In this document: in pieces, positions 1 through 64,000 of the stretch | Numbering within the stretch: the stretch's first letter is position 1 | Layout: every line of letters begins with the position of its first letter | Assembly: GCF_009708215.1 (NCBI RefSeq) | Contig: NZ_CP046175.1 | Location: forward strand, 2,542,001 to 2,606,000 | Direction of reading: 5' to 3' | DNA from: Occultella kanbiaonis | GTDB taxonomy: Bacteria > Actinomycetota > Actinomycetes > Actinomycetales > Beutenbergiaceae | Length of the DNA stretch: 64,000 bases | The notes under the pieces: model-generated | Told to the model about the DNA's origin: nothing | The model's database searches: none | The model's input: only the letters and a program-made list of their open reading frames with translations | Program-made: the position numbers and the translations under genes

Positions 1-489
1 GAGTTGACGAGCCCTTGGCAGGCGGTGACCGAACACGGCGCGACGGCGGTGCTCATCTCACCGGAGCGCGGCAGCATCACCGGTAAGAAGGGCCACGAGG
101 CGAGCGTCGACGTTCTCATCGCCGATGTGGATGCGGCCTCCTACGACGGGCTGGTCCTACCCGGCGGAGTCGCGAACGGGGATGCACTGCGGCTGGACCC
201 GGATGCTGTCGCCTTCGTGCGTGCCATCTTCGACCAGCGCAAGCCTGTCGGGGTGATCTGCCACGGCGGCTGGATCCTGACCGACGCAGATGTCGTGCGC
301 GGTCGCACGCTCACGTCCTACCCGAGCCTACGGACGGATCTGCGCAACGCTGGTGCGACCTGGGTCGATGAGGAGGTTGTGGTGGACCAGGGACTTGTCA
401 GTTCCCGTACGCCAGACGACCTGCCGGCGTTCAATGCGAAGCTCGTCGAGGAGTTGGCCGAGGGCGAGCACGCCGGCCAGACAGCCTGA
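1..489 (+). CDS. DJ-1/PfpI family protein (5' truncated by window edge)
   Basis: The reading frame is open from base 1 and ends at TGA 487-489, so about 162 C-terminal residues are visible and the true start lies upstream. The TTG at position 4 is not a credible start, because the residues around it (ELTSPWQAVTEHGA) match the interior of PfpI proteins just after the first strand. The motif GVICHGGWIL contains the nucleophilic Cys of the DJ-1/PfpI class I glutamine-amidotransferase-like fold, and LVLPGG is also typical. Family members act as intracellular peptidase-like, deglycase or stress proteins; the exact reaction cannot be told from sequence. It is convergent with the cation-efflux gene downstream. 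Confidence 0.85.
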   Translation, partial: ELTSPWQAVTEHGATAVLISPERGSITGKKGHEASVDVLIADVDAASYDGLVLPGGVANGDALRLDPDAVAFVRAIFDQRKPVGVICHGGWILTDADVVRGRTLTSYPSLRTDLRNAGATWVDEEVVVDQGLVSSRTPDDLPAFNAKLVEELAEGEHAGQTA

Positions 490-549
490 CGGACCGGCAC
501 GGAACAGGTCAGACCACGTGGCGAGTGCCGGCGCTCGACGGCGGCCGGG

Positions 550-1464
550 TCAGTCGTGCATGCCGTGCTCGTGTCCGGAGTGGGTCGAGGGTTCGAGCTG
601 GAACGTCGAGTGCTGCACGCCGACGTCGAAGTGCTCGGCGACGCAGGCCTGGAGGTCGTCGAGGATGCGGGGCGCGTGGCCGTCCTGGAAGCACTCGTCG
701 TCGAGCACGATGTGGGCGGTCAGGACGGGCAGTCCGGTGGCGATCTGCGAGGCGTGCAGGTCGTGCACGCCCCGGACGTGCGGCTGGGCGAGGAGATGGT
801 CGCGCACGACGTCCAGGTCGAGTCCTTCGGGCGTGGTCTCCAGGAGCACGCGGCCGGCCGTGCGCAGGACCGCGAGCGCCCGGGGTGCGATCAGGACGGC
901 GATGGCGATGCCGGCGAGAGCGTCGGCTCTGGTCCACCCGGTGAAGGTGATGATCAGCGCGCTGACGATCACGGCCACCGAGCCGAGCGCGTCGTTGACC
1001 ACCTCGAGGAACGCGGCCCGCATGTTCAGGTTCGCGTCGCGGCCGGTACTGAGGACTGCGATGGCGGCAACGTTCCCGGCCAGACCGATGATGCCGAAGA
1101 CGAGGGTGCCGGTCGCACCGATCTCGGGTGGCTCGAGGAGCCGCCGCACCCCCTCGATCAGGGCATAGATGCCGACCGCGAACAGCAGCGCCGCCTGCGC
1201 GCCTGCGGCCAGGATCTCGATGCGGCGCCAGCCCCAGGTGCGCCGGGAGGTCGCCGGCCGGGACATCAGGGTCGCGGCCAGCAGGGCCATGAGCAGGCCG
1301 CCCGCGTCGGTGATCATGTGGCCGGCATCGACGAACAGCGCCAGGCTCCCGGTGATCAGGGCGCCGATCACCTGGGAGACCAGGATGGTGGCGGTGATCG
1401 CGAACGCGATCGCCAGCCGTCCCCGGTGCGTGGTCGGCGGGTGTGCATGGCTGTGCTCACCCAT
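550..1464 (-). CDS. Cation diffusion facilitator family metal efflux transporter
   Basis: About 304 residues, a cytoplasmic-membrane metal/proton antiporter of the CDF family. The N-terminus has a His-rich start (GEHSHAH), followed by roughly six hydrophobic segments. The metal-site signatures are visible: HMITDAG in TM2 and NDALGS in TM5, the HxxxD and (N/D)xxxD pairs typical of ZnT/CzcD-like exporters. The C-terminal cytosolic domain is the ferredoxin-like CDF dimerisation domain and ends in another His-rich tail (HSGHEHGMHD). The start is ATG 1464 or a GTG at 1470 whose last bases overlap the TGA of the upstream ArsR gene; I use the ATG, which directly precedes the His-rich segment. Coupling to a CmtR-like sensor suggests Cd, Pb or Zn efflux (inference). 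Confidence 0.88.
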   Translation of the reverse strand: MGEHSHAHPPTTHRGRLAIAFAITATILVSQVIGALITGSLALFVDAGHMITDAGGLLMALLAATLMSRPATSRRTWGWRRIEILAAGAQAALLFAVGIYALIEGVRRLLEPPEIGATGTLVFGIIGLAGNVAAIAVLSTGRDANLNMRAAFLEVVNDALGSVAVIVSALIITFTGWTRADALAGIAIAVLIAPRALAVLRTAGRVLLETTPEGLDLDVVRDHLLAQPHVRGVHDLHASQIATGLPVLTAHIVLDDECFQDGHAPRILDDLQACVAEHFDVGVQHSTFQLEPSTHSGHEHGMHD

Positions 1465-1466
1465 GG

Positions 1467-1877
1467 TCACGGTGCCCTGTTCGGGTGCGCCCGCAGGTCC
1501 GCCGGGGCCGGGTTCGAGGTGGTCCCGATGCCGTAGTTCGGGCACAGGGTCACGACGTATCCGGTGGCCGCGAGCAGGCGTTCCGCGCTCGCGAGCACAT
1601 CGAGCAGTTCGGCGGAGGTGCTCAGCGAGAACATCGAGGCTCGACCCTGCGGCCGGGACGCCACGAGCCCGCAGTCACGCAGACAGGCGAGGTGTGCGCT
1701 GACCGTCGACTGGGCGAGACCGAGGTGCTCGGTGAGGTCACGGACCTTGTGCTCGCCGAGCGTCAGGTGCTGCAGGATCGCCAACCGGGTCGGGTCGGAC
1801 AGGCCATGGAACAGCGCCGCCGCCGGCGCCAGGTCCTGCGCTGCGGCAGTGTCCGCCTCGCGGTTCAGCATCGTCAT
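1467..1877 (-). CDS. ArsR/SmtB family metal sensor, CmtR-like
   Basis: A 136-residue winged-helix repressor. ALFHGLSDPTRLAILQHL begins the ArsR fold and LAQSTVSAHLACLRDCGLV is the recognition helix. That helix carries two Cys in a CxxxC spacing (CLRDC), and a third Cys follows in the C-terminal region (VTLCPNYG). This arrangement matches mycobacterial CmtR, where Cys57, Cys61 and Cys102 bind Cd(II)/Pb(II); the match is read from the motifs, not a search. The gene sits 2 bp upstream of a cation-efflux gene, so it is probably an autoregulated metal-resistance operon. The ATG overlaps a perfect 18-bp palindrome and a -10 box lies only 6 bases upstream, suggesting a leaderless, self-repressed transcript. 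Confidence 0.88.
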   Translation of the reverse strand: MTMLNREADTAAAQDLAPAAALFHGLSDPTRLAILQHLTLGEHKVRDLTEHLGLAQSTVSAHLACLRDCGLVASRPQGRASMFSLSTSAELLDVLASAERLLAATGYVVTLCPNYGIGTTSNPAPADLRAHPNRAP

Positions 1878-1889
1878 ATGACGATGATA
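1869..1889 (-). promoter_or_regulatory. Palindromic operator and -10 box of the ArsR-CDF operon
   Basis: Positions 1869-1886 form a perfect 18-bp palindrome (CATCGTCATATGACGATG) spanning the ArsR start codon (ATG at 1877 on the minus strand). A TATCAT -10 box lies on the minus strand at 1888-1883, six bases before the ATG, and no Shine-Dalgarno is present, so transcription probably starts at or near the A of the ATG. A bound repressor would cover both -10 and start site. Confidence 0.6.
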
Positions 1890-1971
1890 GCGGCTTTCGA
1901 CGTCAGGCTGAAGGCCACGGTGGACTCACGCCGGCGTCGGTCCGAAGGGCTCGCCCACCGTCGCGTTCGCC

Positions 1972-2709
1972 TCAGGCGGCGCCACCGTTGACGTGGAGCA
2001 CCTGGCCGTTCACCCATCGGGCCGGCCCGGCGAGGAACGCGACCACTTCCGCGGTGTCTTCCGGGGCGCCGAGGCGCCCCATCGGGTTCGCGGCCGCGAT
2101 CGCCTCGATCAGCTCCTGGCTCTTGCCCTCGAAGAACAGTGGCGTCGCGGTGGGGCCGGGCGCGACCGCATTGACCGTGATGTCGCGACCCCGCAGCTCC
2201 CGGGCGAGGATGAGGGACATCGCCTCGACGGCGGCCTTGGAGGCCGCGTAGGCGCCGTACGTCGGTGTCTGGAGCCGGGTGATCGACGTTGACAGGTTGA
2301 TGATCGCCCCGCCCGCACGCAGACGGCGCGCCGCGAGCTGGTCGACCACGAACGTCCCTCGGACGTTGACGCGCTGAACCCGGTCGAACACGTCCAGGTC
2401 CATCTGCGCGACCGGCGCCAGCGGCATGATGCCCGCCGTGTGCACCAGCACGTCGACGCCGCCGAACTCCCGCTCGGCGACATCGAACAGGGCCGCCATC
2501 TCCGTCTCGTCCGCCACGTCGCCCCCGGCCGTGACCGCCCGGCCGCCGCCGGCCCGGATCGCGGCGACCACCTCGTCCGCGCGCTCGCGGCCACCCGCGT
2601 GGTGCACGACGACGGCGAAGCCGTCCGCGGCCAGGCGTCCGGCACAGACGCTCCCGATGGCGCCCGAGCCGCCGGTCACGATCGCGACGCGATCCCCGTC
2701 GTTCGTCAT
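1972..2709 (-). CDS. SDR family NAD(P)-dependent oxidoreductase
   Basis: A 245-residue classical short-chain dehydrogenase/reductase. The N-terminal nucleotide-binding motif is TGGSGAIG, the NNAG-like segment is HTAGIMPL, the catalytic Ser lies in INLSTSI, and the active-site pair is YGAYAASK (Tyr and Lys). The C-terminus NGQVLHVNGGA is typical of FabG-like SDRs. The substrate is not predictable. A good ribosome site (GGGAGG) precedes the ATG at 2709. It is divergent from a TetR gene with an inverted repeat between them, so it is probably that regulator's target. Confidence 0.9.
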   Translation of the reverse strand: MTNDGDRVAIVTGGSGAIGSVCAGRLAADGFAVVVHHAGGRERADEVVAAIRAGGGRAVTAGGDVADETEMAALFDVAEREFGGVDVLVHTAGIMPLAPVAQMDLDVFDRVQRVNVRGTFVVDQLAARRLRAGGAIINLSTSITRLQTPTYGAYAASKAAVEAMSLILARELRGRDITVNAVAPGPTATPLFFEGKSQELIEAIAAANPMGRLGAPEDTAEVVAFLAGPARWVNGQVLHVNGGAA

Positions 2710-2732
2710 GGTGCGAACCTCCCGCTAATATG

Positions 2733-2747
2733 TGGACGTCGTGTCCA
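2733..2747. promoter_or_regulatory. Inverted repeat between the SDR and TetR genes
   Basis: TGGAC (2733-2737), five-base spacer, GTCCA (2743-2747). A further TGTCCA half-site occurs at 2776-2781, just before the TetR ribosome site. Position between two divergent genes suggests a TetR operator controlling both. Confidence 0.5.
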
Positions 2748-2797
2748 TTTCATGGTCACCTAGAAATGTACACCCTGTCCAGATAGGAGCGGGAACG

Positions 2798-3415
2798 ATG
2801 ACGGGTCACCAAGCGCCGCGGCGCGGCCGCGGACGGCGGCCGGCGGCCGAGGTACGCGCGAGCGTCCTCGAGGCAGCGGGTCGCGTCCTGCTCCAGGAGG
2901 GCCTGCCGGCGGTCACGTTCGACCGGGTCGCCCGAGAGGCAGGGTCGAGCAAGATGACCCTGTACAAGTGGTGGCCCTCGCCCGGCGCGCTCGCCGCCGA
3001 GGCGTACTTCGCCGGCAGCGAGGAAGCGCTCGACTTCCACGACACCGGCGACCTGGCGGCGGATCTGACGGCCCAGCTGACCGCGTTCGTGCGACTGCTC
3101 ACGGTCGCGGGGGCCGGCCGGCCGGTCTCCGAACTCATCGGTGCGGCACAGCTGGACGCCGAGCTGGGCCGCGCCTGGTCCGAGAAGTACGCGCTGCCGC
3201 GCCGTGAGCTCGCCCGCGTCCGGCTCCGGATCGCCCGCGACCGGGGCGAGCTGCGCGAGGGTGTCGACCTCGACGTGATCGTCGACCAGCTGTGGGGGGC
3301 CGTCTACCACCGGATGCTCGTGCTCCGGGTGCCGTTCGACGAGACGCTCGCCCCGCGCCTGGTCGATCAGGCCCTCCATGGGGCGGCACGACGAGGCGGC
3401 GAGCCGGGCGCGTGA
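2798..3415 (+). CDS. TetR/AcrR family transcriptional regulator
   Basis: A 205-residue TetR-type repressor. The N-terminus is Arg-rich (GRGRRP), followed by the helix-turn-helix: VTFDRVAREAGSSKMTLYKWW. The remaining all-helical domain resembles the TetR C-terminal ligand-binding and dimer domain. I chose ATG 2798 because AGGAG at 2785-2789 is eight bases upstream; an upstream in-frame ATG at 2732 would run through the operator and lacks a ribosome site. It is divergent from the SDR gene, its likely target. The inducer is unknown. Confidence 0.88.
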   Translation: MTGHQAPRRGRGRRPAAEVRASVLEAAGRVLLQEGLPAVTFDRVAREAGSSKMTLYKWWPSPGALAAEAYFAGSEEALDFHDTGDLAADLTAQLTAFVRLLTVAGAGRPVSELIGAAQLDAELGRAWSEKYALPRRELARVRLRIARDRGELREGVDLDVIVDQLWGAVYHRMLVLRVPFDETLAPRLVDQALHGAARRGGEPGA

Positions 3416-3536
3416 GTGCGATCCGTCGCCCGTCCCACACAGATCCACACAATTCCTCAGCACCGATGCACTGGTGATCGTCGCCCACGCGACGTACCGT
3501 CGAAGCAGACGTACGTCTTCGAGGGAGTGAATGTTC

Positions 3537-4589
3537 ATGGCACGCACCTGGTCCCGCTGGCTACCGGCCGCGGCGGTCCCGCTCGTGGTCGCCGGTTCGG
3601 TGGCGTTCGCCGCACAGGCGGGCGCCGACGAGTTGCCCGAACGCACTCCCGAGGACGTCCTGACGCTTCTCGCCGACCGGGACCACCAACCGTTCTCCGG
3701 CGAGTTCGAACAGACCTCCGACCTCGGCCTCCCGGAGCTGCCCGGTGGCGTGGACCTCCCGGACGGCGATGGTGACGCCGCCGCCGTGACCGCCGCCCTC
3801 GAGGCGCTCACCAGTGATCACAGTGGCCGGGTGTTCGTCGGCGAGCAGGACCAGGCCCGGCTCCAGGTGTTCGAGAGCTTCGGCGAGCGCGACGTCATGG
3901 TCAACGGCGACGAGGTCTGGGTCTACGACTCCGACGAGAACGCCGCCACCCACGCGACCCTGCCCCCCGACGCCCGTACCGCCGGCCTCGACCAGCGGTT
4001 CACACCGGACGAGGTCGCCGACCGGATCATCGAGGCCGTCGGTCCCAGCACCGAACTGACTGTCCGCGAGGACGTGGAGGTCGCCGGCCGCGCCGCGTAC
4101 GACCTCGTCCTGACCCCACGCACAGACGCGACGCTCGTCGGCGAGGTCGCGATCGCCGTCGACGGCGAGACCGGCCAACCGCTGCGGGTGAGCGTCACCG
4201 CCCGCGGCGCGGCCACGCCCGCCTTCCAGATCGGCTACACCTCGCTCGAGCTCGCTGCCCCCGATGCCGACCTCTTCGAGTTCACCCCGCCGGCCGGCGC
4301 CGAGGTCGAGGAGATCGCCCCGCCGGCGCAGGACCAGGCACGCGACGACGCCGAGCAGGCCGAACACCCGGAGCCGACCGTGGTCGGGACCGGCTGGGAG
4401 TCCGTGGCGATCCTCGACGCCGGCGCCACCGACCTCGGAGGCGAACCGCTGCTCGCACAGCTGACCACCGCCGTCGACGGGGGTCGCCTGCTCGGCACCG
4501 ACCTCGTGAACGTGCTGATCGCCGACGACGGCAGGGTCCTTGTCGGGGCGGTGCCGCTCGAGCGGCTCCAGGCCGCGGCCGCTGAGTGA
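3537..4589 (+). CDS. LolA-like exported lipoprotein-carrier family protein
   Basis: A 350-residue secreted protein. The first 31 residues form a signal peptide (basic start, hydrophobic core, AQAGA end). The rest resembles actinobacterial LolA/RseB-like proteins: PFSGEFEQTSDLGLP, then the incomplete beta-barrel pattern (VWVYDSDENAATHATLP), and LTPRTDATLVGEVAIAVD. In diderms LolA shuttles lipoproteins; in Gram-positives such proteins are envelope proteins of uncertain role, often encoded beside an ABC-2 transporter as here. GGGAG at 3523-3527 is 9 bases before ATG 3537 but only 3 before an in-frame ATG at 3531, so 3537 is preferred. The stop overlaps the GTG of the downstream ATPase gene. Confidence 0.75.
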   Translation: MARTWSRWLPAAAVPLVVAGSVAFAAQAGADELPERTPEDVLTLLADRDHQPFSGEFEQTSDLGLPELPGGVDLPDGDGDAAAVTAALEALTSDHSGRVFVGEQDQARLQVFESFGERDVMVNGDEVWVYDSDENAATHATLPPDARTAGLDQRFTPDEVADRIIEAVGPSTELTVREDVEVAGRAAYDLVLTPRTDATLVGEVAIAVDGETGQPLRVSVTARGAATPAFQIGYTSLELAAPDADLFEFTPPAGAEVEEIAPPAQDQARDDAEQAEHPEPTVVGTGWESVAILDAGATDLGGEPLLAQLTTAVDGGRLLGTDLVNVLIADDGRVLVGAVPLERLQAAAAE

Positions 4590-5590
4590 GCGACACCGCG
4601 ACAGCCGCGGCTGAGGCGGACGCGCACGCCGCCGACCTCGCGATCGCGACGACCGGCCTGACCAAGCGGTTCGGCAACCAGATCGCCGTCAACGCCATCG
4701 ACCTTGCCGTGCCCCGCGGCTCGGTGTTCGGGTTCCTCGGCCCGAACGGCTCCGGAAAGACCACCACGATCCGGGTCCTGCTCGGCCTCGCCGCAGCCAC
4801 CAGCGGGAGTGCCCGCCTCCTCGGCAGCGACGTGCCCACCGAGCTGGCCGAGGCCCTGCCGCGGGTCGGGGCGCTCATCGAGGGGCCCGCGTTCTACCCG
4901 TTCCTGTCCGGGGCGGACAACCTGCGCCGACTCGACTCGGCCGACGCCCGCGCCGATCCCGCCACCCGCGACGCCCGGGTCGCCCGCGCGTTGGACCGGG
5001 TCGGTCTCACGCACGCCGCCAGGAAGAAGGCACGGGCCTACTCGCTCGGCATGAAGCAGCGACTCGGAATCGCCGCCGCCCTGCTCACCCCACGCGACCT
5101 GCTCGTGCTCGACGAGCCCACGAACGGCCTCGACCCGCAGGGCACTCGCGAGGTGCGCTCGCTCATCCGTGCCGTCGCCGCCGAGGGCACCACCGTGTTC
5201 GTGTCCAGCCACCTGCTCGCCGAGGTCGAGCAGATCTGCACGCACGCGGCCGTGATGCATGTCGGCTCGCTCGTCGCCCAGGGCAGCCTGGACGACCTGC
5301 GGGGCACCGGTGCCCGGGTGGTCCGGGTCGAGACGCCCGACGGCGAGCGAACGGTTGCCGAGTTCGCTCGCCTCGGGCTGGACGCGGCGCTGGCGGGTCC
5401 GGCCCTGCGGGCCGGGCCGGGGGAGGTCGTGGTCGAGGCGCCGCTGCCCGACGACGGGCCGGCCGCCGAGGATCTCGTCGCGGCGCTGGTGACCGCCGAG
5501 GTGCGGGTGCGGGGCTTCGACGTGGCGCGGCCAAGTCTCGAGGACCGGTTCGTGGCCCTCACCGGGGAGGGGTTCGACGTTGCCCGCTGA
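4586..5590 (+). CDS. ABC transporter ATP-binding protein (ABC-2 / drug-export type)
   Basis: A 334-residue ATPase. Walker A is GPNGSGKTT, the signature is YSLGMKQRLG, Walker B is LLVLDEPTNGLDP, followed by the H-loop in VFVSSHLL. The C-terminal extension ending in SLEDRFVALTGEG is typical of CcmA/NatA-type exporters. It starts at GTG 4586 in a GTGA overlap with the LolA-like gene and overlaps the next permease by 11 bp, so the three products are translationally coupled. The likely role is export of a lipid, peptide or drug-like molecule with the LolA-like protein as an extracytoplasmic partner (inference). Confidence 0.93.
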   Translation: MSDTATAAAEADAHAADLAIATTGLTKRFGNQIAVNAIDLAVPRGSVFGFLGPNGSGKTTTIRVLLGLAAATSGSARLLGSDVPTELAEALPRVGALIEGPAFYPFLSGADNLRRLDSADARADPATRDARVARALDRVGLTHAARKKARAYSLGMKQRLGIAAALLTPRDLLVLDEPTNGLDPQGTREVRSLIRAVAAEGTTVFVSSHLLAEVEQICTHAAVMHVGSLVAQGSLDDLRGTGARVVRVETPDGERTVAEFARLGLDAALAGPALRAGPGEVVVEAPLPDDGPAAEDLVAALVTAEVRVRGFDVARPSLEDRFVALTGEGFDVAR

Positions 5591-6431
5591 CTCCGACACC
5601 GCCCGCGCCCGGACCCATGGCGGCGCCCTGCTCGCCTCGGAGCTGCGGGTGCTCTTCCGCCGCTGGCGTACCTGGGCGATGCTGGCCGCGCTGGCGTCGA
5701 TCCCGGTGCTCATGGCCGTCGTGGTGCGGCTCTCCTCCGAACCGCCGGGGCCGGGGGAGGGCCCGCCGTTCCTGGACCAGGTGACCAACAACGGCATGTT
5801 CGTTGCCGTCACCGCGCTGGTGCTGACGACGCCGCTGTTCCTTCCCCTGACCGTTGCCGTCGTCTCCGGGGACACGATCGCCGGCGAGGCGAGCCTCGGC
5901 ACGCTGCGCTACCTCCTCGTCGCACCGGCCGGCCGGGTCCGGCTGCTCCTGGTGAAGTACGTCTCCACGGTCGCCTTCTGCCTGGCCGCGAGCGGCACGG
6001 TGCTGCTCACCGGGTGGGTGATCGGCGCGGCGCTGTTCGGCACGGGGGAGGCGACGCTGCTCTCCGGGGACACGATCGGCGTCGGTGACGCCGTCGTCCG
6101 TTCCCTGCTCGTGGGCGCCCACGTGACGATCTGCATGCTGGGGCTGGCCGCCGTCGGGCTGTTCATCTCGACCCTGACCGACGCCGGGGTGGGCGCCATG
6201 GCCGCCGTTGCCGTGCTCACGATCGTCGCGCAGGTGCTCGGCCAGCTGGACCAGCTCGCCTGGCTGCACCCGTGGCTGTTCACGCACCACTGGCTCGCGT
6301 TCGCCGACCTGCTCCGGGAGCCGATCGTGTGGACCTCGGTCACCGAGAACGCGCTGCTCCAGGCCGCGTACGTCGCGTTCTTCGGGGCGCTCGCGTACGG
6401 GCGGTTCAGCACGAAGGACGTCTTGTCCTGA
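5580..6431 (+). CDS. ABC-2 type transporter permease
   Basis: A 283-residue integral membrane protein with about six hydrophobic segments, among them TWAMLAALASIPVLMAVVV and MFVAVTALVLTTPLFLPLTV. The segment DTIAGEASLGTLRYLL after TM2 is the conserved ABC-2 permease loop. The start is TTG 5580, overlapping the end of the ATPase gene by 11 bp with GGGGAGG just upstream. It forms the membrane channel with the preceding ATPase. No terminator is evident in the 170 bp downstream, which instead contain the promoter of the GH3 gene. Confidence 0.88.
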   Translation: MPADSDTARARTHGGALLASELRVLFRRWRTWAMLAALASIPVLMAVVVRLSSEPPGPGEGPPFLDQVTNNGMFVAVTALVLTTPLFLPLTVAVVSGDTIAGEASLGTLRYLLVAPAGRVRLLLVKYVSTVAFCLAASGTVLLTGWVIGAALFGTGEATLLSGDTIGVGDAVVRSLLVGAHVTICMLGLAAVGLFISTLTDAGVGAMAAVAVLTIVAQVLGQLDQLAWLHPWLFTHHWLAFADLLREPIVWTSVTENALLQAAYVAFFGALAYGRFSTKDVLS

Positions 6432-6482
6432 CGCCATGATCGCGGAAGTAATTTTCACAGGTCCGCAAAAGTTCGGAAATAC

Positions 6483-6511
6483 TTGACGCATCCTCCTGCC
6501 CTCAATAGGGT
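6483..6511 (+). promoter_or_regulatory. Strong promoter of the GH3-NamZ operon
   Basis: A -35 TTGACG (6483-6488), a 17-bp spacer and a -10 TAGGGT (6506-6511). AT-rich half-sites AAGTAATTTTC (6446-6456) and GGAAATACTT (6475-6484) flank or overlap the -35 as an imperfect inverted repeat, a plausible repressor site for an amino-sugar regulator (inference). Confidence 0.65.
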
Positions 6512-6604
6512 CCCGGACAGGCGGTCGGGCAACGAGGTCCGGCCGTGCGGAGAGCCGTCGGAGTGACGTCGTCGTCGCCCGAGGCATGACCGAGGAGACA
6601 CATC

Positions 6605-8560
6605 GTGACTCTGACAGGTTCGCGAACGGTCCGAGCAGGCCTCACCGCGCTCGCGACAGGAGCCCTTGTCCTTTCCGCTCTCGCGCCCGCCGGTGCCGTC
6701 CGGGCGCCCGAGCCGGGCGGCGTCGGGGTGATGGAGGTAGGGGAAACACCCACCGCGGCCGAGATCGACGCCATCGTCGCGGCGATGAGCCTCGACGAAC
6801 TCATCGGTCAGATGACCTGGACGCACGTCTACGGCGCATCCGCCGACGACACGTCGATGGCGGCCAGCAACCAGGCCCGCTACGGGGTCGACACCCCGGC
6901 CGAGGTGGTCGAGAAGTACCACCTCGGCGGCGTCCTCTACTTCGCCTGGTCCGGCAACACCGGCAGCCCCGAGCAGACCGTCGCGCTGTCGAACGGTCTG
7001 CAGGAGGCCGCGGTCGGCGAGAGCGGCCCGGGCATCCCGCTCGCGGTCACGATCGATCAGGAGGGCGGCCTCGTCGCCCGGGTCGGACCGCCGGCCACGC
7101 TGCTACCCGGGAACATGGCGCTGGGCGCGACGTTCGACGAGGACCTGGCCCGTCGGCAGGGCGAGGTGCTCGGGTCCGAGATGCAGGCACTCGGCGTGAA
7201 CGTCGACTTCGCTCCCGTGCTCGACCTGAACTCCAATCCGGACAACCCCGTGATCGGGATCCGCTCGATGGGCGAAGACCCGGACGTGGTCAGCGAGCTC
7301 GGGGTCGCTCAGATCCAGGGGATCCAGACGTACATCGCGGCTGCCGCCAAGCACTTCCCCGGACACGGCGACACCGCCGAGGACTCGCACTACGGGCTAC
7401 CCGTGGTCACCTACGACCGGGCCACCCTCGACGAGCACCTCGCGCCCTTCCAGGCTGCGATCGACGGCGGCGTGGACATGATCATGAGCGCGCACATCAT
7501 CGTGGAGGCGATCGACCCGACGATGCCCGGCACGCTGTCGCCCGCCGTGCTGACCGGTCTGCTGCGCGAGGAGATGGGCTTCGAGGGGATCATCACCACC
7601 GATGCCCTGGACATGGCCGCGCTCGCGGCGAACTGGAGCCAGGAGGACATCGCCCGCCTGACCATCCTGGCCGGCTCGGACATCCTGCTGAACTCCCCCG
7701 ACGTGGACGCCTCTTTCGCCGGCGTCCGCCAGGCGGTCACGGACGGCGAGATCACCATCGAGCGGCTGCAGGAGTCGGTCCGCCGGATCCTCACCTGGAA
7801 GGCGGAGCGGGGGATCCTGGCGGACCCGTTCACCGACCCCGGCGCGATCGACAGCGTGGTCGGCTCCGCGGAGCACCAAGCCACGGCGGCGACGATCTCC
7901 GACAGGGCCGCCACGCTGGTACGGAACGAGGCACGCGTGCTGCCGCTCGGCTGCGACGAGACGATCCTGATGGTCGGCGCCGGCTCCGGCTGGCCGGAGC
8001 GGGTCGGTCCGATGCTCGCCGACCACGGCTATCAGGTGATCGAGGACTACGAGAACGGTTCCTCGCCATCGGCCGCCTACCGGGCCCGCGCCGTGGCGGC
8101 CACCGCCGAGGCAGATGTCGTCGTGTTCACCTCGAACAACGCGACCGGCAACGCGGCACAGCAGCAGATGGTCGCCGAGCTCGCCGCGACCGGGGTCCCC
8201 GTGGTCGTCATCGCCACCCGCAACCCGTATGACATCAGCGTGCTGCCCGGTGCGGACGCGGTGATCAACAGCTACGGCACCGGGGTGATCAACTTCCAGG
8301 GGATCGTCAGGGCGATCGCCGGGGACATCAACCCGGCGGGCCGGCTGCCGGTGGACGTCCCCGAGGCCGACGGCGACGGCATCCTGCTCCCGCTCGGCAG
8401 CGGTCTGTCCTACCCCGGGCCGCCGCAGCACGCCGGGCCACCCGCGAACGCCGGACCGCCGGACGGCCGGCCGCCGCACGCCGGACCGCCTGACCACGCC
8501 GGACCGCCGGACCACGCCGGACCGGGCGGGTGCTCGCACCCGGGCCGCCCGACCGACTAG
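6605..8560 (+). CDS. Secreted GH3 family beta-N-acetylglucosaminidase-like enzyme (NagZ-like)
   Basis: A 651-residue exported glycoside hydrolase. A signal peptide (to about residue 33, ALAPAGAVRA) precedes a GH3 N-terminal barrel. KHFPGHGDTAEDSHYGLP carries the Asp-His pair that serves as acid/base in NagZ-type GH3 enzymes, and ITTDALDMAAL has the nucleophile Asp; VTIDQEGGLVARV is also conserved. A GH3 C-terminal domain follows (residues about 430-600). The last 45 residues are a Pro/Gly/His-rich tail of GPPxHA repeats. It probably releases N-acetylglucosamine from peptidoglycan fragments outside the membrane. GTG 6605 is preceded by AGGAG. The NamZ-like gene follows 31 bp downstream. Confidence 0.87.
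   Translation: MTLTGSRTVRAGLTALATGALVLSALAPAGAVRAPEPGGVGVMEVGETPTAAEIDAIVAAMSLDELIGQMTWTHVYGASADDTSMAASNQARYGVDTPAEVVEKYHLGGVLYFAWSGNTGSPEQTVALSNGLQEAAVGESGPGIPLAVTIDQEGGLVARVGPPATLLPGNMALGATFDEDLARRQGEVLGSEMQALGVNVDFAPVLDLNSNPDNPVIGIRSMGEDPDVVSELGVAQIQGIQTYIAAAAKHFPGHGDTAEDSHYGLPVVTYDRATLDEHLAPFQAAIDGGVDMIMSAHIIVEAIDPTMPGTLSPAVLTGLLREEMGFEGIITTDALDMAALAANWSQEDIARLTILAGSDILLNSPDVDASFAGVRQAVTDGEITIERLQESVRRILTWKAERGILADPFTDPGAIDSVVGSAEHQATAATISDRAATLVRNEARVLPLGCDETILMVGAGSGWPERVGPMLADHGYQVIEDYENGSSPSAAYRARAVAATAEADVVVFTSNNATGNAAQQQMVAELAATGVPVVVIATRNPYDISVLPGADAVINSYGTGVINFQGIVRAIAGDINPAGRLPVDVPEADGDGILLPLGSGLSYPGPPQHAGPPANAGPPDGRPPHAGPPDHAGPPDHAGPGGCSHPGRPTD
8440..8530 (+). repeat. Short coding repeats for a GPPxHAG tail
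   Basis: Imperfect tandem copies of a GGACCGCC-NNNCACGCC unit at the 3' end of the GH3 gene encode repeated Gly-Pro-Pro-x-His-Ala-Gly blocks. The tail is low-complexity, likely disordered, and perhaps wall-facing; such repeats can vary in copy number. Confidence 0.6.
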
Positions 8561-8591
8561 ACCTCCGATCCCGAGTGAGATGAGGACCGCT

Positions 8592-9938
8592 ATGTCCAGG
8601 AAACGACCGATGTTGATGAGTGCGCTGGCCGTCGCGGCGGCGACCGCCGTCGGAGTCGCCGGCGTGATCGCGCCCATGGGCGGCGGGCCCGGCGGGCGAC
8701 CGGAGACGCCACCCGGGCATGACCGCCCGCTCCAGCTCGGCGTGGAGGTCCTGCTCGCCGACGAGCTCGACCTGCTGGCCGGCCAGCGGGTGGGCCTGAT
8801 CACGAACCCGACCGGAACCACGAGCGACCTCACCCACACCATCGACGCCCTGATCGCCGGGGAGGCCGAGGGCGACTACGAGGTCACCGCGCTGTACGGG
8901 CCGGAGCACGGGGTGCGCGGCGGAGTGCCGGCGGGTGCCTACGTCGAGAGCTACGTCGACGAGCGCACCGGCCTGCCGGTGTACTCCCTGTACGGACCCA
9001 CTCGCAAGCCGACCGCCGAGATGCTGGAGGGCGTGGACGTGCTGGTGTTCGATATCCAGGACATCGGCGCACGCTTCTACACGTACATCTGGACGATGTA
9101 CTACGCGATGGAGGCGGCCGCCGAGCAGGGCAAGCCGTTCGTGGTGCTGGATCGGCCGAACCCCCTGGGCGACCGTATCGACGGACCCGTGCTCGAGTAC
9201 CCAGAGCTGAGCTCCTTCGTGGGGCTCCGGGAGATCCCGTTGCAGCACGGCCTGACCGTTGGCGAGCTGGCTGGGTTGTTCAACTCCGAGTTCCTCGCGG
9301 CGCCGGCGGATCTGCACGTGGTCACGATGCGCAACTACGACGCCGCCAGCATCGTGGCGGACTGGGACCTGCCCTGGGTGCTGCCGTCGCCGAACATCCC
9401 GACCCGGGAGACGGCCCTGGTGTATCCCGGCACCGGGCTCATCGAGTCCATCAACGTCTCCGAGGGCCGCGGGACGACCACCCCGTTCCTCTGGTTCGGC
9501 GCGCCCTACATCGACGAGACGGAGTCCTACGCGCTGGCCGCCGAGCTCAACTCCCGTGGGCTGCCCGGCGTGACATTCCGGCCGATGTCCGCCACGCCGA
9601 CCTCGAGCAAGCACACCGGAGCGTTCTCGGGCGGCGTTCAGATCCACCTCACCGACGCGGCGGGCTACGAGCCGATCCGGACCGGGCTGCACGTTCTCGA
9701 CGTGCTGTTCGACCAGATCGACGAGGTCGACTGGCGGGAGGGCGCCAACTGCCGCACCGCGGAGGACACGTGCTGGATCGACCAGCTCACCGGTACCCGC
9801 GACGTGCGCGCCCAGCTCGAGGCGGGCGTCGCACCGGACGAGATCATCGCCGGATGGCAGGCGGATCTCGCTGCGTTCGATGCGCTCGCCGAGCCCTACC
9901 GGCTCTACCCCGACGGTCCGGGACGCGGCCGTCCCTGA
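8592..9938 (+). CDS. namZ: DUF1343 protein, NamZ-like exo-beta-N-acetylmuramidase (GH171)
   Basis: A 448-residue exported protein with a signal peptide (hydrophobic stretch from residue 7). DUF1343 features are clear: RVGLITNPTG near the start, ALYGPEHGVRG, VYSLYGPTRKPT, VLVFDIQDIGARFYTYIWT, VLDRPNPL, and NIPTRETALVYPGTGLIE. Bacillus NamZ of this family removes N-acetylmuramic acid from the non-reducing end of peptidoglycan. Pairing with a NagZ-like GH3 gene fits a pathway that alternately removes GlcNAc and MurNAc. ATG 8592 has GAGGA six bases upstream; the in-frame ATG at 8580 is less well placed. The exact substrate is inferred from family. Confidence 0.87.
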   Translation: MSRKRPMLMSALAVAAATAVGVAGVIAPMGGGPGGRPETPPGHDRPLQLGVEVLLADELDLLAGQRVGLITNPTGTTSDLTHTIDALIAGEAEGDYEVTALYGPEHGVRGGVPAGAYVESYVDERTGLPVYSLYGPTRKPTAEMLEGVDVLVFDIQDIGARFYTYIWTMYYAMEAAAEQGKPFVVLDRPNPLGDRIDGPVLEYPELSSFVGLREIPLQHGLTVGELAGLFNSEFLAAPADLHVVTMRNYDAASIVADWDLPWVLPSPNIPTRETALVYPGTGLIESINVSEGRGTTTPFLWFGAPYIDETESYALAAELNSRGLPGVTFRPMSATPTSSKHTGAFSGGVQIHLTDAAGYEPIRTGLHVLDVLFDQIDEVDWREGANCRTAEDTCWIDQLTGTRDVRAQLEAGVAPDEIIAGWQADLAAFDALAEPYRLYPDGPGRGRP

Positions 9939-9960
9939 TCCGAGCGCCTCCGGGCGGTAC

Positions 9961-9979
9961 CGAGCCCTTACCCGGCTCG
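9961..9979 (+). terminator. Weak stem-loop after the NamZ-like gene
   Basis: CGAGCC (9961-9966) and GGCTCG (9974-9979) can form a six-pair stem with a seven-base loop, 22 bp after the stop codon. There is no T-tract, so termination is uncertain. Confidence 0.3.
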
Positions 9980-10082
9980 GCGCCTACTACAACAGCTCGG
10001 ATTCCCGTTCGCGGCACGGTCGTGCGGATCGACCAGTGGCGCCCGGCGATGAGTTCCGGTTCCGGCCCAGGTCGGTACCGGC

Positions 10083-10442
10083 ATGGATACCGAGAGGGAA
10101 CTGGATCTGTTCGCCGGCGTCGCGGTGACCGACCTCGGCCGCGCCGTCGGGTGGTACGACCGGCTCTTCGGCGAGGTCGAGACGTCCGAGCCGAACGACG
10201 TCGAGCGGGTGTGGACGGTCGCCGAACGTCGTCATGTGTATGTGATCGTGGCGCCCGAACACGCCGGCCACGCGCTGGTCACCCTGTACGTGGGGAACCT
10301 CCCCGCGATGGTCGATGCGGCGGCCCGCCGGGGGATCCACGCGGAGACCGAGGAGGACTACGGGAACGGCGTGCACAAGATGATCTACCGCGATCCCGAC
10401 GGGAACGAGATCGGGCTCGGTGGGGTGCTCGCAGCGGAGTAA
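10083..10442 (+). CDS. VOC (glyoxalase/bleomycin-resistance) superfamily protein
   Basis: A 119-residue single-domain VOC protein: FAGVAVTDLGRAVGWYDRLFG opens the first beta-alpha-beta module and MIYRDPDGNEIGLG closes the second, the usual metal-ligand Glu region. These proteins are dioxygenases, isomerases or binding proteins; nothing indicates which. The 144-bp gap upstream has no clear function beyond a weak stem-loop. A long inverted repeat starts immediately after the stop. Confidence 0.8.
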   Translation: MDTERELDLFAGVAVTDLGRAVGWYDRLFGEVETSEPNDVERVWTVAERRHVYVIVAPEHAGHALVTLYVGNLPAMVDAAARRGIHAETEEDYGNGVHKMIYRDPDGNEIGLGGVLAAE

Positions 10443-10486
10443 CCTTCCGTTATGACCCGATACGCTACGGTGGTCATAACGGAAGG
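10443..10486. promoter_or_regulatory. Perfect 15-bp inverted repeat upstream of the hydrolase-TetR pair
   Basis: CCTTCCGTTATGACC (10443-10457) and its exact reverse complement (10472-10486) are separated by 14 bases. The right arm contains the ribosome site (GGAAGG) of the hydrolase gene that starts at 10492. It is either the operator of the TetR protein encoded at the end of this unit or an RNA hairpin occluding the ribosome site; no T-run follows. Confidence 0.65.
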
Positions 10487-10491
10487 GTGTC

Positions 10492-11421
10492 ATGGAACCG
10501 AGCCGATCGATCATCGACCTGCCCTGGGGGCCGGTCTCCTACCTGCACTGGTCACCGCCGGCCGAGGCAACGACCTCGCCGTCCGTCGTAGTGCTCCTGC
10601 ACGGCGGGAACGCGGACAGCGCATCGCTGTCCTGGGGCGAGCTGGGCGGGCACCTGGCCGCGGCTGGCCACCGCGTGATCGCGCCCGACCACCCGGGTTT
10701 CGGCGAGAGCCCGCGCGCCCCCTGGACGGCGACCCAGGACCGGCTCGTCACCTACGTCGGGGAGTTCGTGGACGCCCTCGGGCTGGGGGAGTACGCGATC
10801 GGCGGCCTCTCGCTCGGCGGCGGGCTGACCATCGGGCACGTCCTCGCCCGTCCCGAGCGCGTCACGGGCGCGATGCTGTTCGGCAGCTACGGGCTCCAGG
10901 ACCGCCTCACCGACGGCTGGCTCAGCCTGCCCACCCAGACCCTGACCTGGCTGGCGCTGCGCACGGGCCCGCTCGGTCTTGCCCAGGAGGCATACGCGCG
11001 TAGCCCGCGACTGCTGGCCAGCGGCATGCGGCAGATCGTCCGCAGTCCGGACCGGCTGACCGAGGACCTCCTCGCGGAGATCACCGTGGCGGCGGGGCGC
11101 AAGGGCGCCCGGGTGGCGTTCGAGCAGTGGCAGCGCGACCAGGTCCTGTGGAACCGGACCCGCACGAACTACCAGGACCGGCTCCCGGACGTCGCTGTGC
11201 CGACCCTCGTCGTGCACGGCTCACGGGATTCGGGCGTGCCCCTCGCCCGTGCTCGCGAAGCTGCGGCCCGCATCCCCGACGCCCGCCTGCTCGTCGTCGA
11301 CGGAGCCGGGCACTGGGTCCAACGGGACCGACCGGACCTGGTGACCCCCGCCGTCGTGCGGTTCCTCGACACCCGAGGTGAGCGAGACGGAGGCGACGGT
11401 GCCGCGCCCGCTCATCCCTGA
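10492..11421 (+). CDS. Alpha/beta hydrolase
   Basis: A 309-residue hydrolase. VVVLLHGGNAD is the oxyanion-hole segment, DHPGFGESP the following loop, GLSLGG holds the nucleophilic Ser, HGSRDSGVP the acidic-residue region and GAGHWVQRD the catalytic His. The substrate is unknown. It resembles soluble esterase or C-C hydrolase-type proteins without a signal peptide. GGAAGG five to ten bases before ATG 10492 lies inside the long inverted repeat. The 3' end overlaps the TetR gene by 44 bp, so they are co-expressed. Confidence 0.88.
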   Translation: MEPSRSIIDLPWGPVSYLHWSPPAEATTSPSVVVLLHGGNADSASLSWGELGGHLAAAGHRVIAPDHPGFGESPRAPWTATQDRLVTYVGEFVDALGLGEYAIGGLSLGGGLTIGHVLARPERVTGAMLFGSYGLQDRLTDGWLSLPTQTLTWLALRTGPLGLAQEAYARSPRLLASGMRQIVRSPDRLTEDLLAEITVAAGRKGARVAFEQWQRDQVLWNRTRTNYQDRLPDVAVPTLVVHGSRDSGVPLARAREAAARIPDARLLVVDGAGHWVQRDRPDLVTPAVVRFLDTRGERDGGDGAAPAHP

Positions 11422-11995
11422 CCGGCGGAAGAGGATCCTCGACGCGGCGCAGGCACTCGTCCTCGCGGACGGCTTCGACGCGATGAGCATCCAGGCCGTG
11501 GCGACCGAGGTCGGCATCGCCAAGGGGGCGGTGTACCGGGAGTTCACCAGCAAGCGCGAGATCCTCGACGTCCTGCTGACCCGCTCGATGGACCGGATGA
11601 ACGCCGCCGCCAGGCAGCGACTCGGGGAGGCTGAGCCGCCCTCGCCGAGCCGGGCCTACGCCGTCGCCGTGGAGGTGCTCCTCGACGATGAGCTCATGAC
11701 CGCCGCGTTCCTCGATGACGAGGGCGTGCTCGGCTCCTATGTCGACGGCGTCACCGACGGCAGGTACGCCGAGCGGCACCGCGCCGTGGTGGCGTGGATC
11801 GCCGACCTGCAGGCGCAGGGTTCGCTGAGCACACGAGTGGCGCCCGAGCCGCTCGCACTCGCACTGTCCGCGACGACGATCGGGCTGCTCACCGCGGCCC
11901 GGCACCTCGGGCCGCTCACCCGAGCGGACCTGCAGGGCGCGCTCGAGGCGGTCGCGGTCCTGGTCTCCTCGCTCGAGCCGGCCCGGCCCTCGTGA
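11378..11995 (+). CDS. TetR/AcrR family transcriptional regulator
   Basis: A 205-residue TetR protein. The DNA-binding region is RILDAAQALVLADGFDAMSI followed by QAVATEVGIAKGAVYREF. GTG 11378 or GTG 11399 could be the start; both are inside the end of the upstream hydrolase gene, an arrangement that couples translation. It probably represses its own hydrolase-TetR unit through the 15-bp inverted repeat at 10443-10486 (inference). It is convergent with the SulP gene, only 6 bp away. Confidence 0.85.
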   Translation: MSETEATVPRPLIPDRRKRILDAAQALVLADGFDAMSIQAVATEVGIAKGAVYREFTSKREILDVLLTRSMDRMNAAARQRLGEAEPPSPSRAYAVAVEVLLDDELMTAAFLDDEGVLGSYVDGVTDGRYAERHRAVVAWIADLQAQGSLSTRVAPEPLALALSATTIGLLTAARHLGPLTRADLQGALEAVAVLVSSLEPARPS

Positions 11996-12001
11996 CCTGT
12001 G

Positions 12002-13549
12002 TCAGGAGCCGAGGTTGCCACTGAGCCGGTCGTGGCGGGCGGCACTGTCCGGGTTCAGCCCGACGATCCGGACCTGTTTGCCCTTGGCCTGATACCTCGT
12101 CGTGATCGCGTCCAGGGTCGCGACCGTGGACGCGTCCCAGATGTGCGCCTTCGTCATGTCGATGACCACACGGCTGGGGTCGCCGGCGTAGTCGAACTGG
12201 TAGACGAGGTCGTTCGAGGACGCGAAGAACAGCTCGCCCTCGACCGCGTAGACGCGTTCGCCGTCGGCGTCCGATGCGTCCAGCCGGGTGACCGACGTGA
12301 AGTGGGCGACCCGGCGTGCGAACAGCACCATGGCGATGAGCACGCCGACGAGCACGCCGTAGGCGAGGTTGCTCGTGGCGACCGTGACCACGACCGTCGC
12401 GGCCATCACCGCGACCTCGGACCTCGGCAGCCGGCGCAGCGTCGAGGGCCGGATCGAGTGCCAGTCGAACGTGCCCACCGAGACCATGATCATGACGGCC
12501 ACGAGGGCAGCCATCGGCATGATCGCCACGAGGTCGCCGAGGCCGACCACCAGGATGAGCAGGAACAGCCCGGCCAGGAAGGTCGAGATGCGGGTACGAG
12601 CGCCGGAGACCTTCACGTTGATCATGGTCTGGCCGATCATCGCGCAGCCGCCCATGCCTCCGAAGAAGCCGGTCACGATGTTCGCGATGCCCTGGCCCCA
12701 CGCCTCGCGCGTCTTGTTCGAGTGGGTGTCCGTGACGTCGTCGACGAGTTTCGCCGTCAGCAGGGACTCGAGCAGCCCGACGAGAGCCATCGCGAGCGCG
12801 AACGGCGCGATGATCTGCAGCGTCTCGAGGGACAGCGGCACGTCCGGGAACAGCAGGGACGGCAACGACTCGGGCAGCTCGCCCTCGTCGCCGACGGTGG
12901 GTACCGTGACGCCGGCGAGCACCGTGAACGCGGTGAGGACCACGATCGCGACGAGGGGGGCGGGTACCACCTTCGTCAGGCGGGGGAAGAGCACGATGAT
13001 CGCGATGCCGACGGCGAGCAACGGGTAGACGATCCACGTCACCCCGAGCAGGTGGGGCAGTTGGGCGATGAGGATCAGGATCGCGAGCGCGTTGACGAAG
13101 CCGACCATGACCATGCGCGGGATGAACCGCATCAACTTGGCGACGCCGAGCAGCCCGAGCACCACCTGGAGGATCCCGCCGAGGATCACGGTGGCGATCA
13201 GGTAGTCGACGCCGTGATCACGAACCACGGGCGCCACCACCAGGGCGACGGCGCCGGTGGCCGCGGAGATCATCGCCGGGCGGCCGCCGACGAACGCGAT
13301 CGTGACCGCCATCGTGAACGACGCGAAGAGCCCGAGCCGGGGGTCCACGCCCGCGATGATCGAGAACGAGATCGCCTCCGGGATCAGCGCGAGGGCGACC
13401 ACAAGCCCGCCGAGCACCTCCGTGCGCAGGCGGCGGGGGGAGCGCAGCGCGGCACGGACGGAGAAGGACTCGTCGGCCTCGGGGGAGCCGGTGGCCGGCT
13501 GCGGGTCGGTGGCGGGATCGGGGACTCTCAGTGGAGCGTCGTTCGACAC
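12002..13549 (-). CDS. SulP family inorganic anion transporter with STAS domain
   Basis: A 515-residue membrane protein. The conserved SulP start LRTEVLGGLVVALALIPEAI is followed by about ten hydrophobic segments and a C-terminal STAS domain (about residues 400-500, with VVIDMTKAHIWDASTVATLD). SulP carriers move sulfate, bicarbonate or related anions; there is no fused or neighbouring carbonic anhydrase to decide. The GTG start at 13549 has GAAGGA seven bases upstream. The cytosolic N-terminus of about 35 residues is acidic and likely unstructured. Confidence 0.92.
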   Translation of the reverse strand: MSNDAPLRVPDPATDPQPATGSPEADESFSVRAALRSPRRLRTEVLGGLVVALALIPEAISFSIIAGVDPRLGLFASFTMAVTIAFVGGRPAMISAATGAVALVVAPVVRDHGVDYLIATVILGGILQVVLGLLGVAKLMRFIPRMVMVGFVNALAILILIAQLPHLLGVTWIVYPLLAVGIAIIVLFPRLTKVVPAPLVAIVVLTAFTVLAGVTVPTVGDEGELPESLPSLLFPDVPLSLETLQIIAPFALAMALVGLLESLLTAKLVDDVTDTHSNKTREAWGQGIANIVTGFFGGMGGCAMIGQTMINVKVSGARTRISTFLAGLFLLILVVGLGDLVAIMPMAALVAVMIMVSVGTFDWHSIRPSTLRRLPRSEVAVMAATVVVTVATSNLAYGVLVGVLIAMVLFARRVAHFTSVTRLDASDADGERVYAVEGELFFASSNDLVYQFDYAGDPSRVVIDMTKAHIWDASTVATLDAITTRYQAKGKQVRIVGLNPDSAARHDRLSGNLGS

Positions 13550-13660
13550 GCAGGATCCTTCGGGCTGAGCGGAGGGCGGGGATGCCCGCGCTCACGGTAG
13601 TGCCTGCGTGCCGCGGTCCGGCCGCGGTGCCCGCGCCGCGATCGGCGGTGCCACGCCCGG

Positions 13661-14863
13661 TCAGACGGCGGGGAGGCGCTCGGAGGAGAAGTCGTCGAGC
13701 CTGCTCGTGTCGCTGCCCTGCAGGGAGAACAGGGCCAGGGAGACCCGCCTCGGTAGCCGGATCAGGAGCCTGAGGGTGCGCGGCGTCAGCCAGGCGGCGA
13801 GACGGTTGCCTGGCACGAGCTGCCGGAGCGAGCTCGGGCCGACCTTCCGACTCTGCGCGATCGCCGGAGCCAGCACCGACTCCGCGCTCGCGAAGGCTGC
13901 GGCGTGGTCGTCGCGGGCGAGCGCGAGTTCGTTCGCGAGCACGTACGCGCCGAGCACCGCCATCGCCGTGCCGCCGCCGACGGCCGGGCCGGGGGAGTAT
14001 GCCGCGTCGCCGACGAGGCTGACGCGTCCCTTCGACCACGTGTCCATCCGGATCTGGCTGATCGAGTCGAAGTAGAAGTCCTCGGACTCGTGGAGGTCGG
14101 CGAGGGAGAACGGGAGGTGTGCCTCGATGCCCGCGAACGCGTCCCGGACCACGCGCAGCTGGTGCGCCGGGTCGCGCAGGTCGCCGGCGGGGTGGCCGCG
14201 GAAGAGCAGGAGCGCACGGGCGAGGTGTCCGTCGTCGACGGGGTAGGTGAAGGCGGCCCGGCCGGAGTCGAAGTAGCCGATCACCCCGCTGCCGAGGCCG
14301 GCGTTGTTCGGGTAGCTGTAGACGGACAGATAGGCGCCGAGGTCGTGCCGGTACGACTCCTCGGGACCGAACACGAGGCGCCGGACCCCGGAGTGGAGAC
14401 CGTCCGCGCCGATGACGAGGTCGAACGCGCGCGGGGGGGAGTCCTCGAACTCGACCGTGACGGCGTCCGTGCCGTCCGTGATCGCGGTGATCGTGTCCCC
14501 GAAGATGTACTCGGCGTGCGGCGCGGCAGCGGCGTGCAGGATCCCGGTGAGATCGTCGCGCTGGATCTCCACGTGCCGGTCCGCGATCGTGGCGGTCAGG
14601 CGCGGCATCTCGATCGGGCGTCCACGGCGCTGGTTGAAGGTCATTCGATCGTGCCGGACGTGGGCGCCGGTGACGGCGGGCAGGAGGCCCATCCGCTCGA
14701 CCACCTCGATCGAGACGCCGGCCAGGTCGACGGCGTGGCCGCCGGTCTGGCGCAGGTGTGGCCGCTTCTCGACGACGGTGGGGTTGAAGCCGCGTTGTGC
14801 GAGCCAGTACGCGAGGACGGATCCCGCGATGCCGGCACCGGAGATGAGGATGTTGTGTGCCAT
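13661..14863 (-). CDS. FAD-dependent monooxygenase (PHBH-like flavin hydroxylase)
   Basis: A 400-residue group A flavoprotein monooxygenase. NILISGAGIAGSVLAYWLAQRG is the GxGxxG FAD motif at the N-terminus, ADGLHSGVRR is the DG motif, and VSLVGDAAYSPGPAVGGGTAMA the GD FAD/ribityl motif. The closest types hydroxylate aromatics or act on tetracycline-like antibiotics; which applies here is unknown. The ATG at 14863 has no ribosome site, but a -10 box ends seven bases upstream, so it is probably leaderless. A TetR gene is divergent 99 bp away and is the likely regulator. Confidence 0.88.
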   Translation of the reverse strand: MAHNILISGAGIAGSVLAYWLAQRGFNPTVVEKRPHLRQTGGHAVDLAGVSIEVVERMGLLPAVTGAHVRHDRMTFNQRRGRPIEMPRLTATIADRHVEIQRDDLTGILHAAAAPHAEYIFGDTITAITDGTDAVTVEFEDSPPRAFDLVIGADGLHSGVRRLVFGPEESYRHDLGAYLSVYSYPNNAGLGSGVIGYFDSGRAAFTYPVDDGHLARALLLFRGHPAGDLRDPAHQLRVVRDAFAGIEAHLPFSLADLHESEDFYFDSISQIRMDTWSKGRVSLVGDAAYSPGPAVGGGTAMAVLGAYVLANELALARDDHAAAFASAESVLAPAIAQSRKVGPSSLRQLVPGNRLAAWLTPRTLRLLIRLPRRVSLALFSLQGSDTSRLDDFSSERLPAV

Positions 14864-14870
14864 GGGGAGT

Positions 14871-14899
14871 AGATTACTTGCCGACCGACTAGGTATCAA
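14871..14899 (-). promoter_or_regulatory. Leaderless promoter of the FAD monooxygenase gene
   Basis: On the minus strand TTGATA (14899-14894), a 17-bp spacer and TAATCT (14876-14871), with the ATG seven bases further. The spacer contains CCTAGTCGGTCGG, a plausible binding site for the divergent TetR protein. Confidence 0.65.
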
Positions 14900-14962
14900 T
14901 GAGGGGCTCGCCGGCGCCCGTCTCATAGGCTCTGGGGACCGAGCACCAGGAAGGTGGTGACC

Positions 14963-15538
14963 ATGCCCGTGGGAGAGTCCGCGCCCCGTCGCGACGGTCG
15001 GACGACCGACACGCGCCAACGCATCGAGTCCACGGCGTTGCAGCTGTTCGTGACCAAGGGCTTCGCCGCCACCAGCCTGAAGGACATCGCCGACGAGCTC
15101 GGTATCACGAAGGCGGCCCTCTACTACCACTTCCCGGCCAAGGCGGACCTCGCGCGCGGTGTCTTCCAGCCGTTCATCGACGATGTCGACGCCGTCCTGG
15201 ACGATCTGGACGGTCGGCGGCTGCCACCAGAGGACGTGCTGGCTGCCTACGCCGACGCACTCCTGCCGCACCGTAGGGCGCTCGCCGGCACGCTCCGCGA
15301 CCCGGGCGCCGTGGCCGACCTCGACCTCGAGGGTGCGAGCTTCCGGTGGCTCGCCAGACTGTCGGCTCTGCTCGGGTACGACGTCGCGACGGCGGAGACA
15401 AGGGTGCGCACCGCCGTCGCCGTCGGTGGCCTCACCCGGGCGCTCGTGCTGCCGGAGGCCGAGGACGAGCGGGCCCGCGCGATCGCCGTCGAGGCTGCCG
15501 TGGCTGCGCTGGGTCGAGGTACGACGGCGCAGCGGTAG
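14963..15538 (+). CDS. TetR/AcrR family transcriptional regulator
   Basis: A 191-residue TetR protein. Recognition region: GFAATSLKDIADELGITKAA then LYYHFPAKADL, very close to the family consensus. AGGAAGG (14948-14954) is eight bases before ATG 14963; the GTG at 14954 in the same frame overlaps that ribosome site and is rejected. It is divergent from the FAD monooxygenase gene, a common drug- or aromatic-responsive arrangement. It is convergent with the lipid-kinase-like gene, and no terminator is visible in the 34 bp between them. Confidence 0.88.
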   Translation: MPVGESAPRRDGRTTDTRQRIESTALQLFVTKGFAATSLKDIADELGITKAALYYHFPAKADLARGVFQPFIDDVDAVLDDLDGRRLPPEDVLAAYADALLPHRRALAGTLRDPGAVADLDLEGASFRWLARLSALLGYDVATAETRVRTAVAVGGLTRALVLPEAEDERARAIAVEAAVAALGRGTTAQR

Positions 15539-15572
15539 TTCCGTATGGCGGCTCGGCTTCGTGCCGGTGAGG

Positions 15573-16532
15573 TCAGGCGCCTTCCAGCGCGTCGTCGATC
15601 GGCACGCACAGCCAGAGCGAGGCCGGACGCACGGTGGCCACGAGCTCCCGGCCCGGCTCGACGACATCGCCGTCGAGCTCGCGCTCCTGGTCCTGCGTGC
15701 TTCGCACCCGGATGCGCCTGCCGCGCAGGATCTCGAGGTTCGGCACCCGCTTCTGTCGTGTCAGGACGCCAGCCACGGTCGAGACCCAGTGTCCGAGGTG
15801 CTCCGGCGCGAGGATCGCCACGTCGAGGTAGCCATCGTCCGGCTCGGCGTCCGGGAACAGGGCCACGCCGGCCTGGATCTGCCCGACGTTGCCGACGATG
15901 ACCGAACGGGCCTTGCGCACCAGCGGCTCGGCGTCGTCGACCGTGACCTGCACCCGCATCGGGTGGTCGAGCAGGTGCTTGCCTGCGGACAACACGTAGG
16001 CCGGGGTGCCGATCCGTGCCTTCAACTCCGTGGACGCGCTGTCGAGCATCTTGGCGTCGAAGCCCATGCCCGCCATCACCGCGAACACCTGGCCATCCAC
16101 CTCACCGACGTCGATGCGGCGACGCCCGCCCGCGACCGCCAGGCGCACCCCCTCGGCGGGATCGGTGGGGATCCCGAAGTTCCCCGCGAGCAGGTTCCCG
16201 GTCCCACCCGGGAGGATGGCCAGGGCCGCATCGCTGCCGGCCAGCCCTTCGACGCAGGCCCGCACCGTGCCGTCACCGCCGCTGACGAACACCACCTCGG
16301 CGCCGCGGGCGACGGCCTCGCGGGCCTGCCCCGTACCCGGATCCTCCTCCGTGGTCTCCAGCCAGATCGGCGTGGGCCAGTCGGCATCGGCGAGCACCGC
16401 GCTGATGGTCCGTCGGAGTCCCTCGACGTCGTCGAGCCGGTGCGGGTTGACGATCACGGCGGATGGGCGAGGTCCGCTTCCGGCGAGACGCCTGAGCTCG
16501 GCGTGGGAGGAGGGCTTTGGTTCGGTGGTCAC
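15573..16532 (-). CDS. Diacylglycerol/sphingosine kinase-like catalytic domain protein
   Basis: A 319-residue protein of the DAGK_cat family. SAVIVNPHR begins the domain, VVFVSGGDGTVRACVEGLAG is the nucleotide-binding GGDGT motif, and AILPGGTGNLLAGNFG is the second glycine-rich motif. It probably phosphorylates a lipid (diacylglycerol, or a phosphatidylinositol-related lipid in actinobacteria). The frame is open upstream to 16727, but those extra 65 residues are Arg-rich and unlike the family. I place the start at GTG 16532, which has GATACT six bases before it and may be leaderless. The 193 bp to the divergent aldo/keto reductase contain both promoters. Confidence 0.82.
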   Translation of the reverse strand: MTTEPKPSSHAELRRLAGSGPRPSAVIVNPHRLDDVEGLRRTISAVLADADWPTPIWLETTEEDPGTGQAREAVARGAEVVFVSGGDGTVRACVEGLAGSDAALAILPGGTGNLLAGNFGIPTDPAEGVRLAVAGGRRRIDVGEVDGQVFAVMAGMGFDAKMLDSASTELKARIGTPAYVLSAGKHLLDHPMRVQVTVDDAEPLVRKARSVIVGNVGQIQAGVALFPDAEPDDGYLDVAILAPEHLGHWVSTVAGVLTRQKRVPNLEILRGRRIRVRSTQDQERELDGDVVEPGRELVATVRPASLWLCVPIDDALEGA

Positions 16533-16725
16533 GTGGTCAGTATCGGTGCCACCGCGACGACGCGCTCGCGCAGGAGGCATGCCCGGCCAGGGGCCGAGCC
16601 CGACCAGGGCGCCGGCCGCGTGCCGACGCCACGCCGACCAGCCCGGAAGGCGAGATCGACAGCCGCGGAGGCGCCGACGTCGCCTATGGTCATACTTAAC
16701 TGTCCGATATGAGAGAAGGAGCACC

Positions 16726-17577
16726 ATGACCCTGCCCCAGGTGACACTGAACGATGGCGTGACGATCCCGCAGCTCGGCTTCGGGGTGTTCCAGGTGCCG
16801 CCGGAGGAGACCCAGATCGCGGTGACCCACGCACTCGAGGCGGGCTACCGCGCGATCGACACGGCCGCCCGGTACCGTAACGAGGTCGGCGTCGGTGCAG
16901 CGCTTGCCGCCTCCGGGCTCGGCACCGACGAGGTCTTCGTGACGACGAAGCTCGCCAACGACGACCAGGGTTATGACAGCACCCTCGCGGCGTTCGACGC
17001 GAGCGCGACGGCCCTCGGCCTGGACGTCGTCGACCTCTACCTGATCCACTGGCCCTGCCCGAAGCGCGGCGAGGCCGCGAACTCCTGGCGCGCGATCAGC
17101 GAGCTGAAGGAGGCCGGCCGGATCCGTTCGATCGGCGTCTCCAACTTCCTGCCGCACCACATCCAGCAGCTCCTCGACGCGGGTCTGCCGCTGCCGGCCG
17201 TCAACCAGATCGAGGTGCACCCGTACCTGCAGCAGCGCGAGGTCCGCGAGTTCAACGCCGCGCAGGGGATCGCGACCGAGGCCTACAGCCCGCTCGGTCA
17301 GGGGCGGGTGCTGGCCGACCCGGTCATCACCGCGATCGCCGACCGGCTCGGCCGCAGCCCCGCGCAGGTGGTGCTGCGCTGGCACCTGCAGCTGGGCAAC
17401 ATCGTGATCCCGAAGTCCGTGACGCCCGAGCGCGTCAAGGAGAACATCGCCGTCTTCGACTTCGAGCTGACCGACGTCGACATCGACCAGATCAACGGCC
17501 TCGAGCGCGGCGACCGGACGGGCTTCCACCCGGACGAGTTCAACGGCTTCCCAGAGGACTTCGCGAAGAAGGCCTGA
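16726..17577 (+). CDS. Aldo/keto reductase, 2,5-diketo-D-gluconate reductase-like
   Basis: A 283-residue NADPH-dependent reductase. The catalytic tetrad is visible: Asp and Tyr in AIDTAARYRNE, Lys in VFVTTKLAND and His in LYLIHWPCP. IPKSVTPERVKENIAVFDFEL is the NADP-binding signature. It reduces aldehydes or ketones; family members act on diketogluconate, methylglyoxal and others. AAGGAG lies just before ATG 16726. Transcription probably ends in the perfect hairpin at 17605-17640, which lies inside the convergent GH43 gene. Confidence 0.92.
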   Translation: MTLPQVTLNDGVTIPQLGFGVFQVPPEETQIAVTHALEAGYRAIDTAARYRNEVGVGAALAASGLGTDEVFVTTKLANDDQGYDSTLAAFDASATALGLDVVDLYLIHWPCPKRGEAANSWRAISELKEAGRIRSIGVSNFLPHHIQQLLDAGLPLPAVNQIEVHPYLQQREVREFNAAQGIATEAYSPLGQGRVLADPVITAIADRLGRSPAQVVLRWHLQLGNIVIPKSVTPERVKENIAVFDFELTDVDIDQINGLERGDRTGFHPDEFNGFPEDFAKKA

Positions 17578-17579
17578 CC

Positions 17580-18884
17580 TCAGGCCCGCACGAGCAGACG
17601 GTCCAACGCGACTCGGCATCCCTTGGTGCCGAGTCGCGTTCCGTCCTTCTTGTAGAACACGGACCCGTCCCCGGTGACCGTGACGCGCACGGAGTACTCC
17701 CCGCGCGGCAGTTCCGGACCGACGTAACGCAGCCCGGACTCCGCGGCGCCGGCGTAGAGATCGATGAGCAGTGAGGCCACGAGAGCGCCGGAGTAGTCGC
17801 GGATCTCGACGAGCGCGTAGCCGCCGTGGTCGTCCGCGGTGCCGACGAGAGCGACCTGGGTCCCCGCGAACGGCACGTCGACGGCGTCCCCTGGCCCCTC
17901 GGACCGGAACGTCACCTCGATCGGTGGTCCGTCGAACACCGACTCCGGGGGGACGGGCTGCACGCGGGCGACGTCCCAGGCGGGCCAGTACTCACCGAGG
18001 GTCAGGCTGGTCCCGTCGACGGTGATGGGCAGCCACACGTAGGTGGCAGCGGACGCCTGGTGCGGGAACGACCACCGGTCACCCATGTACATGGGGACGG
18101 CTGCGCCGTCGACCGGTAGGTCCAGCACGAACGTGCACTGCGAGTTCCAGGTCAGGCTGCCCGCCGGCGCGAGCAGACCCCGATGCGTCCACGGGCCGGC
18201 GAGCGCCGGGGCGCTGAGGTAGTAGTTGTCGTTGCGATCCCAGCTGGTCTTGTTCGAGAAGAGCAGGAAGTAGATCCCGTCCCGCTCGAGCATGGCGGGT
18301 GACTCACCGCCGGGGGCGACGCCGCTGACCACCTTCTGCTCGGCGACGGTGTAGTCCTCGCTGAGCCGGTACACGTCGCCCTCGTGCAGGAGCAGGTACC
18401 CGTTGCCGTCACGGTCGATGAAGGTGCCCATGTCCCACCCGCGGATCGGCTCACCGCCGTGGGTGAGCGCACCGTGGAAGGTGTACTCGCCGTTGACCGT
18501 GTCGCTGGACGCGAGGCCGATCTGGGGGTCCGAGTAGCCGAGGTCGTCGGTGTGCATCAGCATGATGAACCGCCCGGTCGAGGGGCACCTCATCACCTTC
18601 ACCCGCTCGCCGATGCGGCCCGGTCCCAGGAGCCCGCCCGGCTGGGGTGGCAGGACGAGGCGCTCGAACGTCCAGGTGGCGAGGTCGGGCGAGGAGTAGC
18701 AGCTGAACCCGATGAAGCGGTTCTCGTCGTCGGTCTTGTACTCGCCGAACAGGTAGTACCGCTCGCCGTCGGCGACGATGCAGGCGCCGTGGGCGTTCAC
18801 GGTCCGCCCACGATCATCGAACCAGGGGACGCCGTTGACGATCAGGGCAGGGGTCGACGGCGTGGAGCCGGCTTCGGGAGGCAC
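17580..18884 (-). CDS. GH43-like glycosidase with C-terminal accessory domain
   Basis: A 434-residue protein without a signal peptide. The N-terminal 290 residues resemble a five-bladed propeller of family 43: DDRGRTVNAHGACIVADGER is followed by YYLFGEYK, then MRCPSTGRFIMLMHTDD, SPAMLERDGIYFLLFSNKTSWD and WNSQCTFVL, similar to exo-galactanase-like subfamilies. Residues about 315-430 look like a carbohydrate-binding beta-sandwich. Function would be hydrolysis of a galactan- or arabinan-type oligosaccharide in the cytosol or at an unrecognised location. The GTG start is preceded by TAGATT with eight bases between, suggesting a leaderless mRNA. The gene's last codons contain the 14-bp perfect inverted repeat. 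Confidence 0.75.
   Translation of the reverse strand: MPPEAGSTPSTPALIVNGVPWFDDRGRTVNAHGACIVADGERYYLFGEYKTDDENRFIGFSCYSSPDLATWTFERLVLPPQPGGLLGPGRIGERVKVMRCPSTGRFIMLMHTDDLGYSDPQIGLASSDTVNGEYTFHGALTHGGEPIRGWDMGTFIDRDGNGYLLLHEGDVYRLSEDYTVAEQKVVSGVAPGGESPAMLERDGIYFLLFSNKTSWDRNDNYYLSAPALAGPWTHRGLLAPAGSLTWNSQCTFVLDLPVDGAAVPMYMGDRWSFPHQASAATYVWLPITVDGTSLTLGEYWPAWDVARVQPVPPESVFDGPPIEVTFRSEGPGDAVDVPFAGTQVALVGTADDHGGYALVEIRDYSGALVASLLIDLYAGAAESGLRYVGPELPRGEYSVRVTVTGDGSVFYKKDGTRLGTKGCRVALDRLLVRA
17605..17640 (+). terminator. Perfect 14-bp hairpin in overlapping convergent gene ends
   Basis: AACGCGACTCGGCA (17605-17618) and its exact complement (17627-17640) enclose an eight-base loop, 28 bp past the aldo/keto reductase stop. 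The hairpin is entirely within the last 20 codons of the GH43 gene on the other strand. Downstream bases are only moderately T-rich (CCTTCTT). Likely a terminator for the plus-strand gene. Confidence 0.6.
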
Positions 18885-18942
18885 GGTGCAGCAATCTAGT
18901 GGGTCCGGTGAGCCGGTCCTGGTTCAGGCACGCGGGTCCGGC

Positions 18943-19956
18943 TCAGGCCCGCCGGCGCCGGCGGCCCCGCCCCGGCTGCCGCCGCGCCAGCATCGGCACC
19001 ATCGCGACGACGATGAGCGCCGCGCCGACGGCGGCGACGGGGGAGATGCCCTCCCCGAACGCGGCCGCGCCGATGCCGATCGCCACGACCACCTCCCAGT
19101 AGGACAGGCCGGAGAGTTCGGCGGCACGCAGGTGCTTGCCCGCGAGGACGAGCAGGCCGAGGGCGAGGAGCCCGCAGATCAGGAAGAACGCGCCGGCCCA
19201 GGCCCAGTTCTGGGTCGTCATCCCGGACAGGTCCGGCCGGGTCACCGCCACCATCGCGCCGGTGCCGAAGGCGCCGAAGACGAAGTTCCAGAAGCTGCGC
19301 ACGTCGGCGGGCATGTCTGTCCGGTACCGGTAGCAGAGCAGCGCGACCGCGTAGCAGACACCGGAGATCACTCCGAGGATGGTGCCGAGCGTCTCCTGCT
19401 CCGGCGGGTGGGACGAGCCGGCTCCCGAGGTGAGCAGCCCGGCGGCCAGGACCATCCCGATCGAACCGATCCCCAGGGAGAGCACGTCCACCCGGCCCGG
19501 CCGCTCCTTCAGCAGCACCCGGGCGAGCACGGTCGCCAGCACCGGTCCAATGTAGTGGAGCACGACGGCGCGGGAGAGGTCCGTGAGCACTGTCGCGGAC
19601 AGATAGGTGGCCAGCGAGAGGCCGAGGAACACGCCGCCGAGGACCACCGATGGTGACAGTCGGACGCGGCGCAACTGCCCGAGCCGACCGGCCAGCGCGA
19701 GGACCGCGAAGGTTCCGACCGCGCCGACCAGCATCCGGCCGAGCGTCAAGGACTCGCCGATCACGGCACCGGACGGCGTCGCCATCCGGCTGAACAGTCC
19801 GGCCGCACCCATCGCGGTGGCGGACACGATGATCGCCAGGATGCCGAGCCGCCGGTTCGGGCCGTGGCGGGCTGTGTCCGGCTCGCGAGTTGGCCCGGGA
19901 TCGGGCGCTTGAGCCCGGTCGGCGGCGAGCGGGGGCGTGCCGACGGTGAGTGCCAC
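18943..19956 (-). CDS. EamA/DMT superfamily permease under glycine riboswitch control
   Basis: A 337-residue membrane protein with about ten hydrophobic segments arranged as two EamA halves, beginning LGILAIIVSATAMGAAGLFS and repeating at TLGTILGVISGVCYAVALL. It ends in an Arg-rich cytosolic tail. Start choice: an ATG at 20019 lies only two bases after the riboswitch and has no separate ribosome site, whereas GTG 19956 has AAGGAG four bases upstream and removes 21 Pro/Ser-rich residues. I therefore prefer 19956, leaving about 65 nt as expression platform. The riboswitch implies that the carrier handles glycine or a related compound, probably export or tolerance (inference). Family members export amino acids and metabolites. 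Confidence 0.8.
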   Translation of the reverse strand: MALTVGTPPLAADRAQAPDPGPTREPDTARHGPNRRLGILAIIVSATAMGAAGLFSRMATPSGAVIGESLTLGRMLVGAVGTFAVLALAGRLGQLRRVRLSPSVVLGGVFLGLSLATYLSATVLTDLSRAVVLHYIGPVLATVLARVLLKERPGRVDVLSLGIGSIGMVLAAGLLTSGAGSSHPPEQETLGTILGVISGVCYAVALLCYRYRTDMPADVRSFWNFVFGAFGTGAMVAVTRPDLSGMTTQNWAWAGAFFLICGLLALGLLVLAGKHLRAAELSGLSYWEVVVAIGIGAAAFGEGISPVAAVGAALIVVAMVPMLARRQPGRGRRRRRA

Positions 19957-20020
19957 GGGACTCCTTGGGACAGGGCGCGGGGACGCCTGGGACGGGGTGG
20001 TGGTTCCCCGCTCTGTCATC

Positions 20021-20187
20021 GGACCTGAGAGTTTTCGCGAGCCGTGACCCGCTTACACCGTCGGTGAACCCCGAAGGGCTGCTTTCCAGAGGAGCCTCGC
20101 CGCTGGCGGTCCAAGGGGCCTGAGAGTTTCCCGGGGAGGTTGCTCCTTCGGCGCCCGCTGGTGCGGGACTCTCCCGCCGCGGTTCGG
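20021..20187 (-). ncRNA. Tandem glycine riboswitch (gcvT-type leader)
   Basis: Two aptamers read on the minus strand. Aptamer 1 (about 20187-20113) has GGGAGAG, then GGCGCCGAAGGAGCAA and closes with AACTCTCAGG. Aptamer 2 (about 20112-20021) has CTCTGGAAAG, CACCGACGGTGTAAGC and AACTCTCAGGTCC. These are the conserved cores of the two-aptamer glycine riboswitch. GGACC in the linker can pair with GGTCC at the 3' end. A CATAAT -10 box is at 20218-20213, giving a transcript start near 20206. The downstream gene is the DMT permease. Confidence 0.92.
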
Positions 20188-20275
20188 TGGCATTCAGTTG
20201 TCGTACGGCTCCATTATGCCGATGGTCGGCACGGTTCCGGCTGCCCGGCGCGGTGAGATCCGCGCCACACCGCGC

Positions 20276-21538
20276 TCACGCCGGTGCCGGCTCGGCGCTC
20301 GTGCCTGCCCGGGCCGCGGCCACGCGGGCGGCGATGGCGGCGTCGATCACGGCCGGGTCGTACACGAGGTCGACGACCTTGCGGGTGAGGCCGACGACCG
20401 CCCCGTCGGCCCCGAGGTGTGCCGCGCCCACCACCAGATGTCGCCGGGCCCGCTCGGTCACGTCCTCGCGGATCAGCGCGTCGATCCGGGCCACCACCCG
20501 GGGCAGCCGGCCGAGGGAACCGCCCAGCACCAGGTTGTCCGGGTTGACCGCCGCGACCACTGTGGCGAGCACCCGGGACAGGCGCGCGGCGGCATCGTCC
20601 ACGGCCGCGCACACGACCGGGTCCCCGGCCGCGACGCGTTCAGTGATGTCCTTCAGATCCCGCACCCCGGTGTCGGCGAGCCTACGGATCAGCGCGTGCC
20701 CGGACGCCCAGGCGGCCAGGCAGCCGCGTCGCCCGCAGGTGCACATCGGACCCTCGTCGCTGATCCGGACGTGGCCGATGTCTCCGGCGGCACCGTCGGA
20801 ACCCTCGAGCACGTGCCCCGTGTCGACGATGCCGGCGCCGATTCCGGTCGCGTACTTGATCGCGAGCACGGAGCGGTCCGCACCGATCACGCTCGACTCG
20901 CCCAGGGCGAAGGCGCGGGCGTCGTTCTCGATCACCACGGGCACCCCCCAGCGCTCGCGCAGGCTCTGGAACACCGGATACCCGTCCCACCGCGGCATCG
21001 TCGTGGAGGTGCCGAGCACGCCGGTGCCCGGGTCGACCGGTCCCGGGATGCCGAGGGCGACCCCGATCAGGGTCTCGTCCCCTCCAGCGCGCAGGAGGAC
21101 GTCGCCGATCTTGGCGACCTGCTCCAGGTAGCCCTGCGCGTCGGTGTCGATATCGAGGGCGACGTCCCGCATCCGACGGATCCCGCCGTCCACCCCGGTC
21201 ACACAGATCCGCGCGTGGGTCTGGCCGAGGTCGAGCACGAGGACGACCCGACCACGCGTGTCCCAGCGCAGCAGCTCGGAGCGTCGGCCCGGCCCTCGCG
21301 TGCCCCCGCCGGGGGGTGCGGACCCGTCCTGGTAGACGTAACCGTGCTGGAAGAGCCCGTCCAGGCGGTCGAACAAGGTGGTCCGGGACAGCCCCGTCGC
21401 GGACAGCAACTGCTGCCGCGTCCAGCCTGGCCGGGACCGGATGAAGGACACGAGCGCCCCGTGGGAGGTCGCCGGGAGCGTGGCGGTCAGGGTCGGCACA
21501 GGTGCGGCGGGCGGCGATACGGGTGGGTCCGTGGCCAT
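20276..21538 (-). CDS. ROK family transcriptional regulator
   Basis: A 420-residue NagC/XylR-type protein. The N-terminal winged helix (about residues 25-90) includes GWTRQQLLSATGLSRTTLFD. The ROK kinase-like domain follows: VVLVLDLGQTHARICVTGVD, GVALGIPGPVD, and the zinc motif CTCGRRGCLAAWASG, with ENDARAFALGE. ATG 21538 has GGAAGG six bases upstream. It is divergent from the sixteen-gene operon and almost certainly controls it in response to a sugar or glycoside. Two palindromes sharing a GCGAA core lie in the intergenic region and are its likely operators. Confidence 0.92.
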   Translation of the reverse strand: MATDPPVSPPAAPVPTLTATLPATSHGALVSFIRSRPGWTRQQLLSATGLSRTTLFDRLDGLFQHGYVYQDGSAPPGGGTRGPGRRSELLRWDTRGRVVLVLDLGQTHARICVTGVDGGIRRMRDVALDIDTDAQGYLEQVAKIGDVLLRAGGDETLIGVALGIPGPVDPGTGVLGTSTTMPRWDGYPVFQSLRERWGVPVVIENDARAFALGESSVIGADRSVLAIKYATGIGAGIVDTGHVLEGSDGAAGDIGHVRISDEGPMCTCGRRGCLAAWASGHALIRRLADTGVRDLKDITERVAAGDPVVCAAVDDAAARLSRVLATVVAAVNPDNLVLGGSLGRLPRVVARIDALIREDVTERARRHLVVGAAHLGADGAVVGLTRKVVDLVYDPAVIDAAIAARVAAARAGTSAEPAPA

Positions 21539-21568
21539 CGACTGCCTTCCTCGATCCGGTCCGGGAGA

Positions 21569-21582
21569 GGCGAACGTTCGCC
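21569..21582. promoter_or_regulatory. Perfect 14-bp palindrome, candidate ROK operator
   Basis: GGCGAACGTTCGCC, located 31 bp upstream of the ROK start codon. It shares the GCGAA/TTCGC half-site with the inverted repeat at 21675-21691. Confidence 0.6.
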
Positions 21583-21640
21583 GGTCCCCTCGCGCCGGCG
21601 GCTCGGCGTGAGCGCCGCGGCGTGCCGCAATGATGACACG

Positions 21641-21669
21641 TTGACGTCTCTCGAACAAGCAGTTATGTT
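21641..21669 (+). promoter_or_regulatory. Promoter of the sixteen-gene operon
   Basis: TTGACG (21641-21646), a 17-bp spacer and TATGTT (21664-21669); near-consensus for the housekeeping sigma factor. Transcription would begin near 21676, inside the adjacent inverted repeat. Confidence 0.75.
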
Positions 21670-21674
21670 CAGGG

Positions 21675-21691
21675 CGCGAACGCAATTCGCG
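21675..21691. promoter_or_regulatory. Inverted repeat at the operon transcription start, candidate ROK operator
   Basis: CGCGAA (21675-21680), five bases, TTCGCG (21686-21691). It overlaps the predicted transcript start, where a bound repressor would block initiation. Confidence 0.6.
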
Positions 21692-21721
21692 ATACCGATG
21701 CCAGCCCCACGAAGGACGAAG

Positions 21722-23050
21722 ATGCCCGACGTCGCCACCCCGCTCATGCACGCCGCCGCCGATGTGCTGCGTGCCAATGACCGGGGCGAACGCACGGTTG
21801 CCGCGCCGCAGCTGTACCCGCACCAGTGGTCGTGGGACGCCGCATTCGTGGCGATCGGCTGGGGAACCGTGTCGGTGCCGCGGGCGCTCGACGAACTCCG
21901 GCACCTGCTGCGTGGCCAGTGGGCGACCGGGATGATCCCGCAGATCGTCTTCAGCGCCGAGCCCGGCTACTTCCCGGGCCCGGACCGGTGGCGGACGCAG
22001 GGCCTGCCAACCGTCCCGAACGACGTCCAGACTTCGGGAATCTGTCAACCGGCCGTACATAGTCTCGCGGTCTGGGTGATCGGGGAACAGGCCCGCCGCA
22101 ATGGCGGCGCCGACGCTGAGGCGTTCGAGGCGTTCCTCGCCGACACGTTCGAGGCATGGTTCCGCTGGCACGCCTGGCTGGACGGCGCGCGCGGGTCGCA
22201 CCCGAGCGGGCTCATCGAGATCCACCACCCGTGGGAGTCGGGCATGGACAACTCGCCCCGTTGGGACGCCGCGTGCGCCAGGGTGCGGGTCGGGCAGATG
22301 GCGCCGTACGTGCGGGAGGACACCAAGCACGTCGCGGACGTGGAGCAACGGCCGGCGGACGCAGACTACGACCGCTACCTCTGGCTCGTCGAGCAACTCG
22401 TCTCGGTCGGGTACGAGGACGCGGCGGCGCGCGAGGTGATCGACTTCCGGGTCGGCGACGTGTTCTTCACCGCCACCCATGCGCTGTCCGCCGCGGTCCT
22501 CGCGACGCTGGGCGATCGACTCGGCCGGACGGCGCAGGCCAGGACGCTGCGGGGGATGGCCGCGCGGGCGAGGGCCGCCGTCGCAGCCACGGCGGACCCC
22601 GAGACCGGGCACGCCCGGGACTTCGACATGCGGGCCGAGGAGTGGCTGCGCGCCGACACCATCGGCGGCTTCGCGGCGCTGATCTGCGGCGCCGAGCCGG
22701 ACGTCTACGCCGCTCTGACGAGCGACCTGCTCGGTCCCGACTGGTGCGGCCATCCGCGCCTGGCCAACCCGCTGCCGCCCACAACGTCCCCGGACAGTCC
22801 CGCGTTCGTCAGCCGCAACTACTGGCGCGGTCCGCAGTGGCCGGTGATCACCTGGTTGTTCACATGGGCCCTGCGTCACCACGGCCACGCCGAGGCGGCC
22901 CAGACCATCGCGGCCGCCGGCCGCAACCAGCTCGCCGACGGCACGTTCTCCGAGTACTACGACGCAGTCACCGGCGCGCCGCTCGGCAGCGGGAACCAGT
23001 CCTGGACCGCCGCGGCCGCCCTGGCCTGGGCCACGGACGAGGAATCATGA
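21722..23050 (+). CDS. GH63/MGH1-like glycoside hydrolase, glucosylglycerate hydrolase-like
   Basis: A 442-residue cytosolic (alpha/alpha)6-type glycosidase, no signal peptide. LYPHQWSWDAAFVAIGWGTVS, LRGQWATGMIPQIVFS, GYFPGPDRW, TSGICQPAVHSLAV, HPWESGMDNSPRWD and NYWRGPQWPVI match the conserved blocks of mycobacterial glucosylglycerate hydrolase and relatives acting on alpha-glucosides or mannosides of small acids. Catalytic acids are probably in WSWDAAF and in the C-terminal SEYYDAVTG region. ATG 21722 has AAGGA upstream. It is the first gene of the operon and its stop overlaps the next ATG (ATGA). Likely role: cleave the imported glycoside. Confidence 0.85.
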   Translation: MPDVATPLMHAAADVLRANDRGERTVAAPQLYPHQWSWDAAFVAIGWGTVSVPRALDELRHLLRGQWATGMIPQIVFSAEPGYFPGPDRWRTQGLPTVPNDVQTSGICQPAVHSLAVWVIGEQARRNGGADAEAFEAFLADTFEAWFRWHAWLDGARGSHPSGLIEIHHPWESGMDNSPRWDAACARVRVGQMAPYVREDTKHVADVEQRPADADYDRYLWLVEQLVSVGYEDAAAREVIDFRVGDVFFTATHALSAAVLATLGDRLGRTAQARTLRGMAARARAAVAATADPETGHARDFDMRAEEWLRADTIGGFAALICGAEPDVYAALTSDLLGPDWCGHPRLANPLPPTTSPDSPAFVSRNYWRGPQWPVITWLFTWALRHHGHAEAAQTIAAAGRNQLADGTFSEYYDAVTGAPLGSGNQSWTAAAALAWATDEES

Positions 23051-25296
23051 CGGCGGACGCGCACGCGATCGAGACGCCACCCGCACCATGGGTCGGCCGG
23101 TCCCGCCCCTCACTCGAGGGCAACGACATCGTCACCGGCGCCATCACCTACGTGACCGACCGGCGCGAGGACGGCATGCTGCACGGCTACGTGCTGCGCA
23201 GCTCGGTGCCGCACGCACGTGTCGACGGGATCGACGTCAGCGAGGCGCTCGCCCTGCCCGGCGTGGTCACCGTGGTCACCGCGGCCGACGTGCCCGTCAA
23301 CGCCCTCGGCCCGCGGGACGTCGACGGCCCCGCACTCGCCGCCACGGTGGTCCGCCAGGTCGGCGAGGCGATCGCACTCATCGCAGCCACCGACGCCCGG
23401 ACCGCGGAAGCGGCGGCGCGCCTGATCCGGCTCGACCTCACCCCGCTGCCGGTCGTCGACGGCCCGGCCGCCGCGGCCGCATCCGACGCGCCGCTGCTGC
23501 ACGAGGGCGGCAACGTCTCGGGCGCCATCGCGTTCTCCTCCGGAGACGTCGAGGCGGCCCTCGCCGACGCCCACCTGGTGCTGCGCCGCCGGGTGCGCAC
23601 GCCGGCCCAGGAGCACGTGGCGATCGAGACCCCCGGCGGGGTGGCCCGCTGGGACGCCGACGCGACCTCGGTGACCATCTGGTGCGGGTCCCAGAACCCG
23701 GGCCTGCACCAGCGCAAGGTGGCCCGCGCCCTGGACATCCCGGCGGAGTCGGTGCGGATGATCGCCAACCCCGTGGGCGGTGCGTTCGGCTCGCGCAACG
23801 ACGACCCGATGCCGGTGTTCCTCGCGCTCCTGGCCCGCGCGGCCGGTGCCCCGGTGCACGTGCACATGACCCGGGAGGACGTGATGGCCGCCGGCGCCAA
23901 GCGGCACCCGTTCTGGACGTGGATCGACATCGGGTTCGCCGCTGACGGCCGCATCCTCGGCTCGGCCGTGCGCGCCGTCGCCGACACCGGCCCCATCATC
24001 ACCTCGGGCCCGAACGTGATGAAGACCTCGGCCGAGATGTCCACCGGCCCGTACGGGTTCGACGTCGCCTCCTTCGACGGCACCGTCTACTACACGAACA
24101 ACGCCAACGCCGGCGCGTTCCGCGGCTACGGCGTGCCCCAGGTCGCCTTCGCCATCGAGAACGCGATCACCGAGGCCGCGCACGAGCTCGGCCTCGACCC
24201 GGCCGAGGTCCGGCTGCGGAATGTCCTCGAGGGCGGCGACCGCCACAGCCTCTACCGGCACCGGACCACGACGAGCCTGAACGTACGCGAGACCCTGCGC
24301 ACCGCCGTCGAGCACCCGCTCTGGGCGCAGCGGCGCCAGTGGCAGGCGGGAGCCGTCGGCCCGTGGCGTCGCGGCACCGGTATCGCGGTCGCCATGAAGG
24401 GCGTCGGGATGGGCTCCGGGACCGGCGACACCGCGCGTGCCCGGCTGCACATCGACACCCGCGGGCACGTCATCATCTGGGCCGGGCCGAACCACACCGG
24501 CCAGTCCATCCAGACCACCTACGGACAGGTCGCCGCGGACGCGCTCGGTCTGCCCATCGAGACGATCGACGTGCGCGTCGGGGACACCGGCGGGGTGCCG
24601 GAATCAGGCCCGACGGCGGCGTCCAGGTCCACCTATGCCGGCGGCGCCGCGGTGCGTGCGGCGTGCGACGAGCTCGTCGCACGGTGCCGCGGACTCGGCC
24701 TGCCCCTCGGCACCGACGCCGCGGGCGCCGGGACGAAGCTCATCGAGCTCGGCGAGGCCGAGGTGAACGCCGAGTTCCGGCTCCCGGACACCGACGACAT
24801 CGGCATCGTCCCGCCGGAGCAACTCGCCACGTTCGCACCGCACCGCGTGTACGGCACCTGCACCCAGGTGGTCCGCGTCGAGGTGAACGTCCTCACCGGG
24901 GAGGTCCGGGTCCCGGAGTTGCTGTGCGTGCTCGACTGCGGCACCCCGATCAACCCGGCGGCCACGATCGGACAGGCTGAGGGCGGCATCCTGCAGGGCC
25001 TCGGCCTGGCGATCATGGAGGACCACCGCGTCAGCGACGGGATTCCCCGCACCACCAGCCTCGAGAACTACCTGGTGCCGACCATCGCGGACACCCCGCG
25101 CATGCACACGCTGTTCATCGAGGGCAGTGAGGACTCCGGACCGTTCGGCGCGAAGGGCATGTCCGAGGTCGTCGTGGTGCCGACCCCGCCGGCGATCGCC
25201 GCCGCGATCCTGGACGCCGTCGGCGTGCTCCCGCAGGAACTGCCCATCACGCCGGAACGGATGCTCGCCCTGATCGAGGAGGAACCATGCGTGTGA
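23047..25296 (+). CDS. Molybdenum hydroxylase large subunit (xanthine dehydrogenase/CoxL family)
   Basis: A 749-residue molybdopterin-binding subunit. N-terminal a/b hammerhead domain (ITYVTDRREDGMLHGYVLRS), then the Mo-cofactor domains: GGAFGSRND, GAFRGYGVPQ, and GAKGMSEVVVVPTPPAIAAA, which contains the catalytic Glu. The segment AFRGYG lacks the CSFR motif of carbon monoxide dehydrogenase, so an aldehyde- or N-heterocycle-hydroxylating role is more likely. The ATG overlaps the glycosidase stop (ATGA). It forms a heterotrimer with the two following subunits, and XdhC at the operon end serves cofactor insertion. Confidence 0.93.
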   Translation: MTADAHAIETPPAPWVGRSRPSLEGNDIVTGAITYVTDRREDGMLHGYVLRSSVPHARVDGIDVSEALALPGVVTVVTAADVPVNALGPRDVDGPALAATVVRQVGEAIALIAATDARTAEAAARLIRLDLTPLPVVDGPAAAAASDAPLLHEGGNVSGAIAFSSGDVEAALADAHLVLRRRVRTPAQEHVAIETPGGVARWDADATSVTIWCGSQNPGLHQRKVARALDIPAESVRMIANPVGGAFGSRNDDPMPVFLALLARAAGAPVHVHMTREDVMAAGAKRHPFWTWIDIGFAADGRILGSAVRAVADTGPIITSGPNVMKTSAEMSTGPYGFDVASFDGTVYYTNNANAGAFRGYGVPQVAFAIENAITEAAHELGLDPAEVRLRNVLEGGDRHSLYRHRTTTSLNVRETLRTAVEHPLWAQRRQWQAGAVGPWRRGTGIAVAMKGVGMGSGTGDTARARLHIDTRGHVIIWAGPNHTGQSIQTTYGQVAADALGLPIETIDVRVGDTGGVPESGPTAASRSTYAGGAAVRAACDELVARCRGLGLPLGTDAAGAGTKLIELGEAEVNAEFRLPDTDDIGIVPPEQLATFAPHRVYGTCTQVVRVEVNVLTGEVRVPELLCVLDCGTPINPAATIGQAEGGILQGLGLAIMEDHRVSDGIPRTTSLENYLVPTIADTPRMHTLFIEGSEDSGPFGAKGMSEVVVVPTPPAIAAAILDAVGVLPQELPITPERMLALIEEEPCV

Positions 25297-25757
25297 ACGG
25301 AGCCCCGGTCGCCACGCCCGTCCAGGCCGACCACGGCCTGCGCCTGCTCGACTACCTGCGCGAGGTCCTCGGCCTGACCGGCGCGAAGGAGGGCTGCGGC
25401 ATGGGGGAGTGCGGCAGCTGCACCGTCATCATCGACGGCCGGGCGATGACCTCCTGCCTGGTGCTCGTCGGTCAGGTGCTGGAAGCCGAGATCCTCACCG
25501 TCGAGGGCCTCGCCGCGGCCGGGCACGGCCCGCTCCAGGACGCGTTCGTCGCGCGGCAGGCCGTGCAGTGCGGCTACTGCATCCCGGGCGTGCTGAACTC
25601 CTGCGCCGCGCTGCTGGACCGCGAAAGCGACCCGAGCGACGCCCAGATCTGCCAGGCGCTCGACGGCAACCTGTGCCGCTGCACCGCCTACAACCGGTTC
25701 TACGACGCGGTCCACGACGCCGCCGCGGCCCGTCACCCGAACGGTGCCGGCGCATGA
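25287..25757 (+). CDS. Molybdenum hydroxylase small subunit, two [2Fe-2S] clusters
   Basis: A 156-residue iron-sulfur subunit. Plant-type ferredoxin motif EGCGMGECGSCTV with a further Cys in MTSCLV, then the second cluster CGYCIPG and CRCTAY in the helical domain. It passes electrons from the molybdenum centre to FAD in the next subunit. AGGAGG precedes ATG 25287, which lies within the end of the large-subunit gene (10-bp overlap). Confidence 0.95.
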   Translation: MRVNGAPVATPVQADHGLRLLDYLREVLGLTGAKEGCGMGECGSCTVIIDGRAMTSCLVLVGQVLEAEILTVEGLAAAGHGPLQDAFVARQAVQCGYCIPGVLNSCAALLDRESDPSDAQICQALDGNLCRCTAYNRFYDAVHDAAAARHPNGAGA

Positions 25758-26659
25758 CGCCCACGGCCCCGACGCTGCTGCGGCCCACGGATCCCGCGGA
25801 TGTGTCGCGACTGCTGGCCGGGGCACGCGCTGTCGCAGGTGGCACCGACCTGCTCGTGCAACGCCGCGCCGGCGCCGAGGCGCCCACGCTCGTCGACCTC
25901 ACCGGGCTCGCCGGCGCGCGCCCGGCCGTCACCTCCGACGACGCGGCCGGCGAGCTGACGATCTCCGCCGTCCACCCGCTCACCGACATCGCGAACGGCC
26001 TCACCGACGGAGCCGGCGTCTTCCCCGCGCTGACTGCCGCCATCTGCCAGTTCGCCTCGACCACGATCCGCAACCGCGCCACCATCGGCGGCAACCTGGT
26101 CACCGGTTCCCCGGCCGCGGACACCGTGCCGGCCCTGCTCGCGGCGGGTGCGGCGATCGACATCGTCACGCCCGACGGCGGCCTGCGCACCGTGGACCTC
26201 GCCGAGTTCCTGCTCGGCCCCCGGCGCGTGGACCTGGCCGCCGGCGAGTGGGTCACGAGCGTGCGCGTCCCACAGCCGCCGGTCGAGGGTGGGTTCCGCA
26301 AGATCGGCGGCCGGCGCGCGCAGGCGATCTCGTTCCTCAACCTCGCGTGGCAGTGGCACCGGGAGCCCGACGGCCGGCTCACCGGCGTGCGGCTCGCGAT
26401 GGGATCCGTCGCACCCACGGTGGTGCGGCTGCGCACCGCGGCGGCGGTCCTCGAGGCACAGCTACCCACCCAGGACGTCGTGGACGCAGCCGTCGCCGCG
26501 ATCGACGCCGACATCAGCCCGATCGACGACCTGCGCGCCAGCGCGCACTACCGCCGCCGATGCGCGGCCGGACTTCTGCGCGAGGCCCTCCTGCCGCCGT
26601 CGGGCACAGCCCGAGCCGACCAGTACGTGACCCCCACCACGAGAGAGAAGAACCAGTGA
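25754..26659 (+). CDS. Molybdenum hydroxylase FAD-binding subunit (CoxM/XdhB-like)
   Basis: A 301-residue FAD subunit. AVAGGTDLLVQRR and IRNRATIGGNLVTGSPAADT are the two FAD-binding signatures; the C-terminal CO-dehydrogenase flavoprotein domain includes FRKIGGRRAQAIS. Start ATG 25754 in an ATGA overlap with the small-subunit gene. Longer upstream readings in this frame are shadows. The order large, small, FAD subunit is one of the standard orders in this family. Confidence 0.93.
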   Translation: MTPTAPTLLRPTDPADVSRLLAGARAVAGGTDLLVQRRAGAEAPTLVDLTGLAGARPAVTSDDAAGELTISAVHPLTDIANGLTDGAGVFPALTAAICQFASTTIRNRATIGGNLVTGSPAADTVPALLAAGAAIDIVTPDGGLRTVDLAEFLLGPRRVDLAAGEWVTSVRVPQPPVEGGFRKIGGRRAQAISFLNLAWQWHREPDGRLTGVRLAMGSVAPTVVRLRTAAAVLEAQLPTQDVVDAAVAAIDADISPIDDLRASAHYRRRCAAGLLREALLPPSGTARADQYVTPTTREKNQ

Positions 26660-27630
26660 ACGTAGGCGTCACCGTCCGCCTGGACCAGCCCATCACCGCC
26701 GCCGCCGAGGGCGCGCGGCGAGCCGAGGACCTCGGGTTCTCGACCGTGTGGCTCGCGGACCACTACTTCCACCGGGACGTGTCCGCGGCGCTCGCCCTGA
26801 TGATGGCGAGCACCGAGCGGGTCCGGCTCGGAACCGCCGTGATGTCCCCGTTCCTGCGCCACCCCACGCTGCTCGCGAGTCTTGCCGCCACCCTGCGCGA
26901 GATCGGACCGGACCGGTTCGTGCTCGGGCTGGGCACCGGCGGCTACGAGTTCGCCGGCGAGATGGGCATCTCGATGCGCCGCCCGCTGCAGATCACCCGG
27001 GAGACCGTGCAGATCGCCCGAGAACTCGGTCGCGGCACGGCCCACGTGACCGGCGAGACGTTCTCCGCCGACGGCTCCACACTGCGCTGGACACCGCAGG
27101 ACGGCCCGCTCTACCTCGCCGCCCGCGGCCCGAAGATGCTCGAACTCGCCGGTGCGATCTCCGACGGCGTGATCACGCACGGCATCTCCGCCGGGCACAT
27201 CGACTTCGTCAAGGACAAGGTCGCCGCCGGCGGCGCCGGTCGCGCCGACTCGGCGGCGATCTGCCTCATGCTCGATGTCGAGATCAACGACGACCGGACC
27301 GAAGCCCTGCGTGCCCTGGCGCCCCGCTGCGTCACCATGGCCGGCGGTTCCTACGCGGACGAGCTCATCGGGATCTACGGCCTCGACGCCGACGAGGTCC
27401 GGGCTCTGCGGGCCACGGTGCGCAGCGGCGACCGCACCGCGGCCGCGACCCAGGTCACCGACTCGATGGCGGAGGCATTCGGCCTCGCCGGGTCTGCCGC
27501 GCAGGTCGCCGCCGGCCTGCACGCCCTGTTCGAGGCGGGCGTCGACGAGGTCATCGTCAGCGTCGGCGGCTCGACCCCCGACCAGACCGCACACCAGCTC
27601 ACCGCTCTCTCGGAGGCCCTCTCCTCATGA
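26656..27630 (+). CDS. LLM-class oxidoreductase, probably F420-dependent (Mer-like)
   Basis: A 324-residue luciferase-like barrel: GARRAEDLGFSTVWLADHYF, RVRLGTAVMSPFLRHP, RFVLGLGTGGYEF, and PLYLAARGPKMLELAGAISDG, the pattern of methylene-tetrahydromethanopterin-reductase-type F420 enzymes. It would use F420 or its reduced form on a pathway intermediate. GTG 26656 overlaps the preceding stop (GTGA). The operon also encodes an Fgd, which reduces F420, so the enzyme is probably a reductase fed by Fgd (inference). FMN cannot be excluded. Confidence 0.85.
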   Translation: MNVGVTVRLDQPITAAAEGARRAEDLGFSTVWLADHYFHRDVSAALALMMASTERVRLGTAVMSPFLRHPTLLASLAATLREIGPDRFVLGLGTGGYEFAGEMGISMRRPLQITRETVQIARELGRGTAHVTGETFSADGSTLRWTPQDGPLYLAARGPKMLELAGAISDGVITHGISAGHIDFVKDKVAAGGAGRADSAAICLMLDVEINDDRTEALRALAPRCVTMAGGSYADELIGIYGLDADEVRALRATVRSGDRTAAATQVTDSMAEAFGLAGSAAQVAAGLHALFEAGVDEVIVSVGGSTPDQTAHQLTALSEALSS

Positions 27631-28739
27631 CCACACTGCCCCAGTCCGTCACCGTCCTCGGCTCAGGCGCCGGCGCCCTGTCCAGCGCCATGGAGCTCTC
27701 GCTGGCCGGCGTGGAAGTGACCGTCGCCGACTTCGAGCGGTTCCGCACGAACATCGACGCGATCAACGCCCACGGCGTGATCCGCCTGAGGACGCCGTGG
27801 CATCGGATCACCGAGAGCCCCGCGCGCGGCAGCCTCGACCCGGCCGCCGCCATCCGCGATGCCGACGTGATCGTGGTGTCGGTGCCTGCGTTCGGGCACG
27901 ACACGTTCGCGGACCTCCTCGCGGCGAACCTGTCCGGCGGCGAGCAGGTCATCTTCGCCGGTGAGGGCGGTGGCAGCCTCGCGCTCGTGGCCGCCATGCG
28001 CCGCGCCGACCGCCGCATCGAGGTCGACATCGCCGAGCTGAACAGCCTGCCGTACGGCGCGCGGGTCCGGGAACCCGGACTGATCACCGCCTCCCGCAAG
28101 ATCGGCGGCACGATCGCGGCGGGGATGCCGGCCGGGAACCGCGCCGTGCGGACCGCATGTGCGATCTGGTCCTCGGTGAGCGCGGGGGAGAGCGTCCTGG
28201 AGACCGTGCTGCTGAACTTCAACGCGATCGACCACGTGCCCCCGATCCTGGCCAACCTGGGCGCCATCGAGGGCCGGCCGGGCAAGTTCCTGCTCTGGGG
28301 CGAGGGCGCCAGCCCCGCGGTGGCCCGTTTCATCGGGGCGATCGACGCCGAGCTCATCGACATCCGCCGGACCCTGGGATTCGCCAACCTCAAGGGCTAC
28401 GAGACCTACCTGGTGGAGCAGGGCTTCGCGCCGACGTTCCTCGGCGACCTGCACGCCACGCTGCAGTCCTCGGCGTTCTCCGACTCCACGTTCGGCACCG
28501 GCCCGAACGCGCTCGAGAGCCGGTACATCACCGAGGACGTCCCCTACGCGCTGTGCCTGATGGCCTCCATCGGCCGCGAGGTCGGTGTGCCGACCCCGAC
28601 GGTCGACGCGATGATCCACCTCGCCGGCATCGCGACCGGGACGGACTACCGGGCGCGGGGGCGCACGCTGGCCACCTTCGGGCTCGACGGCGTGGGCCGG
28701 GACGGTCTGCTCGAGGCCACTCGGACCGGGTGGTGGTGA
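27627..28739 (+). CDS. Octopine/nopaline dehydrogenase family protein
   Basis: A 370-residue NAD(P)-dependent dehydrogenase. N-terminal Rossmann motif VTVLGSGAGALSSAMELSLAG; the C-terminal helical domain has LLNFNAIDHVPPILANLGAI, the Asn/His active-site region of octopine and related opine dehydrogenases. These enzymes join an amino acid to a 2-oxo acid reductively, or the reverse; here cleavage or oxidation of an imine/opine-like intermediate is plausible. ATG 27627 overlaps the preceding stop (ATGA). Confidence 0.85.
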   Translation: MTTLPQSVTVLGSGAGALSSAMELSLAGVEVTVADFERFRTNIDAINAHGVIRLRTPWHRITESPARGSLDPAAAIRDADVIVVSVPAFGHDTFADLLAANLSGGEQVIFAGEGGGSLALVAAMRRADRRIEVDIAELNSLPYGARVREPGLITASRKIGGTIAAGMPAGNRAVRTACAIWSSVSAGESVLETVLLNFNAIDHVPPILANLGAIEGRPGKFLLWGEGASPAVARFIGAIDAELIDIRRTLGFANLKGYETYLVEQGFAPTFLGDLHATLQSSAFSDSTFGTGPNALESRYITEDVPYALCLMASIGREVGVPTPTVDAMIHLAGIATGTDYRARGRTLATFGLDGVGRDGLLEATRTGWW

Positions 28740-30067
28740 CCGGCGTGGGTTCCCCGACCGTGTTGACCGGTCTCGCCGTCGCCGACGCGACGAGCGAGCC
28801 CGTGCCGGCGACCGCCACGGTCGCCAGTGAGGCGTTGCGCGTCGAGACGCTCACCGGCGGGGCGGACGACGGCGCGCACGTCGCCGGGGCCGCGCTGTTG
28901 CCCGGACTGGTCAACATGCACGACCACCTGCGGGCGTTCCTGCCCACCGGGCGCGCGTCCGAGGGGATGCCGCTCGCCACCGCGATCACCTCCTCGGCGG
29001 CCGCCCAAGCGGTCGCCGAGCCGGCCGACTACCGGGCCCTGACCGCATTGGGCGCCGCCCGTCAGGTCCACGCCGGCGTGACCACCGTCGTGGACCACGT
29101 GTACCCGCTGCACCGGGACGGACTGCTCGAGGCGGTCGTCGAGGGACACCGGGACGTCGGCCTACGCGGATACGTCGCGCTCGGCATCATGACCCGCGGC
29201 GCGGCCGACCTGTGCACCTCGGTGGAGGACGTCGTCGGCCTCGCCGAACGGGCTGCCGACTCGGTGCTGCCCCGCGAGCACCTCTACCTCGCGCCGGTGT
29301 CGATGCGGTCCAACGCCCCGGACGACTACGCGGTCGTGGCCCGGGCCGCCGAACGTCTCGGCGTGCGGCTGTACACCCACATCGCGGAGACCCAGGCCGA
29401 GGTGGACGCCTGCCGTGCAGAGCACGGGCTTCGGCCCGTGGAGTTGCTCCACCGCGCCGGGTTCCTGCGCCCCGGGACGGTCCTGGTGCACGGCGTCCGG
29501 CTCAGCGACGCCGAGATCGCGCTGATCGCCGACACCGGCGCGGTGCTGGCGTACTGCCCCACGAACCACCTCCGCTTCGCGAAGGGCTTCGCGCCGGTGA
29601 CCGACCTGCTCGCCGCAGGGGCTGCCGTCACCCTCGGCGTCGACGGCATGGAGAGCCCGTTCCACGAGATGCGCCAGGCGGTCCACGCCCAGGGGCAGGC
29701 GGCCGGTGACCCCGGTGCGCTGACCTCGGCCCAGGCCTTCGACATGGGCACCGGCGCCGGCGCCCGGGCCCTCGGGCTGCCCGAGGGGCTCGACGGCGGC
29801 GACCTGGTCCGCATCGACCTCACCGCACCGGCCCTGCAGCCCCTGGCGGACCCCGTGTGGTCCGTCGTCCACCGCGCCGCGCCCGCCCACGTCACCGACG
29901 TGGTCGTGGCCGGCCGGCACATCCTGCGCGACGGCGAGCTCACTGCTGCCGACGGCGTCGCTATCGCCGAGAAGGCGGCCTCCGTGATCCGGAGTCTCGC
30001 CGCTCGTACCGGTTCCAGCGTCCCGCAGTTCTGGGACATCCCCTCCCGCACAGCTCCCCCTCAGTGA
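28736..30067 (+). CDS. Amidohydrolase, TRZ/ATZ-guanine deaminase type
   Basis: A 443-residue metal-dependent hydrolase. LPGLVNMHDHLRAF gives the HxH pair at the end of the first strand, YTHIAETQAEV the next His and catalytic Glu, VLVHGVRLSD the second His, and TLGVDGME the Asp. The pattern is that of aminohydrolases that deaminate N-heterocycles or cleave formimino groups, and differs from the CodA-like enzyme later in the operon. GTG 28736 in a GTGA overlap is the likely start. Substrate unknown. Confidence 0.88.
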   Translation: MTGVGSPTVLTGLAVADATSEPVPATATVASEALRVETLTGGADDGAHVAGAALLPGLVNMHDHLRAFLPTGRASEGMPLATAITSSAAAQAVAEPADYRALTALGAARQVHAGVTTVVDHVYPLHRDGLLEAVVEGHRDVGLRGYVALGIMTRGAADLCTSVEDVVGLAERAADSVLPREHLYLAPVSMRSNAPDDYAVVARAAERLGVRLYTHIAETQAEVDACRAEHGLRPVELLHRAGFLRPGTVLVHGVRLSDAEIALIADTGAVLAYCPTNHLRFAKGFAPVTDLLAAGAAVTLGVDGMESPFHEMRQAVHAQGQAAGDPGALTSAQAFDMGTGAGARALGLPEGLDGGDLVRIDLTAPALQPLADPVWSVVHRAAPAHVTDVVVAGRHILRDGELTAADGVAIAEKAASVIRSLAARTGSSVPQFWDIPSRTAPPQ

Positions 30068-30088
30068 AGAGACAAGGAACGAAGAACA

Positions 30089-31387
30089 ATGAGCACTTCC
30101 TCTCCCCGCCTCAGCCGCCGTCAGCTCCTCGCCATCGGTGGTGGCGTCGCGTCCGGCCTCACCCTCGCCGCCTGCGGCACCGGCTCCGGTGGCGGCGGTG
30201 ACGACCCGACCGGCGGCGGCTCCGGTTCCGGCGGTGGCACCCTCGAGCTCTGGGCGAACGCGGCGATCGCCGGCGACTCCGACTCGGGTCTGCAGCGCGC
30301 CGTCCTCGCCTGGGGTGAGGCCAACGGCGTCACGGTGAACGTCCAGGGCATCCCCACTCAGGACCTCGTCCCGAAGCTGACCACCACGAGCAGTGGCGGG
30401 TCCGGCCCGGACGTGGCGATCGTCGACGTCTCCTCGGTGCCCCAGCTCGCGGCCGCGCAGGTGCTCGCCGACGTCACGGACCAGGCGAGCTCGGTGACCG
30501 GCGACTTCGGCGACGAGCTGCTCGCCAGCTCGAGCTACGACGGCAGCCTCTTCGGGCTCCCGTACACGACGAACAACGTGGGCCTCTACTACAACCGTGA
30601 GCTCCTCGACGGTGCCGGCATCGCGGTGCCGACCACCTGGGACGAGCTGCGGGAGGCTGCGATCGAGCTCACCGGCGGGGACCAGTACGGGTACATGATG
30701 GGCGCCCAGGGTCAGGGTGCGTTCCTGTTCTGGCCGTGGCTCTGGCAGAACGGCGGGACCATCCTCAGCGAGGACCTCACCACCGCGACGTTCGCCGATG
30801 ACCTTGGCCAGGAGGCCTTCGCGTTCTACGCCGGCCTCGCGGTCGGTGACAAGGTGGCACCGCCGGAGTTCGTCGGCTCCAACGCGAGCTGGGACCAGTA
30901 CGTGGCTCCGTTCGTCCAGGGTCGATGCGCCATGATGGCGATCGGGCCGTGGGGCACGGCGCCCGTCGTCGAGGGAAACCCGGATCTGCAGTGGGCGGTG
31001 GCCCCGCTGCCCGGCGGCGCCGAGCAGGCATCCGTCCTCGGCGGCGCGACGATCAGCGTCGGGCACAACTCCGGCCAGAGCGATCTGGCCTGGGAGCTCG
31101 TCAGCTGGCTGACCGCCTCCGACCAGATGCCCTACATCCAGGACACCGGCAACATCCCGGGCCGCCGGGACGTCATCGACTCCGACTGGGCCTCCGAGGA
31201 TCCCGACCGGCTCGTGTTCGTCGAGCAGATGGAGGTCTCCAGGGCCCGCCCGGCGTTGCCTGTCTGGGGCGACATCGAGTGGGGCGTCATGGCCAACATG
31301 TGGGACGCGGTGATCCAGGGGCAGCAGGCACCCGCCGACGCTCTGGCCGCCGCCGCCGAAGAGACCAATCAGAAGCTCTCCAGCTAG
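30089..31387 (+). CDS. ABC transporter solute-binding lipoprotein (CUT1 sugar type)
   Basis: A 432-residue binding lipoprotein. The signal peptide has a Tat-like SRRQLL, a hydrophobic core and lipobox LAAC, followed by a Gly-rich linker (GGGGDD and similar). The mature part is a family 1 solute-binding fold: LELWANAAIAG, GPDVAIVDVSS, LPYTTNNVGLYYNRELL and TWDELREAA. It captures an oligosaccharide or glycoside at the cell surface for the two permeases downstream. AAGGAAC precedes ATG 30089. A strong stem-loop follows the stop. Confidence 0.93.
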   Translation: MSTSSPRLSRRQLLAIGGGVASGLTLAACGTGSGGGGDDPTGGGSGSGGGTLELWANAAIAGDSDSGLQRAVLAWGEANGVTVNVQGIPTQDLVPKLTTTSSGGSGPDVAIVDVSSVPQLAAAQVLADVTDQASSVTGDFGDELLASSSYDGSLFGLPYTTNNVGLYYNRELLDGAGIAVPTTWDELREAAIELTGGDQYGYMMGAQGQGAFLFWPWLWQNGGTILSEDLTTATFADDLGQEAFAFYAGLAVGDKVAPPEFVGSNASWDQYVAPFVQGRCAMMAIGPWGTAPVVEGNPDLQWAVAPLPGGAEQASVLGGATISVGHNSGQSDLAWELVSWLTASDQMPYIQDTGNIPGRRDVIDSDWASEDPDRLVFVEQMEVSRARPALPVWGDIEWGVMANMWDAVIQGQQAPADALAAAAEETNQKLSS

Positions 31388-31396
31388 TCCGCCACC

Positions 31397-31425
31397 GAGC
31401 CGGTCGCCCCAGCGGCGACCGGCTC
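31397..31425 (+). repeat. Intercistronic 12-bp perfect stem-loop
   Basis: GAGCCGGTCGCC (31397-31408) and its complement (31414-31425) with a five-base loop, 9 bp after the binding-protein stop and before the permease ribosome site. In other ABC operons such a hairpin protects the binding-protein mRNA, giving more binding protein than permease. Confidence 0.75.
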
Positions 31426-31446
31426 CGGACCCGAGCCAGGAAGACC

Positions 31447-32397
31447 ATGGCAACCATCACCACTGAGCGTCCGCGCACGTCGCCGGAGCACGCAGCCCAC
31501 GCGCGCAAGCAGCGCGTCCGCAGGCAACGCCTCGCACCGATCCTCTACATCGGACCGGCCTTCGTGGCCATCGCACTGATCATCGGGTACCCGGTGTTCA
31601 ACGCGATCGGCACCAGCTTCCTGAACGCGAGCCTGCTCGCGCCGGGTCAGGACACGTTCGCCGGGTTCGACAATTTCACGGGACTCTTCCGCGACCCGGC
31701 GTTCTGGGTCGTCATGGGCCGCACCTTGGTCTGGGCCGGCGCCGCGCTCATCGTGCAGGTCGGCCTCGGGCTCGTCATCGCGAACACGCTGAACAAGAAG
31801 CTGTTCGCCCGGGGCGCGATCCGGACCACGCTCATCGTGCCGTGGGTGGTGCCGACCGTCCTGGTCGCGCTGATCTGGCGGTTCCTGCTGGACCCGGTCT
31901 CCGGCCCCATCAACGAGATCCTGCGCGGCACCGGGCTCTGGGAGAACCCACCGGTCTGGCTGGCCGACACCCGGTTCGTCCTCGGCGTCCTGGTCCTGAT
32001 CAGTGCCTGGAAGTGGACGCCGTTCACAGCCGTGATCCTGCTCGCGGGGATGCAGCAGATCCCGCCGGAGCAGCACGAGGCCGCGATGATGGACGGCGCG
32101 AACGCCTGGCAGCGGTTCCGGAACGTGACCGTGCCGGGCATCCGCACCTCGCTCGCGCTGGTCACGCTGACCACGATCTCCGGCGCCATCAACAACTTCA
32201 ACGGTATCTGGCTGTTCACCCGCGGCGGGCCCGTGGGAGCCACGGAGATCCTGACCACGATGGCCTACCGGACCGCGTTCACCGAGTTCGACTTCGGCAA
32301 GGCGGCGGCCATCTCCGTGATCATCTTCGTGATGATGATGGCGGTCGCCGTCGTGTACTTCTACGTGGTCGAGGGACGCAAGGGAGACAAGCGGTGA
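31447..32397 (+). CDS. ABC transporter permease (MalF-like)
   Basis: A 316-residue permease with a basic N-terminus and six hydrophobic segments. The EAA loop EAAMMDGANAWQRFRNVTVP for ATPase contact is present. It pairs with the next gene's product as the membrane pore. AGGAAG lies just upstream of ATG 31447. No ATPase gene is present in the operon, so a shared MsiK-type ATPase encoded elsewhere must energise it, as in many actinobacterial sugar importers. Confidence 0.93.
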   Translation: MATITTERPRTSPEHAAHARKQRVRRQRLAPILYIGPAFVAIALIIGYPVFNAIGTSFLNASLLAPGQDTFAGFDNFTGLFRDPAFWVVMGRTLVWAGAALIVQVGLGLVIANTLNKKLFARGAIRTTLIVPWVVPTVLVALIWRFLLDPVSGPINEILRGTGLWENPPVWLADTRFVLGVLVLISAWKWTPFTAVILLAGMQQIPPEQHEAAMMDGANAWQRFRNVTVPGIRTSLALVTLTTISGAINNFNGIWLFTRGGPVGATEILTTMAYRTAFTEFDFGKAAAISVIIFVMMMAVAVVYFYVVEGRKGDKR

Positions 32398-33245
32398 CCA
32401 CCATGACCACACGCCCGCGCCGCCGGGACCGGCGGTACGCCTCGCCCGGCGCCCACGCCTTCGCGATCCTGCTCCTGCTCGGCACGCTGCTGCCGTTCGC
32501 GTGGATGGTGCTGTCCGCGTTCAAGACCCCGATGGAGCTCAACGGCGTCGACAAGCGCCTGCTGCCCAGTGGGTTCTACCTCGGCAACTTCGAGAAGATC
32601 GCGGACACGAACTTCTTCACGTACTTCCTGAACTCCGTGATCGTCGCGGCGGCCACGACCACGATCGCCCTGCTGCTCGCGATCCTGGCCGGCTACGGCT
32701 TCGCCCGGTTCACGTTCATCGGGAACCGCGGCATGCTGCTCATCGTCGTGGCCGCCCAGATGTTCCCGGCGGTCATGCTCGCGATCCCACTGTTCATCAC
32801 GGTCAAGACCCTCGGCCTGCTCGACTCCCTGACCGGTCTGATCCTGGTCTACATCTCGTTCGCGCTGCCGTTCTGTATCTGGCTGATGCGCAACTACTTC
32901 ATGGCGGTACCGGTGGAGACCGAGGAGGCTGCCTTCATCGATGGCTGCTCCCGCTTCCGCGCGCTGTGGCAGGTGGTCCTGCCCCCGGCGATGCCCGGTG
33001 TGATGGCCGCGGCGGTGTTCACGATCATCCAGGTGTGGGAGGAGTTCCTCTACGCCAACACGTTCATCGACACCGACGCCAAGCGCACCCTGTCCGTCGG
33101 GCTGAACTCCCTGATCGGAGAGTTCACCACCGACTGGGGCCGCCTCCTGGCGGCCGGGGTGCTCGTGATGATCCCGGTGCTTGCCATCTTCGGATACCTG
33201 CAGCGGTACGTCACCCAGATCGCGGGCGGCGGGGTGAAGGGCTGA
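32394..33245 (+). CDS. ABC transporter permease (MalG-like)
   Basis: A 283-residue permease with six hydrophobic segments and an EAA loop, EEAAFIDGCSRFRALWQVVLP. GTG 32394 overlaps the preceding stop (GTGA); ATG 32403 is an alternative three codons on. The stop is directly followed by the ATG of the CodA-like gene (TGAATG). Confidence 0.93.
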   Translation: MTTMTTRPRRRDRRYASPGAHAFAILLLLGTLLPFAWMVLSAFKTPMELNGVDKRLLPSGFYLGNFEKIADTNFFTYFLNSVIVAAATTTIALLLAILAGYGFARFTFIGNRGMLLIVVAAQMFPAVMLAIPLFITVKTLGLLDSLTGLILVYISFALPFCIWLMRNYFMAVPVETEEAAFIDGCSRFRALWQVVLPPAMPGVMAAAVFTIIQVWEEFLYANTFIDTDAKRTLSVGLNSLIGEFTTDWGRLLAAGVLVMIPVLAIFGYLQRYVTQIAGGGVKG

Positions 33246-34487
33246 ATGACGGCACATCTCCTGCGCGGCGCGCACCTGACCTCCGGCGAGCGCGTCGACG
33301 TCCGCATCGAGGGTGAGCGAGTCGCCGCGGTCCTCCCCGCGGGCACGCCGGACAGCAGCGTCGACGAGCCTGCCGGCTCAAGCACGGACCTGACCGGGTA
33401 CCTGCTCGCCGGGGCGTTCGTCGAGCCGCACGCGCACCTTGACAAGGTGTTCACCGCGGCCCGGGTACCCACCGGTGACGGCACCCTCGCCGGGGCGATG
33501 GCCGGCTACCAGACGATCCTCGCGGACGCGTCCGATGCGGACGTGCAGTCCCGGGCGCGGCGCGCGCTGCGTACCCTCGTCGCAAACGGGACGACGGCGG
33601 TGCGCAGCCACGTCGGGTGCGGTCGCCTCCTCGGGGTGCGTGCGGTGCTGTCGCTCGTGGCCGTGCGGGAGGACCTGCGGGACCTCGTGGACCTGGAGCT
33701 GGTCGCGCACGTCGGCGGCCCGGGCCCGGGGGAGACGTGGCGCGTCCACCGGCGCCGGCTGACCGACGCCCTCGACGCCGGCGCCGACGGCGTGGGCGGC
33801 AACCCCTCGAACGAAGCGGACCCGGTAGCGGCGCTGGAGGAGTGCGTCGCGGTCGCCGCCGAGCGTGGTGTGCCCGTGGACCTGCACATCGACGAGACCT
33901 CCGACGCTTCCATGCTGCTGCTGCGCCGCCTCGCCGTCCTGGCCCCGCAGGTGGGCGTGCCGGTCACCGCGAGCCACTGCGTCTCGCTCGGCTTCCAGGA
34001 TCCCGGCGTGGTCGCGGACGTGGCCGCCGAGGTCGCCGCGGCCGGCGTGTCCGTGGTGACCCTGCCGGCGACGAACCTCTACCTGCAGGGCCGCCACACG
34101 TGGCCTCGACCTCGGGGCCTGACCGCGGTCGACGCCCTCCTGGCGGCGGGGGTGCGCGTCGCGGCTGGTGGCGACAACGTGCGCGACCCGTTCAACCCGG
34201 CCGGCCGGCTCGACCCGCTCGAGACCGCGTCGCTGGCCGTCACCGCGGCGCACCAGAGCCCGGAGCGTGCCTGGTCGATGATCGGGAGCGACGCCCGCGC
34301 CGTCATCGGCCACCCACCGGCCGGCCCGGTGCCCGGGGCGCGCGCGGACCTGGTCGCGATCCGCGCCGACTCCGTGGGCGACGCCGTCGCCCTCGCCTCG
34401 GCCGAGCGGCTCGTCTGGCGAGCGGGACGGCTCGTCGCACGCACCGCCGTCGACCGTTCCGGCCCCGTGCACGAGGTGACCGGATGA
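33246..34487 (+). CDS. Amidohydrolase, cytosine deaminase (CodA)-like
   Basis: A 413-residue metal-dependent hydrolase. FVEPHAHLDKVF has the HxHxD motif characteristic of the cytosine deaminase/N-isopropylammelide group, VDLHIDETSD provides the metal His and catalytic Glu, VTASHCVSLG the next His and VAAGGDNVRDPFNP the Asp. It should hydrolytically deaminate or open an N-heterocycle or cyclic amide. It is the second, distinct amidohydrolase in the operon, suggesting two successive hydrolytic steps on a nitrogenous aglycone. Confidence 0.88.
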   Translation: MTAHLLRGAHLTSGERVDVRIEGERVAAVLPAGTPDSSVDEPAGSSTDLTGYLLAGAFVEPHAHLDKVFTAARVPTGDGTLAGAMAGYQTILADASDADVQSRARRALRTLVANGTTAVRSHVGCGRLLGVRAVLSLVAVREDLRDLVDLELVAHVGGPGPGETWRVHRRRLTDALDAGADGVGGNPSNEADPVAALEECVAVAAERGVPVDLHIDETSDASMLLLRRLAVLAPQVGVPVTASHCVSLGFQDPGVVADVAAEVAAAGVSVVTLPATNLYLQGRHTWPRPRGLTAVDALLAAGVRVAAGGDNVRDPFNPAGRLDPLETASLAVTAAHQSPERAWSMIGSDARAVIGHPPAGPVPGARADLVAIRADSVGDAVALASAERLVWRAGRLVARTAVDRSGPVHEVTG

Positions 34488-35680
34488 GCATCGCCACCAC
34501 CCGCTCCGGGTCGCTGTGGGCGATCGAGGAGATCCGCGCGGTCTTCGTGCTGTGCTTCGCGGGCCTGACCAGCTTCTCCATCACGCTCGCCGCGCTGCCT
34601 GCCTGGGCTGCCCAGCAGGGCCACGCGGACACCGTGGTCGGCACCGTGACCGGGGTGATGCTCGGCGTCACCGTCCTCGTCCAGCTCGGCTCGGCCCGGC
34701 TCATGCGCCGGTACTCCACGCGCACGCTGCTGATCGTGGGCTGTCTGCTGCTCGGCCTGCCGTCGCCGCTGTACCTGCTCGGCACCGACCTCTGGGCGTT
34801 GTATGCGATCTCCGCGGTGCGAGGTGTCGGGTTCGCCCTGGTCACGGTCGTCGGCGCGCTCGCGATCCCGCGCGCCGCCCCCGCGCACCGGCGCGGCGAG
34901 GCCATCGGCATCTTCGGCCTGGCGGCCGCGGTCCCGATGATGCTCGGCATCGCCGGCGGCGCCGCGCTGACTCTTGGCGGGTCCTTCCCCGTCGTCGCGA
35001 CGCTCGGTTTCGTGCCGGTGGTGGCGCTGGTCGCGGCCCACCCCGTCTCCCGCACCCCGCTCGGTGGCCCCGCCAACGGATCCGGCTCCTGGCGGCGGGT
35101 CCTGCTTCCGCTGCTGATCCCGGCCGCGGTGCTGCTCACCGTCACGGCCGCCGGGGGAGGCCTGGTCACGATCCTGCCGCTCCAGCTGCCCGCGGGCGCC
35201 ACGGCCGGGACCGCGCTGCTCCTGTACGGGGCCGTGGGGATGGTGGCCCGGTGGCGGATCGGCCATCTCACCGACCGGATCGGGCACCGCGTGCTGTACC
35301 CGCTGCTGCTGGTCGTCGGGGTCGCCGGCCTGATCCTGACCGCGCACGGCCTCGCAGGAGGAACCGTGGCCACGCTCATGGTGGGCGCCGCCCTGTTCGG
35401 GCTCACCTACGGCGGCATGCAGACGGTCCTGCTGGACCTGAGCTACCGGGCCGTGCCCGAGCAGGACGCGCCCACCGCGAGTGCGGTCTGGAACGCGGCG
35501 TTCGACGGCGGCACCGCGGCCGGGGCGTCCGTGCTCGGTTTCGCGGCCGGTTCCGCCTGGAGCGGTGACGGCGCACTGCTCGCCGGTGCGGCAGCCGTCG
35601 CCGTCGTGGGCATCATGGGGCTCGCACCGGTGCTTGTGCACCGGGCCCCCGCACGCACCGATCGAGAGGACACCCCGTGA
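34484..35680 (+). CDS. Major facilitator superfamily transporter
   Basis: A 398-residue, roughly twelve-segment carrier. Typical MFS features include SARLMRRYSTRTLLIVGCLL and RIGHLTDRIGHRVLYPLLL between segments. ATG 34484 overlaps the preceding stop (ATGA). In the operon it could take up a second form of the substrate or export a toxic intermediate; the sequence does not say which. Confidence 0.88.
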   Translation: MSIATTRSGSLWAIEEIRAVFVLCFAGLTSFSITLAALPAWAAQQGHADTVVGTVTGVMLGVTVLVQLGSARLMRRYSTRTLLIVGCLLLGLPSPLYLLGTDLWALYAISAVRGVGFALVTVVGALAIPRAAPAHRRGEAIGIFGLAAAVPMMLGIAGGAALTLGGSFPVVATLGFVPVVALVAAHPVSRTPLGGPANGSGSWRRVLLPLLIPAAVLLTVTAAGGGLVTILPLQLPAGATAGTALLLYGAVGMVARWRIGHLTDRIGHRVLYPLLLVVGVAGLILTAHGLAGGTVATLMVGAALFGLTYGGMQTVLLDLSYRAVPEQDAPTASAVWNAAFDGGTAAGASVLGFAAGSAWSGDGALLAGAAAVAVVGIMGLAPVLVHRAPARTDREDTP

Positions 35681-36876
35681 TCATCACCGACGTCAGGTGC
35701 GTCGAGTATGTGGGCCACATCGACGCCCCCGAGCCGATCTTCGCCGACCGGCTGCGCCGCCCGAGCGACGTGTACCCGGAGTTCCGCGCCGGGAGTGCGC
35801 AGGAGTTCACGGAGGTGGCGCCGGGGCGCTACGAGATCCGGTCGACGTTCCTGCACATCGAGACCGACACCGGCCTGGTGGGGAGCACGGCGCAGCTGTC
35901 CGGCGAGCAGGCGTTCATCATCACGCACACGCTCCGGCCGCTGCTGCTCGGCGCGGACCCGCTCGCGACCGAACGGATCTGGGACGTGCTGTACCGCTCC
36001 TCGATCCACGGCCGGCGGGGAGCCGGGATGGTGGCCCTCTCGGCCGTCGACTGCGCCCTCTGGGACATTCGCGGCCAGCACCTCGCGGTGCCGGCGCACG
36101 TGCTCCTCGGCGGGCCCACCCGGACCGACATCCCGGCGTACGTGTCCACGCTCGGCGAGAGCCTCGAGTTGAGGCGGGTCGCGGCCCGCACGGCCGATCT
36201 GGTCGAGCAGGGCTACCGCGGCCTGAAGTGGTTCCCCCGCTGGGGCCCCGAGGACGGACGGGCCGGGGTGGACGCCGTCGTCGCGCTCGTCGGCACCGTG
36301 CGCGACGCCGCTGGCCCGGACGTCGACATCATGCTCGACGCGTGGAGCGGGTGGGACGTGCCGTTCACCCTCGAGGTCGCGCACGCCACCCGGGACCTGC
36401 GCGTGGCCTGGATCGAGGAGCCGCTGCTCGCGGACCAGGCGGCCGGCTACCGGACCCTGCGCAGCCGTCTGCCCGACGGCGTCCGGATCTCGGGCGGCGA
36501 GCACGAGTACGGGCGCTGGGGCTACGCCGACCTGATCGCCACCGACACCCTCGACCTGTACCAGCCCGACCCGCACTGGGACGGCGGCATCTCCGAGACC
36601 ACGAAGATCATGGCCCTGATCAGCGCGGCCGGCGGGCAGCTCGTCCCGCACGGACAGTCGCTGCAGTGCAACGCCGCGGTCTCGTTCGCGGCCTCGCCCG
36701 CCCTGATCCCGCAGATGGAGTACCTGAACCGGCTGATGCCGATGTACCAGCACTTCCTCGCCGCGCCGATCCGTCCGCTCGACGGCCGCATCGCCGCACC
36801 GACGCAGCCCGGCCTCGGGATGGCGATCGATCCGGCGAGCGTCGTCTCCGATCGCGTCGTCGGGATCCGCGCATGA
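35677..36876 (+). CDS. Enolase-superfamily acid-sugar dehydratase (RhamD/mandelate racemase-like)
   Basis: A 399-residue enzyme. N-terminal capping domain, then the barrel: KWFPRWGPEDG, metal-ligand strands DIMLDAWSGWD and WIEEP, GGEHEYGRWG, and PHGQSLQ near the C-terminus with the catalytic-His region. The GGEHE and PHGxS blocks resemble L-rhamnonate dehydratase. It would remove water from an aldonic- or glycaric-type acid to give a 2-keto-3-deoxy acid, with Mg2+. GTG 35677 overlaps the previous stop. Confidence 0.85.
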   Translation: MIITDVRCVEYVGHIDAPEPIFADRLRRPSDVYPEFRAGSAQEFTEVAPGRYEIRSTFLHIETDTGLVGSTAQLSGEQAFIITHTLRPLLLGADPLATERIWDVLYRSSIHGRRGAGMVALSAVDCALWDIRGQHLAVPAHVLLGGPTRTDIPAYVSTLGESLELRRVAARTADLVEQGYRGLKWFPRWGPEDGRAGVDAVVALVGTVRDAAGPDVDIMLDAWSGWDVPFTLEVAHATRDLRVAWIEEPLLADQAAGYRTLRSRLPDGVRISGGEHEYGRWGYADLIATDTLDLYQPDPHWDGGISETTKIMALISAAGGQLVPHGQSLQCNAAVSFAASPALIPQMEYLNRLMPMYQHFLAAPIRPLDGRIAAPTQPGLGMAIDPASVVSDRVVGIRA

Positions 36877-37823
36877 ACTCCACGAGCCGCACGGGCACCG
36901 TGCTGGTGTGCCTGTCCGCCTACCCGAGGGACCTGGTGGAGTCCTGGGTCGAGCGCGCCGGGCGCGTCGAGGTGGTGCTGGCCGACGGTGCCCCGCTCGC
37001 GCAGCTACTCCCCGACCTCGAACGCGCGGACATCGTGGTCGGCGACGCGGCGCGGCGCTACCCCCTTGATGCCGCCGTGCTGGCCCGGATGCGGCGCTGC
37101 CGGCTGCTCGTACACCCGGCCGTCGGGCTCGACGGGGTCGTGGACCTGGCCGCTGCGGCTGCCGCGGGCATCCGGGTCGTCAACGCTCCCGGCTACAACG
37201 CCGAGGCGGTCGCGGACTGGACCCTGCTGGCGATGCTGACCACCCTTCGGGACGGCGTCGGCGCGGACCGGGACCTGCGCAGCGACGGCTGGCACGCTCG
37301 TCCGCTCGGCCGGGAGCTCGGCGCCATGACCGTGGGGATCGTCGGCTTCGGCGCCATCGGCCGCGCCGTCCACCGGCGAGTACGAGGCTTCGGCGCCAGG
37401 GTGCTGTGCAGCGACCCGCGCCCGCTGACCGCCTCGGACGCCGAGGGGGCAACTCAGGTGGACCTCGACGAGCTGCTCGCCGACAGCGACCTGGTCACCC
37501 TGCACGCCCCGCTCACCGACGCCACCCGGCACCTGCTCGACGCCGCCCGCCTGGCGGGCATGCGGGAGGGCAGCGTCCTCGTGAACGCTGCCCGCGGCGA
37601 ACTCGTCGACGAGGTCGCGCTGGTCGACGCCCTCCGGGCCGGACGCCCGGCGGCCGCGGCGCTGGACGTGTACGCGACCGAGCCGCTGCCGCCGTCCAGC
37701 CCGTTGCTGGACCTGGACAACGCCTTCCTGACGCCGCACATCGCCGCGGGCACCGAGCAGGCCCGCCAACGCGTGCGCACGCTCGTGCGGGACGTGATCC
37801 GCGCCGAGCTCGACGCCACCTGA
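36873..37823 (+). CDS. D-2-hydroxyacid dehydrogenase (NAD-dependent)
   Basis: A 316-residue dehydrogenase of the SerA/phosphoglycerate type. NAD motif VGIVGFGAIGRAVHRRVRGF, catalytic Arg in NAARGELVDE, Glu in LDVYATEPLP and His in LTPHIAAGT. It interconverts a 2-oxo and a D-2-hydroxy acid. It follows the dehydratase with an ATGA overlap, so it may act on the keto acid the dehydratase makes, or on glycerate/glyoxylate-type products. Confidence 0.92.
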   Translation: MNSTSRTGTVLVCLSAYPRDLVESWVERAGRVEVVLADGAPLAQLLPDLERADIVVGDAARRYPLDAAVLARMRRCRLLVHPAVGLDGVVDLAAAAAAGIRVVNAPGYNAEAVADWTLLAMLTTLRDGVGADRDLRSDGWHARPLGRELGAMTVGIVGFGAIGRAVHRRVRGFGARVLCSDPRPLTASDAEGATQVDLDELLADSDLVTLHAPLTDATRHLLDAARLAGMREGSVLVNAARGELVDEVALVDALRAGRPAAAALDVYATEPLPPSSPLLDLDNAFLTPHIAAGTEQARQRVRTLVRDVIRAELDAT

Positions 37824-37861
37824 CCCACCCTCCGACCCGACGAACCCCCCGAAGGAACACC

Positions 37862-38872
37862 ATGCTGCGCCTGGGCTACAAGGCCTCCGCCGAGCAGTTC
37901 GCCCCCCGCGACCTGCTCGGCTATACCGTGCTTGCCGAACAGGCCGGCTTCGACTCGGTCTTCGTCAGCGATCACCTCCAGCCGTGGCGCCATGACGGCG
38001 GCCACGCACCGGCCGCCCTGCCGTGGCTCGGTGCGGCGGCGGCCAGCACGGAGCGGGTGCTCCTGGGCACGAGCGTGCTGACGCCGACCCTGCGCTATCA
38101 CCCCGGCGTCGTGGCGCAGGCGTTCGCGACGCTCGGCTGCCTTGCCCCTGGGCGGGTGATCCTCGGTGTCGGGTCCGGCGAGGCGATGAACGAGTCACCG
38201 CTCGGACTCGAGTGGCCGGACGGCAAGGAGCGGTTCGCCCGGTTCAAGGAGGCCATTGCGCTGATCCAGGCGCTCTGGGCGGGTGAGCGGGTCACGATCG
38301 AAGGCAACTACTACAGCACGCGCAACGCGACCATCTACGACCTGCCCGAGTCCCCGGTGCCGATCTACATCGCGGCCTCGGGGCCGTCGGCCACCCGGCT
38401 GGCCGGCCGCCTCGGCGACGGCTTCATCTGCACCAGCGGGAAGGGCCGCGAGCTCTACACCGAGACGCTGCTGCCGGCGCTTGCCGACGGCGCCGCGAAG
38501 TCGGCGCGGACCCTCGCGGACCTGGACCTGACGATCGAGGTGAAGGTCTCATTCGACACCGACCGTGCCCGCGCCATGGACGCGACCCGGAACTGGGGCG
38601 CGCTCGCGCTGACGTCGGAGGAGAAGACCGGTGTCGAGGACCCGGTCGAGATGCAGCGGCTCTCCGACGCCCTCCCGGTCGAGCGGACCGCGAGCCGATG
38701 GATCGTCTCCGATGACCCCGATGAGCACGTCGAGGCGATCTGGTCCTACGTCGAGATGGGCTTCACGCACCTGGTGTTCCACGACCCCGGCGCGGACCAG
38801 GCCGCCTTCATCGAGCGCTACGCCGAGCACATCCTGCCCCGGCTCCGGGCTCGGGCGATGCGCGAGGCCTGA
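37862..38872 (+). CDS. fgd: F420-dependent glucose-6-phosphate dehydrogenase
   Basis: A 336-residue enzyme, the same length as mycobacterial Fgd1. Residues known to be functional there are all present: Glu11 (their Glu13), His38 and Trp42 in SDHLQPWRH, Glu107 in GVGSGEAMNE, and the phosphate-binding Lys194 (TSGKGRELYTE), Lys255 and Arg279 (ASRWIV). It oxidises glucose 6-phosphate and reduces F420. In this operon it can supply reduced F420 to the LLM enzyme while using glucose released by the glycosidase after phosphorylation (inference). AAGGA precedes ATG 37862. Confidence 0.92.
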   Translation: MLRLGYKASAEQFAPRDLLGYTVLAEQAGFDSVFVSDHLQPWRHDGGHAPAALPWLGAAAASTERVLLGTSVLTPTLRYHPGVVAQAFATLGCLAPGRVILGVGSGEAMNESPLGLEWPDGKERFARFKEAIALIQALWAGERVTIEGNYYSTRNATIYDLPESPVPIYIAASGPSATRLAGRLGDGFICTSGKGRELYTETLLPALADGAAKSARTLADLDLTIEVKVSFDTDRARAMDATRNWGALALTSEEKTGVEDPVEMQRLSDALPVERTASRWIVSDDPDEHVEAIWSYVEMGFTHLVFHDPGADQAAFIERYAEHILPRLRARAMREA

Positions 38873-40053
38873 TGGACGCCGTCCTCGATGCGATCGCGCG
38901 TGAGCGCGAACCCTTCGCGCTCGCCACGGTCGTCTCGGCCTGGAGCTCGGCGCCCCGCGAGAGTGGGGCGCGGATGCTCGTGCGCTCCGACGGGTCCGTG
39001 GTCGGGTCGGTGTCGGGCGGCTGCGTGGAGGGGGACGTCCACGCCCTCGCGGGCGAGGTCCTGGCCGACGGCGCACCTCGCCTCGTGCGGTACGGCGTCA
39101 GTGATGAGGTGGCCGGCGCCGTCGGGCTCACCTGCGGGGGGACGATCGAGGTGCTCGTCCAGCGGGTGGAGCCGGGCGATGGGTCCGCACCGGCCGGCGA
39201 CGCTGGCGCCGCAGCGGTCGCGCTGACGGCATTCGCGGCTGCCGTGACGGCTGGACGGGCCACGGCCCTGGCCACCGTGGTCGACGGTGCCGAGGGCGCG
39301 GTGACCCGTCAGGGTGCCGTGCTGAGTGTCGACGACGTGGGCCGGGCGACGGGGGCGACCGGGTCGGTCCGGCTGGACGCCGCGTTGGCGGCCGACGCCG
39401 CGGCGGTGCTCGAGACCGGTCGGACCGCGGAGCTCACCTACGGGGTCGACGGGTCCCGGCAGGGCGTGGGCATCCGCGTGCTCGTCGACGTCGTCGCGCC
39501 GCCACCGCGGCTGATCGTCGCCGGGGTCACGGACTTCGCCGCCGCCGTGGTGTCGATGGGCAGGTTCCTCGGCTTCGAGGTGACGCTCTGCGACGCGCGG
39601 TCGGCCTTCGCCACCCGCGCACGGTTCCCGGATGCCCACGAGGTCGTGATCGACTGGCCGCACCGCTACCTGGCCGGGGAACTGGCCGCGGGCCGGGTCG
39701 ACGCCCGCACCGTGGTCCTCGTGCTCACCCACGACCCGAAGTTCGACGAGCCGTTGCTCGAGGTCGCGCTCGGCGCCGACCTCGGCTTCGTCGGGGCGAT
39801 GGGTTCGCGCCGCACGCACGCCGACCGGCTCGACCGTCTGCGCGAACGCGGCCTCGGCGAGCACGCCCTGGCCCGGCTGCACTCACCCGTCGGCCTCGAC
39901 CTGGCCGGCCGCAGCCCTCGCGAGACCGCCGTGTCGATCATGTCGCACGTGGTTGCGACACGTGCGGGCGGTTCCGGTCGTCCGTTGGCGGAACTGAGCG
40001 GCCCGATCCACCGCGATGCGGGCGCGGGCGGGTACCCGGCTCCGCCGGCATGA
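38872..40053 (+). CDS. xdhC: XdhC family molybdenum-cofactor insertion protein
   Basis: A 393-residue XdhC/CoxI protein. N-terminal domain: GSVSGGCVEGDV; C-terminal Rossmann domain: DLGFVGAMGSRRTHADR and LHSPVGLDLAGRSPRETAVSI. It delivers or sulfurates the molybdenum cofactor of the operon's own hydroxylase. Starts at ATG 38872, sharing one base with the fgd stop (TGATG). It is the last intact gene of the operon. Confidence 0.92.
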   Translation: MDAVLDAIAREREPFALATVVSAWSSAPRESGARMLVRSDGSVVGSVSGGCVEGDVHALAGEVLADGAPRLVRYGVSDEVAGAVGLTCGGTIEVLVQRVEPGDGSAPAGDAGAAAVALTAFAAAVTAGRATALATVVDGAEGAVTRQGAVLSVDDVGRATGATGSVRLDAALAADAAAVLETGRTAELTYGVDGSRQGVGIRVLVDVVAPPPRLIVAGVTDFAAAVVSMGRFLGFEVTLCDARSAFATRARFPDAHEVVIDWPHRYLAGELAAGRVDARTVVLVLTHDPKFDEPLLEVALGADLGFVGAMGSRRTHADRLDRLRERGLGEHALARLHSPVGLDLAGRSPRETAVSIMSHVVATRAGGSGRPLAELSGPIHRDAGAGGYPAPPA

Positions 40054-40169
40054 CGCCTCGGTCCGTAAGGCCGGGCGGAGCACCGGCCGGTCGACGGCGG
40101 GCGCGGCGCATGAACCGCGGTCAGCGGTGGTCACCGAGATCGAGGAGCGGTGGTCCCGGCTCGACTCGC

Positions 40170-40343
40170 CTCGGTGCCCTGGTCCGTCAGCTCGCCGTCG
40201 ACCACGGCACCACGGTGCGGGTCAACGCGATCCTGCCGGGCGCGATCGAGACGCCGTTGTGGGCGCGGCGGGACGAGGGCTTTCGCGAGGAGGTCTGCAC
40301 CCTGATCCCGATGGCGCGCCTTGACGCCGTCGACGAGGTGGCC
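40170..40343 (+). pseudogene. SDR family oxidoreductase remnant
   Basis: In one frame these bases encode LGALVRQLAVDHGTTVRVNA followed by ILPGAIETPLWARRDEGF, the helix F and substrate-loop region of a classical SDR, ending at the usual GRL...EEVA position. The part before (nucleotide-binding and catalytic motifs) and after (C-terminal strand) is missing. It is a decayed end of an SDR gene, possibly once the last gene of the operon. The rest of 40054-40377 shows no recognisable gene; it may contain further degraded sequence. Confidence 0.75.
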
Positions 40344-40377
40344 TCCTCGGGCCGGAACCCGCCGCTAGTCTGTGCGG

Positions 40378-40902
40378 ATGTGCCGCATCCGGTCTGTCGT
40401 GGCCGCGACCACGGCCCTCCTCCTGTTCACGTCCGCCTGCTCCACGGCGAGCGGCGGCGGTGACGACCTGGCCGTCGGGACGTCGGTCGAGGTGAGCGCC
40501 GGGGAGTCGGCGACGCTCGCCGTGACGGTGACGGACGTCCGCGCGGGCACCGTCGAGGACCTCGAGAGCATGGGTGTCGACGCGTCCTCGCTGGCAGGCC
40601 GGAGCCCGTGGTTCCTGACGGTCACCATGGGTCTCACGGAGGGCACGATCCAGGACGTCGACCGTGACCTGATGCCATCGCTCGCGCCCGACCAGTGGTC
40701 CGGTGAGGTCTCCAACGGCGCCGATGCGCAGCCGTTGCAGGTGATCGGTGACTACGACTGCACCGTCGACGGCTCCGCGACCGCCGGTTTCACGGACGAC
40801 GAGCCCCTCGTCGACTGCGTGGCGCTGCTGACCGCGGACTCCGCCGTGCTCGAGAGTGTCACGCTGGCGGACGTCGGCACCTGGGCCGTCACCGCGGGCT
40901 GA
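40378..40902 (+). CDS. Hypothetical lipoprotein
   Basis: About 174 residues. A signal peptide with lipobox FTSAC, a Ser/Gly linker and then a beta-rich domain without a recognised family. Two Cys (DYDCTVDG and LVDCVALL) could form a disulfide. The pattern (VTVTDVRAGTVEDLESMG, WFLTVTMGLTEGT) resembles small immunoglobulin-like surface lipoproteins. TAGTCT at 40366-40371 is six bases before ATG 40378, suggesting a leaderless mRNA; GTG 40372 is less likely. Function unknown. Convergent with the DoxX gene, 3 bp away. Confidence 0.72.
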   Translation: MCRIRSVVAATTALLLFTSACSTASGGGDDLAVGTSVEVSAGESATLAVTVTDVRAGTVEDLESMGVDASSLAGRSPWFLTVTMGLTEGTIQDVDRDLMPSLAPDQWSGEVSNGADAQPLQVIGDYDCTVDGSATAGFTDDEPLVDCVALLTADSAVLESVTLADVGTWAVTAG

Positions 40903-40905
40903 ACC

Positions 40906-41421
40906 TCAGCGGGCGCCGCGGCGCACCGCGTCCGGTTCGCGCACGTCCTCGTCCCGGCGCCGCGGACCGCGGCGGTGGCGGCGCCCGGCATCGACGGCGA
41001 CGGTCGTGGTGGCCGCAAGGAACACCAATTGCAGGATGGTGCGCGGGAGCAGCTCGTCCCACCAGGGCAGCGAGCCGCCCGAGAGGGCAAGGTTCACGTT
41101 CGCGGGGAACATGACGACGAGCAGCAGCGTCAGGCAGGTGGCGGCCGCGGCCACCGTGCGCGGCCAGAGCAGCCCGATCGCCCCGGCGATCTCGGCGAGA
41201 CCGGTCAGGGTCACGACCAGCTCGGGAGCGGGCACCCAGTCGGGCACCATCGCGATCATTTCGGGTCGCATGCCGACGAAGTGCGAACCGCCGGTGAGCA
41301 GGAACATGGCCGCCAGGCCGCCACGGAGAGCGACGGCCGGGCGCCGCGGCGGTCGGACCCGGATCCGCCCGACGACCAGGAGCACGCCCGTCACCGCTAC
41401 CAACACGATCACCGGTTCCAT
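40906..41421 (-). CDS. DoxX family membrane protein
   Basis: A 171-residue protein with four hydrophobic segments. The DoxX pattern is visible in FLLTGGSHFVGM, ELVVTLTGLAEIAGAIGLLWP and VMFPANVNLALSG. DoxX-like proteins are poorly understood and have been linked to redox or sulfur metabolism. AGGAG is eight bases before ATG 41421. A near-consensus promoter with flanking GACAAGTTC repeats lies upstream. It ends in a charged, Arg-rich cytosolic tail. Confidence 0.82.
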   Translation of the reverse strand: MEPVIVLVAVTGVLLVVGRIRVRPPRRPAVALRGGLAAMFLLTGGSHFVGMRPEMIAMVPDWVPAPELVVTLTGLAEIAGAIGLLWPRTVAAAATCLTLLLVVMFPANVNLALSGGSLPWWDELLPRTILQLVFLAATTTVAVDAGRRHRRGPRRRDEDVREPDAVRRGAR

Positions 41422-41470
41422 CTGTCCACTCCTGTGCCTGAGAGTTCATTCGCAGCGGCTCCTCCACGCG

Positions 41471-41516
41471 AACTTGTCGCTGTCTAGATTAGGTGGCACG
41501 CCGAGAACTTGTCAAT
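41471..41516 (-). promoter_or_regulatory. Promoter of the DoxX gene with flanking direct repeats
   Basis: On the minus strand TTGACA (41516-41511), an 18-bp spacer and TAATCT (41492-41487). The nonamer GACAAGTTC occurs twice on the minus strand, overlapping the -35 (41514-41506) and just after the start of transcription (41479-41471), 35 bp apart. Such paired sites suggest cooperative repressor binding. Confidence 0.6.
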
Positions 41517-41582
41517 GACTAGTTCCGTTTGGGGCATGCCCCGACGACGATCGCGGTCGGCTCGAGGCGGAACCCATCGACG

Positions 41583-41598
41583 TCGAACGGATGTGCGA
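41583..41598. promoter_or_regulatory. LexA (SOS) box upstream of dinB
   Basis: TCGAAC-GGAT-GTGCGA differs at one base from the mycobacterial SOS consensus TCGAAC-N4-GTTCGA. It lies immediately before TAGACT (41600-41605), the likely -10 of the polymerase gene, so LexA would block its transcription. Confidence 0.75.
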
Positions 41599-41612
41599 TT
41601 AGACTCGGGTTC

Positions 41613-42875
41613 GTGTTCGTCGGACCGACCATCCTGCATGCCGACCTGGACGCGTTCTACGCGTCGGTCGAGCAACTGCTGGACCCTGCGCTGCGGGGTC
41701 GGCCGATCGCCGTCGGCGGCAGTGCGCACGGCGGCGTCGTGCTCGCGGCGTCTTACGAGGCGAAGGCGTTCGGCGTGCAGGGCGGGATGCCGGGCTGGCG
41801 GGCCGCCCGGCTGTGCCCGGAGCTGGTCTTCGTGCGCGGGAACTTCTCGAGGTACCAGCCGTTGGCGGACCAGGTCATGGACATCCTCGGGGACCTGACC
41901 CCGGCCGTGCAGCGGATCTCGATCGATGAGGCGTTCCTGGACGTGTCCGGTTCCGTGCATCTGTTCGGGCCGCCCGGCGTGATCGGCGCCCGGCTGCGCG
42001 CCCGGGTGCGGGCCGAGGTCGGACTCGCGATCTCGGTCGGGGCCGCCCGCACCAAGCACCTCGCGAAGGTTGCCTCCCAGGTGGCCAAGCCCGACGGGCT
42101 GGTGGTGGTCGAACCGGAGCGGGAGCGGGAGTTCCTCGAGCCGTTGCCGGTCGCGCTGATGTGGGGCGTCGGACCGGTGACCCAGCAGCACCTGGCCGAT
42201 CGTGGCATCCACACCATCGGTGAGCTAGGGCAGGCCACCCCGGCGATGCTGCGCTCCCTGCTCGGCCCGGCCGCCGGCGAGCGGCTGCACGCCCTCGCCC
42301 ACAACGAGGACCCCCGGCGGGTGTCCTCGGGTCAGCGGGCCCGGTCCGTCGGCGCCCAGTCCGCTCTCGGACGGAGGGAGCCGACGGCGGAGCTCGTCCG
42401 ATCCGTGCTCGGTCACCTGGCGGAGCGGGTCGGTGGGCGGATGCGCGCGAAGGCCCGGGCCGGGCGCACCATCACCGTGCGGGTGCGCCTCGCAGGAATG
42501 CGGACCGTGACCCGATCGAGCACCCTTGGCGCGCCCGTCTCGTCCACGCTCACGATCACCGAGGTGGCGGAGCGTCTCGTCTGGCAGGCGCTCGGCGACC
42601 AGGGGGAGCCGGTGCCCGAGGTGAGCCTGCTCGCGATCTCGGTCTCCAACCTCGGTCCCCAGCACGGTGTGCAGCTCGAACTGCCGCTCGGCACCGAGGA
42701 CCCGTGGCGGCCCGGCTCGGCGATCGGCTCGGCCCGGTGGGCACTCGACGCCTCGATGGATGCCGCCCGGGCGAGGTTCGGCAAGAACGCGGTCGGCTAC
42801 CTGCCTGCCACGCTGGGTCGGGGCGCAGGTGTGCCGGACGACTTCCGCGAGCTGGCCGAGAAGGATCTCGGGTGA
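41613..42875 (+). CDS. dinB: DNA polymerase IV (Y-family)
   Basis: A 420-residue translesion polymerase. Metal-binding DLD in HADLDAFYASVEQ, with Tyr16 as the steric gate, and Asp/Glu in RISIDEAFLD. The thumb HhH region, little-finger domain and a C-terminal clamp-binding motif QLELPL are present. GTG 41613 lies seven bases after the -10 TAGACT and has no ribosome site, so a leaderless start is likely; a longer reading from 41529 would cross the LexA box and the promoter. Expected to be DNA-damage inducible. Confidence 0.92.
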   Translation: MFVGPTILHADLDAFYASVEQLLDPALRGRPIAVGGSAHGGVVLAASYEAKAFGVQGGMPGWRAARLCPELVFVRGNFSRYQPLADQVMDILGDLTPAVQRISIDEAFLDVSGSVHLFGPPGVIGARLRARVRAEVGLAISVGAARTKHLAKVASQVAKPDGLVVVEPEREREFLEPLPVALMWGVGPVTQQHLADRGIHTIGELGQATPAMLRSLLGPAAGERLHALAHNEDPRRVSSGQRARSVGAQSALGRREPTAELVRSVLGHLAERVGGRMRAKARAGRTITVRVRLAGMRTVTRSSTLGAPVSSTLTITEVAERLVWQALGDQGEPVPEVSLLAISVSNLGPQHGVQLELPLGTEDPWRPGSAIGSARWALDASMDAARARFGKNAVGYLPATLGRGAGVPDDFRELAEKDLG

Positions 42876-42923
42876 GTGCGGGTCACCGGTCGCTGTCCCG
42901 GCCCGCCGGGCGGCGGGCCGGGT

Positions 42924-43568
42924 TCAGGACATCACGGCCCGCTCGGCGAGGACCGCGGCACCCTCGCCGGTGAGCTCCGCGCAGTAGTCGACGCGACCGG
43001 TCATCGCCATGATCAGCGCGAGCGTCGATCCGACCACGGGCGCACCGGAGCCCGCCTCGAAGTCGGAGTCGTCGGCCCGCAGGTGCAGTCCGCCGATCCG
43101 GCCCTTCGCCACGACCACCTGGTCCGTGCCGGCGTAGTACCGGGCCAACGTGACGAGCGTGTCCGTGGGGAACGCCCGAACCAGACCGAGCGGACGGCGG
43201 ATGTCGCTGCCATGCACGATCGTCTCGCCGAGGATCGCCGGGCGCGGCAGCGGGGGAGTCGTGGTGCCGCCGCGGACGGCGTTGAAGCGCGCCAGCGTGT
43301 CCGCCCCGGACGACCCGAGCTGCTCGTCCAGGCGCATCCGGACCTGCTTGTCGAAGTCGAATCGGCACCGGACCACCCCGGCGAACCACCGGATCCCGTT
43401 CAGGCTGGCGCCCGCGGTCAGGTGGGCAAGCACTTCCCGCACGGTCAGGCCCGCGCACAGGGAGGGGGTCCGCCAGGCATCCTCGTCGAGGTCGGCGACG
43501 TCGGCCGCGAGGGCGGCTCGTTCAGCGTGGATCAGGGGCCAGATGCCGGTCCGGTCGGTGCGCGCCAC
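42924..43568 (-). CDS. Maleylpyruvate isomerase-like, mycothiol-dependent DinB-fold protein
   Basis: A 214-residue protein with the MDMPI N-terminal four-helix fold: IWPLIHAERAALAADV, SLCAGLTVREVLAHLTAG and ETIVHGSDIRRPLG supply the three His that bind metal in this family. Members use mycothiol as cofactor or thiol acceptor. GTG 43568 is chosen because GGGAGGG (43577-43583) lies eight bases upstream and the match to the family begins immediately. It is divergent from the flavoprotein gene. Confidence 0.85.
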   Translation of the reverse strand: MARTDRTGIWPLIHAERAALAADVADLDEDAWRTPSLCAGLTVREVLAHLTAGASLNGIRWFAGVVRCRFDFDKQVRMRLDEQLGSSGADTLARFNAVRGGTTTPPLPRPAILGETIVHGSDIRRPLGLVRAFPTDTLVTLARYYAGTDQVVVAKGRIGGLHLRADDSDFEAGSGAPVVGSTLALIMAMTGRVDYCAELTGEGAAVLAERAVMS

Positions 43569-43697
43569 ACCCGGTACCCTCCCGCGCCCTGCCACCGGTG
43601 TCCAGGGACCTTGGGCCCAGGGCCGTGTCACGTCCTCGGACGTAGCGTGGTCATAGAGGTGACAGGTTCCGACTCTCCGACCCGAAGGACCCATCCC

Positions 43698-45428
43698 ATG
43701 CCTGCAGCCGAACGTCGCGTCTCCACCTCCGTCCTCGTGATCGGGACGGGTGGCTCCGGACTGCGGGCCGCCATCGAGCTCGCCGAGTCCGGTGTCGATG
43801 TGCTCGCGGTCGGCAAGCGGCCGCGAATGGACGCCCACACCGCGCTCGCCGCCGGCGGGATCAACGCCGCGCTCGGCACCATGGACCCGCAGGACAGCTG
43901 GCGTCAGCACGCGGCCGACACCATCAAGGAGAGCTACTACCTGGCGAACCCGCACACCGTGGAGATCGTCACCAAGGGCGCCGGCCAGGGGATCGCGGAC
44001 CTGGAGCGCTACGGCATGGCGTTCGCCCGCGAGGACGACGGCCGGATCTCGCAGCGGTACTTCGGCGCACACACCTACCGGCGGACCGCGTTCGCCGGCG
44101 ACTACACGGGCCTGGAGATCCAGCGGACCCTGGTCCGCCGGGCGGAGCAGCTCGACGTCCCGATCCTCGACGGGGTGTACATCACCCGGCTCCTGGTCCG
44201 GGACAACGTGGTGTTCGGCGCGTACGGGTTCGGCCTCGAGGACGGCACCCGCTACCTCATCCACGCCGACGCGGTCATCCTCGCCGCCGGCGGGCACACC
44301 CGGATCTGGCGCCGCACGTCCTCCCGTCGGGACGAGAACACGGGCGACTCGTTCAGGCTCGCCGTGGAGGCGGGCGGCCGGCTGCGGGATCCCGAACTCG
44401 TGCAGTTCCACCCCTCCGGCATCCTCGAACCGCAGAACGCGGCCGGCACCCTCGTCTCCGAGGCGGCACGTGGGGAGGGCGGGATCCTCCGCAACGGTCT
44501 CGGTGAGCGGTTCATGTCCCGCTACGACCCGGAGCGGATGGAACTGTCCACCCGCGACCGGGTTGCGCTGGCCGCCTACACGGAGATCAGCGAGGGCCGC
44601 GGCACCGCGAACGGCGGGGTGTGGCTCGACGTGTCCCATCTCCCGCGCGAGACGATCATGACGCGGCTGCCACGGGTGTACCAGACCCTGTTGGAGCTGC
44701 AGATGCTCGACATCACGACGAGCCCGATCGAGATCGCACCCACCGCGCACTACTCGATGGGCGGGGTCTGGGTGCGTCCGGAGGACCACGGCACCGACGT
44801 CGACGGGCTCTACGCGATCGGGGAGGCCTCCAGTGGGCTGCACGGCGCCAACAGGCTCGGCGGGAACTCCTTGATCGAACTGCTCGTGTTCGGGCGGATC
44901 GTCGGGCAGGCCGCGGCCGCGTACTCGGCCGGACTCGAGGCGCAGCACCGGTCCGCGGACGCCGTCGTCCGGGCCCGGTCCGAGATCGACGACCTGCTGG
45001 CCGCCGAGGGCACGGAGAACGTGCGTGCCCTGCAGCGGGCGATCCGGAACACGATGACCGAGTACGCCGGCGTGGTCCGCAACGAGGAGGGCCTGCGCGC
45101 CGGCCTGGCCGAGCTCGACGCGATCGAGGCGCGGATCGAGGACGTCGGCATCCACCCGGACATCGCCGGCTACGCCGATCTCGCCCACGCGTTCGACCTC
45201 AAGGCCTCCGCGCTGGCGGCCCGCGCGACCCTGGCGGCGGCGCTGGAGCGCCGGGAGTCCCGTGGCTGCCACAACCGCAGTGACTACCCGGACCAGGATC
45301 CCGAACTGCAGGTCAACCTGGTCTGGTCCCCGGGGGCGGGCGTGGTAGCCGAACCGGTCCCACCGGTGTCGGCGGAGATCGCCGAACTCATCGGGGACGT
45401 GAGCCAGGAAGGCAAACTCGTCGAGTAG
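43698..45428 (+). CDS. Stand-alone succinate dehydrogenase/fumarate reductase-type flavoprotein
   Basis: A 576-residue FAD protein. VLVIGTGGSGLRAAIELAESG binds FAD, AGGINAALG is the covalent-FAD region found in SdhA/FrdA, and FHPSGIL, RGEGGILRN, APTAHYSMGG and HGANRLGGNSLIELLVFGR are active-site blocks. The family includes SdhA, FrdA and L-aspartate oxidase. There is no iron-sulfur or membrane-anchor gene next to it and no nadA/nadC, so I leave the reaction open. GAAGGA eight bases before ATG 43698. Confidence 0.85.
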   Translation: MPAAERRVSTSVLVIGTGGSGLRAAIELAESGVDVLAVGKRPRMDAHTALAAGGINAALGTMDPQDSWRQHAADTIKESYYLANPHTVEIVTKGAGQGIADLERYGMAFAREDDGRISQRYFGAHTYRRTAFAGDYTGLEIQRTLVRRAEQLDVPILDGVYITRLLVRDNVVFGAYGFGLEDGTRYLIHADAVILAAGGHTRIWRRTSSRRDENTGDSFRLAVEAGGRLRDPELVQFHPSGILEPQNAAGTLVSEAARGEGGILRNGLGERFMSRYDPERMELSTRDRVALAAYTEISEGRGTANGGVWLDVSHLPRETIMTRLPRVYQTLLELQMLDITTSPIEIAPTAHYSMGGVWVRPEDHGTDVDGLYAIGEASSGLHGANRLGGNSLIELLVFGRIVGQAAAAYSAGLEAQHRSADAVVRARSEIDDLLAAEGTENVRALQRAIRNTMTEYAGVVRNEEGLRAGLAELDAIEARIEDVGIHPDIAGYADLAHAFDLKASALAARATLAAALERRESRGCHNRSDYPDQDPELQVNLVWSPGAGVVAEPVPPVSAEIAELIGDVSQEGKLVE

Positions 45429-45444
45429 CCGCCAAGATGGACCC

Positions 45445-46374
45445 ATGTTGACCCTTCCCATCCACGGCACCGACCTGCACTCCTCCAACGTGGTGCTTGG
45501 CTTGATGCGTATCGAGCGACTCCGTGACGACGAGATCCGCCACCTCGTGGCAGCGGCCCGCGATGCCGGCGTGAACACGTTCGACCACGCGGACATCTAC
45601 GGGGGCCAGCGGCACGGGTGCGAGCAACGGTTCGGTGACGCGATCAGCCTCAGCCCGTCCGAGCGCGAGTCCGTGGTCATCCAGTCGAAGGTCGGGATCC
45701 GGCACGGCTTCTACGACTTCAGCAAGGCCCACATCGTCCGCTCGGTCGAGGAGTCGCTGCTCGCCCTGCGCACCGAGTACCTCGACCTGTTGCTGTTGCA
45801 CCGACCGGACACCCTGATGGAACCGGATGAGGTCGCCGAGGCCTTCGACGAGCTCCAGTCCAGCGGGAAGGTCCGCAACTTCGGGGTCTCCAACCACACG
45901 CCCGGCCAGATCGAGGTGCTGCGCCGCTCGGTACGCCAGCCGCTGGTGGTGAACCAGGTACAGCTGAGCCTCGTCCACGCGCCGCTGATCGCGAGCGGGC
46001 TCTCCGCGAACGTGGCGCACCTGGAGCAGTCGATCGACCGCGGCAGTGGGATCCTCGACCACGCCCGGCTCAGCCGGATGACCCTGCAGGCATGGTCGCC
46101 GTTCCAGAGCGGGTTCGACTCCGGGGTGTTCCTCGGCGACCGAGAGCACTTCGGCCCCCTCAACGACGAGATCGACGACCTGGCGGATGCCTATCGGGTA
46201 CCCGCGGCTGCGATCGCCGTCGCCTGGATCACCCGACACCCCGCGAACATGCAGGTGGTGCTCGGTACCACCAACCCCGAACGGGTGGCGGACGCCGCGG
46301 CGGGCTCGGAGATCCCGCTGACCCGGGAGGAGTGGTATCGGCTGTTCACCGCGGCGGGCCACGCCCTACCCTGA
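45445..46374 (+). CDS. Aldo/keto reductase (YdhF-like)
   Basis: A 309-residue AKR. NTFDHADIYGG has Asp and Tyr of the catalytic tetrad, VVIQSKVGIR the Lys and LLLLHRPDTLMEP the His; VSNHTPGQIE and VLGTTNPERVADA are also conserved. Likely NADPH-dependent reduction of a carbonyl; substrate unknown. It follows the flavoprotein with a 16-bp gap, so both may be co-transcribed. The YqeY remnant continues in the same frame directly after its TGA. Confidence 0.88.
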   Translation: MLTLPIHGTDLHSSNVVLGLMRIERLRDDEIRHLVAAARDAGVNTFDHADIYGGQRHGCEQRFGDAISLSPSERESVVIQSKVGIRHGFYDFSKAHIVRSVEESLLALRTEYLDLLLLHRPDTLMEPDEVAEAFDELQSSGKVRNFGVSNHTPGQIEVLRRSVRQPLVVNQVQLSLVHAPLIASGLSANVAHLEQSIDRGSGILDHARLSRMTLQAWSPFQSGFDSGVFLGDREHFGPLNDEIDDLADAYRVPAAAIAVAWITRHPANMQVVLGTTNPERVADAAAGSEIPLTREEWYRLFTAAGHALP

Positions 46375-46383
46375 GGCGCCGCC

Positions 46384-46575
46384 GTCGGGCTGGGCGCCGC
46401 GGAAACGGCCCGCCGAGACCTGAGCGAGGCCGACGTCGCCGCGATCGTCGCGCGGGAGGTGCGCGAGCGCACCGACGCGGATCTCGAGTACGAGGCGGCC
46501 GGGCGGACCGAAGGCAGCGCGCGGCTCCGCGAGGAGGCGCAGGTGCTCAGCCGCTACCTGGACGCGACCGGGTGA
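46384..46575 (+). pseudogene. YqeY (GatB/YqeY domain) 3' remnant
   Basis: The frame encodes 63 residues, including DLSEADVAAIVAREVRERT and ARLREEAQVLSRYLDATG, matching the C-terminal half of YqeY-like GatB-tail proteins of about 150 residues. No start codon exists at its 5' end; the first upstream in-frame codon boundary is the stop of the aldo/keto reductase gene. It appears to be a truncated, untranslated relic. Confidence 0.6.
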
Positions 46576-46588
46576 GGGACCCGGCCGC

Positions 46589-48133
46589 TCACTTCTTCGT
46601 CCAGCGCACCGTGCCGGAGGGGTCCACGAGCCGGCCGATCCTGGTGCCGCTGGCGACGACCGAATAGCCGACCGGCAGCACGAAGTACTTGGCCAGGTTC
46701 CTGTTCCGCCGGTGCAGGTCACGCCCGCGCAGGAGCTCGAAGTCGGTCGCTGCCGGCGAGCCGACGACCCAGCCGCCGAAGTCGCCGTCGGGCTGGGTCC
46801 GGGTCATGGCGATCTCCGGGGCGGTCAGGTCGGTGCCGGCGGCGACACGGACCGTCCTATTGAAGTTGACCGGACTCCACGTCGCGTCCTTGAGGTACCG
46901 GTAGATCGCGGTCTGCTCGTGTCGTAGCCGCGCGGCCGGGGTCAGGTCCCACTGGTTGGCGGAGTCGCGGTCGGCGTTGATATTCGTCTGGCTCACCCGG
47001 TAGCCCCCGTCGACGGCGTGCATCGAGTGCCACCAGAAGGCGCCCCAGAAGGTGCCGAGGTCCTTGATCGAGCCGGCGTGCAGGTTGCCGATGAAGCCGA
47101 CGATCGCCTCGGCCTCCTTGCGGAACTGCGGATCGGCCTCACCCGCGAACGACTGCCCGAACAGGGTGACGGTGAACTTCTCGCGCGTCGGGGTCGTCGG
47201 GGTGTCCGGGGGTGGCGGTTCGTCCTGGGTCGAGGCGGCTTGGACAGGCACTGCCTGAACCGGCACTGCCTGAACCGGCTGAACCGGCACTGCCTGAACC
47301 GCCTGAACCGGCTGAATCGGCACCGCCTGAACCGGCCGAACCTGTGCGCCCGCGCCGAACAGCGGACGCCCGACGAGGCGCAGGCCCTCGAGCATGCTCG
47401 CGCCCCGGAGCGAGGGGTCGCTGTCCAGCCGTCGGCGACCCTCCGGTGGGAGGTGCCAGGCGCCGGCGATCAGCCCGCCGCTGAACATCACGAAATGGTC
47501 GAACGGCAGCATCAGCGGCGCGGCCAGGTACGGCGCGAACGAGACCAGTGCAGCCGCCGGTACCTCCACCAGGTCGGCCTGCGCACCCGTCGCCGGACCG
47601 GCGTTCGCGAGCATCCACCCGGTCAGCCGGGTTCCGTCCTCGCGCTTCGTCGCACCGCTGATCCGCTCGAGGTAGAGCGGCGGGGCGGCGCCGGCGATGA
47701 TCGTGTCCACGATGCCGCGCTGGCAGGACACCACGGACGCCGGCGTGATCGGGTCCATCTCCGTACCGGTCGCATCGCGGAACCGTTGCTGGATCCCGTG
47801 GATCCACAGCGGGAGGGTCAGGTCGGGTGTGGTGTCGGCCAGCGGGTTCCGCCGGTAGTCCGCACCCAGGAGCGTGAAGGCGCCGGCACCGATCTCCTGG
47901 ATGATGTACGGGCTGAACCCGACATGGATCGGGAAGCCCGCGAGGTTGCGCAGCGTGGCGCCGTACCCGGCAAAGTGCCCGAGGAACGAGTTCGCATGGT
48001 CCGCGAGCTCGGGAGCCGCCCGCACCGTGATGCGGACCCCGTCCGCCCAGTGGTCGAACTGCTGCGGCGCGCTCTGCGGCGGCGTGCCCGGGAAACCCCC
48101 GAGGTGTGCCGCTCCGGCCGTACTCTCGCTCAC
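46589..48133 (-). CDS. Unrecognised two-domain protein with Val-Gln-Pro repeat linker
   Basis: A 514-residue protein I cannot assign. Residues 25-260 form one domain (FDHWADGVRITVRAAPELAD, FSPYIIQEIGAGAFTLLGA, MDPITPASVVSCQRGIVD), then residues 264-300 are a low-complexity linker of VQAVPVQP-type repeats, and residues 318-514 a second domain with many aromatic residues (GTFWGAFWWHSMHAVDGGYR, GDFGGWVVGSPAATDFELLR). No signal peptide or membrane segment is obvious. The GTG start at 48133 lacks a strong ribosome site. Its neighbours give no functional clue; it is divergent from an MFS exporter. Confidence 0.75.
   Translation of the reverse strand: MSESTAGAAHLGGFPGTPPQSAPQQFDHWADGVRITVRAAPELADHANSFLGHFAGYGATLRNLAGFPIHVGFSPYIIQEIGAGAFTLLGADYRRNPLADTTPDLTLPLWIHGIQQRFRDATGTEMDPITPASVVSCQRGIVDTIIAGAAPPLYLERISGATKREDGTRLTGWMLANAGPATGAQADLVEVPAAALVSFAPYLAAPLMLPFDHFVMFSGGLIAGAWHLPPEGRRRLDSDPSLRGASMLEGLRLVGRPLFGAGAQVRPVQAVPIQPVQAVQAVPVQPVQAVPVQAVPVQAASTQDEPPPPDTPTTPTREKFTVTLFGQSFAGEADPQFRKEAEAIVGFIGNLHAGSIKDLGTFWGAFWWHSMHAVDGGYRVSQTNINADRDSANQWDLTPAARLRHEQTAIYRYLKDATWSPVNFNRTVRVAAGTDLTAPEIAMTRTQPDGDFGGWVVGSPAATDFELLRGRDLHRRNRNLAKYFVLPVGYSVVASGTRIGRLVDPSGTVRWTKK
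47234..47344 (-). repeat. Coding repeats for the Val-Gln-Pro linker
   Basis: Near-tandem copies of GGCACTGCCTGAACC (plus strand, for example 47247-47261, 47262-47276 and 47286-47300) and shortened variants encode VQAVPVQP-like units. The reading frame is kept through all copies. Copy number could vary by slippage. Confidence 0.7.
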
Positions 48134-48236
48134 GTATGGTCCCCGATGTCGACGATCGCTTGCCTGATCCCCAGGCCACCGCCACGGCGCCGGACCCGGC
48201 CCGAGCCTACCTATCCCCGCGCGCTAGGCTGCCGAC

Positions 48237-49598
48237 GTGACGCGCGAACAGCGCCTGGTGCTTGCGATCGCCGTGCTCGGATCGTTCGTTTCGTTCCTGG
48301 ACGGCACGCTCGCGACCGTCGCGCTGCCCGCGATCCGCGACGAACTGGGTGGAGGCCTCAGCTCACAGCAGTGGATCGTCGACGCGTACCTGATCACGCT
48401 CGGGGCTCTCATCCTGATCGCCGGGTCCCTCTCCGACGTGTACGGGCGCCTCGTGGTGCTGCGGGTGGGCCTGATCGGGTTCGGTGTCACGTCGGTCCTG
48501 ATCGCCGTCGCGCCGACGGTCGAGTTCATCGTGGTGATGCGTGCGCTCCAGGGTGTCGCCGGTGCGCTCCTGGTGCCGAGTTCGCTCGCCCTGATCATGT
48601 CCAACTTCTCGGGCGCTGCGCAGGCGCGCGCGATCGGGTCGTGGACGGGGTGGACGTCGGTGGCCCAGCTCGCCGGGCCACTGGTCGGCGGTGGGTTCAT
48701 CGATCTGGTCTCCTGGCGCGCGGCGTTCCTGGTGAACGTGCTGCCGATCGGGGTCTGCCTGTACCTGCTCGGGCGGCTCGAGCAGCGTGACGTCCGTCGC
48801 CCCGACGCCACGATCGACTACCCGGGCGCGGTGCTGGCCGTCCTGGGCCTTGGCGGCACGGTGTTCGCTCTCATCGAGCACGGGAACCTGGGCTGGTCAC
48901 ACCCGGCGATCTGGGTCCCGATGGCCGTCGGCGTCATCTCCCTTGCCCTGTTCCTGCACCGGCAGGCGACCACGGCCCAACCGATCATGCCGCTCGGGCT
49001 GTTCCGGGCGCGCAACTTCGCCTGGGGGAACCTCGCGACCACGTTCGTCTACGCCGCCCTGAGCCTGTCCGGGTTCGTGATCGTCGTCTACCTGCAGCAG
49101 GAGGCCGGCTTCGGTGCCACCCTCGCGGGGCTCGCCACGATCCCGACGACGATCCTGATGATCGCCCTGTCCTCGACGTTCGGGCGGCTGGCCGGACGGT
49201 TCGGGCCGCGGCTGTTCATGACCGTCGGACCACTGCTCGCCGGCGCCGGGTTCCTGCTGATGCTGAGCGTCACCGAGCCGCTGAACTACTGGACCCAGAT
49301 GTTGCCCGGCGTGATCGTGTTCGGGCTTGGCCTGAGCATCACCGTGGCCCCGCTGACGTCCGCGGTGCTCGGCGCCGTGGCTTCCGAGCGTGCCGGCATC
49401 GCCTCGGCCGTCAACAACGCGATCGCCCGCGTGGCCGGGCTGGTCGCGGTGGCGATGATCGGCGTGATCGTCGGCGGAGCGCTCGACCTGGCCGGGTTCT
49501 ACCGCGGACTCGTGGTCAGCGCCGTCCTGATGGGGATCGGTGCGACGTTCTCCTGGATCGGCATCAGAACCCCGACGGCGGAGCCCACCGAGCGCTGA
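48237..49598 (+). CDS. MFS exporter, DHA2 (EmrB/QacA-like)
   Basis: A 453-residue carrier with about fourteen hydrophobic segments. FLDGTLATVALPAI is the first-segment motif D1 and LSSQQWIVDAYLI follows; SLSDVYGRLVVLRVGL is motif A and GPLVGGGFIDLVSWRAAFLVN motif C, typical of drug/proton antiporters. Probably efflux of a toxic compound. TAGGCT at 48225-48230 lies six bases before GTG 48237 and no ribosome site exists, suggesting a leaderless mRNA. Confidence 0.9.
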   Translation: MTREQRLVLAIAVLGSFVSFLDGTLATVALPAIRDELGGGLSSQQWIVDAYLITLGALILIAGSLSDVYGRLVVLRVGLIGFGVTSVLIAVAPTVEFIVVMRALQGVAGALLVPSSLALIMSNFSGAAQARAIGSWTGWTSVAQLAGPLVGGGFIDLVSWRAAFLVNVLPIGVCLYLLGRLEQRDVRRPDATIDYPGAVLAVLGLGGTVFALIEHGNLGWSHPAIWVPMAVGVISLALFLHRQATTAQPIMPLGLFRARNFAWGNLATTFVYAALSLSGFVIVVYLQQEAGFGATLAGLATIPTTILMIALSSTFGRLAGRFGPRLFMTVGPLLAGAGFLLMLSVTEPLNYWTQMLPGVIVFGLGLSITVAPLTSAVLGAVASERAGIASAVNNAIARVAGLVAVAMIGVIVGGALDLAGFYRGLVVSAVLMGIGATFSWIGIRTPTAEPTER

Positions 49599-49618
49599 CG
49601 CGTCACCTTCCGTGGGGC

Positions 49619-50581
49619 TCACCCCGCGGCGTCCGCCGCTCGCTGGTACCGCGCGCCGAGCGCGCGCACGTGCTCGACGAGGGCCGCGGGCGTGATCACC
49701 TCGAAGTCCACGCCGAGCAGACCGAGGTAGCTCGCGAGCACCGCAAGGCTCGAACCACCGGTGCGGAACTCACAGTGCTCGTCGTCGATGGGCGTCACCG
49801 ACCCCATCGTCGGGTTGATCCGTCCCGCCACCGCGGCCGCTGGGGCGTGCAGGCGGATGCGTGCCTGGACCTCCCAGACCGCGGTCCCGGTGCGCTCGCT
49901 GACGTATCCCGCGAGGTCCGTCGCCGGCGGCTCGCGCGGGGCGAAGCGAGGGCCGAGCGGGATCTTCGGTTCGAGACGGTCGGCGCGGAACGTGCGCCAG
50001 TCCCTGCGATCGGTGTCCCATGCCACCAGGTACCAGCGGCTGGCGGTGTGCACGAGTCGGAGCGGCTCGACGTCGCGCCGCGTGATCGCGCCACGGTGGT
50101 CGCTGTAGTCGAACCGTAGGCGCTGGTGCTCACGCGCGGCCGACGCGATCGCGGTCAGCACGTCGACGGCGATGGTGGGCTCCGCCGTCGGGATCGGAAC
50201 CACGGCTTCGGTGAACGTGGCGACCCGGTGCCGCAGCCGACCGGGCAGTACCTGCTCGAGCTTGGCGAGTGCTTGCAGTGAGGTCTCCTCGATCCCGCCC
50301 ACGACGCCGGTCGCCGCGGAGCGCAGGCCGACGGCGACGGCGACGGCCTCCTCGTCGTCGAGCAGCAGCGGCGGCAGTTTGGTGCCCGCCACGAGTCGAT
50401 AGCCGCCGCCCGGGCCGGGCACCGCACCGACCGGGTATCCGAGTTCGCGCAGCGCTTCGATGTCCGCGCGCACCGTGCGGGTGCTCACTCCCAGGCGCTC
50501 CGACAGATCTCCGGAGGACCAGGTGCGATGGGCGTGCAGCAGGGACAGCAACCGGAGCAGTCGGGCCGACGTGGAGATCAT
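49619..50581 (-). CDS. WYL-domain HTH transcriptional regulator (YafY-like)
   Basis: A 320-residue regulator. N-terminal winged helix ([40 protein letters not shown]), then the WYL domain ([28 protein letters not shown]) and the WCX C-terminal extension. WYL domains sense nucleic-acid or other ligands and may activate or repress. ATG 50581 begins the family match; the frame is open to 50623. It is divergent from the epoxide hydrolase gene 62 bp away, the probable target. Confidence 0.88.
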
Positions 50582-50643
50582 TCCTTGATCGTGGCAGAAG
50601 ATGCGGAAGCAAGCCCGCCACATTTGTCCGTACTGTCGTCTGT

Positions 50644-51861
50644 ATGGAGATGAACACGCAGATCAGGCCCTTTTCCGTCGACATCCCGCAGGCCGAGCTG
50701 GACGACCTGCACGAGCGGCTCGCCCGCACCCGGTGGCCGGTCGCCCTGCCCGGTGTCGGCTGGGAGCGTGGCACCCCGGTCGGCTACCTGCGCGAGCTCG
50801 CCGAGTACTGGCGCACCGGTTTCGACTGGCGGGCGCAGGAGGCACGGCTGAACGCGTACGCGAACTACACCACCGAGATCGACGGCCAGGCGATCCACTT
50901 CCTGCACGTGCGCTCGCCCGAACCGGACGCGCTGCCCCTGCTGATGAGCCACGGCTGGCCGAGCACGGTCGCCGAGTTCGAGAAGGTCATCGGGCCGCTG
51001 ACGGATCCGCGGGCGCACGGCGGCGACCCGAGCCGGGCGTTCCACCTGGTGATCCCGAGCCTGCCGGGATTCGGGCTCTCGCCCGAGGTGGCGACCACCG
51101 GTTGGGGTCTACCGCGGACGGTCGACGCGTACGCCGAGCTCATGCGCCGGCTGGGGTACGAGCGGTATGGCACGCAGGGCGGCGACATCGGCGCCGGCGT
51201 GGCCGGCATGCTCGCCGGGGTGGCGCCGGGGTCCGTCGTCGGGATCCACATGAACGGACCGACCAACTTCGCCAAGCCCACCGCGGGTCAGAGCTTCACC
51301 CCTCGGGAGCAGGAGCGCCTGAGCGTGGAGGCGGAGCTCGGCGAGCACCGGTCCGGGTACCTCCTGCTGCAGAGCAACCAGCCGTCCACGATCGCGGTCG
51401 CGCTCACGGACTCACCGGTCGCACAACTGTCCTGGATCGTCGAGAAGTTCCAGGCGTGGACCGATCCGGCCAAGCAACTTCCCGAGGACGCCGTGGACCG
51501 CGACCAACTCCTCACCAACGTCACCCTCACCTGGTTCTTCCAGGGCGGGGCAGGTTCGGCGAACTTCGTCTACGAGTCAATGAACGGCGAACTCGCCTGG
51601 GCTCTGCCGGGCGTCGAGGGCGATGAGCGCCCCGATGCGGACGGCGTCGGCACGGCCGCGGACGGAGGCGAGGAGTGGTCACAACCGTCGGTGCCCACCG
51701 CGGTGGCCGTGTTCGCGGCCGACACCTCGGTGCGCTCGCTCATCGACACCGGGAACATCAGTCGCTGGACCGAGTACGAGGTCGGCGGCCACTTCCCCGC
51801 GATGGAGGCCCCCGAGGAGTTCGTGACGGACGTTCGGGAGTTCTTCGCCGAGGTGCGCTGA
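50644..51861 (+). CDS. Epoxide hydrolase (EHN-type alpha/beta hydrolase)
   Basis: A 405-residue protein. The N-terminal EHN domain ([19 protein letters not shown]) is followed by an alpha/beta hydrolase: [33 protein letters not shown] with the nucleophile Asp, and [14 protein letters not shown] with the catalytic His. It hydrolyses epoxides or related small molecules. ATG 50644 lies eight bases after TACTGT, so the mRNA may have a very short leader. Transcription likely ends in the 16-bp hairpin at 51893-51927. Confidence 0.9.
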
Positions 51862-51892
51862 TCCACACCGCCGAGCAAGGCGGGTGAACGGC

Positions 51893-51927
51893 CGGACGGC
51901 CCGGGTCCGTGGGACCCGGGCCGTCCG
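51893..51927. terminator. Bidirectional 16-bp perfect hairpin
   Basis: CGGACGGCCCGGGTCC (51893-51908) pairs exactly with 51912-51927 around a three-base loop. It lies between the convergent epoxide hydrolase and DinB-fold genes and can serve both, although no T-tract is present on either side. Confidence 0.75.
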
Positions 51928-51934
51928 TGCCCGG

Positions 51935-52447
51935 TCAGGAGGTGCGGCCGAGCGCGCCCTTGATGAACGCCGCCTGACCCGCGTGCTGCAGGTCGTCGGC
52001 GATGACGCTGACCAAGCGCACCGCGAGGGTGACAGGCGGGTCCCAGCTCGTGTCGATGACGGCGGTGAGGTCGTCCTCGGTGAGTCCGGCCACGTACCCG
52101 AGGGTGCGGGCGTGGACCGCGTCGTGGTACCCGCGCAGGTCCTGCACGGCCGGGCGGACCAGGCCCACCTGCTCGGCCGAGTGGTCGTAGCCGGTGTCGG
52201 CGGCAGGCAACGGCAGGTCGAACCTGTCCGCCCAACCGGCCGAGGTCCACACCTGGTCCGATCCGGCGGCGTCCGCGATGTGGTCGTCCTGCACCCGGGT
52301 CAGGTGCCAGACCAGCCAGGCGATCGTGTTCGCCGCCGGGTCCAGCCGAGCGGTGAGGACCGCCTCGTCGGCGCCAGCGAGGATGCGGTGGACCACACCC
52401 TGCACGCGGGAGAATCCGTCGGTCAGGATGTCCGTGCTCACGCTCAT
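51935..52447 (-). CDS. DinB-fold protein (mycothiol transferase-like, DUF664)
   Basis: A 170-residue four-helix protein. WLVWHLTRVQDDHIADAAG and ADDLQHAGQAAFIKG carry the His triad of the DinB/DUF664 fold, with YHDAVHARTLGYV between. Such proteins transfer mycothiol or bacillithiol to substrates. It starts 4 bp after the osmoprotectant binding-protein gene, so it is probably the last gene of that operon, with no obvious functional link. Confidence 0.85.
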   Translation of the reverse strand: MSVSTDILTDGFSRVQGVVHRILAGADEAVLTARLDPAANTIAWLVWHLTRVQDDHIADAAGSDQVWTSAGWADRFDLPLPAADTGYDHSAEQVGLVRPAVQDLRGYHDAVHARTLGYVAGLTEDDLTAVIDTSWDPPVTLAVRLVSVIADDLQHAGQAAFIKGALGRTS

Positions 52448-52451
52448 CGGA

Positions 52452-53393
52452 TCAGAGCAGCCCGTTGTCGGTCAGCCACGCGGTCGCGATGGTCGCCGAG
52501 TCCTGCTCGTCGTTGACACTGCTCGCGTTGAGAGCGATGAGCTCCTCCGTGGTCAGCAGCGCGTTCACCGCGTCGAGGGTGGGCGCCACGTCCTCGGCCA
52601 GGTCGGCCGCGACCACCGGGGTCACGTTCTGCGCAAGGATCATGCTCTCCGGGTCCTCGAGGGTGACGAAGTCGCCGGTCGCGAGGTCCGGGTCGGCGGT
52701 GTAGATGTCACCCATGGTGATGGTGCCGTCCCGGATCGCGTCCTTGGTGAGCGGGCCACCGCTGTCTCCGATGGCGAGGAACTCCACCTCGACGCCGTAG
52801 AACTCGCTCAGTCCCGGGGGGCCGTACGGGCGCGACTCGAGCTCGGCGTTGCCGCCGACCGTGATGGTGCCCTCGTAGCCGGCGAGGTCGGCGAGCGACG
52901 TGATGCCGTTCTCCTCGGAGAAGGCCGCGGTGACGTTGTAGGAGTCGGCGTCCTGGGCGTCCGCCGGGTCGAGCACCGTGAGCGATTCGGGCAGGGCGTC
53001 CGGCAGCGCGGCGGCGACGTCCTCGGTGCTGCGGGCCTGCGTCTGCGCGTCGTAGAACTGCAGCAGGTTGCCGGAGTACTCAGGGATCAGCTGGACCGAG
53101 CCGTCCTCCATGGCCGCCATGTAGACGTCGCGCTGGCCGATCTGGAACTGCCGCTCCACCTCGAACCCGTCCGCCTCGAGGGCCTGGGCGTAGATCTCGG
53201 CGATGATCTCGTTCGAGTAGTAGGCCTGCGAGCCGATCACGATCGGACCGGAGGCGCTGCCGCCGCCGGTCTCCGAGTCGGAGTCCTCCGGGTCGAGCGG
53301 GTCGCCGGAGCCGCAGGCGGCCAGGGCAAGGACGGCGCCGACGGCGATTGCGCCTGTGGCCAGGCGCCCCGTCCGGACGGTTCGGATGCTCAT
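52452..53393 (-). CDS. Osmoprotectant ABC transporter binding lipoprotein
   Basis: A 313-residue OpuAC-like protein. Signal peptide with lipobox LAAC; the mature part has IVIGSQAYYSNEIIAEIYAQ, QLIPEYSGNLLQFY and ITMGDIYTADPDLATGDFVT, typical of quaternary-amine binding proteins (betaine, choline, carnitine). GGAGAT lies before ATG 53393; the longer frame to 53501 is not used. It captures the osmoprotectant for the permeases encoded just upstream. Confidence 0.92.
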   Translation of the reverse strand: MSIRTVRTGRLATGAIAVGAVLALAACGSGDPLDPEDSDSETGGGSASGPIVIGSQAYYSNEIIAEIYAQALEADGFEVERQFQIGQRDVYMAAMEDGSVQLIPEYSGNLLQFYDAQTQARSTEDVAAALPDALPESLTVLDPADAQDADSYNVTAAFSEENGITSLADLAGYEGTITVGGNAELESRPYGPPGLSEFYGVEVEFLAIGDSGGPLTKDAIRDGTITMGDIYTADPDLATGDFVTLEDPESMILAQNVTPVVAADLAEDVAPTLDAVNALLTTEELIALNASSVNDEQDSATIATAWLTDNGLL

Positions 53394-54136
53394 CGGATCT
53401 CCTCCAGTGTTGACTGCTGGTCGGTGGTGAGTGGTTCGGTTCGGTCCGGGTGAGGCCGGGAGCGGGTCGGGCCGGAGCCGATGGCCCGCCGCGCGACCCA
53501 CTCGCCGATGGCGAACACGGCGTCCACGGCCAGCGCGAGCAGGACGATCAGGATCGCCCCGCCCAGCATCTCGTCGTAGGTCCGCAATGAGATACCCCGT
53601 TGGATGTAGATACCCAGACCGCCGAGGCCCACGTAGGCCGCAAGGACCGCCGTGGCGATGATCTGCAGCGCGGCACTGCGTAGACCGCCGAGCAGCAGCG
53701 GCAGACCCAGTGGCGCCTCAACCCTGAACAGGATCTGGGTCTCGGTCATTCCCATCGCACGCGCCGCGTCCACGACGGTACGGTCCACGGCCTCCACCCC
53801 CGCGTACGCCCCGGCGAGGATCGAGGGCACCCCGAGGATCACGAACACGGCGATCGCGGCGACCTGGGCGTTCCCGACGCCGACGAGCAGCGTGAAGATC
53901 GTGAGCAGTCCCAGGGAGGGCAGCGCCCGCGCGGCCCCTGACCCGAGGACGGCCAGCTGTCGCCCGCGCCCGGTGTGCCCGATCAGGTAGCCCAACGGGA
54001 TCGCGATGAGCGCGGAGACCACGAGGGCGAGCACGGTGTACCAGAGGTGTTCACCGATCCGGTCCACCAGGGGGTTCGGACCGGAACTGCGCTCGGGGTC
54101 GGTGAGCCAGGCCAGCGCGTCCTGGAACAGGTTCAT
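53390..54136 (-). CDS. Osmoprotectant ABC transporter permease
   Basis: A 248-residue permease with about five hydrophobic segments and the OpuB-type sequence ALPSLGLLTIFTLLVGVGNA, GVEAVDRTVVDAARAMGMTE (EAA loop) and AYVGLGGLGIYIQRGI. ATG 54136 overlaps the neighbouring permease stop (ATGA), with GAGGG upstream, while its own stop overlaps the binding-protein start (ATGA). It pairs with the other permease. Confidence 0.93.
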   Translation of the reverse strand: MNLFQDALAWLTDPERSSGPNPLVDRIGEHLWYTVLALVVSALIAIPLGYLIGHTGRGRQLAVLGSGAARALPSLGLLTIFTLLVGVGNAQVAAIAVFVILGVPSILAGAYAGVEAVDRTVVDAARAMGMTETQILFRVEAPLGLPLLLGGLRSAALQIIATAVLAAYVGLGGLGIYIQRGISLRTYDEMLGGAILIVLLALAVDAVFAIGEWVARRAIGSGPTRSRPHPDRTEPLTTDQQSTLEEIR

Positions 54137-54831
54137 GTCGGACCCTCCGTGAGGGCGACGCGTCGAGCGGCCCGTCGGGTCCGGCCGGCGCCGGCGCCGG
54201 CGCCACGGGTCCACGGCATCACGAGGCGCCCGGCGGTGGCGAGGAGCAGATCGAAGACAACGGCGATCAGGACGGTCATGACGATCCCGGTCGCGATCTC
54301 GGCGACGATGCCGCGCTGCAGGCCGTTCAGGAACAGGTAGCCGAGGTTGCGGCTACCCACCAGGACGCCGACCGTGACGAGGCTGACCGTGCTCACCGAC
54401 ACCACCCGCAGGCCCGCGAGCAGCACCGGACCGGCGAGCGGCAGGTCGACCGCCCAGAACCGTCCCCACCCGGAGTAACCCATCGCCGACGCGGCACCGC
54501 GCACGTCCGGGTCCACGGACTCCAGGGCCTCCGTCGCGGACCGGGTCATCAGGGCGACCGCGTAGATGCTGAGCGCGATCGTCACGTTCAGCTCGCTCAG
54601 GAAACTGATTCCGATGATCGGTGGGAGCAGCACGAACAGCGCCAGCGAGGGGATGGTGTAGAGCAGGCCGACGACGGTCAGGGTCAGACCGCGCGCCCAT
54701 CGGAAGCGCCACGCGAACGCGCCGAGCGGGACGGCCACGACGAACCCGATCAGGATCGGCAGAAGGCTGAGCCTGGCGTGCGTCAGCGTCAGCTCGACGA
54801 TGAGGTCGCGGTTGGCGCCGACCCAGTTCAC
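54133..54831 (-). CDS. Osmoprotectant ABC transporter permease
   Basis: A 232-residue permease, about five hydrophobic segments. VVGLLYTIPSLALFVLLPPI and SVDPDVRGAASAMGYSGWGRF (EAA loop) match OpuBB/OpuBD. GTG 54831 overlaps the stop of the ATPase gene (GTGA). A Gly/Arg-rich tail follows the last segment. Confidence 0.92.
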   Translation of the reverse strand: MNWVGANRDLIVELTLTHARLSLLPILIGFVVAVPLGAFAWRFRWARGLTLTVVGLLYTIPSLALFVLLPPIIGISFLSELNVTIALSIYAVALMTRSATEALESVDPDVRGAASAMGYSGWGRFWAVDLPLAGPVLLAGLRVVSVSTVSLVTVGVLVGSRNLGYLFLNGLQRGIVAEIATGIVMTVLIAVVFDLLLATAGRLVMPWTRGAGAGAGRTRRAARRVALTEGPT

Positions 54832-55655
54832 CGGGCCGCCGAATCGTCGGTGAGCACCCCGGCGGCCCGCCCGTCGCCATCGACCACGATGCGTCGCCCA
54901 CCTTGGTCGACGATCCGCAGGGCACGGCGGCCACGGTCGGCGCCGATGAAGTCGGCCACGAAGTCACTGGCCGGGTTGGCGAGGATCTCGGCCGGGGTGC
55001 CCTTCTGCGCTATCACCCCACCGGTGGACAGGATCACGACCTGGTCCCCGAGCAGGAACGCCTCGTCGATGTCATGGGTCACGAACACGACCGTCTTGCC
55101 GATGTCCCGCTGCAGGCGCATCAGCTCGGCCTGCAGGTCCGCGCGCACGATCGGGTCCACGGCGCCGAACGGCTCATCCATGAGCAGGATGTTCGGGTCC
55201 ACCGCGAGCCCGCGAGCCACGCCGACACGCTGCTGCTGCCCACCGGAGAGCTGGTGCGGGTAGCGCCGCGCCAGGGACCGGTCCAGCCCGACGGTGTCCA
55301 TCAGGGACAGGCCGAGCTCGTCGGCCGCGGCGCGGCCCATGCCGTTCAGGCGCGGCACGGTGGTGATGTTGTCGAGCACGCGCCGGTGCGGCAGCAGGCC
55401 GGCGCTCTGCATGACGTAGCCGATCCGCCGTCGCAGCTGTACCGGCTCCAGGGTGGCGACGTTCTCACCGTCGATCTCCACCTCGCCCTCGGTGGCGTCG
55501 ACCATCCGGTTGATCATCCGCAGGATCGTCGTCTTGCCGGATCCGGACGACCCCACCAGCACCGTGACCTGGTGCGAGGGCATCACCAGGTTGAAGTCGA
55601 TGACGGCGTCCGTCCCGTCCGCGAAGCGTTTCCCGACGCCGCGGAACTCGATCAC
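54828..55655 (-). CDS. Osmoprotectant ABC transporter ATP-binding protein
   Basis: A 275-residue ATPase. Walker A VGSSGSGKTT, signature LSGGQQQRVGVARGLA, Walker B ILLMDEPFGAVDP and His switch VFVTHDIDEAF. The short C-terminus lacks a clear CBS pair found in OpuAA, so osmotic gating may rest elsewhere. First gene of the operon; GTG 55655. A TACGCT -10 lies about 44 bases upstream on the minus strand. Confidence 0.94.
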   Translation of the reverse strand: MIEFRGVGKRFADGTDAVIDFNLVMPSHQVTVLVGSSGSGKTTILRMINRMVDATEGEVEIDGENVATLEPVQLRRRIGYVMQSAGLLPHRRVLDNITTVPRLNGMGRAAADELGLSLMDTVGLDRSLARRYPHQLSGGQQQRVGVARGLAVDPNILLMDEPFGAVDPIVRADLQAELMRLQRDIGKTVVFVTHDIDEAFLLGDQVVILSTGGVIAQKGTPAEILANPASDFVADFIGADRGRRALRIVDQGGRRIVVDGDGRAAGVLTDDSAAR

Positions 55656-55847
55656 GGCATCGGCGGGGGTCGGCGAAGAGTCGCTGGCATGGGCCCGAGC
55701 GTAACGGGACGCGCCGACACCGGCTCATCGGGTCGTTCCTCGGAGCGGGTGGACCTATCCGGCGGACGGGGTGCGGGTTAGGGTGCGAACCGGGCCGTCC
55801 GGTGTCCACCGCCGGCCTCGACGCCGATCCGCCGAGGGGATTCACAC

Positions 55848-57353
55848 ATGTCCGAGCAGGGTGCCACGCAGGACCGGATCGAGCCGGAGTACGACCTGAT
55901 CGTCATCGGCGGCGGGGCGGTCGGGGAGAACGTCGCAGACCGCGCCGTCCAGGGCGGACTGAGCGTGCTGCTCGTGGAGAACGAACTCGTCGGAGGCGAC
56001 TGCTCCTACTGGGCGTGCATGCCGTCGAAGGCGCTGCTGCGCAGCGGGGCGGCCCGCCGCGCGGCCCAGCGGGTCGCCGGCGCCCGGGAAGCCGTCACCG
56101 GCCCACTGGACGTTGCTGCGGTCCTCGCGCGGCGCACCTCCTTCACCAGCGACTGGGATGACTCGGGTCAGGTCGACTGGGTGGCTTCGGCCGGCATCGA
56201 CCTGTTGCGCGGTCGTGGTCGTCTCGCCGGTGAGCGGACCGTCGAGGTGACCACCTCGACCGTCGCTGACGACGACGCGAGCGAGACGGTCGTCCGCACG
56301 GTGCGGGCTCGGCACGCCGTCGCGGTCTGCACCGGGTCGCGGGCCGCGGTCCCCGATACCCCCGGCCTGCGGGCCGCGTGCCCGTGGACCTCGCGGGAGG
56401 CCACGTCCGCGACGGAGATCCCCGGCCGGCTGGCCATCATCGGCGGGGGCGTGGTGGCCGTCGAGATGGCCACCGCGTACGCGGACCTGGGCGCCGCGGT
56501 CACGCTCCTGGTGCGCAGCGGACTGCTCGCCAAGGAGGAACCGTTCGCAGGTGAGCTGGTCGGCGCCGGCCTGCGCGAGGCCGGGGTCGACGTGCGCCTC
56601 GGTGTGAGTGTCGACGAGGTGACCCGGCCGCAGGCGGGCGGCGAGGTGCGGCTCGCGCTGTCCGACGGCAGCACGCTCACCGCGGACGAGCTGCTCGTGG
56701 CGACCGGCCGCGAACCGCGCACGGACGACCTGGGGCTGGACGCCGTCGGGCTCGACGACGGCGCCTGGCTGCCCACCGACGAAACGTTGCGGGTCCTCGG
56801 CGCCGACGGCGCGCCGATCGACTGGCTGTACGCCGTCGGGGACGCGAACCACCGCGCCCTGCTCACCCATCAGGGCAAGTACCAGGCCCGAGCCGCCGGC
56901 GACGTGATCGCGGCGCGTGCCCGCGGCCGGGCGGTCGACGACGCAGCCTGGGGCACCCACGTGGCCACGGCGGATCACCGCAGCGTCCCGCAGGTGACGT
57001 TCGCGGACCCCGAGGTGGCCTCCATCGGGCTCACCGCGGCCGCGGCCGAACGGGCCGGCCTGGCGACCCGGGTCCTCGATTACGAGATCGGGCAGACCGC
57101 CGGGGGTTCGCTGCAGGCGGACGGGTACACGGGCACGGCGCGGATCGTCGTGGACACCGACCGCGAGGTGCTCGTCGGGGTCACGTTCGTGGGGCAGGAC
57201 GTGGCCGAGCTGCTCCACTCTGCGACCGTCGCCGTGGTGGGGGAGGTACCGCTGCACCGGCTCTGGCACGCGGTGCCGTCATACCCGACCATGAGCGAGG
57301 TCTGGCTGCGGCTGCTGGAGGCCTACGGCAGGCCCGGCCGGCTCGACTCCTAG
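55848..57353 (+). CDS. Pyridine nucleotide-disulfide oxidoreductase
   Basis: A 501-residue FAD/NAD(P) enzyme. LIVIGGGAVGENVA binds FAD, GGDCSYWACMPSKALL carries the redox-active CxxxxC pair, LAIIGGGVVAVEMATAYADLG binds NAD(P)H, and the C-terminal HAVPSYPTMSEVW has the active-site His-Glu. Relatives include dihydrolipoamide dehydrogenase, mercuric reductase and mycothione reductase; CMPSK in place of CIPSK does not decide. GAGGGG before ATG 55848. Confidence 0.9.
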   Translation: MSEQGATQDRIEPEYDLIVIGGGAVGENVADRAVQGGLSVLLVENELVGGDCSYWACMPSKALLRSGAARRAAQRVAGAREAVTGPLDVAAVLARRTSFTSDWDDSGQVDWVASAGIDLLRGRGRLAGERTVEVTTSTVADDDASETVVRTVRARHAVAVCTGSRAAVPDTPGLRAACPWTSREATSATEIPGRLAIIGGGVVAVEMATAYADLGAAVTLLVRSGLLAKEEPFAGELVGAGLREAGVDVRLGVSVDEVTRPQAGGEVRLALSDGSTLTADELLVATGREPRTDDLGLDAVGLDDGAWLPTDETLRVLGADGAPIDWLYAVGDANHRALLTHQGKYQARAAGDVIAARARGRAVDDAAWGTHVATADHRSVPQVTFADPEVASIGLTAAAAERAGLATRVLDYEIGQTAGGSLQADGYTGTARIVVDTDREVLVGVTFVGQDVAELLHSATVAVVGEVPLHRLWHAVPSYPTMSEVWLRLLEAYGRPGRLDS

Positions 57354-57449
57354 CACACCGATGGCTGGTATTCGAGCCGCCGGCCCGTTGCCGCTGGCTA
57401 GTGTTGATCCCGGTGCTCGAGGGGGCACCCACGGGAGCAGGAGGCGACG

Positions 57450-58499
57450 ATGACGTTGCAGGACAGTCCGCTGGTGGCATCGGTGCGGGACCTCGGCGTC
57501 CAGTTCCTGAACAACGACGTCGACATCACGGGGCAGGACGCGGTGAGCTCGGTGGAACTGGCCGACGGCAGCACGTTCTGGATCTTCGGGGACACCATCG
57601 AGGGCCCGTTCGACTCCATCCGGGGCTTCGAGCTCACCGAGGTGCTGTCGAACACCGGGGCGATCGTGCCGCTGCAGGACCTCTCGGACGGGGTCCGGGA
57701 GTTCCGGTACCTGACCGAGCCGGACGGGTCCCGGGCACGCCAGCTGATCCCGTTCATCCCGCCGGAGCACAGGGCGCGGCAGCGACTGTGGGCGATCCAC
57801 GGCACCCAGGTCGGCGACCGGCTGTACCTCTACTACCACCGGATCACCATGGACCCGGAGGTCGACGTGTTCGAGACCTTCGTCCTCGATGGCATGGGCG
57901 TGGCCAAGGCGGGACCGGACCACTACTTCGAACGGATGCCCGCACCCGACGGCAGCTACGAGTGGTGGAAGGGCGACGAGCCCGGCTTCGGTGTCTGGGT
58001 GCAGGAGCACGGCGACCACCTCTACCTGTGGGGCTCGATCCAGCCGGCGGAGAAGTCGTCGGGCGACATGTACCTGGCTCGGGTCCGGCCGCAGGACATC
58101 GAGGACATCTCCGCCTACTCCTACCTGGTCGAGGCGCCGACCCTGCAGCGACCGGACGTGCAGCCCCGGTGGGCGCAGACGTTCGCACCGACCGCATGCC
58201 TGTTCTCGGACGTGCCGAACGAGATGTCCTCGTCCTGGAACGAGCACCTGGGTGCGTTCATCTCGCTGACGACGTACCGGCGCGAGAACCTGCTCGTCCT
58301 GCGCACGGCCCCGGAGCTCACCGGCCCGTGGAGCGAGCCGCAGGTCGTGTTCCGCCCCGAGCCGACCCGCCCGGAGTCGCTGTTCAACGCCGGCAAGGAG
58401 CACCCCGAGTTCGCCCGCGACGGCGGAAGGATCACCTACATGACGTTCATCGACTCGTCGGTGTACGTGCCGCACCTGGTCGAGATCCGTTTCGCCTGA
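57450..58499 (+). CDS. DUF4185-like propeller protein
   Basis: A 349-residue protein. TFWIFGDTIEGPFDS is the FGDT signature of DUF4185; LYLYYHRITMDP, HLYLWGSIQP and FISLTTYRRENLLVLRTAP look like successive propeller blades similar to glycosidase or sialidase-like folds. No signal peptide, so cytosolic. AGGAGG is five bases before ATG 57450. Substrate and catalysis unknown. Confidence 0.75.
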   Translation: MTLQDSPLVASVRDLGVQFLNNDVDITGQDAVSSVELADGSTFWIFGDTIEGPFDSIRGFELTEVLSNTGAIVPLQDLSDGVREFRYLTEPDGSRARQLIPFIPPEHRARQRLWAIHGTQVGDRLYLYYHRITMDPEVDVFETFVLDGMGVAKAGPDHYFERMPAPDGSYEWWKGDEPGFGVWVQEHGDHLYLWGSIQPAEKSSGDMYLARVRPQDIEDISAYSYLVEAPTLQRPDVQPRWAQTFAPTACLFSDVPNEMSSSWNEHLGAFISLTTYRRENLLVLRTAPELTGPWSEPQVVFRPEPTRPESLFNAGKEHPEFARDGGRITYMTFIDSSVYVPHLVEIRFA

Positions 58500-58535
58500 C
58501 CGGTGTGGGGTGGGCGCCCGAGCCGTGGCGTCCGC

Positions 58536-59069
58536 TCAGCGGAACCTGCCGAGGCGGATACCGGCGAAGGCGAGAGCGGCCACGGTCTCCCCGTCGCTGA
58601 TGCGGCCGTCGGCGACCATGCGCAGTGCCTCGTCGAACGGCACCCACGAGACGTCCTCGATGCCCTCCTCCGCGCGCGCCTCGCCGTCGGCGGCGTGGAG
58701 TCCGCGCGCCAGGAACACGTGTTCCGGAGCCACCGTCACGCCGTTCAGCGCGTTCATCGTGCCGATCGGTGTCCATTCATCGGCACGTAGGCCGGTCTCC
58801 TCGAGCAGTTCTCGCTGAGCGGCGGGCAACGGGTCCTCGCCGTCGCTGCCACCGGCCGGAACCTCGATGGAGGGTCCCACCGTGTAGCGGTCGAGCGTGA
58901 CGAGGCACACCCGTTCGCGCTCGTCGACGGCGACGACGAACACGGCCGGATGCCGCAACGTCACCACCCCGTAGATGCCATCGCCCGCGGGCCCGGTGAC
59001 GGCATCCTCTCGCACGGAGATCCACGGGTTCTCGTAGACGATGCGGGAGTCGTTGGTCTGCCAGGCCAT
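58536..59069 (-). CDS. NUDIX hydrolase (ADP-ribose pyrophosphatase-like)
   Basis: A 177-residue protein with a Nudix box at GGSDGEDPLPAAQRELLEET (GX5EX7REUXEE), preceded by IEVPAGG as in NudF-type ADP-sugar pyrophosphatases. It cleaves nucleoside diphosphates linked to another group. Start ATG 59069; convergent with the DUF4185 gene. Confidence 0.9.
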   Translation of the reverse strand: MAWQTNDSRIVYENPWISVREDAVTGPAGDGIYGVVTLRHPAVFVVAVDERERVCLVTLDRYTVGPSIEVPAGGSDGEDPLPAAQRELLEETGLRADEWTPIGTMNALNGVTVAPEHVFLARGLHAADGEARAEEGIEDVSWVPFDEALRMVADGRISDGETVAALAFAGIRLGRFR

Positions 59070-59120
59070 GCCGGTGAGCCTATCCGTCGCGAAGAGTGCG
59101 GCCCCGGACCGGATCCCTCG

Positions 59121-60095
59121 TCAGTGCGCCGTCGCGGCCGGGTAGCGGGCCCCGGTGACGTTCACCATCAGCGAGTAGAGCGTGTTCGTCGCGGTCACGA
59201 ACAGCGTGTTCCCGCGCGGGCCGCCGAAGGTCAGGTTCGAGCAGATCTCCGGGAGCCGGAGCTTGCCGAGCAGGGTGCCGTCGGGAGCCAGGCAGTGCAG
59301 GCCGTCGGCAGCGGCGGCCCAGATCCGGCCCGCGGCGTCGAGGCGGATCCCGTCGTAGCCGCCCGCGTCGCACTCGGCGATCACCTCGCCGCCGCTGAGC
59401 GGGTGGTCTGTGCCCGCTGTGCCCGGTGCGCCCGGTGCGCCCGCTGTGAACCGGCGCAGGTGCCGCCGACCGGTGTCGGTGACGTACAGGGTGCGCTCGT
59501 CGGCGCTGAAGGCGAGGCCGTTCGGTCGGTCGAAGTCGTCCGCCACCCGGGTCACGGTGCCGTCGGTCCCGATCCGGTAGACGTGGCAACCGCCGGTCTC
59601 GGTCTCGGCGCGGTGCCCCTCGTAGACGGTGTCGATGCCGTAGGCGGGGTCGGTGAACCAGATCGTGCCGTCGGCGCGGGTGACCACGTCGTTGGGGCTG
59701 TTCAGCGGGTGGCCGTCCCAGGCGTCGGCCAGCACCGTTCGGGTGCCGTCCGGCTCGATCCGGGTGACCGAGCGGGTCCCGTGCTCGCAGGAGACGATCC
59801 GTCCGGCCCGGTCCAGGGTGCGCCCGTTCGCGAAACCGGCGCCCTCGCGCCAGACCCCGACGGCGCCGGTCGTCTCGTCGAGGCGCAGCACCCGGTCGTT
59901 CGGGATGTCGGAGAACAGCACCGAGCGCCAGGCCGGGGAGTACACCGGTCCCTCGAGCCAGCGGCCGCCCTCGAAGAGGACCTGGACGAACCGGTCCCCG
60001 CCGATGCCGCGGAACCGCTCGTCCTTGATCTCCCACTCGGTCCTGATCGTCGCCACGTCGGGGCGTCCAGCTGCGCGTCGATGCATGGCCGCCAT
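59121..60095 (-). CDS. SMP-30/gluconolactonase family protein
   Basis: About 324 residues, a six-bladed propeller lactonase. Metal ligands are visible: LEGPVYSPAWRSVLFSD (Glu), HPLNSPNDVVTRADGTIWFT (Asn), DRPNGLAFSADERTLYVTD (Asn, Asp). It hydrolyses sugar lactones or related esters. The start is uncertain: ATGs at 60098, 60095 and 60086 and GTG at 60056 all lack good ribosome sites. No signal peptide. Divergent from the aldo/keto reductase. Confidence 0.85.
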   Translation of the reverse strand: MAAMHRRAAGRPDVATIRTEWEIKDERFRGIGGDRFVQVLFEGGRWLEGPVYSPAWRSVLFSDIPNDRVLRLDETTGAVGVWREGAGFANGRTLDRAGRIVSCEHGTRSVTRIEPDGTRTVLADAWDGHPLNSPNDVVTRADGTIWFTDPAYGIDTVYEGHRAETETGGCHVYRIGTDGTVTRVADDFDRPNGLAFSADERTLYVTDTGRRHLRRFTAGAPGAPGTAGTDHPLSGGEVIAECDAGGYDGIRLDAAGRIWAAAADGLHCLAPDGTLLGKLRLPEICSNLTFGGPRGNTLFVTATNTLYSLMVNVTGARYPAATAH

Positions 60096-60197
60096 CATGC
60101 ACGATCCGGCGCTCGGGCAGGACGCCTGGCCGTCGTGGATCGTCCGGCCCGTGGACGACGTTGCGTTCGTCGGTCCGGGAGGGTCAGGCTGGGTGAC

Positions 60198-61169
60198 ATG
60201 GATTACACCCACCTCGGCCGTACCGGCCTGTCCGTCAGCCGCATCTGCCTGGGCACGATGAACTTCGGCCCGTTCACCTCCGAGCCGGACGCGCACGCGA
60301 TCATGGACTCCGCGCACGCGAGCGGCATCAACTTCTTCGACACAGCGAACGGCTACGGCCGGGACAAGGGCAAGGGCGCCACCGAGAAGATCCTCGGCAA
60401 CTGGTTCGCCAAGGGTGATGGCCGGCGTGAGCGCACGGTGCTGGCGACCAAGGTGTACGGGGACATGGGGGAGTGGCCGAACGAGGGCAAGCTCTCCGCC
60501 TTGAACATCCGCCGGGCCCTCGATGCCAGCCTGCAGCGGCTCCAGACCGACTACATCGACCTGTACCAGTTCCACCACGTGGACCGGAACACGCCCTGGG
60601 AGGAGATCTGGCAGGCGATCGACGTCGCGATCACGCAGGGCAAGATCCTGTACGCCGGTTCCTCCAACTTCGCCGGCTGGCACATCGCCCAGGCGCAGGC
60701 CGCGGCGACGGCCCGGCACACCATGGGCCTCGTCTCGGAGCAGTCGCTCTACAACCTCGCCACCCGCAACATCGAGCTCGAGGTGATCCCGGCCGCCCAG
60801 CACTACGGGCTCGGCATCCTGCCCTGGTCCCCGCTGCAGGGCGGGCTGCTCGGCGGCGTGCTGCGCAAGGAGCGCGACGGCGTGCGCCGCACCGAGGGCC
60901 GGGCCGCCCAGGTGCTCGCGGAGCGGCGCGAGCAGGTGCAGGCCTACGAGGACTTCGTCGACGAACTCGGCCACCCGGCCGGGGACGTGGCGCTCGCGTG
61001 GTTGCTGCACCAGGACGCCGTCACCGCACCCATCGTCGGGCCGCGGGTGCAGGACCAGCTCGACTCCGCCGTCCGGGCCGTGGACGTCACCCTCGACGCG
61101 GACGCACTCGCGCGACTGGACGAGATCTTCCCCGGCCACCGCACCGCGCCGGAGGACTACGCCTGGTAG
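60198..61169 (+). CDS. Aldo/keto reductase (AKR11/12-like)
   Basis: A 323-residue AKR. MDYTHLGRTGLSVSRICLGTM opens the barrel; NFFDTANGYG, VLATKVYGD and DLYQFHHVD carry the tetrad Asp, Tyr, Lys and His, and VTAPIVGPRVQDQLDSA binds NADP. The third AKR in the window and distinct from the others. GTG/ATG spacing upstream is weak; ATG 60198 fits the family start exactly. Confidence 0.92.
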   Translation: MDYTHLGRTGLSVSRICLGTMNFGPFTSEPDAHAIMDSAHASGINFFDTANGYGRDKGKGATEKILGNWFAKGDGRRERTVLATKVYGDMGEWPNEGKLSALNIRRALDASLQRLQTDYIDLYQFHHVDRNTPWEEIWQAIDVAITQGKILYAGSSNFAGWHIAQAQAAATARHTMGLVSEQSLYNLATRNIELEVIPAAQHYGLGILPWSPLQGGLLGGVLRKERDGVRRTEGRAAQVLAERREQVQAYEDFVDELGHPAGDVALAWLLHQDAVTAPIVGPRVQDQLDSAVRAVDVTLDADALARLDEIFPGHRTAPEDYAW

Positions 61170-61208
61170 GGGAGTGACAGGGACCGGCATCGGCGCAAGA
61201 CTGACGTG

Positions 61209-62333
61209 ATGAGCGCCGAGCCGGGCCCCAGCACGCCCGGCACCACCGTGCACCGGGTGCTGCACGTCGACCTCGACCAGTTCATCGCCGCCGTCGAGGT
61301 GCTCCGCCGCCCCGAGCTGGCCGGTAGGCCGGTGATCGTCGGCGGCCGGGGCGACCCGACGGAGCGCGCCGTCGTCTCCACCGCGTCCTACGAGGCGCGC
61401 GAGTTCGGCGCCCGGTCCGGGATGCCGCTGCGGATCGCGGCCCGCAAGGTGCCGGACGCGGTCATCCTGCCGGTCGACCACGACGCCTACAACGAGGCGT
61501 CCGAACAGGTGATGGCGACGCTGCGCGGCCTCGGCGTGGTCGTGGAGGTCCTCGGCTGGGACGAGGCGTTCCTCGGCGCCCCCGCCACCGACCCGGGCAT
61601 GTTCGCCGACCCCGAGGCGTTCGCCGCCAGGGTCCGCGCCGCCGTCCTGGACGCGACCGAGCTGCACTGCTCGGTGGGCGTCGGGGACAACAAGGTGCGG
61701 GCGAAGATCGCCACCGACTTCGGCAAGCCCCGCGGCACGTTCGTACTGACGGCCGCGAACTGGTTCGAGGTGATGGGGGACCGGGACACCATCGCGCTCT
61801 GGGGCGTCGGCTCCAAGGTATCCAAGCGCCTGCTCGGCCACGGGATCCGCACCGTGCGCGAGTTGGCGGCCGCCGACGAGGACGTCCTGGTCGCCGAGTT
61901 CGGGCCGCGGATGGGCCGGTGGTACCACGACCTGGGCCGCGGCGAGGGACCGACGGAGGTCGACGACAGTCCCTGGATCGCGCGCGGCCACAGCCGGGAG
62001 AGCACCTACCAGCGCAACCTGACCACCCCCGCGGAGGTCGCGGACGCCGTCGCCGTGCTCGCCGAGCAGGCGTTCGCGGACACCGACGCCGAGGGGCGCG
62101 CGGTCATGCGGGTGACCCTGAAGGTGCGGTACGCGCCGTTCTTCACGTTCACCCGGGCCCGCAAGCTGCCCGCACCGACCCGGGACCGGGCCGAGGTGGT
62201 CGCGGCGGCGCTCGCGCTCACCGCGGACCTCGACCCCGAGCGGGAGGTGCGGCTGCTCGGGGTGCGGGCCGAGATGGTCATGCCCGACGGCGGTGACCCG
62301 GCCGAGCGGACACCGGTGCGTGGGCGGCTCTGA
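61209..62333 (+). CDS. dinB2: Y-family DNA polymerase, DinB2-like (no aromatic steric gate)
   Basis: A 374-residue polymerase. Metal ligands are Asp21 in HVDLDQFIAAVE and Asp118/Glu119 in GWDEAFLGA. The residue that normally excludes ribonucleotides (Phe/Tyr after DxDxF) is Ile26; the other polymerase in this window has Tyr there. Mycobacterium smegmatis DinB2 has Leu at this place and readily uses ribonucleotides, so the same is predicted here. No C-terminal clamp-binding QxxLPL motif. ATG 61209 follows an in-frame GTG at 61206; either may be used. No LexA box was seen upstream. Confidence 0.88.
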   Translation: MSAEPGPSTPGTTVHRVLHVDLDQFIAAVEVLRRPELAGRPVIVGGRGDPTERAVVSTASYEAREFGARSGMPLRIAARKVPDAVILPVDHDAYNEASEQVMATLRGLGVVVEVLGWDEAFLGAPATDPGMFADPEAFAARVRAAVLDATELHCSVGVGDNKVRAKIATDFGKPRGTFVLTAANWFEVMGDRDTIALWGVGSKVSKRLLGHGIRTVRELAAADEDVLVAEFGPRMGRWYHDLGRGEGPTEVDDSPWIARGHSRESTYQRNLTTPAEVADAVAVLAEQAFADTDAEGRAVMRVTLKVRYAPFFTFTRARKLPAPTRDRAEVVAAALALTADLDPEREVRLLGVRAEMVMPDGGDPAERTPVRGRL

Positions 62334-62381
62334 GCCGCCGTGACGGCACTCGGCACGCCGGCGCGTCGCTGCCGGGTGCGC

Positions 62382-63476
62382 TCAGCGGCGGGCTCGCACC
62401 AGGGCCGGGGCGCCGAGGACGGACCGGTACAGGTCCGCGGCGGACTGGGCGACGACCTCTGCGCCATAGGTGTGCGCCAGCTGCTCCGCGTTCGTGGCCG
62501 CGGTGGCCCGAGCCTTCGGATCCAGGCGCAGCGACTCCACCGCCTCGGCGAACCCGGCGGCGTCGGACGGGAACAGGGCGCCGTCGGCACCGAACAGCTC
62601 CCGGAACACGGTGATGTCCCGGAGCACGATCGGCAGGCTTGCCGCCGCTGCCTCGAGGGCCACCAGCCCGAACGTCTCCTGGCGTGCCGTGGAGGTGAAC
62701 ACATCCGCGGCCAGGTACCACTGCGCGACCTGTTCCCGGTCGAGCTGCCCCACGAACCGGACGTTCGGCGGCGCCGAGCGCATCTGCGCCTCGAGCTGGC
62801 CGCGGGCGGACGCCAGCGCGCCGAACAGGACCGAGCCCACCCACACGAACGTCACGTGCGGCAGCGCGCGGGCCACCTCGAGGAATGTCTCCACGCCCTT
62901 GCGGGGCTGCACCTGGCCCACGGTGAGCACGACGAACTCGTCCGCGCCCACGCCCAGGTCCGCTCGCGCGAGCCCCCGGCTGTCGGCGGAGCGCTCGAAC
63001 GCCCGCCGGTCGATCCCGTTCGGGATCACGCTGATCGGGGTGCGAACGCCGCCGTCGAGCAGTTCGGCCTTCGCCGCCTCGGAGACCGCGACGACGTGGT
63101 CGGCGGACCCGTAGAAGTACCGGAGATAGCCCTCGATGGGCTTGCGGAACAGGGTCGAGCCGCGCAGGCTGCCCCGCAGGCTGTCCGCCGTGACGTGCGC
63201 GGAGACGACCTTCGGCCCCCGATGGGTCCGCAGCCGGTACAGCGGCCACGGTCCGAGGGTGTGCACGTGCAGGATGCCGTCGCGCCAGCGCTCGTTCGTG
63301 CCCACCTGGTAGCCCAGGTCACGCAGCCCCTGGGTGGTCTCCAGGAATGCCGTGTGGACCCCGTGGCCCTTGGGACCGAACACGGATTCGGACATCTGGT
63401 TGATCCGGGGCAGGTCCGTGCGGACCGCCTCCGGTTCGATGCCGGTGCGGGTGGGCGGGATGAAGGCGAGCGTCAT
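62382..63476 (-). CDS. Glycosyltransferase family 4
   Basis: A 364-residue GT-B enzyme. KGHGVHTAFLETTQGLRDLG begins the acceptor half, GWHN-like HVHTLGPWPLY follows, VVLTVGQVQPRKGVETFLEV starts the donor half and STARQETFGLVALEAAAASLP is the EX7E motif binding the nucleotide sugar. Resembles lipid or mannosyl glycosyltransferases that act at the cytosolic membrane face. GGAAG is seven bases before ATG 63476. A 10-bp palindrome CAGATATCTG (63494-63503) lies upstream. Confidence 0.9.
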   Translation of the reverse strand: MTLAFIPPTRTGIEPEAVRTDLPRINQMSESVFGPKGHGVHTAFLETTQGLRDLGYQVGTNERWRDGILHVHTLGPWPLYRLRTHRGPKVVSAHVTADSLRGSLRGSTLFRKPIEGYLRYFYGSADHVVAVSEAAKAELLDGGVRTPISVIPNGIDRRAFERSADSRGLARADLGVGADEFVVLTVGQVQPRKGVETFLEVARALPHVTFVWVGSVLFGALASARGQLEAQMRSAPPNVRFVGQLDREQVAQWYLAADVFTSTARQETFGLVALEAAAASLPIVLRDITVFRELFGADGALFPSDAAGFAEAVESLRLDPKARATAATNAEQLAHTYGAEVVAQSAADLYRSVLGAPALVRARR

Positions 63477-63585
63477 AGAGCAACTTCCAGTCGCAGATAT
63501 CTGTGTGACTCACTGAAGACCTGGCGGGTGACTGCGGCGTGAACCCCTCGAAGATAGCGGGTCGGGCGCCGGTGAACGGGGATGG

Positions 63586-64000
63586 TCATGGGAGTGCCTG
63601 ACGTCGCTGGGCATCGTGCGGCGGCGCCATCCCGGCCCGGAGCCGGTCCTGAACACCGGGCGCCAGCGCGCTGAAGTCGGCCTCGGTGTCGAGGTCGATC
63701 GCGGTGCCGTCCCGACGGACCAGGGCGGCGGGTGAGCCAAGGGACTCGGCTTCGTGGCGGTGCCGGGCGAGGCTGCCCGGGCCGAAGGCGAACGTGAAGG
63801 CGTCGGTGCCCGGCCGCAGGACCACAGCGTTCGTGCCGAGGCCGGCACGGTCCGGGCCGAGCGTGACCGGTGCGGCCGGGGCCAGCAGGGCCGCCACGTC
63901 GGCGGTGGTCAGGGCGGGCAGATCGGCATGGATGACGAGCAGCCGGTCGCCGGGCCGGCGCCGGCGGACCTGCTCGCGACCGAACTCGACCGCCGCGTTC
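63586..64000 (-). CDS. cofC: 2-phospho-L-lactate/PEP guanylyltransferase (3' part, cut by window edge)
   Basis: About 137 C-terminal residues, open through the window edge. RLLVIHADLPALTTADVAAL, VTLGPDRAGLGTNAVVLRP and FTFAFGPGSLARHRHEAE are hallmarks of CofC/FbiD, which makes the activated phospholactate or phosphoenolpyruvate of the F420 side chain. It shows that this genome makes F420, consistent with the Fgd and LLM enzymes in the large operon. The GTG at 63897 is an internal codon, not a start. Confidence 0.9.
   Translation of the reverse strand, partial: NAAVEFGREQVRRRRPGDRLLVIHADLPALTTADVAALLAPAAPVTLGPDRAGLGTNAVVLRPGTDAFTFAFGPGSLARHRHEAESLGSPAALVRRDGTAIDLDTEADFSALAPGVQDRLRAGMAPPHDAQRRQALP

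Follow-up and report, generated by a model that had tools for sequence, protein, structure and literature searches.

Why does a glycine riboswitch stand in front of an EamA/DMT-family transporter gene, in which direction does it act, and what does the transporter carry? These questions are raised by a locus of Occultella kanbiaonis within a 64-kb stretch of DNA (the window, i.e., the whole stretch that was analysed), and they bear on whether bacteria answer glycine excess by export. The main targets of glycine riboswitches in Actinobacteria are gcv genes (74%) and other genes of glycine metabolism (22%) (PMC6944388). In Streptomyces griseus, the gcv riboswitches are reported to activate glycine cleavage for detoxification (Tezuka and Ohnishi, 2014, as cited in PMC5666159).

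A complete tandem glycine riboswitch

The first-pass annotation of this DNA had claimed that both glycine aptamers are present, and full-length matches to RF00504 confirm this. Aptamer 1 scored 58.9 bits (E 1.3e-9) in a scan of the window against all of Rfam, in which it was the only match at gathering level. Aptamer 2 scored 49.2 bits in a search of the genome and in a scan of the region alone; the whole-window scan missed it because it was masked by its 4-nt overlap with aptamer 1. Both scores exceed the cut-off of 32 bits (the gathering score), and all 94 positions of the model (1–94) are matched in each aptamer.

The tandem riboswitch spans 20186–20003 on the reverse strand, directly upstream of the transporter gene (Table 1). 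Two aptamers with a short linker are followed by a single expression platform of ~50 nt and the start codon. Within the platform, hairpin H1 (GCGGGG...CCCCGU) precedes hairpin H2 (GGCG...CGCC), which is followed by the Shine-Dalgarno sequence AAGGAG (19966–19961). As predicted from its sequence, this is an ordinary, complete and intact tandem glycine riboswitch, and not a new kind of system. The candidate −10 element is kept as CATAAT or CATACT in the leaders of Occultella and several Georgenia; a sigma-70 scan did not detect a complete promoter with both boxes, and CATAAT is therefore listed as a candidate −10 element only.

These two aptamers are the only glycine aptamers in the genome of O. 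kanbiaonis (5.65 Mb, one contig). Its main gcvT gene (L076, G000:C1:3012587-3013342(-)) is not preceded by a glycine riboswitch, and the genome holds no SDH_alpha serine dehydratase.

Table 1. Features of the riboswitch-EamA locus, in window positions.
Feature	Position	Strand	Basis and remarks
Candidate −10 element CATAAT	20213..20218	−	by eye
Glycine riboswitch aptamer 1	20096..20186	−	RF00504
Glycine riboswitch aptamer 2	20003..20099	−	RF00504; P1 CUCUG/CAGAG; misleading ATG at 20019 inside
Expression platform	19961..20013	−	folds and comparison of 19 loci
EamA/DMT-family transporter, 337 aa, GTG start	18943..19956	−	PF00892; start from comparison of 19 loci

The transporter gene and its start codon

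That a DMT/EamA permease lies downstream of the riboswitch is borne out by the match of the open reading frame to PF00892 (E 2.8e-20, two repeats). Its match to TIGR00950, a carboxylate/amino acid/amine transporter model, reached 51.6 bits, below the curated cut-off of 230.2 bits. The hydropathy profile has about nine to ten hydrophobic stretches, of which several are merged, and an AlphaFold model shows ten long helices, but with a mean pLDDT of only 38.8. A sequence search found no solved structure of a close relative.

The open reading frame had earlier been drawn from an ATG (18943–20019). This version does not stand, for its ATG (at 20019) falls within the P1 region of aptamer 2 and lacks a conserved frame: across species, the offset between this ATG and the gene covers all three frames (0, 1 and 2), the equivalent codon of O. 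glacieicola (L012/L038) does not share the frame of the transporter, and in L071 it is missing. A conserved regulatory upstream open reading frame from the same AUG was rejected on the same grounds. Instead, a GTG, TTG or ATG is found 3–6 nt behind GGAG[U/C] in 19/19 loci, and most proteins of the clade start with M-A-L or M-A-V. By this comparison, the real start is the GTG at 19956, behind AAGGAG.

The transporter gene is followed after 58 bp by a GH43-type glycosidase gene (17580–18884), likewise on the reverse strand. The GH43 gene is absent beside EamA in O. gossypii and O. glacieicola, and only a fragment is present in O. aeris; in related species, the nearby neighbour is an aldo/keto reductase gene. 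Because the GH43 gene is not kept beside EamA in related species, we leave it out of the riboswitch-EamA unit.

Conservation of the riboswitch-EamA pairing

A glycine riboswitch lies directly upstream of the EamA orthologue in all 19 distinct loci. Their leaders come from Occultella (4), Georgenia-like genomes (13; g66, g116 and named Georgenia species) and the f9 genomes (2), which are Cellulomonadaceae-like as assigned from kinship alone, in a family that was surveyed in part. The transporter of O. kanbiaonis is 93–94% identical to its orthologues in O. aeris and O. gossypii. The leader is kept across the three families though protein identity drops to about 65%. A maximum-likelihood tree unites the riboswitch-bearing proteins in a single clade (100/100) on a long branch. 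The 11 nearest homologues outside this clade have much lower bit scores and no riboswitch, and a thin sampling of 296 genomes over the class and 396 over the phylum yielded no further members. Hence, the association is conserved and tied to one transporter clade, and is no one-off. Together with the position and completeness of the aptamers, the 19 orthologous loci strongly support the first-pass proposal that the riboswitch controls the permease.

Origin of the EamA leader

Georgenia genomes carry a second tandem glycine riboswitch, before gcvP (L074, L075 and L077, in the Georgenia-like genomes G151, G377 and G232). The gcvP and EamA leaders have an almost identical core block in common, CUCUCAGGUCC-AUGACAGAGCGGGGA, also written CTCTCAGGTCC-ATGACAGAGCGGGGA, and a tree of tandem riboswitches places the EamA leaders with those of gcvP, apart from the gcvT leaders (99/97). 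The simplest reading of this grouping is that a gcvP-type leader was copied to the front of the transporter gene, with the Georgenia gcvP riboswitch as a likely source. The Georgenia gcvP riboswitches thus offer a way to trace the duplication of a leader between targets. The Occultella leaders are nested among those of Georgenia with moderate support, which would fit lateral transfer of the riboswitch-EamA unit.

In other genera of the family to which O. kanbiaonis belongs, a tandem glycine riboswitch precedes a gcvT or an L-serine dehydratase gene, as identified from the translated sequences. The riboswitch precedes the serine dehydratase gene in L006, L008, L010, L011, L013 and L014. In these serine dehydratase leaders, GGAGGAAC right after aptamer 2 is complementary to the stretch GUUCCUC that runs from the Shine-Dalgarno sequence to the start, and this pairing is a candidate switching hairpin.

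Folding of the expression platform

The search for intrinsic terminators in the riboswitch-EamA leader came back empty, and a transcriptional terminator switch was therefore rejected. H1 and H2 occupy the stretch from P1 of aptamer 2 to the Shine-Dalgarno sequence; they are recognisable in most species, with differing sequences, and L071 lacks H2. The lack of a terminator and the presence of two hairpins before the Shine-Dalgarno sequence indicate that control is probably translational.

When the leader is folded freely, P1 is broken and the Shine-Dalgarno sequence is paired. Two partners are predicted: either the core strand ACUCUCAGG of aptamer 2 pairs with CC-AGGAGU, or the linker GGCUCCU pairs with AGGAGU. 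We compared native platforms with dinucleotide-shuffled versions, 100 for each species, in 15 representatives. The native platform stabilises the fold that excludes P1 more than shuffles do (Fisher 4e-6) and the Shine-Dalgarno sequence is more closed without P1 (Fisher 0.004), while its gain in accessibility upon P1 formation is not above the shuffled controls overall (Fisher 0.13); these combined p-values overstate the evidence, since the representatives are related and yet treated as independent. In the O. kanbiaonis leader, accessibility of the Shine-Dalgarno sequence gains little from P1 and is low (0.19) even with P1 formed.

In duplex tests against shuffled upstream sequence, the two anti-Shine-Dalgarno helices, with the core strand of aptamer 2 and with the linker, gave p-values of 0.087 and 0.046. 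Neither clearly beats the shuffled sequence, and a single provable anti-Shine-Dalgarno helix was therefore rejected. RNAalifold detected little covariation in the expression platform, as the 5′ arms do not vary and the 3′ arms are misaligned by MAFFT. Overall, the predicted folds give moderate support to translational control in which the gene is OFF when glycine is lacking.

Proposed function and alternative explanations

We consider it probable that the intact tandem riboswitch is a translational ON switch of the EamA/DMT transporter, which most likely exports excess glycine. When glycine is lacking, aptamer 2 would yield to an alternative fold in which AAGGAG is paired, either with ACUCUCAGG, the core strand of aptamer 2, or with GGCUCCU, the linker. 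Binding of glycine would stabilise aptamer 2 and its P1 helix, which would free the Shine-Dalgarno sequence and turn the transporter gene on. The transporter would then most likely export excess glycine and so detoxify the cell alongside the glycine cleavage system. That glycine turns the transporter on is the most likely direction given the homology to gcv switches and the folding. Activation of an EamA gene by glycine in turn suggests a glycine exporter that moves the excess out of the cell; it is from the riboswitch alone that glycine export is suggested.

The opposite direction, with an OFF riboswitch before an importer of glycine (or a small amino acid) that is shut when glycine is plentiful, seems unlikely to us. 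Among characterised amino-acid transporters of the EamA/DMT type, exporters prevail. In addition, the EamA riboswitch is closest to gcvP riboswitches, for which ON control is expected, and the Shine-Dalgarno sequence is more closed without P1, not less. Yet, the known transporter targets of glycine riboswitches, sodium:alanine/glycine symporters, are uptake systems, the glycine riboswitch on the transporter of S. pyogenes is repressed by glycine (PMC5829553), and predicted Shine-Dalgarno accessibility with P1 formed is low in several species, including O. kanbiaonis. We favour an exporter over an importer.

A somewhat less likely alternative is that glycine is sensed while the cargo is a different compound with a link to glycine excess, for example serine, threonine, a further amino acid or some metabolite. 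The substrates of EamA proteins are not predictable from the family, and because glycine riboswitches of relatives also control serine dehydratase, glycine appears to be a signal for neighbouring metabolism as well. Nevertheless, most genes under glycine riboswitches act on glycine or its direct products (PMC6944388, PMC3766115). It is very improbable that the aptamers are degenerate or chance remnants of a gcv leader, with no role in regulating EamA. The EamA riboswitch does appear to stem from a leader of the gcvP type, but each aptamer matches the model over its full length with a score well above the cut-off, and the leader has persisted in every locus despite the divergence of the protein.

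With glycine export as the preferred reading, there is about an even chance that the whole clade consists of DMT-superfamily transporters dedicated to glycine export, under a glycine ON riboswitch copied from a glycine-cleavage leader. If so, detoxification would proceed through export and not through breakdown. Riboswitches can reveal the physiological substrate class of anonymous transporters, and here a glycine sensor marks a well-defined EamA clade as candidate glycine transporters in a family whose substrates usually cannot be guessed.

Comparison with known systems

EamA is a well-conserved target of glycine riboswitches that is apparently new to the literature: the open-licence full texts searched do not name it as one, and the single paper that brings up both EamA and glycine riboswitches assigns EamA to another riboswitch class (PMC7266159). 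An older survey lists three transporter orthologue groups as targets, which its main text does not name (PMC3766115), and gcvT-gcvH-glyA-sdhA operons are published targets (PMC12452182). The pairing extends the glycine-riboswitch regulon of Actinomycetota beyond cleavage and serine metabolism.

Among the closest known systems are the gcvP and gcvT riboswitches of Actinomycetota (S. griseus; Georgenia gcvP), which also consist of two consecutive glycine aptamers. The Georgenia gcvP leaders further resemble the EamA leader in their core block and in having one expression platform before the Shine-Dalgarno sequence. However, their target is a glycine cleavage gene instead of a transporter, and the EamA leader has a second hairpin (H2) before the Shine-Dalgarno sequence. 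The sdaA (L-serine dehydratase) riboswitches of close relatives, which belong to different genera of this family, likewise have tandem glycine aptamers, but control another gene and form a separate riboswitch clade (100/99).

Glycine riboswitches on transporters are known from the sodium:alanine/glycine symporters of S. pyogenes and Vibrionaceae (PMC5829553, PMC6944388), which belong to another transporter superfamily than EamA. Moreover, the S. pyogenes switch works through premature termination of transcription, with glycine as the repressing signal (PMC5829553), whereas the EamA leader has no terminator. Conversely, ykkC subtype 2d riboswitches also have an EamA transporter under their control (PMC7266159), but differ from the glycine riboswitch in RNA class and ligand.
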